Shown here piece by piece: positions 1-35,827 of a stretch of 35,827 nucleotides of DNA; within the stretch, counting starts at the first letter, position 1, and the number at the start of each line of letters is the position of its first letter. The position numbers and the translations under genes were made by a program. The stretch is from Anaerolineae bacterium. Lineage in GTDB: Bacteria; Chloroflexota; Anaerolineae; DTLA01. The notes below the pieces were generated by a model. It ran no database searches and was not told the origin of the DNA. It saw nothing but the letters and a program-made list of their open reading frames with translations. The stretch lies in NCBI GenBank assembly GCA_029907165.1, contig JARYMK010000010.1, forward strand, positions 1 to 35,827, read 5' to 3'.

Positions 1-295
1 AGGCGCTGCGCACGGCCTGGCTATGTGTCGGTCTCCGCCCAGACCGATGCCTATCCTGCAAACCTGCCAAACCTTCTTCGTTGAACCGCGCAACCCATAT
101 CGGAGCCATCACTGGGCTTCTGAACCCGGCCAGCAGACCCGCCTTCGTTGCAGGGAGATTGGGGTCATCCAACATGGCTGCGATCACTCTCGCGCGTTGT
201 ACCAGGCGCTGTGGTTCCTTACGCGAGCGAGATAGCCGGCGAATCTCAGCATTCTCCTCTGCTGTCAAAGTGCGCAAGCGTATCCGTTTCGGCAT
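1..295 (-). CDS. IS630-like transposase, N-terminal HTH part, truncated by window edge
   Basis: Manual reverse translation from ATG at 293-295: [58 protein letters not shown]...[29 protein letters not shown], open to the edge. Preceded by an AGGAGG SD. Absent from the ORF track because it has no stop in the window. Confidence 0.75.
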
Positions 296-324
296 CTTGT
301 CCTCCTCAATCGCTCTGGAGGACT

Positions 325-330
325 ATTATA
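325..330 (-). promoter_or_regulatory. Putative -10 box (TATAAT) of the transposase-like gene
   Basis: Reverse complement reads GTGTATAATAG about 30 nt upstream of the ATG; only a weak -35 (TGGACT-like) upstream. Confidence 0.5.
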
Positions 331-499
331 CACCAAATTGACGAGGAGTCCACTAACCTATCTGAACGAGCTCAGTCGGGCTTATGGACGTCAAAACATC
401 TACAAATGCTATGGGTGCGTGTTGCCGCAGGGCAGGCGGAAAGGCTGGGGTTTGAAGGCCCAGAATGCCTGGCTGGGACCCTTGTGCGAAAAAAGCGGC

Positions 500-883
500 C
501 TATTTGCCTCCGATCAGGAAGATGCCCACGGCTACTAGGAGCGTCCCTGCCCACTGCCGAGACGCGATGGGTTCGTGGAACAGCAGCGCCGCGCCCACAA
601 CCTGCACACCGATGACGGCCAGCCCCACCGTAACCGGATAGGCCACGTGCAGCGGCAGGAACTTCAGCAGCCACGTGAGCGTGATCACCGCCGCCAAGCC
701 CGCCAGATTCCCCACCACCTGCCAGGCGAGGAACCCCCGCCAATTAGAACTGGCCGCCGACATCTTGAAACTGGAGTTGGCGATGATGTTGAACAGGAGA
801 TTGCAGCCGACGAGTCCGGCCACCTGCACGTTGGGGTGGCCCTGAAGCGCCTCCATTTGCGCACGGAAGAATCCGCGTAACAT
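500..883 (-). CDS. Small multidrug resistance/EamA-like transporter, about 127 aa
   Basis: Four hydrophobic segments; C-term VAYPVTVGLAVIGVQVVGAALLFHEPIASRQWAGTLLVAVGIFLIGGK resembles SMR/EamA proteins. Confidence 0.7.
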   Translation of the reverse strand: MLRGFFRAQMEALQGHPNVQVAGLVGCNLLFNIIANSSFKMSAASSNWRGFLAWQVVGNLAGLAAVITLTWLLKFLPLHVAYPVTVGLAVIGVQVVGAALLFHEPIASRQWAGTLLVAVGIFLIGGK

Positions 884-901
884 GGTTTACCTCCCCTGTC
901 A

Positions 902-2170
902 TCAGGTCTCGCGGCCGCTCAAGACCACTTCTCCCCGCTTCAGCACCGTTGCCACCATGTTCGTGCCGAACCGATACGCGAGCATCCGATACGTGGGCAC
1001 GTCCAGAATCAGGATGTCGGCCTGTTTGCCTGCCTCCAGGCTGCCGACCCGGTCGCCCATGCCGATGGCGTGCGCGGCGTTGATGGTGGCGGCCACGATG
1101 GCCTCGGCCGACGTCAGCCGCATGTAGCGGCACGCGAGGGCGATGATGAACTGCATGGACTCGCAGGGGCACGTACCTGGGTTCAGGTCCGTGGCCAGGG
1201 CCAGCGCCCCGCCCTGGTCAATGAGGGCGCGGGCCGGCGTGTACTCGTGATGCGCCAGGCCGAAGGGCGTGCCCGGCAGCGACACCGCCATGACATCCGA
1301 CTGCGCCAGCATCCGAACCTCGTCCTCCGGCGTGGCCACCAGGTGGTCGGCCGAGGCCGCGCCCAGTTGTACGGCAAGGGCAGTGCCGCCCAGCGCCTTG
1401 AACTCGTCCACGTGGATTTTCAGGCCCAGCCCCAGCTCCTTGGCCCGCTCCAGGATGCGGCGGCTCTGCTCCAGCGAGAACGCCCCGTCCTCGCAGAACA
1501 CGTCGCAGAAGCGCGGCCGCACCCCGTCGAGCAGCGCCGCCACGGCCGGGAGCATCTCGTCCACGACCAGGGCCACGAACGCCTCCACGTTGCCCTTGTA
1601 CTCGGCGGGGATGGCATGCGCGCCCAGGAATGTGGACACCAGTTCCACCGGCTGCTCGCGGTTCAGCGCCGCAATGGCGTGGAGCATCTTGATTTCGTCG
1701 GCGGTGGTCAGCCCGTAGCCAGTCTTGGCCTCAGCAGTGGTAGTGCCGTGCGCCAACATGCGGCGCAGGCGTGGCATGGACTCGCGCACCAGGTCGTCCA
1801 CCGAGGCGGCGCGGGTGGCGCGCACGGTGTTCATGATGCCGCCGCCCGCCGCCATGATCTCCATGTACGACGCGCCCTTGAGCCGCATCTCAAACTCGTC
1901 GGCGCGGTGGCCCGCGAAGACGCAGTGCGTGTGCGGGTCCACGAATCCGGGCATGACCACGCGCCCGCCCGCGTCCAGCGTCTGCGCGGCGCGGATGGTG
2001 CGCCGCAGTTCTTCGGTGGGGCCGACCGACACGATGACGCCATCGCGGACGGCCACCGCGCCGCCGGGGATGAGGCCCAGATCGTCCATGTCAGCCCCGC
2101 GACGGGGGCCGCCCCGCGATACCAGGGTCAGGAGTTCGCTCGCGTTGATGATGAGCAGGTCGGCGTCCAT
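902..2170 (-). CDS. hutI: Imidazolonepropionase
   Basis: MPGFVDPHTHCVFAGHRADEFEMRLKGASYMEIMAAGGGIMNTVRATR, KTGYGL, HVDEF, DLNPGTCPCESMQFIIALACRYMRLTSAEA. Confidence 0.93.
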   Translation of the reverse strand: MDADLLIINASELLTLVSRGGPRRGADMDDLGLIPGGAVAVRDGVIVSVGPTEELRRTIRAAQTLDAGGRVVMPGFVDPHTHCVFAGHRADEFEMRLKGASYMEIMAAGGGIMNTVRATRAASVDDLVRESMPRLRRMLAHGTTTAEAKTGYGLTTADEIKMLHAIAALNREQPVELVSTFLGAHAIPAEYKGNVEAFVALVVDEMLPAVAALLDGVRPRFCDVFCEDGAFSLEQSRRILERAKELGLGLKIHVDEFKALGGTALAVQLGAASADHLVATPEDEVRMLAQSDVMAVSLPGTPFGLAHHEYTPARALIDQGGALALATDLNPGTCPCESMQFIIALACRYMRLTSAEAIVAATINAAHAIGMGDRVGSLEAGKQADILILDVPTYRMLAYRFGTNMVATVLKRGEVVLSGRET

Positions 2171-2194
2171 GAGTCTCCTTGTCGTTGGGAATGC

Positions 2195-4600
2195 CTAGGG
2201 TATCAGGACGAGCGTCGCCACCGCCGCGCGCTCCACCTGTTCGCGCGTCCACAGCATGGGATGGTACTTCACGTCGCGCCAGTAGAGAATCATGTCGTCA
2301 TAGCGCTTGTGGTACGTGTGCCCGGACTGGCCGGTAGTGTGCATGGACAGGGATCTCGTGAAATCGGCCAGGTCTATGATCTGGCGGTAGGATGGCAGCA
2401 CGCTGACCTCGTAGGGACGCATGATGTTGAACGGCGTGTTGTTCACCACCTCACCCGCCCCGTTCACGGGCACCGGCCCGCGGTTCAGCAGGGCCTCTAT
2501 TGGCGCGATGCCCGACTTGCCCAGCGACTGGTTGCGGAACGTGGCCGTGTGCACGCTGCCCCACTTCCAGCGCGGCATGTCCGGGCCCAGGCGCTTGGTG
2601 AGGTCGTCCACGGCGTCCTTGAGCGCGCGGAGCAGGATGTCGTCGCGGGTCTCCACCTGCGCGGTGCGCTTGTCGTCAAACCAGGGCCAGTTGGGGTCCT
2701 CCAGGCCCTTGGCTATCGCGACCGTCGTCATGGACGATGAGGCGAAGTACTGCTTGAAGATGCTGGCTCCCATCTCGTCCAGGTACGCGTCGCGCACTAG
2801 GTGCAGAACCACCGCACCGAAGATGGCCGCGCCCGCGCTGTCCTTGTCAAACCGATAGTCCCAGCCTTTGAGAATCTCCAACGCCTGGCGCAGCTCGTGG
2901 GCCTGGGGCTTGAGGTTCAGGAAGTACGGCAGGATTTCTTTCGCCCCCAGCGCCAGCGTGTCGGCCTGGATGGCCTGGATGTCCTCCGCCGACAGTTTCG
3001 CCTTGGCCTGGATCAACTGGGTGATGCGCGCCGCACGGTAGCCGCTGCTCCACTCCAGCGATACCAGGTACGGGTACTTCTCGTCCACCACCGCGTGATT
3101 TGCAGTAACCACAAACCCCTGGCTCGGATTGAACAGGTAGGGCATCTCCTCAAAGGGCACATAGCCCAGCCAGTCGTACTCGCCCGTGTGCCCGGGCACA
3201 GGCATCAGCCCGTCGCCGTGGGCGCGGATCGGCCACTTGCCGGTGGACTGATAGCCGATGTTGCCCTGCACGTCGGCGTACACGAAGTTCTGGCCGGCGA
3301 TGTCCCATTCGCGCAGTGCATTGCGGAACTCGTCCCAGTTGCGGGCCAGGTCCAGTTTCACCACCGCCTGGAACAGGGTGTTCGGCTCCAGGGCCGTCCA
3401 GCGCAGCGCCGTGCCCGTGGGCAACGGCCCCATCACGTCGTTCACAATCGGGCCGTGGTGGGTGATGCGCACGGTCAACTTCACCGGCTCGCTCTGCCCA
3501 GCCACGCGGATTTCCTCTTGAATGACCTGCATGTCGCGCCATTCGCCCTGGAACTCGTACTGGTTGGGGTTGTTGGGGTTGATCCTCTCCACGAACAGGT
3601 CTTGCGTGTCGGGGCCGAGGTTGGTAACGCCCCACGCGATGTAGCGGTTGTGGCCGATGATGACGCCCGGCGCGCCCGGGAACGACGACCCCACCACGTC
3701 AAAGTCGCCACCGTGCAGCCCAATCTCGTACCAGATGGAGGGCATCTGGATGGCCAGGTGCGGGTCGTTGGCCAGCAGCGGCGCGCCGGTAGTTGTCTTG
3801 CTGCCGGCGATTACCCAGTTGTTGCTGCCGGTTCCCAGCACTTCGCGCCCGGCGAACCGATTGACCTCGTCCAGCACAGCCAGCAGCGACGTGTCCACAT
3901 CCTGCCACGCCACGCCCGTCGGCACGATGACCGGATGATCGGGCCGGTACGCGGGGAGCAGTTGCTGCACGGCGTCCGTGCCAAACTTCTTGAGCAGCAC
4001 GGCGCGCATGATTTCTGAGTCCATGTTCCCGCCCAGGTCGTAGGCCATCACCTTGGCCCACGTGAGCGAGTGGACGGGCGACCAGGGTTCCGGGTCAAAC
4101 TTCACGCCGGTCAGGCCGAGCAGGGTGAACTCAATGCCGAGCCGCCCCTTGTGCTGCTGGATGTACGCCGTTACGCCGTCAGCATAGGCTTGCAGGATGT
4201 TCCGCGTCATGGGGTCCATGCGGCGGAGTTCCTCTTCGGCCACCCGCGCGAACCCCACGGTGCGCAGGAACTTGTCGGAGTCCAGCGCGCTCTTGCCCAG
4301 GATTTCGGACAGCCGCCCCATGCCGATGCGTCGCCAGAACTCCATCTGCCACATGCGGTCCTGCGCGTGGACATACCCCTGGGCGAAGAACAGGTCGTGG
4401 TTGTTCTGGGCGTAGATGTGGGGGATGCCCCACTCGTCGCGCAGGACGCGCACCTCGGCTTGCAGGCCGGGGACAGTGAGGGTGCCGCTCGTCTGGGGGA
4501 AGTTGCGGCGCACCAGGTAGATGCCGCCCCCGCCGATGACCAGGGTCAGGACAACGAGGAACACCAGGACACCCAGCAGGACTTTTTTCAGGGTTCTCAT
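2195..4600 (-). CDS. Penicillin acylase family Ntn-hydrolase with N-terminal membrane anchor/signal
   Basis: WGIPHIYAQNNHDLFFAQGYVHAQDRMWQMEFWRR; LGTGSNNWVIAGSKTTTGAPLLANDPHL around the Ntn serine; hydrophobic N-terminus; GGAGGCGGC SD. Confidence 0.93.
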   Translation of the reverse strand: MRTLKKVLLGVLVFLVVLTLVIGGGGIYLVRRNFPQTSGTLTVPGLQAEVRVLRDEWGIPHIYAQNNHDLFFAQGYVHAQDRMWQMEFWRRIGMGRLSEILGKSALDSDKFLRTVGFARVAEEELRRMDPMTRNILQAYADGVTAYIQQHKGRLGIEFTLLGLTGVKFDPEPWSPVHSLTWAKVMAYDLGGNMDSEIMRAVLLKKFGTDAVQQLLPAYRPDHPVIVPTGVAWQDVDTSLLAVLDEVNRFAGREVLGTGSNNWVIAGSKTTTGAPLLANDPHLAIQMPSIWYEIGLHGGDFDVVGSSFPGAPGVIIGHNRYIAWGVTNLGPDTQDLFVERINPNNPNQYEFQGEWRDMQVIQEEIRVAGQSEPVKLTVRITHHGPIVNDVMGPLPTGTALRWTALEPNTLFQAVVKLDLARNWDEFRNALREWDIAGQNFVYADVQGNIGYQSTGKWPIRAHGDGLMPVPGHTGEYDWLGYVPFEEMPYLFNPSQGFVVTANHAVVDEKYPYLVSLEWSSGYRAARITQLIQAKAKLSAEDIQAIQADTLALGAKEILPYFLNLKPQAHELRQALEILKGWDYRFDKDSAGAAIFGAVVLHLVRDAYLDEMGASIFKQYFASSSMTTVAIAKGLEDPNWPWFDDKRTAQVETRDDILLRALKDAVDDLTKRLGPDMPRWKWGSVHTATFRNQSLGKSGIAPIEALLNRGPVPVNGAGEVVNNTPFNIMRPYEVSVLPSYRQIIDLADFTRSLSMHTTGQSGHTYHKRYDDMILYWRDVKYHPMLWTREQVERAAVATLVLIP

Positions 4601-4661
4601 GTTGCCGCCTCCTTCGCCGAACGTTCAGGCCGATACAAGGGGGTGCTACCCATACATCGGA

Positions 4662-6002
4662 TCACCCGAACACCTGTCCTGCGACCTCTGGCGCGTACTG
4701 AAGTACGATCTCCTTGGTGATGGCGTTGGCCGCGCAGATGTCGCGGTACACTTCCCCGCTGCGCTTCAGTGTCCGCTCCTGGGTTTCAAAGTTCGTGTGG
4801 TACAGGCCAAACCTGGCCGCGTAACCTTCGGCCCACTCAAAGTTGTCCAGCAGCGACCAGTGGAAGAATCCCTTCACGGGCGCGCCCTCGCGGATGGCGC
4901 GATGCACCGCCGCCGTATGGGTGATGAGGAAGCGAGGGCGCTGGGCATCGGTGTTGTCGGGGATGCCCGTCTCGGTTACGATGATGGGCTTGCCGTACTT
5001 GCTCAACCGCATGAGCAGACGGTAAAGCCCGTCGGGGCAGACCTCGCCCCAGCCGTCCATGCTGTACTCGGCGCCGGGCATGGGGAACCGCCGCGCGAAG
5101 AACGTCCCCGGCTGGCGCAGGTCAAACGCCACCATGTCGCGCCCATAGTAGTCAATGCCGATGTAGTCTAGGGCGCCCACCGCCTCGGGCATCTTGTCCC
5201 ACCGGCCGATGGGCGGGCGGAAGACGCCGTCGGTTACCGCTGCCAGCGCCACGCCGTTCATCATCCAGTCCAGCACGCTGGCGACGCCCCTGTCCAGCGG
5301 CGAGCGCGGGTTCCACGGGTCAAAGGGCCGCATGTAGTGCACGAAACTCACCATCGGCGGCTGTGCGATGCGCGCGTGCAGTTCCCGGTAGGCCAGGGCG
5401 TGGGCGCGCATCAGGTGGCGCAGCACCCGCATGGCCGTGCGGAAACTCTGCTTGCCCGGCGGCCACTGCCCCGTGATGTAACTCATGAGCGCCAGGATGA
5501 CCGGCTCGTTGATGGTGGCCCAGTAGTGGGCCAGCGCCCCCAGTTCGTCGGCGACTTTGGCGGCGTACCGGCGGAACAATTCCACCGTCTGCGGGTTCTC
5601 CCAGCCGCCCTTGGCCGCCAGCCACCGCGGGAGCGTGAAGTGGTACAGCGTTACCAGCGGCTCCAGTCCCCGCTCCCGGAGCGCCTCCAGCACGCGGCGG
5701 TAGTGGGCGATGGCGTCGGCGCTCCATTGCCCCTCGGCCGGCTCAATGCGGCTCCATTCCAACGACAAGCGGTGCGCGTTGTTGTTCAGGGCCTTCGCCA
5801 GGTCGAAGTCCTGCTCGTACCGGTTCCACTGGTCGCAGGCAAGGCCCGACTTGGAGCCGTCATGGATGTGGCCGGGGACCTGCTCCCAGTCCCACCAGTC
5901 GTTGTTGGTGTTGTTGCCTTCCACCTGGTGGGAAGATGTGGATGTGCCCCAGAGGAAGCCTTCGGGGAAGTCCAGGCGTGCATCTTTGGTCTCGCGTGTC
6001 AT
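4662..6002 (-). CDS. GH1 family beta-glucosidase-like glycoside hydrolase
   Basis: FPEGFLWGTSTSSHQVEGNNTNNDWWDWE; acid/base TINEPV; nucleophile IIVTETGIPDN. Start set at 6002 because a good promoter lies at 6075-6102, inside the longer 6086 ORF. Confidence 0.93.
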   Translation of the reverse strand: MTRETKDARLDFPEGFLWGTSTSSHQVEGNNTNNDWWDWEQVPGHIHDGSKSGLACDQWNRYEQDFDLAKALNNNAHRLSLEWSRIEPAEGQWSADAIAHYRRVLEALRERGLEPLVTLYHFTLPRWLAAKGGWENPQTVELFRRYAAKVADELGALAHYWATINEPVILALMSYITGQWPPGKQSFRTAMRVLRHLMRAHALAYRELHARIAQPPMVSFVHYMRPFDPWNPRSPLDRGVASVLDWMMNGVALAAVTDGVFRPPIGRWDKMPEAVGALDYIGIDYYGRDMVAFDLRQPGTFFARRFPMPGAEYSMDGWGEVCPDGLYRLLMRLSKYGKPIIVTETGIPDNTDAQRPRFLITHTAAVHRAIREGAPVKGFFHWSLLDNFEWAEGYAARFGLYHTNFETQERTLKRSGEVYRDICAANAITKEIVLQYAPEVAGQVFG

Positions 6003-6074
6003 CGTCTCTCTCCCGTAGAGTGATCTTGGCATCGCGTTTCGGGCGGTGCTCGGGGGTCGCCCGAATTCGGGCGA

Positions 6075-6102
6075 AGTATAGCACACGGCGCGGGCGCGTC
6101 AA
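6075..6102 (-). promoter_or_regulatory. Sigma70-type promoter of the GH1 gene
   Basis: Reverse complement TTGACG-16 nt-TATACT, with extended -10 TGC. Confidence 0.65.
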
Positions 6103-6103
6103 G

Positions 6104-6139
6104 CAAAAGGGCCGCTGCCTGGACGGTGCGGCCCTTTTG
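6104..6139. terminator. Perfect 12-bp inverted repeat, potential bidirectional terminator
   Basis: CAAAAGGGCCGC-12 nt-GCGGCCCTTTTG; A and T tracts on both flanks. Confidence 0.65.
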
Positions 6140-6300
6140 ATGCCCCCGCGGGCTCCCTGGGAAGAAGGGTTTAGGTCTGACTCAGTCAGGTAGCACGGGG
6201 TCTTGCATACCCATTGTAGCGTGATGGGATGAAAATCCGATGACAAAACCCGCCGCGCAAGATGACAGTTCATAAACCGCAGGAGCGCAGCATGATACGC

Positions 6301-6337
6301 AAACGTGCGACGCACCTCGCTGGCGCGTCGCACGTTT
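6301..6337 (-). terminator. 13-bp perfect hairpin about 30 nt downstream of asnS
   Basis: AAACGTGCGACGC-11 nt-GCGTCGCACGTTT just after the asnS stop; short T tract. Confidence 0.6.
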
Positions 6338-6368
6338 CAGCGCGAAGGGACAGGGCACACTTGCCCCG

Positions 6369-7667
6369 CTACGGGTACAATCGCGTAAGCATGCGCGGGA
6401 ACGGGATGGTCTCCCGAATGTGCGACAGGCCGCAAATCCACGCCACCGTCCGCTCCAGCCCCAGCCCAAACCCCGCATGGGGCACGGAGCCGTAGCGCCG
6501 CAGGTCCAGGTACCACTCATACGCCTCGCGCTTGAGTTTGTGCTCGGCGATGCGGCGCTCCAGCAGTTCCAAACTGGCGGTGCGCTCGCCGCCGCCGATG
6601 ATCTCGCCGTACCCCTCTGGGGCAAGCAGGTCCACCGACTTGGAAAGTTCCGGACGGTCGGGTTCCACCTCCATGTAGAAGGCTTTGCACTGGGCCGGAT
6701 AGTGGTGGACGAAAACTGGCTTGTCAAAACTCTCGGCCAGGGCCGTCTCGTGGGGCGCGCCGAAATCCTCGCCCCATTCTATGCTCACGCCCTTCTCGTT
6801 CAGCAGTTTCACCGCATCGTCATAGGAGATTCGTGGGAAGGGCGGCGTAACGTTCTGCAGGAGCGTCGTGTCGCGGCCCAGCAGCGACAACTCGTAGGCG
6901 CGCTCGCGCAGGGTCGTCTGGACGATGTACGAGACGAACTCCTCCTCCACCTTCATGCAGTCGTCCAGGTCGGCGTAGGCCATCTCCGGCTCTACCATCC
7001 AGAACTCCATGAGGTGGCGGCGCGTCTTAGACTTCTCGGCGCGGAACGTCGGCCCGAAGCAGTAGACCTTGCCGAAGGCCATGATGTGGGCTTCGTTGTA
7101 CAGTTGTCCGCTCTGGGTCAAATACGCCGGCTCGCCGAAGTAGTCGGTGGCGAAAAGGGTTGTCGTGTCCTCGCACGAGGTGGGCGTCAGGATGGGCGTG
7201 TCCAGATTCAGGAAGCCGTGGCTGTCCAGCCAGTCGCGGATAGCCCGTACGACGGTGGCGCGCACGCGCATGACCGCCCACTGCGATTGCGACCGCAGCC
7301 ACAAATGCCGCCTGTCCATCAGGAAGTCCACGCCGTGCTCCTTAGGCGTGATGGGATAGTCCTGCGCCAATTGCACAATCCGCACTTCCGAGGCGTCCAG
7401 TTCGTAGCCGCCTGGGGCCCTAGGTTCCTTGCGCACCTTGCCACGTACGATGAGGGACGACTCCTGGGTAACGCGCCGCGCGGCATCAAAGGTCTCGGGC
7501 GAGACAGCCTTCTGGAAGACGACACACTGAATGAACCCCGTTCCATCCCGCAGCATGAGGAACTGGAGTTTTCCCTTGTCGGTGCTGCGCAGGAGCCAAC
7601 CCTTGAGCGTTACTTCCCGGCCCTCGTGCTGGGCAATGTCCTGGATGTAGGTCTGATCTTCTTGCAT
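6369..7667 (-). CDS. asnS: Asparaginyl-tRNA synthetase
   Basis: Class II aa[31 protein letters not shown] fold; [70 protein letters not shown]. Start at 7667 (GGAGGTTCC SD) rather than 7736, which lies in the promoter. Confidence 0.88.
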
Positions 7668-7707
7668 CGGAACCTCCCCACGGGTTGCCATCTGTTGGTC
7701 GGAGACG

Positions 7708-7736
7708 ATTATATCACGGCGCGGGGAATCTGTCAT
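7708..7736 (-). promoter_or_regulatory. Promoter of asnS
   Basis: Reverse complement ATGACA-17 nt-TATAAT. Confidence 0.7.
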
Positions 7737-7789
7737 ACTCGTTTACCCTGTCGCGGCAACCTATGCTACAATGGCGCAGGAGGCAGCGG

Positions 7790-10700
7790 ATGAGGTCGCC
7801 CCTGTTGCATCGCCGAAGACCGATAGGACACGCATGGGTGGCACGGGTGGCGCTGGCCGTCGCGGCGGGTGCGCTGCTTCTGGGCGCGTGCCAGGCAAAC
7901 GTGACCACCGGCACGCCCGGGGCCGCCCAGCGCACGCCCCGCACGCCCCAGCCCCCGGTCAGCCCGACCCCCGCGCCCGTCGGCCCCATCCTCGCCGGGT
8001 TCATCCCGCTGCGCCAGGGCATCGGTATCAACCCCACGGACATGGCGCTGGACACCAAGCACCACCGCCTCTACGTGCTGTGCGCTGAGGAAGTGGACCT
8101 CGTAGACACGCGCACTCTGCGCGTAACCCGCGTGCCCGTGCCACGCGGCAGCCGCATCCTGGGGCTGGACTCCGAGTTGCAGCGCGTGCTTCTGGGGGGC
8201 GCGGGCGGAAGCGGTCCCGCCGAGTTGTACGTCCTGGACGGCGCGACGGGTGTCATCGCGCGTAAGGTAACCCTCGCCGCCCCGCCCTGGCGGACGGTGT
8301 TCGTGCCATCGTACGGCCTGGCGGTCGTGTCGCTGGCTTCCGGCAGAGTAACCGCTGTCAACGTGAGCACGGGGCTGATGGTGCAAGTTCGTGCCGGAGG
8401 GTCGCATCCCCTCATGGCGGCCGACCCGGACGCGGGCAAGGTGTACTTGTCCGGCGCGACCGACGCACAAGGGCAAGAGGTTGCCAACGCGCTCTCGGTG
8501 CTGGACGCGCGCACGGGCAGGGTGGATGTCGTGCCGTTACCCGCCGCGCCCACCGCCTTCGCCGTGGACGAGCGCACTCACCGCCTGTTCATACTGCACC
8601 AGTACGCGGCATCCATGACAATCTACGCGCCCGATTCCGGGGTTGAAGGCACGTATGACCTGAGCGGCGAACCGGTGGAGATGGCGCTGGATCCGGGCCT
8701 GAACACCTTGTACATCACCGACTGGAGCCAGGGGCGGCTGCTTGTTGTGGACACGCGCAGGCCCGCCGGTTTCACGTCGCTGAACCTGTTCCCGTCCGCG
8801 CATTTTCTGCAACCGCAGGCAGCGGCCCCCAGACTGGTTGTCGCACAGGCCGGAGGGGAGCAAGCCGCTCTGGTGGACCGCGGGCGGATAACCGCGCTTG
8901 ACCTTCCGGGGCCGCCAGGGCCTGCCATCGTCCACCCGTCCAGCGGCGTGTCCTACGTCCTCGTCCCCGGCGAGAGGCTTGTCCTGGCGCTCGCTCCCGA
9001 CGGGGCCGAGTTCCTGCGCTGGACGCTGCCCTCCAGGCCCGAGGCGATGGTTCTGGATTCGGAGCAGGATCGGCTGTTCGTGTCCCTGCCAGCGGAGGGC
9101 GCAGTAGCCGTGATAGACCTGAACACCCGCATCCAGGACTTGATTCCACACGCGCTGGTACCCTCTGCTGCCGCCGCGCACCCGACCGACGGCCAGGTGT
9201 ACCTGGCGGATTCCGTCGGGGCGACTGTGTACGCCTTCTCGCCCAATCGGGAGCAGGCCGCGCGCGCCATCGCCTCAGGCCCGCGCCCCGTTGCCCTCGC
9301 CGTGAATTCCACCACCGGCGAGGTGTGGGTCTCGTGCGCCGATGGCCTGTACGCGGCTGCGCCCGGAAGCCGAACCGCCAGCCGGGTGCTGGAGTCGGCA
9401 GGCGCGCCGCTGATCGGCGTCAACAGCCGCCTGAACCAGGTCTATGCGGGGCCTTCGGGGCCGCCGTCCTCGGTGCAGGTTCTGGACGGCACGACCCACC
9501 GCCTGCTGAAGACCTTGCGCGGCGGGAAATTGGCTGCCCTGGACGTGGACGAGAACGCGGGCGCGCTCCTCGCCGCCTGGCAGTCGCCGAGCAGCCCGGG
9601 CACGCTGGCGCTCTCGCTCTTGGATGGCCCCTCGCTGGAAGAGCGGCGCGTGCAAGTGGCGCTGGCGGCCCGCGCGGGCGACCCAATGGCTGTATCGGCC
9701 GACGCGGCGCGGGGCGTGGTGGTCCTCGCCTACGGGAGCCAGCCGGTGCGGGTCGCGCTAGTGGATTTGCAGACCCAGCAGGTGTACCCCTACGGCGAAA
9801 TGATCACGGGCGCGGACATCGCCGAGGGGTACGCGCCGTTTGCCGTCGTGGGCGACAGGGCCAGAGGCAAGACCTTCGCGGGGGCCTACGGCGACAACCA
9901 CCTGATGTTGGTGGACAGCCAGAGCCGCGTGTCCGACACCGTGCCGCTCCAGGCAGGGCTGGCGGCGCTGGCGCTGGACGAGTCGCGTGGCAGGGTGTAC
10001 GCCGCGCTGCTGGACGGCACGGTGTCCATCGTGGATGTGCGCACGGGCCAGGTCCTGTCGCAGGTGGCCACGGGCGGGGCATCGTATCTGCTGGCGACAG
10101 ACGCCGCGCGGCAGCGGGTGTTCGCCTGCAGTTCGCGGCAGGCCACCGTGTACGTGATCCACGACATGCCCGCAGAGCCGACGCCGGAGCCGGCCGTAAC
10201 CCCGCTGCCCACAGGCACGCCGGCGGCAAACCTGGCGGCATGGACAACGTTCGCCAGCGGCGACGAGGTGCGGGCGCTCGCTTCGGACGGCCACTACGTA
10301 TGGGCGGCGACGACCGGAGGCATCGTCCGATGGAGCGCAAACGGCGAATCTTTCCAGCAGTTCCTCGCGCCGCAGGACGGGCTTCGCGCCAACAGTGTGT
10401 ACGATTTGGCGCTGGCGGGCAACGGCGACGTGTGGGCGGCAACGGCCGGCGGGGTTAGCCGCTACGCCACGCCGAGCTGGATCACGCTGCGCATCGGCGA
10501 GCCGGACATCCCGCAGGGCGACTTCCGCGCGGTCACCATCGGGCCGGATGGCGCGGTGTGGGCCGGAACCGGCGACGGCGTCGTGTACACGGTCTGGGGC
10601 AATGCTATCCCCCAGGTCGCTTTTCGCATACAGGGCCAGCCCATCACCGACATCGCCCTGGACTCGCAGGGGCGGCGCTGGGTGGCATCCTGGCTCGGCG

Positions 10701-12031
10701 TAACGGTGCTCTCGGACCAGGGCGTTCTCACCTACACGGCCCAGAACTCCGGCCTGCCTCCCGGCATTGTGAACGCGCTCCTCGTGCTGACCGACAGCAC
10801 GGTGCTGGCCGCAACCGATACGGGCTTGGCGCGATTCCAGAACGGCGCGTGGATGGCCTACGCCGCAGACAACGGCGCGCCCGGCGGGGCCACCGCGCTG
10901 GCGCAGACGGCAGACGGCACGCTGTGGGCCGCGTCGCCCCAGGGCATCTACCGGTACGACGGCCAGTGGAGCCGCGTGGGGGCGGTGCGCGACGCGGCGG
11001 TGCAGCACGCGGCCCTGTGGAAGCAGCCATTGCTGCGGAGCAAGCGCTGGCCCATCCTGGCTGCGGGGGGCAGAATCTGGGCCATCCTGGACACTGGCTT
11101 GGCCGACTTTGATGGGCAAATGTGGACTCGGCGCTCCACGACGGGCGCTGCCCCCCCGTCCAACCGCGTCCGGGCGCTGGCCATTGCGCCGGATGGCGCG
11201 CTGTGGGCAGGGTTCGCGGGCAGCCCCCCTGCCAGGTATGAGGGCAGGCGCTGGACCACGTTCGCCGCCCGCGAGCAGGCCCCCGCCAATGCCAACGCCA
11301 TCCTAGCCGACACGGAAGGGCGAATCTGGTTCGCGGCGGATGACGGCGTAGCCCTGTACGACGGCCAGCGCTGGACGAAGTTCAAGGCTGGCGAAGGCGG
11401 ACTGGCCGCGGGGCGCGCGCTGTCACTAGCGCGGGATAGCGCGGGCGCGCTGTGGGTCGGCACCGAGAACGGGATCAGCGTGCGCCGCAAGGAGAGTTGG
11501 ACGTCCTACGCGCCCGGCAGCAGCGGACTCCCGGGCGGGCGCGTGCTGTCCCTGGCAGTGAACAGCGACGGCGTCCTGTGGTGCGCCACCAACGCGGGTG
11601 TCGCGCGGTACGATGGGAAGGCCTGGGAGACGTACACCGACCCAGCCATGCCGCGCACCGAGCAGGAGATTTGGGGGCTGGCACTGGGCGGCGAGGGAAT
11701 GCGCTGGTTCGGCGCGCGGCAGGCCATCCGCCGACTTGTGGGCACGTCCTGGTTCAACTACCGCCATCTGCCCGAAGCCGTGGGCTACGACTACGCGCGC
11801 ATCCTGCAAACGGCGAACAACCCCAATCGCCTGTGGGCGGTGGACACGGTTCACGGAAAGGTGTGGATTGTGGTGGACGGCGGCGTGGCGGTCTACGACG
11901 GGCGCGCATGGGAGGTGTACACGCCCCGCAACTCCGGCCTGGCGTCGGCCAACGTCCGCGCCATCGTTGCCGACGGGCGCGGCGCGGTGTGGTTCGCCAC
12001 CGACAGGGGCATCAGCCGCTTCGCGCCGTAG
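7790..12031 (+). CDS. Large two-part beta-propeller lipoprotein (YVTN-like N-half, Reg_prop-like C-half)
   Basis: Start ATG at 7790 after AGGAGGCAGCGG; signal VALAVAAGALLLGAC (lipobox LGAC). N-half has repeats such as GTVSIVDVRTGQVLSQVATGG; Pro/Thr linker PAEPTPEPAVTPLPTGTPAA; C-half repeats DGALWAGFAG, DSAGALWVGTENGIS, NSDGVLWCATNAGVARYDGKAWETY. Confidence 0.85.
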   Translation: MRSPLLHRRRPIGHAWVARVALAVAAGALLLGACQANVTTGTPGAAQRTPRTPQPPVSPTPAPVGPILAGFIPLRQGIGINPTDMALDTKHHRLYVLCAEEVDLVDTRTLRVTRVPVPRGSRILGLDSELQRVLLGGAGGSGPAELYVLDGATGVIARKVTLAAPPWRTVFVPSYGLAVVSLASGRVTAVNVSTGLMVQVRAGGSHPLMAADPDAGKVYLSGATDAQGQEVANALSVLDARTGRVDVVPLPAAPTAFAVDERTHRLFILHQYAASMTIYAPDSGVEGTYDLSGEPVEMALDPGLNTLYITDWSQGRLLVVDTRRPAGFTSLNLFPSAHFLQPQAAAPRLVVAQAGGEQAALVDRGRITALDLPGPPGPAIVHPSSGVSYVLVPGERLVLALAPDGAEFLRWTLPSRPEAMVLDSEQDRLFVSLPAEGAVAVIDLNTRIQDLIPHALVPSAAAAHPTDGQVYLADSVGATVYAFSPNREQAARAIASGPRPVALAVNSTTGEVWVSCADGLYAAAPGSRTASRVLESAGAPLIGVNSRLNQVYAGPSGPPSSVQVLDGTTHRLLKTLRGGKLAALDVDENAGALLAAWQSPSSPGTLALSLLDGPSLEERRVQVALAARAGDPMAVSADAARGVVVLAYGSQPVRVALVDLQTQQVYPYGEMITGADIAEGYAPFAVVGDRARGKTFAGAYGDNHLMLVDSQSRVSDTVPLQAGLAALALDESRGRVYAALLDGTVSIVDVRTGQVLSQVATGGASYLLATDAARQRVFACSSRQATVYVIHDMPAEPTPEPAVTPLPTGTPAANLAAWTTFASGDEVRALASDGHYVWAATTGGIVRWSANGESFQQFLAPQDGLRANSVYDLALAGNGDVWAATAGGVSRYATPSWITLRIGEPDIPQGDFRAVTIGPDGAVWAGTGDGVVYTVWGNAIPQVAFRIQGQPITDIALDSQGRRWVASWLGVTVLSDQGVLTYTAQNSGLPPGIVNALLVLTDSTVLAATDTGLARFQNGAWMAYAADNGAPGGATALAQTADGTLWAASPQGIYRYDGQWSRVGAVRDAAVQHAALWKQPLLRSKRWPILAAGGRIWAILDTGLADFDGQMWTRRSTTGAAPPSNRVRALAIAPDGALWAGFAGSPPARYEGRRWTTFAAREQAPANANAILADTEGRIWFAADDGVALYDGQRWTKFKAGEGGLAAGRALSLARDSAGALWVGTENGISVRRKESWTSYAPGSSGLPGGRVLSLAVNSDGVLWCATNAGVARYDGKAWETYTDPAMPRTEQEIWGLALGGEGMRWFGARQAIRRLVGTSWFNYRHLPEAVGYDYARILQTANNPNRLWAVDTVHGKVWIVVDGGVAVYDGRAWEVYTPRNSGLASANVRAIVADGRGAVWFATDRGISRFAP

Positions 12032-12055
12032 GTTGGCGCTCTGCGGAGAGGAATG

Positions 12056-12128
12056 TACCGCAGAGACGCAGAGGGCACAGAGGAGATGATGCCTGTTTAC
12101 CCCCGCACTCCCTGCGTCTCCGCGGTGA
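12056..12128. repeat. Imperfect palindromic repeat unit (CCGCAGAGACGCAGAG type)
   Basis: TACCGCAGAGACGCAGAGGGCACAGAGGAG ... ACTCCCTGCGTCTCCGCGGTGA; arms complementary with few mismatches; in a convergent intergenic gap. Confidence 0.75.
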
Positions 12129-12173
12129 TAGGCTCGCCATGTCGCGACACCGGTTGCCTGCGGCGGGAAACAT

Positions 12174-13634
12174 CTACCGCCGATAGCCCGCCAGCAGGCG
12201 CATCACGTGGGCACGCTCGTCGCCCGTCGGGAACCCCGCTGCCCACAACAGCAGGGGGAACGCGGCGACCAGGGCCAGCCGCGCCGCCACCCGCGCCCAC
12301 AGCGCCAGCGGCCCCAGCAGGAGCGCCGACGCCGCCCACAGCCCCGTGCCCAGCCCCACCATCAAGGCTACCCGCCGCCCCTCCCACGGGATGGGATACA
12401 CGCGCTGGCCCGCGGCGAACGTAACGACCGCCAGCACTACGTAGGCTGCCGCCTTGCTCCACGCCGCCGCCGCAATGCCCCACGATGGTATCAGCGCCAG
12501 GTTCAGGGCGATGTTCAGCGCGGCCGCCGAGCCGGTGATGAGGGGCAGATAGGCCGTCTTGCGCCGGTAGAACAGGGCGAAGACGGCGGGGTAGTAGAAC
12601 CCCTGCGCCAGATGGGCCAGGGTGATCACCGGGACCCATCGCGCGGCGCTGTGGAACGTCGGCGCGGCCACGATGAGGATGACGTCCCCGCCCAGCATCG
12701 CCAGGCCCAGCGCCGCGAAGACCGCAATCCCGAGGTAGTAGGTGAAGAAGCGGGCCAGTCTGCGCTCAGCGTCCGGTTCCGACGCCAGACGGTAGAAGAA
12801 TGGCATCCACGCCGTGTTGAGCGCCTGCGTGATGAGGCTCAAGGCGATGCTCACCTGGTATGCCAGCGTGTACACCCCCACCTGATCCAGCGGCACTAGG
12901 TGGTTGAGAATACTGCGGTCCGAGAGGGTCAGCGCCCAGTGGGCCAGGAGATGCGGCACCACAGGCAGCCCGTAGGTCAGGCCCTCGGCAAGCCATCGCC
13001 GCTGGAAGGTCAGGTTCGCGTGTCGGAACGTGGTGGCCACATAGGCCAGCATCATGATGCCCGAGGCGATCATGACGCCCCGCAGGTTGCCCAGAGCGCC
13101 CGCGCTCTGCCCCACCACAAAGTACAGGATGGCCACCGTGGTCAGCAGGAACCCGCCGACCGTGTAGGTCACATAGCGGCGCGGGCGCTCCTGGACGCGG
13201 AAGATGACCAGCGGGATCACCGAAGCGTTGGCGAAGCACGCCGTCCAGAGCAGCGTCGTGATGTACGGTGAGAACGGGATGTCCCTCACCGCTAGGCCGA
13301 AGAGGGCCGGGCCGAGGGGCGTGGCTGCCAGAATCAGCGTGAGCGCCAGCCCGATGGCGAGCACCGCCACGGCCATCGTGCCCAGCAAGTCGCGGCGCGA
13401 GGTCTCGTCGGGCGCGTCGTAGTAGAAGCGCATGGCCGCAGCGTTCAGGCCCAGGGGATACAGAATCCCCAGCACGGCGGTCAGGCTGCTCGCCACGCCC
13501 AGGATGCCGTAGTCGGCCACCGAGAGGTAGCGCGTGTACACGGGGATAAGCAAAAAGGCGATGGCTTTGGTCAACGCGTCGCCCAGGCCGTAGGTTGCCG
13601 ATTGCGCCCCAAGGTTCTTGAGTTGGCGGAACAA
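12174..13634 (-). CDS. Oligosaccharide/polysaccharide flippase (Wzx/MATE-like)
   Basis: AQSATYGLGDALTKAIAFLLIPVYTRYLSVADYGILGVASSLTAVLGILYPLGLNAAAMRFYYD; about 12 to 14 TM segments. Confidence 0.9.
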   Translation of the reverse strand: MFRQLKNLGAQSATYGLGDALTKAIAFLLIPVYTRYLSVADYGILGVASSLTAVLGILYPLGLNAAAMRFYYDAPDETSRRDLLGTMAVAVLAIGLALTLILAATPLGPALFGLAVRDIPFSPYITTLLWTACFANASVIPLVIFRVQERPRRYVTYTVGGFLLTTVAILYFVVGQSAGALGNLRGVMIASGIMMLAYVATTFRHANLTFQRRWLAEGLTYGLPVVPHLLAHWALTLSDRSILNHLVPLDQVGVYTLAYQVSIALSLITQALNTAWMPFFYRLASEPDAERRLARFFTYYLGIAVFAALGLAMLGGDVILIVAAPTFHSAARWVPVITLAHLAQGFYYPAVFALFYRRKTAYLPLITGSAAALNIALNLALIPSWGIAAAAWSKAAAYVVLAVVTFAAGQRVYPIPWEGRRVALMVGLGTGLWAASALLLGPLALWARVAARLALVAAFPLLLWAAGFPTGDERAHVMRLLAGYRR

Positions 13635-13645
13635 GGCGCTCCTCG

Positions 13646-14734
13646 CTACTGGCCCATGCCGGGTGTGCGCAACAGGACTTTGTCAAACGTCAGGATGTCG
13701 TCTGCCTCCATATCCACGAGTGCCGTGCCGCCCACCACGTAGTCATACAAGGTCGGCGGGATGCCGGTGCCCGGGCGCTTGCACACCACGTCGTCGGCGG
13801 AGATCACCTGGCCCTTGCGGATGGGGCGAGCGGCCACCAGGCTGCGACGGGCATGGGCACGCGCCGGCTCCTCGGACGGCAGGTATTGCTTCTCGTCGCT
13901 GCCGAACAGGACCTCGGCGAAACGCACCCGTTCCACGAACCGCGCCAGGTCGTCGGCATCCATGGCGTGATAGTGGTCGTTGCCCGGAAGCGTCTTATCG
14001 TGGGTATAATGCTTCTCCAGCACCTGCGCGCCCAGAAGCCAAGCCAAAAACAGCACCTCGTCCATGCGGTCGGCAGGCGTGTGATCCGAGTAGCCGATGA
14101 TGGAGTCGGGGAAGATGCGGCGCATGTGGGCGATCATGCCTAGGTTTGCATCGGCATAGGCCGTGGGGTAGTTCAGCACGCAATGGAGGAGCGCGACCTG
14201 CTCGTTCCCCTCGGCGCGGATGAGTTCCAGCGCGCGGTGGATTTCCGACAGGGTGGACGCGCCGGTGGACAGGAGTATCGGCTTGCCCTTCTGGGCCACG
14301 CGGCGCAGGAGCGGCAGGTTCGTGATGTCGGCGGAGGCCACCTTGTACGCCGGAACCAGAGGCTCCAGCATGTCCACCGCCCGCAGATCAAACGGCGTGG
14401 ACAGAAAATCTACGCCGCATTCCCGCGCCGCCTCGGCCAGGCGCTCGTACTCCCTGTCGCCAAATCGGTCGTACTTCTTGAATAGTTCATACTGGCTGCG
14501 GGTCGGCTCCTTCGTGGTGTCCCAGTACGAGGGCGAGTGGCGCGATGCCAGGGCCTCGGCCTTGTACGTCTGGAACTTGATGGCGTCGGCCCCTGCCTGC
14601 GCGGCGCGACGCACCATCTCCACCGCCACGTCCAGACTGCCCTCGTGATTCACCCCTGCCTCGGCGATGATGTAAGGGCGCTGGAAACGGTCGCGCGCCA
14701 GGGTTCGTTTGCCGATGGTCAACTCACCGCGCAT
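13646..14734 (-). CDS. neuB: N-acetylneuraminate/nonulosonate synthase with SAF domain
   Basis: RPYIIAEAGVNHEGSLDVAVEMVRRAAQAGADAIKFQTYK; YPTAYADANLGMIAHMRRIFPDSIIGYSDHT; EKHYTHDKTLPGNDHYHAMD; C-terminal SAF RSLVAARPIRKGQVISADDVVCKRPGTGI. Confidence 0.9.
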   Translation of the reverse strand: MRGELTIGKRTLARDRFQRPYIIAEAGVNHEGSLDVAVEMVRRAAQAGADAIKFQTYKAEALASRHSPSYWDTTKEPTRSQYELFKKYDRFGDREYERLAEAARECGVDFLSTPFDLRAVDMLEPLVPAYKVASADITNLPLLRRVAQKGKPILLSTGASTLSEIHRALELIRAEGNEQVALLHCVLNYPTAYADANLGMIAHMRRIFPDSIIGYSDHTPADRMDEVLFLAWLLGAQVLEKHYTHDKTLPGNDHYHAMDADDLARFVERVRFAEVLFGSDEKQYLPSEEPARAHARRSLVAARPIRKGQVISADDVVCKRPGTGIPPTLYDYVVGGTALVDMEADDILTFDKVLLRTPGMGQ

Positions 14735-16394
14735 TCTTCCATCTCCAGTATTCGCTTTGAATCTCGCCGACGACGCGGTTCAGTCCACCGCGCAAGTCAG
14801 TCTCCAGCAGAGCCTCGCGCATGGCCCGCCGCAGGTCGGGCTGGGTGAGGATTCCCACGAGCGCCGCCTGCGCCATTTCCGGCGTGCGCGGCGAGGCCAT
14901 CCCCAGGTAGCGCACGCCTTTGTTATAGCGCGAGAAGAGGTGCAGCGTCTCGCGGTCGTTCTGGGAGATGCTGATGGTAGGCACGCCCATGGCCGCCAAC
15001 TCGTACACGGTGCGGCCGTTGGACGTAACCGCCACATCGGCCTGGCGCATGACCTTCGCCATGTTGCGCACGCTGCGCTGCACCTGCACCCGCTCGGCGA
15101 CCGCGCGCGGCAGGCCCGCCAGCGCCTGCGCCAGTTCGGCGTCGTGCGCGTAGCCAGGCCCCACGACCACGTCCACGCGGGCGAGCGGCACTTCATCCAG
15201 GACACGGGGAAGCACGCCCAGAACCTGGCATGTAAGGTTGTTCTGGTCCACGCCGCCGAAGGCGATGAGAAGCACCTGTGGCGGGTCGCGGAACTCGGCA
15301 GGCGGCACGTAGGTGAAGTGCCCCGGTAGGCAGAAGTAGGCGTGGCCGAAGCGGTGTGTCTCCTTGGGGTGGCTGTTCTCGTACAGGGCGTTGAACACCA
15401 AGTGCGCCTCGTCGGCCCCGCCCCCCAGGTCCTCAAAGTTTACCACGAACGCGCCCAACTGCCGCTGGCGGCGCACGTAGTCGGTGGACGTGTCCAGGAT
15501 GTCATTGATGATGAGGCTGGGCTGCAGGGCGGCGAGGCGGTCCAGAATCTCTCCCGACGTGGCCTCCACCAGTGTGTAGCCGTGCTCCTGTATCAGCGCC
15601 AGGTGCCGCGCATCGGTGTCCACGGCCACGAACGTGATGTCGTGCCCCAGGAGTGCATCGGCGATGGTCAACATGCGGTACAAATGCCCCATGCCAAGCG
15701 AAGCGTTGGCGGCGGTTACGATGGCGATCCGCAGTTTCCGCATGAGCGCCTCGGCCACGAGCCAGTCGGTGGGGGTGTCAATGTCCAGCCCCTCGTCCTC
15801 GGGCAGTTCCATGATGGAGATGCGTGGGCCGATGCCGTCGCCCGCCTGTACCCACTCGGGGCGAGTGATGAAAAACGCGCCCGACTCGCGGTAGCGGCGG
15901 GGCAGTTGCTGGCGGTTGACCCGCGCGGGGTAGTCGGGCACGGGTTGCCCGTCCTGCTCGCGCCACATGAGGTGGGTAGCGTCGGTGGCGGCCAGGAGCG
16001 TGTCCACACCCTGGGCCAGGAATGTGTCAATCGCGCGGTCCAGCGTCTCGGATCGCAGGAGCGGGCAGGTGGGCTGAAGCCGCACCACTGCGGAGTAGGG
16101 GCCGCGCTGCTCTGTGGCCCACGCCAGGGCGTCCCGCACCACGGGGGCCAGTGGCACGTCGTCCTCGGCCAGCGCGGGCGGGCGACGGCGCAGCAGGATG
16201 CCGAACTGCGCGGCGTAGGCCAGGATGTCCTCGTCCTCGGACGTGAGGACGATGTCGGTGATGCGCCGCGAGTTCAGCGCGGTGTGCAGGACGTAGTACA
16301 ATAGCGGGCGACCGTTGAGCAGGCGCAGGTTCTTGCGGCGCACGCCCTTGGAGTCGCCGCGAGCTGGGATGACGGCAAGAATTCGTTCGGACAC
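14724..16394 (-). CDS. Fusion: acylneuraminate cytidylyltransferase (NeuA/PseF-like) plus PseG-like nucleotide-sugar hydrolase
   Basis: N-half ILAVIPARGDSKGVRRKNLRLLNGRPLLYYVL...LQPTCPLLRSETLDRAID...DIDTPTDW; C-half RIAIVTAANASLGMGHLYRMLTIADALL...LIINDILDTS...LLIAFGGVDQNNLT...VAVTSNGRTVYELAAMGVPTISI. GTG start; overlaps neuB by 11 nt. Confidence 0.88.
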   Translation of the reverse strand: MSERILAVIPARGDSKGVRRKNLRLLNGRPLLYYVLHTALNSRRITDIVLTSEDEDILAYAAQFGILLRRRPPALAEDDVPLAPVVRDALAWATEQRGPYSAVVRLQPTCPLLRSETLDRAIDTFLAQGVDTLLAATDATHLMWREQDGQPVPDYPARVNRQQLPRRYRESGAFFITRPEWVQAGDGIGPRISIMELPEDEGLDIDTPTDWLVAEALMRKLRIAIVTAANASLGMGHLYRMLTIADALLGHDITFVAVDTDARHLALIQEHGYTLVEATSGEILDRLAALQPSLIINDILDTSTDYVRRQRQLGAFVVNFEDLGGGADEAHLVFNALYENSHPKETHRFGHAYFCLPGHFTYVPPAEFRDPPQVLLIAFGGVDQNNLTCQVLGVLPRVLDEVPLARVDVVVGPGYAHDAELAQALAGLPRAVAERVQVQRSVRNMAKVMRQADVAVTSNGRTVYELAAMGVPTISISQNDRETLHLFSRYNKGVRYLGMASPRTPEMAQAALVGILTQPDLRRAMREALLETDLRGGLNRVVGEIQSEYWRWKNAR

Positions 16395-16423
16395 GGAGCC
16401 TCCACACGTTCGTCGTTGCTCGT

Positions 16424-16451
16424 ATTATACGCCACGAGGGTCATCCGTCAA
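16424..16451 (-). promoter_or_regulatory. Promoter of the nonulosonate cassette
   Basis: Reverse complement TTGACG-16 nt-TATAAT, upstream of the GTG start at 16394. Confidence 0.7.
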
Positions 16452-16460
16452 CGCGAGGAC

Positions 16461-16491
16461 AAAAGAAAAGCCGCCCCGAATGGAGCGGCTT
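16461..16491 (-). terminator. Intrinsic terminator of the tRNA-Gly transcript
   Basis: Reverse complement AAGCCGCTCC-ATTC-GGGGCGGCTT followed by TTCTTTTG. Confidence 0.75.
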
Positions 16492-16493
16492 CA

Positions 16494-16568
16494 TGGAGCG
16501 GGTGATGGGATTCGAACCCACGACACTCTGCTTGGGAAGCAGATGCGCTACCCCTGCGCTACACCCGC
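16494..16568 (-). tRNA. tRNA-Gly(CCC), CCA encoded
   Basis: Reverse complement GCGGGTGTAGCGCAGGGGTAGCGCATCTGCTTCCCAAGCAGAGTGTCGTGGGTTCGAATCCCATCACCCGCTCCA; acceptor GCGGGTG/CACCCGC, anticodon stem TCTGC/GCAGA with loop TTCCCAA, T-loop TTCGAAT. Confidence 0.96.
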
Positions 16569-16580
16569 TTTTGTGATATA

Positions 16581-16609
16581 ATCATACACCAAGCGAATCC
16601 CTTTGTCAA
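16581..16609 (-). promoter_or_regulatory. Consensus-like promoter of tRNA-Gly
   Basis: Reverse complement TTGACA-17 nt-TATGAT just upstream of the tRNA. Confidence 0.8.
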
Positions 16610-16619
16610 GTGAGGTGGC

Positions 16620-18068
16620 ATGAATCTGACCATCGTGGGGCTGGGGCCGGGCGACCCGAAACTGCTGACCCTGGAGGCGCAAAACGTCCTGGCGCGCGCC
16701 TCCGAAATCTACGTCCGCACGCGCAAGCACCCCACCGTGGACGCGCTGCCCGCGACCGCCGTCGTCCACTCCTTTGACCGCTTCTACGAGGAATACGACG
16801 ACTTCGCCCAGGTGTACGCAGCCATTGCTGAGGAGGTCATCCGCCTGGCGCGGCGCGAGGAGGGCGTGGTGTACGCCGTGCCGGGCCACCCGCTGGTGGG
16901 CGAGCGCAGCGTGCAACTGGCGCTCCGGATGGCGCGCGAGGCGGCAATCCCCGTGCGCATCGTGGACGGGTTGAGTTTCGTGGAGCCGACCCTCGCGGCG
17001 CTGGGCGTGGACGCGCTGGACGGCCTGCAAATCGCCGATGCCACGGAACTCGCCCTGCTCCACCACCCGCGCCTTGACCCCGACCGGCCCGCGCTGGTGG
17101 CGCAACTGTACAGCCGCGATTTGGCCGCCGAAGTGAAACTCACGCTGATGAACCAGTACCCCGACGAGCACCCGGTCGTCCTGGTGGGCGCGGCAGGCAC
17201 GCCCCGCCAGCGCGTCGCCGAACTCCCGCTGTACGAGATAGACCGCCAGGCGTGGGTGGATCACCTCACGTCGCTGTACGTCCCCCCGCTGCCCCAGCCC
17301 AGCGGCATGGAATCGTTCCAGGAGACCATCGCCCACCTGCGCGCGCCCGATGGCTGCCCGTGGGATCGGGAGCAGACCCACCAGACCCTGCGCACCAATC
17401 TGCTGGAGGAAGCCTACGAGGCGCTGGAAGCCATAGACCGGGACGATGCGGATGCCCTCATGGAGGAATTGGGCGACCTGCTGCTGCAAATCGTGCTCCA
17501 CGCGCAGATCGCCACCGACGAGGGCGAATTTCGCATGCCCGACGTCATCGCCCACATTGACGCCAAACTCAAGCGCCGCCACCCCCACGTCTTCGGCGAT
17601 GTCAAGGTCTCCGGCGCGGCCGAGGTTACGGTCAACTGGGAGGAGATCAAGCGCGAGGAGCGCAACCACGCCGACCACCGCTCCATGCTGGACGGCGTGC
17701 CCAAGACGCTGCCCGCGCTATCGCAGGCCCAGGATTACCAGATGCGCGTGGCCCGCGTGGGATTTGACTGGCCCGGCATTGAGGGCGTGCGCCGCAAGAT
17801 CACCGAGGAACTCCGCGAACTGGACGAGGCCCGGACCGCCGAGGAACGCGAGGGCGAGATGGGCGACCTGCTGTTCGCGGTGGTAAACCTGGCCCGCTGG
17901 CTGGGCGTGGACGCAGAGAGCGCCCTGCGCCGCGCCAACGCCCGCTTTGCGCGTCGCTTCGCCGCCATGGAGCGCCGCTGCGCCGAGACCGGCCGCACCC
18001 TCGCGGATTTGACGCTTGAGGAGCAGGACGCCCTGTGGGAAGCGGCGAAGGCCGATGAGACACCTTGA
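16620..18068 (+). CDS. mazG: Tetrapyrrole methylase-MazG fusion, NTP pyrophosphohydrolase (YabN-like)
   Basis: MNLTIVGLGPGDPKLLTLEAQ methylase N-domain; ETIAHLRAPDGCPWDREQTHQTLRTNLLEEAYEALEAID, ELGDLLLQIVLHAQIA, NWEEIKREER MazG signatures. Confidence 0.93.
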   Translation: MNLTIVGLGPGDPKLLTLEAQNVLARASEIYVRTRKHPTVDALPATAVVHSFDRFYEEYDDFAQVYAAIAEEVIRLARREEGVVYAVPGHPLVGERSVQLALRMAREAAIPVRIVDGLSFVEPTLAALGVDALDGLQIADATELALLHHPRLDPDRPALVAQLYSRDLAAEVKLTLMNQYPDEHPVVLVGAAGTPRQRVAELPLYEIDRQAWVDHLTSLYVPPLPQPSGMESFQETIAHLRAPDGCPWDREQTHQTLRTNLLEEAYEALEAIDRDDADALMEELGDLLLQIVLHAQIATDEGEFRMPDVIAHIDAKLKRRHPHVFGDVKVSGAAEVTVNWEEIKREERNHADHRSMLDGVPKTLPALSQAQDYQMRVARVGFDWPGIEGVRRKITEELRELDEARTAEEREGEMGDLLFAVVNLARWLGVDAESALRRANARFARRFAAMERRCAETGRTLADLTLEEQDALWEAAKADETP

Positions 18069-18081
18069 TTGGAGGAAAGAC

Positions 18082-19494
18082 ATGACCCGCAATGCGCGCC
18101 CGTTCTTGGAGAAGTTGCAGGACGCAGTCGCCCGCGCGGAGTCGCTGCTGTGCGTGGGGCTGGACCCCGACCTGTCGCGGATACCGGCGCGATTCCGCTC
18201 CGCCGATGACCCCGTGGCGGCGTTCAACCGCCACATCATAGAGCAGACGGCTCCCTTCGCCGCGGCGTTCAAGCCCAACATCGCCTTCTACGAGGCGCTG
18301 GGGCAAGCGGGGTTGCAGGCGCTGGCGGCCACCATCGCCGCCATCCCGCCGGAGATTCCCGTCATCCTGGATGCCAAGCGGGGCGACATCGGGAGCACCG
18401 CCGAAGCCTACGCCCGCGCCGCCTTTGAAGTCTGGGAGGCCGACGCCCTGACCGTGAACCCCTACCTGGGCCTGGAATCCCTCGCGCCGTTCCTGAAGCA
18501 CGGCGACCGCGGGCTGTTCGTCCTGTGCCTCACGTCCAACCCCGGCGCGGCGGAGTTCCAGACCCGCGCTCCCCTAGGCGAGCCGCTGTTCCTGCAGGTG
18601 GCTCGGCGCGTGGCGGCCGAGATGCCGCCTTCCGTCGGGCTGGTGGTCGGCGCGACGCAGGCCGAGCACCTGGCGCGGATTCGGACCGCCGCGCCCGACC
18701 GGTGGTTCCTGGTCCCGGGTGTGGGCGCGCAGGGCGGGGATTTGGCCATGACCCTGGCCAACGGCCTGGACGCCTGCGGCTCCGGCCTGCTCATCGCCGC
18801 GTCGCGCAGCATCCTATACGCCGACGATCCCGCCCAGGCCGCGCGGGCGCTCCGCGCTGCCATCGCCGAGGGACGCAGGCCCGGCGCGGGGCGGAGCCTG
18901 CACGAGCATCTGGCGCTGGCGCTGGCCGACTGCGGCGCGGTGCGCTTCGGCGAGTTCCGGCTGAAGTCCGGCAAACTTTCGCCCATCTACATTGACCTGC
19001 GGGTGCTGGCGTCGTATCCCGAAGTGCTGAGCCAGGTCGCCAGCGTATACGCGCAGTTGCTGGCGGGCCTGACCTACGACCGCCTGGCGGCCATCCCCTA
19101 CGCCGCGATGCCCATCGGCACGGCGGTGTCGCTCCTCACGGGCAAGCCGATGGTGTACCCGCGGCGCGAGGTCAAGGAATACGGCACGCGCCGCTCCATA
19201 GAGGGGCTGTACGAGCCGGGCGAAACCGTCGTCGTGCTGGATGACCTGGCGACGACAGGGGCCAGCAAGATAGAAGTGGCCCAGGCTCTGGAAGCCGAAG
19301 GCGTGCACATCTCCGACATGGTGGTGCTCATAGACCGCGAGCAAGGGGCCGCCGCTGACCTGGCGCGGGCCGGCTATACCCTGCACAGCGCCTTCCGCCT
19401 GACCGAACTCCTGGACATCCTGGCCAAGCACGGGCGCATCACCGCCGAGCAGCGGGCGCAGGTGCTGGCCTACCTGGAGGCAGACCGGTCATGA
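18082..19494 (+). CDS. Bifunctional orotidine-5'-phosphate decarboxylase / orotate phosphoribosyltransferase
   Basis: N-half [33 protein letters not shown] (OMPDC); C-half [40 protein letters not shown] (PRPP-binding OPRT). GGAGGAAAGAC SD before ATG 18082. Confidence 0.95.
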
Positions 19495-20426
19495 CCGCGC
19501 CCGACCTGTCGGTTTCCCTGTGCGGCGTCCGCCTCGCCAATCCGCTGGTGCTGGCGTCGGGCATCCTGGGCACCAGCGCCGAGTTGCTGGAGCGCGTGGC
19601 GCGGTGCGGCGCGGGCGCGGTTACGTCCAAGTCCTGCGGCCCGACCCCCCGCACGGGCCATCCCAACCCGACGGTGCTGGACTGGGGCCACGGCCTCATC
19701 AACGCGGTGGGGTTGAGCAACCCAGGTGCGGACGAGGAGGTACGCATCCTGCGCGACGCCAAGGCCCGGCTCGCCCCGCTGGGTGTGCCGCTCGTCGCCA
19801 GCATCTTCGCCGAGACGGTGCAAGGGTTCGGCGAGGTGGCCCGTAAGGTGGCCGAGGCTGCGCCGGACTTCATTGAGGTCAACATCTCGTGCCCGAACGT
19901 GGAGGCCGAGTTCGGACGCCCATTCGCTGCCGACGCGCGGGACGCCGCCGCCGTTACGGCTGCCGTGCGGCGCGCGGTGTCGCTCCCCATTATCGTGAAA
20001 CTGTCGCCCAATGTGCCCGACATCGCCGCCATTGCCCGCGCGGTGGAGGCCGAAGGAGCCGACGCTATCGCGGCCATCAACACCCTGGGGCCGGGGATGG
20101 TCATAGACACGGACAGCGGCAAGCCCATCCTGGCCAACCGAACGGGCGGCGTGTCCGGCCCCGCCATCCGCCCCATCGCCGTGCGCTGCGTCTACGACGT
20201 GTCGCGCGCGGTGCGGGTGCCCATCATCGGTATCGGCGGCATAATGAGCGGGCGCGACGCCGTTGAGATGATCATGGCGGGCGCGACGGCGGTGGGCATC
20301 GGCTCGGCGGTGTACTACCGCGGCCCCGAGGTTTTCGCCGCCGTCCGCGAGGAACTGCGCGGGTTCATGGAGACACACGGCTACGCGGACATATCCCAGA
20401 TGCGAGGCTTGGCCCATGGCGCTTGA
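19491..20426 (+). CDS. pyrD: Dihydroorotate dehydrogenase B, catalytic subunit
   Basis: [82 protein letters not shown] overlap with the upstream gene. Confidence 0.95.
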
Positions 20427-21180
20427 CTTGCCCACCGCCTTCCGCATTCGCGACATCCGCGACGAATCGCCGACGGTGCGCACGTTCGCGCTGGACGGGG
20501 CGATCCAGGCCGAGCCGGGGCAGTTCGTCATGGTCTGGCTTCCGCGGGTGAACGAGAAGCCCTTCAGCCTGGTGGACGACGCGCCGATTACCCTGACCAT
20601 CGCGCGCGTGGGGCCGTTTACCGAGGCAGCGCACCACTTGCGCGTGGGCGACCGCCTGTGGCTCCGCGGGCCTTACGGGCGGGGGTTTGACCGGCTCGCG
20701 CGCCCGGCGGTGCTGGTGGCCGGGGGCTACGGCGCTGCGCCGCTGGCGTTTCTGGCCCGCCGCCTTCGGGCCGAGGGCGTGCAGGTCTCCGTCGCGCTGG
20801 GGGCCAAGCGCGCCTGCGACCTGGTGCTCATGGACCGGTTCCGCGACGCAGGCTGCAGCGTGCACCCGGCTACCGAGGACGGCTCGCTGGGGCACAAGGG
20901 CCTCGCCACCGACGTGGCCGCGCGCCTGCTGGACGCGAACCCCGACGCCGCGCTGTACGCCTGCGGGCCCGAGGCCATGCTGGAGCGCCTGGCGCGCCTG
21001 TGCAGCGAGCGGGGGATGCCCGTCCAGTTCAGCATGGAACGGATGATGAAGTGCGGGCTGGGCGTATGCGGGTCGTGCGACCACCACGGCCTGCTGGTGT
21101 GCCGCGACGGGCCGGTCTTCTCAGCCGACCAGGTGCTGGGCGCGCGAGAGAATTCCCCCTCTCCCTGCGGGCAGCAGTAG
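20416..21180 (+). CDS. pyrK: Dihydroorotate dehydrogenase electron transfer subunit
   Basis: [26 protein letters not shown]-term [25 protein letters not shown] with [2Fe-2S] cysteines; overlaps pyrD. Confidence 0.93.
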
Positions 21181-21282
21181 CCGGGCATCTACGCGCATGG
21201 GAGGTTGCTCCCGCGTCCGTTTGCGGCGGCTCGCGGTTCCGAGTTGCGCCAAAGGCCCAACCGAAAGGGCCGATACCCGCGA

Positions 21283-22677
21283 TCAGTGCGCGTGGTGATT
21301 GAGGCCGGGCGGGGCCAGCCGCGCAAACGCCGCGATGACCGCCTCACTGAGCGCCGGGTGGATGACCTGAGAGTCGGCCAGGGGCGTGTACGACTGGTCG
21401 CCGGCGTTCATCAGGTACACGATCTGCTGCACCAGGATGGCCGCATCCGTGCCCACGATGTGGCACCCCAGAATCTTCCCTGTCTCCTGCTCCACCACGA
21501 CCTTCACGAGGCTGTCTTCCTCGCCCATGGCGTAGCCCTTCGTTACGTCGGTGTAGCGGGCGCGGCCCACCAAAATCTTGCGGCCCGCGGCCAGCGCCTC
21601 GGCCTCGGTCATGCCCACCGACCCCACCTGTGGGTAGCCGAAGACCGCATGCGGGACGGCGTGGAAATCCACCGGGTGGCGGTGCCCTGTGGCGATGGAG
21701 TGCCAGACAGCCTCGGACTCGTAGTTCGCCGTGTGGCGGAACATGTGCTTGCCGATGGCGTCGCCCAGCGCCCAGATGTCGGGCTTCGTCGTCTCCAGGT
21801 ACTCATTGACCACGATCCAGCCGTCCTTGTCGGTCTGGACGCCGGTCTTCTCCGGCTTCAGCAGGTCGGCGTTGGACTGCCTCCCCACGGCCAGGAGAAT
21901 CTCATCGGCCACGAAGTCGTAGGTCTGGCCGTCGCTGCGGTCGCGGGCGGTTACCACCTTCTTGCCGTCGGCCCTGCCCACCCGGACGACCTCAAAATTG
22001 GTGTGAATTTCGGCGTATTTGGAGAAGCGGCGCTTCACAATGGCCGAAATCTCCGGCTCCTCTTCCTTGAGCAAGCGCGGGTTGCGCCCCAGGATGGTAA
22101 CCTTCGTTCCCACCGCCGAGAAGAAATGGCCATACTCGCAGGCGATGTACCCGCCGCCGATGATAATGAGGCTCTCGGGCGGCTCGCGCAGGTTCAGCAC
22201 GGACACGTTGTCCAGGTAGCCGGTCTCGCGCAGGCCATCCACCGGCGGCACGAGGGTCCTGGCGCCCGACGCGATGAGAATCTTGGGTGCGGTGATGGTC
22301 TCCTTGCCGACGCGGAGCGTGTAGTCGCCGATGAACTCGCCGGTGTCGCGGTACATCTGGGGGTTCTTGGAATGGGCCAGGGCGCGCTCCATCTCCTCGC
22401 GGCCCTCGTCCACGTAGGTTCGCATCCGCCGCATGATGAGGCCAAAATCCACCCTGGAGATGCTGCCGTGCACGCCGATGTCCGCAGCGTCCTCCAGAGC
22501 GCGGATGACGTCGGCAGGGTAGAGCAGGATTTTGGTGGGGATGCACCCGTTGTTGAGGCACGTGCCGCCCAAGGGACCGTGCTCCACGACGGCGACGCGC
22601 ATACCGTGGGCCGCGGCGTTGGCCGCCACGTTCATCCCGGCCCCCGAACCGATGACGATGAGGTCGTATTTGCGCAT
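21283..22677 (-). CDS. Class I pyridine nucleotide-disulfide oxidoreductase (dihydrolipoyl dehydrogenase / mycothione reductase-like)
   Basis: YDLIVIGSGAGMNVAANAA, PLGGTCLNNGCIPTKIL redox CxxxxC, IIIGGGYIACEYGHFFSAVGTKVTILGR, IWALGDAIG, C-term HPALSEAVIAAFARL. Confidence 0.88.
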   Translation of the reverse strand: MRKYDLIVIGSGAGMNVAANAAAHGMRVAVVEHGPLGGTCLNNGCIPTKILLYPADVIRALEDAADIGVHGSISRVDFGLIMRRMRTYVDEGREEMERALAHSKNPQMYRDTGEFIGDYTLRVGKETITAPKILIASGARTLVPPVDGLRETGYLDNVSVLNLREPPESLIIIGGGYIACEYGHFFSAVGTKVTILGRNPRLLKEEEPEISAIVKRRFSKYAEIHTNFEVVRVGRADGKKVVTARDRSDGQTYDFVADEILLAVGRQSNADLLKPEKTGVQTDKDGWIVVNEYLETTKPDIWALGDAIGKHMFRHTANYESEAVWHSIATGHRHPVDFHAVPHAVFGYPQVGSVGMTEAEALAAGRKILVGRARYTDVTKGYAMGEEDSLVKVVVEQETGKILGCHIVGTDAAILVQQIVYLMNAGDQSYTPLADSQVIHPALSEAVIAAFARLAPPGLNHHAH

Positions 22678-22732
22678 GTGAGCCTCCTACATTCGCACCG
22701 TAAGGGGAATTCCTGAGGACTCTGCACCTGCA

Positions 22733-22990
22733 TCATTCAGCGCTCGTGCGATCTTCTCCAGCAAGGCAGTGAACACGCGTCACCACCGCCACTCGGATGT
22801 CCACGTCAATCCCGTCCAGCGGGTCGCGGAGAGGCAGCACGCCCAGCGCCCGCGCCTCCGCGAGGAGCGCCTCAACGATCCGCAGATTGTGGAAGTAGTC
22901 GGGCGGCTCGCTCCGCAGCAAGGCGTCTTCAAATTCCTGCACCATGCGCCAATTCTTCAGCATCTCCTGCCTCCAGACTGCCTGCGCCAT
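22733..22990 (-). CDS. Small protein of unknown function, about 85-94 aa
   Basis: WRQEMLKNWRMVQEFEDALLRSEPPDYFHNLRIVEALLAEARALGVLPLRDPLDGIDVDIRVAVV; composition looks coding; exact start uncertain. Confidence 0.55.
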   Translation of the reverse strand: MAQAVWRQEMLKNWRMVQEFEDALLRSEPPDYFHNLRIVEALLAEARALGVLPLRDPLDGIDVDIRVAVVTRVHCLAGEDRTSAE

Positions 22991-23059
22991 TGTAGCGGCG
23001 CCTGCAGGGGCGGTCAAACGTGGTGCTTCGCAAACGATTCCCGCGCCGCCACGTCGCCT

Positions 23060-23087
23060 TTGCCTGTGCCCTCGCCTGTGCTAAAAT
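23060..23087 (+). promoter_or_regulatory. Putative mutL promoter
   Basis: TTGCCT-16 nt-TAAAAT with TGC extended -10. Confidence 0.5.
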
Positions 23088-23091
23088 GGGG

Positions 23092-23163
23092 TCCACCGCC
23101 GAGGACGCAGAGACCGCCGAGACATTCCGGCTTCCTCTGCGCTCTCTGCGTGCTCCGCGGCGA
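23092..23163. repeat. Palindromic repeat unit (CCGCAGAGACGCAGAG type), in the mutL 5'UTR
   Basis: CCACCGCCGAGGACGCAGAGACCGCCGAGACATTCCGG / CTTCCTCTGCGCTCTCTGCGTGCTCCGCGGCGA; arms largely complementary and related to the unit at 12056. Confidence 0.75.
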
Positions 23164-23185
23164 GAAAATCCCGAAGGACGACGCC

Positions 23186-24928
23186 ATGCCCATACGTCTG
23201 TTGCCGCCCGAAATCGCCAACAAGATCGCCGCCGGAGAGGTGGTGGAACGCCCCGCGTCTGTGGTCAAGGAACTAGTGGAGAACGCGCTGGACGCGGGCG
23301 CCACCGACATCCAGATTGAGACCCGCGACGGCGGCCGTCGGCTCATCCGCGTCGCCGACAACGGCAGCGGCATCCCTGCCCGCGAGGCCGAACTGGCCTT
23401 CGCCCGCCACGCCACCAGCAAGATCGCGTCGGTGGAGGACCTGGCCGCCATCCGCACGCTGGGGTTCCGCGGCGAGGCGCTGGCCAGCATCGCGGCAGTG
23501 GCGCGAGTGTCGCTGCTGACGCGGGCGGCGGAGGACGAGGTGGGCACATTCCTGCGCGTGGAGGGCGGGCAGGTCGTGCAACGCGAGGGCCGCGCCAGCC
23601 CCCGAGGGACAACCGTAAACGTGGAGAACCTGTTCTACAACGTCCCCGCACGCCTCAAGTTCCTCAAGGCCGACGCCACCGAGTCGGCGCACATCGCCAA
23701 CGTGGTCATGCGATACGCCATCGCGTTTCCGGACGTGCACTTCTCGCTGGTGCGCGACGGGCGGCTTGCATTCCAGTCGCCCGGCAGCGGCAGGCTGCTG
23801 GACGTGCTGGCCAAGGTCTTCGGGGCGGACACCGTGGCACGCTTGCTGCCGGTGGACCCCGCCCAGGACGCGAGTCTGTCGCCCGACGCCAAAGTCCGCG
23901 TGCGCGGCTACGTGAGCGAACCGTCGCTGACCCGCTCGGACCGCGACGGGCTGATGCTGTTCGTCAACCGACGCTGGGTGCAAGATCGCTCGCTGGCCTA
24001 CGCGGTCATCCAGGCGTACCACACCATGCTGCCGGAGGGCCGATTCCCCGTGGCCGTCATCCTGCTGGAAATGGACCCCGCCGAGGTGGATGTGAACGTC
24101 CACCCTGCCAAGAGCGAGGTCCGGTTCCGCAATCCGTCGCTGGTGTTCTCGAAGACCCAGCGAGCGGTGCGCCGGGTGCTGGTGGCCCACGCCCCTGTGC
24201 CCGAGATGCACATGCCGCAGCCCGCGCAGCCCCAGGCCCACACGGAGCGGTTCCGCACGCTGAGCCAGTTGGGGCTGGAGGCCCAGCGCACAGGCGACAC
24301 GGAGGCCGTCCGCGCGCCGGTGTTCCAGGTGCCCGAGCGGCCCGATCCCGCCGCCCGCAGACTTCCGCCGCTGCGCGTGCTGGGCCAATTGGCGCAGATG
24401 TACATCATCGCCGAAGGCCCCGATGGCCTGTACCTGATTGACCAGCACGCGGCCCACGAGCGGGTGATGTACGATCAACTGATGGCCCAGCAGGCCGCTG
24501 CCCAGGCGGCCGCGCAGCAGTTGCTCCAGCCCCTGCCGGTGGAACTCACCCCGCTGCAGATGAGCACGCTGGAGGAGGCGCTGGGGGACCTGGCGGCGCT
24601 GGGGTTTGAGATAGAGCCGTTCGGCGAGGACACGTGCCTGGTGCGGGCGGTGCCGGCGGCCATCGCGGGGGATGACGTTGCCACAGTGCTGCGGGATACG
24701 CTGAACGAACTGGGGCAGGAGCCCCCGCCGCCCGTGCAGGGCCACAGGGTAACGGCGGTTGTGGCCTGCCACGGCGCGGTGCGGGCGGGCAAGACGCTGA
24801 CCGTGGAGGAAATGCGGGCGCTGGTGGAGCAGTTGGAGCGGTCTGAGTTCCCGCGCACGTGCCCCCACGGCCGCCCGACAGTGCTGCACCTGAGCATGGG
24901 GCTGCTGGCGCGGGAGTTCGGAAGATGA
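23186..24928 (+). CDS. mutL: DNA mismatch repair protein MutL
   Basis: MPIRLLPPEIANKIAAGEVVERPASVVKELVENALDAGAT; RVADNGSGI; FRGEALASIAAV; C-term DQHAAHERVMYD, ACHGAVRAG, CPHGRPT endonuclease-type motifs. True start 23186, not 22769. Confidence 0.96.
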   Translation: MPIRLLPPEIANKIAAGEVVERPASVVKELVENALDAGATDIQIETRDGGRRLIRVADNGSGIPAREAELAFARHATSKIASVEDLAAIRTLGFRGEALASIAAVARVSLLTRAAEDEVGTFLRVEGGQVVQREGRASPRGTTVNVENLFYNVPARLKFLKADATESAHIANVVMRYAIAFPDVHFSLVRDGRLAFQSPGSGRLLDVLAKVFGADTVARLLPVDPAQDASLSPDAKVRVRGYVSEPSLTRSDRDGLMLFVNRRWVQDRSLAYAVIQAYHTMLPEGRFPVAVILLEMDPAEVDVNVHPAKSEVRFRNPSLVFSKTQRAVRRVLVAHAPVPEMHMPQPAQPQAHTERFRTLSQLGLEAQRTGDTEAVRAPVFQVPERPDPAARRLPPLRVLGQLAQMYIIAEGPDGLYLIDQHAAHERVMYDQLMAQQAAAQAAAQQLLQPLPVELTPLQMSTLEEALGDLAALGFEIEPFGEDTCLVRAVPAAIAGDDVATVLRDTLNELGQEPPPPVQGHRVTAVVACHGAVRAGKTLTVEEMRALVEQLERSEFPRTCPHGRPTVLHLSMGLLAREFGR

Positions 24929-25597
24929 GGCTCACCGCAGCGCCCGCCGAGAGCGCAGAGGGAAGAACAGGCCAGGCATTTGACAAAGGGGATATTGTCA
25001 GGGCGGGCTACAACGCCATCGCCGCGCAGTACATGGCCAACCGCCGGGACGACTCGGATGACGTGCGGCTTCTGGCGGAACTGGGGCAACGGCTGCCGCT
25101 GGGCGCGAAGGTGCTGGATGCCGGCTGCGGCGCGGGCGTGCCCGTAACCCGTGCACTGGCGCAGTGGTTTGAGGTTACGGGCGTGGACTTCTCAGAGGCG
25201 CAGATTGCGCTCGCCCGCCAGAATGTGCCCCAGGCGCGGTTCGTGTGCGCAGACATCACGCAACTGGATTTCCCCGACGGGACTTTTGACGCCATCGTAT
25301 CCTAGTTACGCCATCATCCACATTCCGAGAGAATTCCATCGCCCATTGCTGGAGAACTTCCGCCGCTTGCTGAAGCCCGAAGGGTGGGCGCTGCTGTGTC
25401 TGGGTGCCAGCGACCTACCGGAGGATTTAGAAGAACTTATGGGCGTACCAATGTACTGGAGCCACTACGACGCAGCCACCTACCTGACCATGCTTTCGGA
25501 GTGCGGGCTTGCCGTGGAGTGGCACAGGCTTGTGCCCGACAGCCTGGATGTCAGCAGCGCGATGCACCTGTTCGTCCTGGCACAGAAGCCCCGATGA
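24925..25597 (+). pseudogene. SAM-dependent class I methyltransferase with +1 frameshift at about 25303
   Basis: Frame 1: AFDKGDIVRAGYNAIAAQYMANR...VLDAGCGAGVPVTRALAQ...FDAIVS then TAG. Frame 2 continues YAIIHIPREFHRPLLENFRRLLKPEGWALLCLGASDLPE...VLAQKPR. One extra nucleotide in TCC-TAGT-TAC. ATGA overlap with mutL. Confidence 0.85.
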
Positions 25598-25607
25598 GGG
25601 TGCCTCG

Positions 25608-25943
25608 CTACTCGTCGTTCCCCGTTTGCGGCGGCTTCCTGCGGCTATCCAGAAAGTGATACAGTGTGAGGACGGGATGGCGGTAGGACATGCGCGGGCC
25701 GGCATAGCGCATCACGGCGCGGATGCGCTCGCGCATGGCGGGCCTGTAACAGTGCACGGGGCAGTTGGCGCACGTCGGCTTGTCCGCGCCGAAGCGGCAC
25801 CTCTCCAGCCGCTCGTGGGCGTAGGCCAGCAACTCCCCGCACTCGGCGCACAGGCCGGCGCGAGTGCCGTGTTGCCCCCGGCAGTAGATTCGGATCATCG
25901 CTTCCACAGTCTTGCGCTCGCGCGCCAGGCGTTTGCTCTCCAT
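25608..25943 (-). CDS. YgbA / nitrous oxide-stimulated promoter family protein
   Basis: KRLARERKTVEAMIRIYCRGQHGTRAGLCAECGELLAYAHERLERCRFGADKPTCANCPVHCYRPAMRERIRAVMRYAGPRMSYRHP matches the remembered family signature, Cys-rich. Confidence 0.85.
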   Translation of the reverse strand: MESKRLARERKTVEAMIRIYCRGQHGTRAGLCAECGELLAYAHERLERCRFGADKPTCANCPVHCYRPAMRERIRAVMRYAGPRMSYRHPVLTLYHFLDSRRKPPQTGNDE

Positions 25944-26071
25944 CGGCCCCACCAGCATCCCTGAGTGTTGCCGAATGATAACCGAGACACCGCCCTGCGG
26001 CAAACCCGTCCTTGACGCCGGGCGCGTCTTCCGCTAGTATGCGGGGCGAAACGACTCACATCGGAGGTCCC

Positions 26072-27805
26072 ATGCTACGCCGCATTCTGGACAAAACCCA
26101 GGCCCGCATCCTGGCCGAGGAGCGCCGGGCGCTCGGCAACCTTCAGGTGGCGCTGGCCCGCTTCGGCCTGGACGCGAAAGACCAGGAGAGGCTGGAGCAG
26201 TCCATCCGCACGCTGGACGAACTGTTCCTGCTGGTGGTGGTTGGGGAGTTCAACTCGGGCAAGAGCGCCTTCATCAACGCCCTGCTGGCCCAGCCCGTGC
26301 TGGAGGAGGGTGTAACCCCCACGACCACGCGCATCAACCTGCTGAAGTACGGCACGGAGGTCAGCCGGACGGCCCAGGGCGCGGCGCTGGATGTCATCAC
26401 CGCGCCGCTGGACCTGCTGCAGGAAATCAACATCGTGGACACGCCCGGCACCAACGCCATCCAGCGCGAGCACGAGGCCATCACCGAGGAGTTCGTCCCC
26501 CGCGCCGACATGGTGCTGTTCGTAACCTCCGCCGACCGACCCTTCACCGAAAGCGAGCGCGCGTTCCTGGAACGCATCCGCAACTGGGGCAAGAAAGTGG
26601 TCGTCATCCTCAACAAGATAGACATCCTGGAATCGGACGGCCAGGTGCGAGAGATAGAGACCTTCATCACGGAGAACGCCCGCGCGCTCCTGGGCTTCAC
26701 GCCCGAGGTCTTCCCCGTCTCGGCCAAGCAGGCTTTCCGCGCGAAACAGGCGGGCGACGCTGCCCTGCTGACGCGGAGCCGCTTTGAGGCGCTGGAGACG
26801 TACATCGTCGCCACGCTGGACGAGAAGGAGCGCATCCGCCTGAAGTTCGGCAACCCTCTCAAGGTGGGCCAGCGGCTCATCGCCACGGCCCTGGGGACCA
26901 TTGACGGCCGCCTGGCGTTGCTCAAGGATGACATCGCGGCTGTGGAGGATATCTACCGCCAGATGCAGGCGTACAGCGAGGACATGCGGCGCGATTTCCG
27001 CTTCCGCCTGGCCGACGTGGAGAACGTCCTGCACGAGTTTGAGAACCGCGGGATGGCCTACTTTGACGAGACCATACGGCTGGCCCGCATCTTTGACCTC
27101 ATCAACAAGAGCCGCCTGCAGGCCGAGTTTGAGCGGGAGGTCGTGGGCGACGTGCCCCAGACCATAGAGCGGCGCGTGATTGAGGTCATTGACTGGCTGG
27201 TGGCGAAGAACCTGCGGCAGTGGCAGGCGGTGATGGATCATCTGGCGGAGCGGCGCGCCGTCCACGCGGATCGCATCGTGGGCCAGGTCGGCGGGACGTT
27301 TGACTACGACCGCGACCGCCTGCTCCAGACCGTGTGGAGGGAGACCCAGCGCACCATTGAGACCTACGACCGCCGCGCCGAAGCCGAGCAGGTGGCCGAT
27401 TCGGTGCGGACGGCGGTGGCGACTACGGCGCTGGTGGAAGTGGGAGCCATCGGCTTAGGCGCGGTGCTCACGGCCGTGTTCTCCACAACCGCGTTGGATG
27501 TAACGGGCGTGGTGGCGGCAACGGCGTTGGCGGCTTTGGGCCTGTTCGTGATTCCGGCCCGCCGCCGCAAGGCCAAGGACGAACTGCGCGCCAAGATCGC
27601 CGCCCTGCGCGAGAAGCTGATGGCCGCCCTCACGGGGCAGTTTGACCGAGAACTGGACCGGAGCCTCGCCAAACTGGAAGAGGCCATTGAACCGTACACG
27701 CGCTTCATCCGCTCCGAGCGCGACCACCTGACCAAGACCCGCCAGGAACTGGGTCTCATCGCCGAGACCATGGCGCGGCTGGAGACCGAGATCGCGCGAT
27801 TATAG
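26072..27805 (+). CDS. Dynamin-like GTPase with C-terminal membrane hairpin
   Basis: P-loop GEFNSGKSAFINALL; G2 TPTTTRINLL; G3 DTPGTN; G4 NKIDIL; hydrophobic hairpin VGAIGLGAVLTAVFSTTALDVTGVVAATALAALGLFVIP. SD GGAGGTCCC before ATG 26072. Confidence 0.92.
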   Translation: MLRRILDKTQARILAEERRALGNLQVALARFGLDAKDQERLEQSIRTLDELFLLVVVGEFNSGKSAFINALLAQPVLEEGVTPTTTRINLLKYGTEVSRTAQGAALDVITAPLDLLQEINIVDTPGTNAIQREHEAITEEFVPRADMVLFVTSADRPFTESERAFLERIRNWGKKVVVILNKIDILESDGQVREIETFITENARALLGFTPEVFPVSAKQAFRAKQAGDAALLTRSRFEALETYIVATLDEKERIRLKFGNPLKVGQRLIATALGTIDGRLALLKDDIAAVEDIYRQMQAYSEDMRRDFRFRLADVENVLHEFENRGMAYFDETIRLARIFDLINKSRLQAEFEREVVGDVPQTIERRVIEVIDWLVAKNLRQWQAVMDHLAERRAVHADRIVGQVGGTFDYDRDRLLQTVWRETQRTIETYDRRAEAEQVADSVRTAVATTALVEVGAIGLGAVLTAVFSTTALDVTGVVAATALAALGLFVIPARRRKAKDELRAKIAALREKLMAALTGQFDRELDRSLAKLEEAIEPYTRFIRSERDHLTKTRQELGLIAETMARLETEIARL

Positions 27806-27967
27806 GCAGGCACTCGCGCGGGGCCAACCCCCGCGCCGAACGGACCAAGCCCCTTTGGGGGCTATGCCAGCCCGCAGGGCTTTGCCCTTTCAGCCCGATG
27901 GCTTCAGCCTCGGGCGAGGGCAGGCACTCGCGCGGGGCCAACCCCCGCGCCGAACGGACCAAGCCCC
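27805..27967. repeat. Two identical 49-bp direct repeats (27805-27853, 27919-27967), 114-bp period, hairpin-rich
   Basis: GGCAGGCACTCGCGCGGGGCCAACCCCCGCGCCGAACGGACCAAGCCCC twice; internal hairpin GCGCGGGG-CCAAC-CCCCGCGC; diverged tails with AGCCCC...GGGGCT hairpins. Confidence 0.9.
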
Positions 27968-28056
27968 GCTGGGGCTGGTCGGTCTCACAGGGCTTCGCTC
28001 TTCATGTCCTTTGTGGTTTTCCCAGATTGAGGTCTGTTGCCGACTGCGGGCCTCGA

Positions 28057-29052
28057 CTACCCGTAGGTGATGAGCGGCAGGTCCGGCATGGTCGCCAGGC
28101 CCGGCGCGGCCTCGCGCACGCGCCTGATCGCGTTGACGGCGATGGCAACGGTAGCCCGGTCGCCGTTGGTGCCTCGCAGCGTTACCTCAAGGTCTGGTAC
28201 CCCTCGGATGACGACGGTATCGCAGTTCTCCTCGGCGTCCAGCGCGGCGAGGAAGGTCAGCACCACGAACTCGCCCTCGGGAGCAAACCCGCGCGCCGTC
28301 TGCTTCAGGCCGAGGACCCGCCCGGGCGGCACATCAAAGAACTCGGTAACCACGCGCCGTTGGGCCACCACCGGCTCCACCGCCGACTCGTACCGTGCCA
28401 GCGTCCGCCCCAGCGTGTGGAAAATCATGCCGATGGACTCTGGCAGGCCCACGTGGCCCATGCGGCCCGCGGCCATGCGCGCCTGGAACTCGTCCACCGT
28501 CAGCCCTGCGCCGATCTTGGCCTGGAACGGCCCGCGCCGCAGCGAGGCGTTCTGCGCCCGCCGGACCTCAATGTGATCCACCCGCTGGCAGATGGCCGTG
28601 AGGAACAGCGGCAGTGAGTCCATGAGGAAGCCCGGGTTCACGCCCGTGCCGAGCACCGTCTTGCCCGCGCGCTTGGCCGCCACGTCTATCTCCCGCGCCT
28701 CATCCGGGTGCGCCAGCCACGGGAACGACAATTCCTCAGCGGTGGACACCACATCCAGACCAGCATCCAACAGTTCCAGAATCTGTGGCTTGAATCGGTC
28801 AAAGTAGGAACTGGTGGCGTGCAGGGCCGCGTCGGCATCGGTACGGGCCAGGGTCTCGGCCAGAGTAGCGGTTACGGGGAAGCCCAACTCTCGGCCCAGG
28901 CCGATGACCTCGCCCGCATCGCGGCCCGCCTTGGCCGGGTCCACGTCCACAGCCCCGACGAGCACAAGGCCGTCGCGCTCGGTAACGTGGCGCGCGATGG
29001 CGCTTCCGATGGGCCCCAGACCATATTGAATCACGCGAGTGGGATTAGACAT
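28057..29052 (-). CDS. Dihydrodipicolinate reductase-like / 2,4-diaminopentanoate dehydrogenase-like NAD(P)-dependent dehydrogenase
   Basis: RVIQYGLGPIGSAIARHVTERDGLVLVGAVDVDPAKAGRDAGEVIG; GVNPGFLMDSLPL; length and motifs fit this family. Confidence 0.8.
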   Translation of the reverse strand: MSNPTRVIQYGLGPIGSAIARHVTERDGLVLVGAVDVDPAKAGRDAGEVIGLGRELGFPVTATLAETLARTDADAALHATSSYFDRFKPQILELLDAGLDVVSTAEELSFPWLAHPDEAREIDVAAKRAGKTVLGTGVNPGFLMDSLPLFLTAICQRVDHIEVRRAQNASLRRGPFQAKIGAGLTVDEFQARMAAGRMGHVGLPESIGMIFHTLGRTLARYESAVEPVVAQRRVVTEFFDVPPGRVLGLKQTARGFAPEGEFVVLTFLAALDAEENCDTVVIRGVPDLEVTLRGTNGDRATVAIAVNAIRRVREAAPGLATMPDLPLITYG

Positions 29053-29073
29053 AGGACTCTCTCCAATAGGGAT

Positions 29074-29991
29074 TCACTTGGCGGATGTGTCCGGGCGATC
29101 TGGAACCGGCTGGATCTCACGGCACCGCGGATAATTGGGGCAACCGTAGAAGGGCTTGCCCCGGTGCTCCCCCGTTGAGGCGACGCGGAGCACCATGGGA
29201 ACACCACATGCCGGACACAGCGGCGGGTCGCTGGCCAGCGCCGGGGTTGGCGACGGCTGGGCGGCGTCCGTGGCAGGCGCGCTCGCTGTCTTCGTGGAAC
29301 CCGCCGGTTTCACGGCGCGCTTCCACGCCCTCAAGAATTCGTTCCCATCGTAGAGAATGATGGGCTTGCCGCGCGCCCATTCTCGCGCTTGCGGCGTGAA
29401 ACCGCGGACGGCGACGATAGCCCCCTTGTCCGCCTTCTCATGTTGCATCATCCCGTAGAAGTCGCGGACGACGGGCTCGCCCACGGGCGTGCGCCAGCGC
29501 TTGCATTGAACGACCCACTTCTCGCCGTTGGCTGCCCGAACGCGGACATCCACCCCATGGTCGCCGAGGGAACCCGTGCGCTTCGCGTCGTGTCCATACG
29601 CGCGGTACAGGTCGGCGACCATCTCCTCAAACTCGCGGGGAGACAGCGCCAACAGATCGTCCACCGTCGCGACCCGGCCAAACTTCCCGCCCGGGGCGCG
29701 CAGCACGTTCCGCGCGATCACGCCCAGTTGCACCAGGCCCAGCCCGGCTCCGACCACAAGGAACCAGCCCGTGCTCTGGGGCTCGGGAATGAGCAGCGAT
29801 TGCATGATGGGAGCGGGGTTGAAAACAAGCACCAAACGCATCAGCCCCAGGAACGCCCAGATGGCAAGCGCCGTGCGCAGGAGATTTCTGCGCGCATTGA
29901 TGACCGACGAGACCAGGAGAAAGGGCCAGAAATCAAACACTAGGTCAAACATGGGGAAGAGGATATCCATCAGCCCGATGTTGGCTCTCAT
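29074..29991 (-). CDS. Membrane-anchored Mrr-type restriction endonuclease-like protein with topoisomerase C4 zinc ribbon
   Basis: Two to three N-terminal hydrophobic segments; LSPREFEEMVADLYRAYGHDAKRTGSLGDHGVDVRVRAANGEKWVVQCKRW (D...QxK); C-term CPACGVPMVLRVASTGEHRGKPFYGCPNYPRC. Confidence 0.88.
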   Translation of the reverse strand: MRANIGLMDILFPMFDLVFDFWPFLLVSSVINARRNLLRTALAIWAFLGLMRLVLVFNPAPIMQSLLIPEPQSTGWFLVVGAGLGLVQLGVIARNVLRAPGGKFGRVATVDDLLALSPREFEEMVADLYRAYGHDAKRTGSLGDHGVDVRVRAANGEKWVVQCKRWRTPVGEPVVRDFYGMMQHEKADKGAIVAVRGFTPQAREWARGKPIILYDGNEFLRAWKRAVKPAGSTKTASAPATDAAQPSPTPALASDPPLCPACGVPMVLRVASTGEHRGKPFYGCPNYPRCREIQPVPDRPDTSAK

Positions 29992-30009
29992 GAGACGCCC
30001 TCCATGCGC

Positions 30010-30267
30010 TCAGCGAAGATCCACCCGTTGCCCAGCACGCACGTGCGCGGCGGCGATGCCAACCCGCACGCCCGCGCGGATGACCGGCCTGCCCCGCGGG
30101 ATGTCCCGAATCGCCAGCAGGCACCCAAAAGGCACGTCATCGGCCGCGGTAACGCTGATTTCCTCGCCTCCGCGCCGCACGCGAACCGCCGTGCCCGCCG
30201 CAATATCATATTCGGCCATGACGACATTGTCAAATTCATGCGTCGTTTGCAGCGTATCTGCTCTCAC
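30010..30267 (-). CDS. SAF-domain protein, UxaA/altronate dehydratase small-subunit-like
   Basis: AAGTAVRVRRGGEEISVTAADDVPFGCLLAIRDIPRGRPVIRAGVRVGIAAAHVRAGQRVDLR resembles the SAF module of altronate dehydratases. Confidence 0.7.
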   Translation of the reverse strand: MRADTLQTTHEFDNVVMAEYDIAAGTAVRVRRGGEEISVTAADDVPFGCLLAIRDIPRGRPVIRAGVRVGIAAAHVRAGQRVDLR

Positions 30268-30271
30268 GGCT

Positions 30272-32341
30272 TCACCTCAACCGCATCCAGGCTTCCATCA
30301 CTTGCCGAACGATGGGCGCGGCAAACTTGCTGCCCTCGCCCACGTTCTCCACGACTGCGGCCACGACAATCTGCGGGTCGTCCGCAGGCGCGTACCCCAC
30401 CCACCACGAGTGCGGCAGTTCAAAGATGTTCTCGGCGGTGCCGCTCTTGCCCGCCACTGTAATGGGCATCCCCTGGAAGACGCGCCACGAAGTGCCATAC
30501 GGCGGTTGAGTTACCCCTTCCAGCCCGCGCCGTATGGAGGCCAGATGCTCCGCAGACAGGGGGAGCCGCCCGATGACTTCCGGTTGGATCACGATGCCCT
30601 GCTCGCCCTCGGTCCAGGCGGGCACCTCGGCCACCACGTGCGGGCGATACAGCGTGCCCCCGTTGGCGATGGCGGCGTACAGCGTCGCGATCTGGAGCGG
30701 GGTTACCAGCAGGTCGCCTTGGCCGATGGCGAGGTTGATGCCGTCGCCAGGGTACCATGCCTCGCCGCGCACCTGGCGCTTCCAGGCGTCATCGGGCACC
30801 AGGCCCGTGGTCTCGCCAGGCAGGTCTATCCCTGTGGCTCTACCCAGGCCGAAGGCGCGGGCCATGTTGGAAAGGGCGTTGGCGTCCGCCTCGTAGAGCG
30901 CCTTGCCCAGGGTGTAGAAGACCACGTCACACGACTGGGTCAGCCCGCGCACCAAATCCAGCGTACCATGCACACCGTAACATTTCCACGTGCGGTTGTA
31001 CGCGGAGAACGCCCCGGTGCACGTAAACGTGCTGTCGGCGGTGAACCTCGCGTTTTCCAGCGCCGCTGCCATCGTAACCACCTTGAAGATGGAACCTGCC
31101 GGGTACACGGCCTGCGTCGTGCGGTTGAGCAGGGGCTTGCGGGCGTCGCCCGTGAGCGCGTTCCACACCGAGGCCGACACGCCCGCGGCGAAATCGTTGG
31201 GGTCAAAGGCGGGGTAACTGACCAGGGCCAGCACCGAGCCATCGCGCGGGTCCAGCGCCACGATAGCGCCGGTGCGGTCGCCGAGCGCCTCGGTCGCTGC
31301 CTGCTGCAACGCGGTGTTGAGGGTAACGACGACGTTGCGCGAATGCACGGCGGGGCGTTGCGCCACAATGCCGCGCACTTGTCCTTCCTTCGTGAGCACG
31401 ACCAGTTGCGCGCCGCGCTGCCCGGCCAGGTACGGCTCGGCCCAGGCTTCCAGGCCGCTCTTTCCGACGAAGTCCCCGCTCTGATAGCCCTTCATGTGCC
31501 AGGTCTTGAGTTCGTCTTCGCTGATCTGTCCCAAATAGCCCACAACGTGGGCGAAAAGAGGCCCATCAGGGTAGGCGCGGCGGAACGTCTCGCGCATTTT
31601 TATCCCTGGGTCGGCGCGCAGATCGTCATAGAACGCCTGGGCCTGTTCGGGCGCGATGTCGCCGACAGGCATGAACCAATCGCCGCGGGGCGCGTTCTTG
31701 TACTTGTCCTGTATCGCGGCGGGCGCCCGCCCGAAGACGCGGCTCAACGAGGCCAGCAGGATGCGCTCGTCCTGGATATGAGCCGGGACAACGCCCACCG
31801 TTACATAGGTGGCCTGGGCCGCCAGCGCGTGCCCCGCGCGGTCGTAGATGTTCCCCCTGATCGAGGTTTGGTAGAGGACGTGCACCGTGTCCCCTGGCTG
31901 CATCTCGGGAAGGATGGCCGCAGGCGACCACCGCACCCGCCACTCATCCCCCACCAGGGCCAGCGCCAGGACGTTCTCGCGCTCAAAGTCGCCCACGACC
32001 TGGCTGCGGTAGGCCACGCGAAACCGCGCCCGCGCCTGATCCTTGTCCACGAGGAGCGAGATAACCTGAGCGTTCAGGGCAGTGAGTTTGGCTGCGCTGG
32101 CGAAGTTGGCGTAGGCTTTGGTGAAGGCCTCCTCGGCATAGGCCACTTGGTCGTCGGGCGACAGGAGGCGGTACATCTCAGAGTAGCGCGCCTGGCTCCA
32201 GGCGGTCAGGAACGCGCTGACCACCTCGGCGGGGTCGTTGGTCGCCGTGGGCATCGCGGGCGGGGTCGGCGCAGGTTTGCAGGCCGAGACCGCCACGAGG
32301 ACGGCCAGCAATGCAGGGATGATCGCGCGCAGCCTGAACAT
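30272..32341 (-). CDS. Class B penicillin-binding protein, lipoprotein with MecA-type N-terminal (NTF2-like) domain
   Basis: Lipobox VSAC; NTF2-like DPAEVVSAFLTAWSQARYSEMYRLLSPDDQ; TSIRGNIYDRAGHALA; PAGSIFKVV (SxxK); SCD; AGKSGTAEN. Start near 32341/32347 because a promoter lies at 32397-32425; the 808-aa ORF is over-extended. Confidence 0.92.
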   Translation of the reverse strand: MFRLRAIIPALLAVLVAVSACKPAPTPPAMPTATNDPAEVVSAFLTAWSQARYSEMYRLLSPDDQVAYAEEAFTKAYANFASAAKLTALNAQVISLLVDKDQARARFRVAYRSQVVGDFERENVLALALVGDEWRVRWSPAAILPEMQPGDTVHVLYQTSIRGNIYDRAGHALAAQATYVTVGVVPAHIQDERILLASLSRVFGRAPAAIQDKYKNAPRGDWFMPVGDIAPEQAQAFYDDLRADPGIKMRETFRRAYPDGPLFAHVVGYLGQISEDELKTWHMKGYQSGDFVGKSGLEAWAEPYLAGQRGAQLVVLTKEGQVRGIVAQRPAVHSRNVVVTLNTALQQAATEALGDRTGAIVALDPRDGSVLALVSYPAFDPNDFAAGVSASVWNALTGDARKPLLNRTTQAVYPAGSIFKVVTMAAALENARFTADSTFTCTGAFSAYNRTWKCYGVHGTLDLVRGLTQSCDVVFYTLGKALYEADANALSNMARAFGLGRATGIDLPGETTGLVPDDAWKRQVRGEAWYPGDGINLAIGQGDLLVTPLQIATLYAAIANGGTLYRPHVVAEVPAWTEGEQGIVIQPEVIGRLPLSAEHLASIRRGLEGVTQPPYGTSWRVFQGMPITVAGKSGTAENIFELPHSWWVGYAPADDPQIVVAAVVENVGEGSKFAAPIVRQVMEAWMRLR

Positions 32342-32396
32342 GTACATCTCCAATGCGAACGGGACTCCTGCCCCAGGCACTCCCTGATACGGCACA

Positions 32397-32425
32397 AGTA
32401 TAGCGCGAGAGGGCGGTTCCGTAAA
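32397..32425 (-). promoter_or_regulatory. Promoter of the PBP operon
   Basis: Reverse complement TTTACG-17 nt-TATACT. Confidence 0.6.
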
Positions 32426-32569
32426 ATGGGCGGTGGCGAGTTTCGGGCGCGACCCGTGTTGGCAGCAGGGTGCGACCCACTTCCGGAAGTCCATCATACC
32501 TGAAGTCCGGCGGAGGCTCGGAGCGTGTGCGTGTTGATCACAAACAGGAAGACAGCACCAAAACGCGAT

Positions 32570-32598
32570 TTGGGAAAACAGGACAAAGGTGGTATAAT
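32570..32598 (+). promoter_or_regulatory. Promoter of the ppdK leader
   Basis: TTGGGA-17 nt-TATAAT. Confidence 0.7.
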
Positions 32599-32604
32599 GT
32601 TGGG

Positions 32605-32712
32605 TTGGTGAATCCCAGGCCGTAGCCGGTACATTCCCGGTCTCACACCGGCAGAGCACGGCCCGCAACGAAGGGGCAGACAGGCAGCCGCGGGACACCC
32701 CCGGCTGCTTTT
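32605..32712 (+). ncRNA. Structured 5' leader RNA of ppdK ending in an intrinsic terminator; candidate riboswitch/attenuator
   Basis: Stacked helices GGCCGT(32618-23)/ACGGCC(32658-63) and GCCGGT(32625-30)/ACCGGC(32647-52), then terminator GCAGCCG...CGGCTGC-TTTT at 32684-32712, all between promoter and ppdK. Confidence 0.55.
32684..32712 (+). terminator. Intrinsic terminator within the ppdK leader
   Basis: GCAGCCG-C-GGG-ACA-CCC-C-CGGCTGC-TTTT; about 37 nt upstream of the ppdK start. Confidence 0.65.
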
Positions 32713-32748
32713 GTGCGATTGCAATAGATTCGGAAGGAGGCTTATGAA

Positions 32749-35532
32749 ATGACCAAGAAGTGGGTCTACATGTTCCACGAAGGCAACGCCAGCATGAAGA
32801 ACTTGCTGGGCGGCAAGGGCGCAGGGCTATCCGAAATGACCAACGCGGGGCTTCCTGTCCCGCCCGGGTTCACCATCACCACCGAGGCCTGCAACGCCTA
32901 CTACGCTTCGGGCAAGAAGTTCCCCGAAGGCATGTGGGAGCAGGTTCTCGCCGCGATGAAGGAAGTGGAGAAGGCCACCGGCAAGAAGTTCGGCGACCCC
33001 AAGAATCCCCTGCTGGTCTCCGTGCGCTCGGGCGCGCGCGTGTCCATGCCCGGTATGATGGACACTGTCCTCAACCTCGGCCTGAACCCCGACACGGTGC
33101 AGGGCCTCATCGCCTTGACCCGCAACGAGCGGTTCGCCTACGATGCCTACCGCCGCTTCATCCAGATGTTTGGCCGCATCGTCATGGGCATTGATGGCCG
33201 CAAGTTTGAGGAAAAACTGGAAGAAATCAAACACAAGCACGACGCGCAACTGGACACTGACCTGGGCGCCGAGGCGATGAAGGAAGTCGTCGTCGAGTTC
33301 AAGAAGTTGTACAAGCAGGAAATCGGCGAGGAGTTCCCCACCGACCCGTACAAGCAGTTGGAACTGGCCATCGGCGCGGTGTTCGGCTCGTGGATGGGCA
33401 AGCGCGCCGTGGACTACCGCAACTTCTACAAGTTGCCTCACGACTGGGGCACGGCGGTCAACGTCGTAACCATGGTCTTCGGCAACATGGGCGAGGACTC
33501 GGGCACGGGCGTGGCCTTCACCCGCAACCCCGCCACTGGCGAGAAAGTCCTGTACGGCGAGTATCTGCAGAACGCCCAGGGCGAGGACGTGGTCGCGGGC
33601 ATCCGCACCCCAAAGAAGATCGCCCAACTGGCCCAGGACATGCCAGAGGTGTACCAGCAGTTTGCCGAGGTCGCGGAGAAACTGGAAAAGCACTACCGCG
33701 ATATGCAGGACATGGAGTTCACCGTGGAGCGCGGCAAACTGTGGATGCTCCAGACCCGCGCGGGCAAGCGCACAGCGGCGGCCGCGGTCAAGATCGCCGT
33801 GGACATGGTGCGCGAGGGCCTCATCACGAAGGAAGAGGCGCTCCTGCGCGTGGAGCCTTCGCAGGTCAACCAGTTGCTCCTGCCCCGCTTTGACGTAAAA
33901 GCAAAGGAAGAGGCCGAGAAGGCGGGCCGACTGCTGGCCAAGGGCCTCAACGCGTCGCCGGGTGCGGCCTACGGGTTCGCCGCCTTTGACGCCGACACCG
34001 CCGAGGAATGGGGCAAGCAGGGCAAGCGCGTCATCCTGGTGCGCCCCGAAACGTCGCCCGACGACGTGCACGGCATGCTGGCGTCCAGGGGCATCCTCAC
34101 CCAGCGCGGCGGCGCGACGAGCCATGCGGCGGTGGTAGCCCGTGGGCTGGGCCTGCCGTGCGTGGCCGGCTGCGAGGCCATCCACGTGAACGAGGATGCG
34201 AAGCAGTTCACCGTCAACGGCAAGGTGATCAGGGAAGGCGACGTCATCTCCATTGACGGCGGCACCGGTGAGGTCTTTGAGGGCCAGGTGCAGACCATTG
34301 ACGCCAACTTCGCCGATGAGAAGGACCTGGCCACCCTGCTGGAATGGGCCGATGAGGTGCGGCGGCTTGGCGTGTGGGCCAATGCCGACTACCCGCGCGA
34401 CGCCCGCCGCGCCCGCGAGTTCGGCGCCACGGGCATCGGTCTGTGCCGCACCGAGCACATGTTCTTTGAGGCCGACCGCCTGCCCATCGTCCAGAAGATG
34501 ATCCTCGCCGAGTCCGAGGAGGAGCGACAGAAGTACCTGGATCAACTCCTGCCGGTGCAGCGGGGCGACTTTGAGGGCATCTTCCAGGCGATGGACGGCT
34601 ATCCGGTCATCATCCGCCTGATTGACCCGCCGCTTCACGAGTTCCTGCCTAGTTATGAGGGGCTTCTGCGCGATGTAACGCGGCTCCAGATGGCCCGGCA
34701 CAAGCCTGAACTCCTGGAACTGGAGAAGGCCAGCCGTGAGGACGAGGAACTGCTGGAGGAGGTCAAGAAGGCGGGCAACGGCGACCTGGCCAAGGGAATC
34801 CAGGCCGTTCTCCCCGAGAAGGTCAAGATGCTCCACGCCGTGGAGAAGATGCGCGAGATGAACCCCATGCTGGGGCTGCGCGGCATCCGCCTGGGCATCA
34901 CGTTCCCGGGCATCACCAAGATGCAGGTGCGCGCCATCTTTGAGGCGGCGTGCAACATGGCCAAGCAGGGTGTCGTGGTCAAGCCCGAAGTCATGATTCC
35001 CCTCACCGGCCACTACAACGAGTTGAAGGTCGTGCGCGAGATGCTGGAGCCCATCGCCAAGGAGGTGATGGAGGAGAAAGGCGTGCACGTGGAGTACAAG
35101 TTTGGCACGATGATTGAGATTCCGCGCGCGGCGCTCACCGCCGGCGAGATCGCCCAGTACTCCGAGTTCTTCTCCTTCGGCACCAACGACCTGACGCAGA
35201 CCACCTTCGGCTACTCACGCGACGATGCCGAGGGCAAGTTCCTACTGAAGTACGTGGAAGACAAGATTCTGCCCGAGAACCCGTTCCAGGTGCTGGACCG
35301 GCCGGGCGTGGGGCGGCTCATCAACATCGCCGTTACCGAAGGTCGCCAGACCCGGCCCGAACTGGAAGTAGGCATCTGCGGCGAGCACGGCGGCGACCCC
35401 TCGTCCATTGAGTTCTGCCACAGCGCGGGCCTGAACTACGTCTCCTGCTCACCGTTCCGGGTGCCGGTGGCGCGCCTCGCCGCGGCCCAGGCAGCCCTCA
35501 AAGAGAAGATGAGCGTGGAGCGAGACCGGTAG
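32749..35532 (+). CDS. ppdK: Pyruvate, phosphate dikinase
   Basis: KKWVYMFHEGNASMKNLLGGKGAGLSEMTNAGLPVPPGFTITTEACNAYY; GMLASRGILTQRGGATSHAAVVARGLGLPCVAGC (catalytic His); GICGEHGGDPSSIEFCHSAGLNYVSCSPFRVPVARLAAAQA. Confidence 0.97.
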   Translation: MTKKWVYMFHEGNASMKNLLGGKGAGLSEMTNAGLPVPPGFTITTEACNAYYASGKKFPEGMWEQVLAAMKEVEKATGKKFGDPKNPLLVSVRSGARVSMPGMMDTVLNLGLNPDTVQGLIALTRNERFAYDAYRRFIQMFGRIVMGIDGRKFEEKLEEIKHKHDAQLDTDLGAEAMKEVVVEFKKLYKQEIGEEFPTDPYKQLELAIGAVFGSWMGKRAVDYRNFYKLPHDWGTAVNVVTMVFGNMGEDSGTGVAFTRNPATGEKVLYGEYLQNAQGEDVVAGIRTPKKIAQLAQDMPEVYQQFAEVAEKLEKHYRDMQDMEFTVERGKLWMLQTRAGKRTAAAAVKIAVDMVREGLITKEEALLRVEPSQVNQLLLPRFDVKAKEEAEKAGRLLAKGLNASPGAAYGFAAFDADTAEEWGKQGKRVILVRPETSPDDVHGMLASRGILTQRGGATSHAAVVARGLGLPCVAGCEAIHVNEDAKQFTVNGKVIREGDVISIDGGTGEVFEGQVQTIDANFADEKDLATLLEWADEVRRLGVWANADYPRDARRAREFGATGIGLCRTEHMFFEADRLPIVQKMILAESEEERQKYLDQLLPVQRGDFEGIFQAMDGYPVIIRLIDPPLHEFLPSYEGLLRDVTRLQMARHKPELLELEKASREDEELLEEVKKAGNGDLAKGIQAVLPEKVKMLHAVEKMREMNPMLGLRGIRLGITFPGITKMQVRAIFEAACNMAKQGVVVKPEVMIPLTGHYNELKVVREMLEPIAKEVMEEKGVHVEYKFGTMIEIPRAALTAGEIAQYSEFFSFGTNDLTQTTFGYSRDDAEGKFLLKYVEDKILPENPFQVLDRPGVGRLINIAVTEGRQTRPELEVGICGEHGGDPSSIEFCHSAGLNYVSCSPFRVPVARLAAAQAALKEKMSVERDR

Positions 35533-35561
35533 CGCATTCGCTGCCCGACCAGAACACACAC

Positions 35562-35598
35562 AATCGGCAGGGGGCGCACACTCCCTGCCGATTTGTAT
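35562..35598 (+). terminator. Intrinsic terminator of ppdK
   Basis: AATCGGCAGGG-10 nt-CCCTGCCGATT-TGTATT, perfect 11-bp stem. Confidence 0.8.
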
Positions 35599-35622
35599 TA
35601 TGGGAGGATATGGGAGGATAGG

Positions 35623-35827
35623 ATGCTCAATTCGGAAACGATCACATCTGCGTTGGAACCCGTCGCGCGGTTGCTGTTGGTGGTGCTGCTCGCAGCGGCC
35701 ATCGGGCTGCTGCTTTCGGCGGGCGCGGCCTTCCTGCTGGAGTATCTGGACGACACGCTCAAGAGCCCGGACGACGTGCAGAGCGTGCTGGGGATCACCG
35801 CGCTCGGCGCAGTGCCGCGGCTGGAAG
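35623..35827 (+). CDS. Wzz / BY-kinase-like protein, N-terminal fragment (runs off window)
   Basis: Manual translation from ATG 35623: MLNSETITSALEPVARLLLVVLLAAAIGLLLSAGAAFLLEYLDDTLKSPDDVQSVLGITALGAVPRLE; EYLDDTLKSPDDV is typical of the second TM/juxtamembrane part of chain-length determinant/BY-kinase proteins. Confidence 0.65.
   Translation, partial: MLNSETITSALEPVARLLLVVLLAAAIGLLLSAGAAFLLEYLDDTLKSPDDVQSVLGITALGAVPRLE

Follow-up and report, generated by a model that had tools for sequence, protein, structure and literature searches.

Introduction

The window, by which is meant the whole 35,827-nucleotide stretch of contig JARYMK010000010.1 (assembly GCA_029907165.1, an Anaerolineae bacterium), contains a gene that joins a CMP-sugar cytidylyltransferase to a PseG-like nucleotide-sugar hydrolase. 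A NeuB-family nonulosonate synthase and a flippase are encoded directly after it. This locus raises two questions: what is done by a protein that unites the step before NeuB with the step after it, and on which sugar does it act? Both are approached here from the domains, the conserved motifs, the gene arrangement and its conservation, and the gene content of the genome. These were established directly; the two reactions and the sugar are inferred from them.

Organization of the gene cluster

In the ORF listing the three genes lie on the minus strand in the order fusion, NeuB, flippase, spanning 16394 to 12174. The features of the region are:

16494-16568, minus strand: tRNA-Gly(CCC), directly upstream of the cassette
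16492-16467: terminator-like hairpin between tRNA-Gly and the cassette
16424-16451, minus strand: promoter-like site TTGACG-16-TATAAT, 11 of 12 matches
14724-16394, minus strand: fused cytidylyltransferase and PseG-like protein, 556 aa, GTG start
15738-16394, minus strand: N-terminal half, NeuA/PseF-type CMP-sugar cytidylyltransferase, about residues 1-219
14727-15737, minus strand: C-terminal half, predicted PseG-like GT-B nucleotide-sugar hydrolase, about residues 220-556
13646-14734, minus strand: NeuB-family nonulosonate synthase with SAF domain, 362 aa, overlapping the fusion gene by 11 bases
12174-13634, minus strand: Wzx-type polysaccharide flippase, 486 aa, TTG start 11 bases past NeuB, ribosome site GAGGAG

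The flippase matches Polysacc_synt (PF01943) in Pfam at 6.4e-20. It falls outside the interval 13646-16451, whose two ends are set by NeuB and the -35 box.

The initial annotation had placed the cassette under one promoter, and the TTGACG-16-TATAAT site bears this out, as it is kept in the congeners G001 and G040. Three promoter-like sites were observed in the region against 0.4 expected. In G001 the same promoter stands 5′ of the same operon; in G040 it is also conserved, but a methyltransferase gene intervenes before the fusion. This insert (L067:6861-7991), absent from the window and from G001, encodes a SAM-dependent methyltransferase with Zn-finger-like cysteines, for which the product of the cassette is possibly the methylation target. 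The tRNA, separated from the cassette by the hairpin, is also found upstream in two relatives (L067 and L103).

Two other putative fusions, read by eye, adjoin the cassette: PyrF-PyrE (18016-19494) and methylase-MazG (16620-18068). Convergent to the flippase is a gene for a 1448-aa repeat protein (7685-12031) with a lipoprotein-like start and propeller-like repeats, a possible surface protein. In L067, too, the flippase is followed by a frame of comparable length (12391-16695).

The two halves of the fusion protein

The proposal that a cytidylyltransferase and PseG-like fusion precedes NeuB and a flippase was borne out by domain matches well beyond chance for both halves. Residues 7-132 match CTP_transf_3 in Pfam at 2.5e-19 (70.4 bits, gathering score 22.6), and residues 6-218 match PseF (TIGR03584) at 7.8e-28 with 97.6 bits, under the NCBIfam cut-off of 205.7. 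The best solved relatives of this half are CMP-sialate synthetases. It retains R12, S15, K16, K21, N22 and Q107, together with the metal-site motif DIDT (D204, D206), all in invariant alignment columns. At residue 14 (16353-16355) the CTP-binding motif reads ARGDSKG, where relatives have ARGGSKG or ARRGSKG.

In the C-terminal half, residues 222-477 match PseG (TIGR03590) at 1.7e-31 with 109.9 bits, under the NCBIfam equivalog cut-off of 153.55. A profile search of solved structures, with a profile built from PseG-like sequences including the fused halves, placed Campylobacter jejuni PseG (3hbm) at 3.1e-28, far ahead of other matches. An AlphaFold2 model of this half had a mean pLDDT of 80.8, with weak segments that include 273-286, just past the loop described below. 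Foldseek ranked 3hbm first for this model (7.4e-12), and 3hbn gave a TMt of 0.72.

The initial annotation had made its reading depend on PseG catalytic residues in this half, and these are retained in part. The motif GMGH, with H237, is the counterpart of the C. jejuni GxGH, in which 3hbm puts the histidine at position 17; the alignment shows this histidine to be invariant across all fusions and canonical PseG proteins. The loop that bears N255 and Q256, on the other hand, is altered. Most canonical PseG halves examined have (A)(D/E)NQ here, with NQ at C. jejuni 255-256, and the fusion has QNDRE (478-482). In cellular fusions the loop is Q-N-[DEN]-R-E and two residues shorter; in the phage fusion described below it is VNIRE. 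N479, an invariant Asn, aligns to N255, which is reportedly important for catalysis in PseG, and at the Q256 position the fusions have D, E, N or I.

An alternative is that this half works as a GT-B glycosyltransferase, with either a sugar or the nonulosonic acid as the group transferred, instead of as a UDP-sugar hydrolase. Pfam finds only glycosyltransferase domains in it, below cut-off for the window's protein; the Foldseek matches after PseG are mostly glycosyltransferases, MurG among them; and the cassette has no separate CMP-sugar transferase. PseG is nevertheless the top match by profile, NCBIfam and Foldseek E-value, GxGH is retained, and if this half were not a hydrolase there would be no enzyme found to release the substrate of NeuB. 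A glycosyltransferase is for these reasons improbable.

The families named in the initial annotation, PseF and PseG, are thus those that the two halves match, but neither half reaches a curated cut-off. Because the scores lie under the NCBIfam equivalog cut-offs, neither was given a specific PseF or PseG name. Judged from sequence, both are family relatives and not a textbook PseG or PseF.

NeuB and the proposed reactions

NeuB is above the Pfam gathering score for both PF03102 (1.3e-77, 260.9 bits) and SAF (50.6 bits), and retains the motifs SDHT and EKHYT. Its NCBIfam subtype scores, 333 for NnaB (cut-off 399.65) and 256.9 for PseI (cut-off 340.25), reach neither cut-off. The closest solved relative is Bacillus subtilis SpsE (1vli, 1.1e-61). 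Identity is 53–54% to the NeuB proteins of two distant carriers of the fusion, G139 and G316, compared to 35–36% to SpsE, NmNeuB or PseI.

Taken together, these features suggest that the 556-aa protein is probably a bifunctional enzyme that brackets NeuB, releasing the sugar from UDP and later activating the product with CMP. The C-terminal half would free an amino sugar from its UDP carrier by hydrolysis. NeuB, going by its family, would condense the released sugar with phosphoenolpyruvate to form a nonulosonic acid, and the N-terminal half, from its family and conserved residues, is expected to convert the acid and CTP to the CMP-nonulosonate. The flippase would export a glycan bearing the nonulosonate. 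Joining the two steps that flank NeuB would couple release of its substrate to activation of its product, and might allow channelling through NeuB.

Substrate supply in the window's genome

The window's genome, which is 98% complete, contains only one NeuB and only one PseG homologue, the C-terminal half of the fusion. As the initial annotation stated, the other Pse/Leg genes do not occur in the window: matches to DegT and PF02719 in the genome are all on other contigs. The PglF-type dehydratase encoded on contig C222 (624 aa) has an extended N-terminal region and a catalytic Met-Lys, STDKAVRPTSIMGATK, and is adjoined by a DegT aminotransferase with a PLP lysine. A NeuD/PglD-type acetyltransferase above cut-off, unlinked to the cassette, is encoded on C291 and is a candidate for the 4-N-acetyltransferase.

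This dehydratase, aminotransferase and acetyltransferase set resembles the B. subtilis sps set, and a UDP-diamino-sugar route is therefore the likeliest in the window's genome. UDP-GlcNAc would pass through the PglF-type dehydratase, the aminotransferase beside it and the acetyltransferase to become the sugar, as in B. subtilis. By this analogy there is about an even chance that a legionaminic-type acid, or an isomer of one, is the product. The stereochemistry is unexplained, because legionaminic acid requires inversion at C2, and to our knowledge no PseG-type hydrolase does this. The C222 and C291 genes, being unlinked to the cassette, could also serve another sugar, e.g., bacillosamine.

A standard pseudaminic acid pathway with its remaining genes scattered over the genome would account for the fact that PseF and PseG are the best-named families, and for the presence of a dehydratase and an aminotransferase. 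The dehydratase, however, is of the long PglF type, and no short PseB-like dehydratase was found in the window's genome. The NCBIfam cut-offs for PseF, PseG, PseC and PseI are all missed there, and NeuB scores higher as NnaB than as PseI. Elsewhere in the class, canonical Pse clusters keep PseF and PseG apart and have the NQ loop. This pathway is therefore very improbable.

Standard Neu5Ac formation by NeuC was rejected for the window's genome, which has no match to PF02350, the family of the hydrolysing UDP-GlcNAc 2-epimerase on which a NeuC-type Neu5Ac or LegG-type pathway would rely; none was found at E ≤ 1e-10 in this genome (G000) or in G001 or G040. Nor was an N-acylglucosamine 2-epimerase (PF07221) found in the window's genome.

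Distribution of the fusion in bacteria and phage

Full-length relatives of the fusion have 90, 83, 43 and 41% identity to it. It is present in all three genomes of the order. Among 298 genomes of the class there is one further carrier, G139 (43% identity, 551 residues aligned), and a 400-genome sample of the phylum added one more, G316 (41%). One contig scan of genomes returned only the 90% relative.

A search of viral contigs with the fusion alignment revealed a 550-aa NeuA-PseG fusion and NeuB on a tailed-phage contig, IMGVR_UViG_3300027847_000690 (L148:5998-8996). The unit adjoins head genes, including one for a major head protein (phrog_1005, 1.3e-71), and the fusion and NeuB are the only nonulosonate genes on the contig. 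The contig is present in two assemblies (L148 and L136), identical over 7811 bases. A protein search of INPHARED gave no phage with a NeuA-PseG fusion and NeuB.

NeuB directly follows the fusion in G001, G040, G139 and G316 and on the phage contig; a flippase of this kind directly after NeuB is found only within the genus. The fusion and NeuB thus occur in three divergent Chloroflexota lineages and on a tailed-phage contig, and are, to judge from these sequences, a two-gene unit inherited together. Shared as they are by distant relatives and a bacterial virus, they have the look of a portable kit. A frame or assembly artefact was rejected: the fusion is genuine, because the open frame is retained in five bacterial genomes and the phage contig.

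A tree built from 28 PseG-like domains unites the fused halves (81/57) and sets them apart from the canonical proteins of Pse clusters; the placement of the phage row, a long one, is unsure. An alignment of a wide mixed set, in which stand-alone PseG rows were misplaced onto the NeuA half, was left out.

Several other candidates were rejected as fusions. A 760-aa frame in G165 and a 536-aa frame in G271 have PseG without an in-frame cytidylyltransferase, and no cytidylyltransferase is in frame with the PseG frames of about 500 aa in G416, G533 and G392. Plasmid matches spanning both halves (H1, H4 and H8) proved to be separate adjacent genes. In several Chloroflexota (L068, L069, L070 and L128-L130) PseG frames of about 500 aa reach well past the PseG domain; the extensions in G533 and G392, from translations read by eye, are GNAT acetyltransferase-like.

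The substrate in distant carriers

The two distant carriers bear on the nature of the substrate. G316 is 99% complete in 7 contigs; the G139 unit comes from a contig of 14.6 kb in a MAG whose contamination is 3%. Neither has a match covering the full PglF-type dehydratase. The sole DegT-family match of each at E ≤ 1e-20 resembles RfbH/ColD and carries His where the PLP lysine is expected:

L124:6207-7439 (G316): His-bearing DegT-family protein, scoring as or near RfbH
L125:4160-6367 (G139): His-bearing DegT-family protein, scoring as or near RfbH

Family searches with cut-offs found no lysine-bearing sugar 4-aminotransferase in G139 or G316. Neither seems capable of forming a 4-amino sugar via known enzymes of this kind, and the substrate of the fusion there is therefore probably not a 2,4-diamino sugar. 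In G316 a gene for WecB, the non-hydrolysing UDP-GlcNAc 2-epimerase (371.8 bits, cut-off 210), lies about 4 kb beyond NeuB. In view of the gene content of these genomes, wecB in G316 and the bare two-gene set of the phage, the hydrolase half may accept simpler UDP-HexNAcs. The UDP-linked 2,4-diamino substrate assumed in the initial annotation is thus plausible in the window's genome, with its C222 and C291 genes, but is not general. By itself, the fusion is no indicator of which sugar is made.

Could the 2,4-diamino sugar be dispensed with altogether, the hydrolase half acting on a common UDP-HexNAc, for instance UDP-ManNAc or UDP-GlcNAc, so that a nonulosonic acid, Neu5Ac-like or unusual, is formed with no need of NeuC? 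The evidence from G139, G316 and the phage would fit, as would the distinct loop, with QN[DEN]RE and GRT, in the PseG halves of the fusion clade. Against this, the window's genome has neither a PF02350 epimerase to supply UDP-ManNAc nor a PF07221 epimerase, and has a plausible diamino-sugar set; moreover, the absences in G139 and G316 rest on family-search cut-offs, and the unit of G139 comes from the MAG with 3% contamination. We regard this as rather unlikely. In a more specific form, the hydrolase halves of the fusions would be a distinct branch within the PseG superfamily, and fusion plus NeuB a portable two-gene nucleotide-swap unit that takes in a UDP-HexNAc without a 4-amino group and gives out a CMP-nonulosonate; this is a rather doubtful proposition. 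If true, bacteria and a tailed phage would have a way to sialic acid, or to a nonulosonic acid not yet described, that does not need NeuC. Should the hydrolase half work on other UDP-sugars, PseG-like genes would be useless for predicting pseudaminic or legionaminic acid, and a compact two-gene kit, borne by phages as well, could change surface sugars. For the window's genome the UDP-diamino-sugar route is still preferred.

Comparison with known systems

Fusions among nonulosonate enzymes are already known; the NeuA-PseG pairing is without a description in the searchable literature. In Leptospira, NeuB is fused to a phosphatase (PMC3438082). There too neighbouring steps of nonulosonate synthesis are joined, with different partners and chemistry. 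In PseG-GNAT (PseG/PseH) fusions, such as Parabacteroides WP_009276750, a PseG domain is likewise joined to a nonulosonate enzyme beside NeuB. Their partner, however, is the acetyltransferase of the preceding step and their NQ loop is canonical, whereas here the partner is the cytidylyltransferase of a later step.

The pseudaminic acid pathway of Campylobacter and Helicobacter (PseB, C, H, G, I, F) shares with the present system the PseG fold, the His17 motif and the PseF and PseI families. It differs in that the scores here are below cut-offs, the N255/Q256 loop is altered and the short PseB-like dehydratase is missing from the matches. A rhizobial triplet (L201 and L202) has NeuB, an SpsF-like and a PseG-like protein, the trio in order, and its PseG-like proteins branch beside the fusion group, also without NQ; its genes are unfused, the cytidylyltransferase is SpsF-like and the neighbours are others.

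Legionaminic acid formation in B. subtilis employs SpsM, a PglF-type dehydratase, with SpsC, D, G, E and F (PMC7439481). The two systems have in common the trio of NeuB-type synthase, cytidylyltransferase and PseG-like hydrolase, and a PglF-type UDP-GlcNAc dehydratase and an aminotransferase in the genome. Unlike the separate SpsF and SpsG of B. subtilis, their counterparts here are fused, the genes for the early steps are on other contigs, and there is no spore context.
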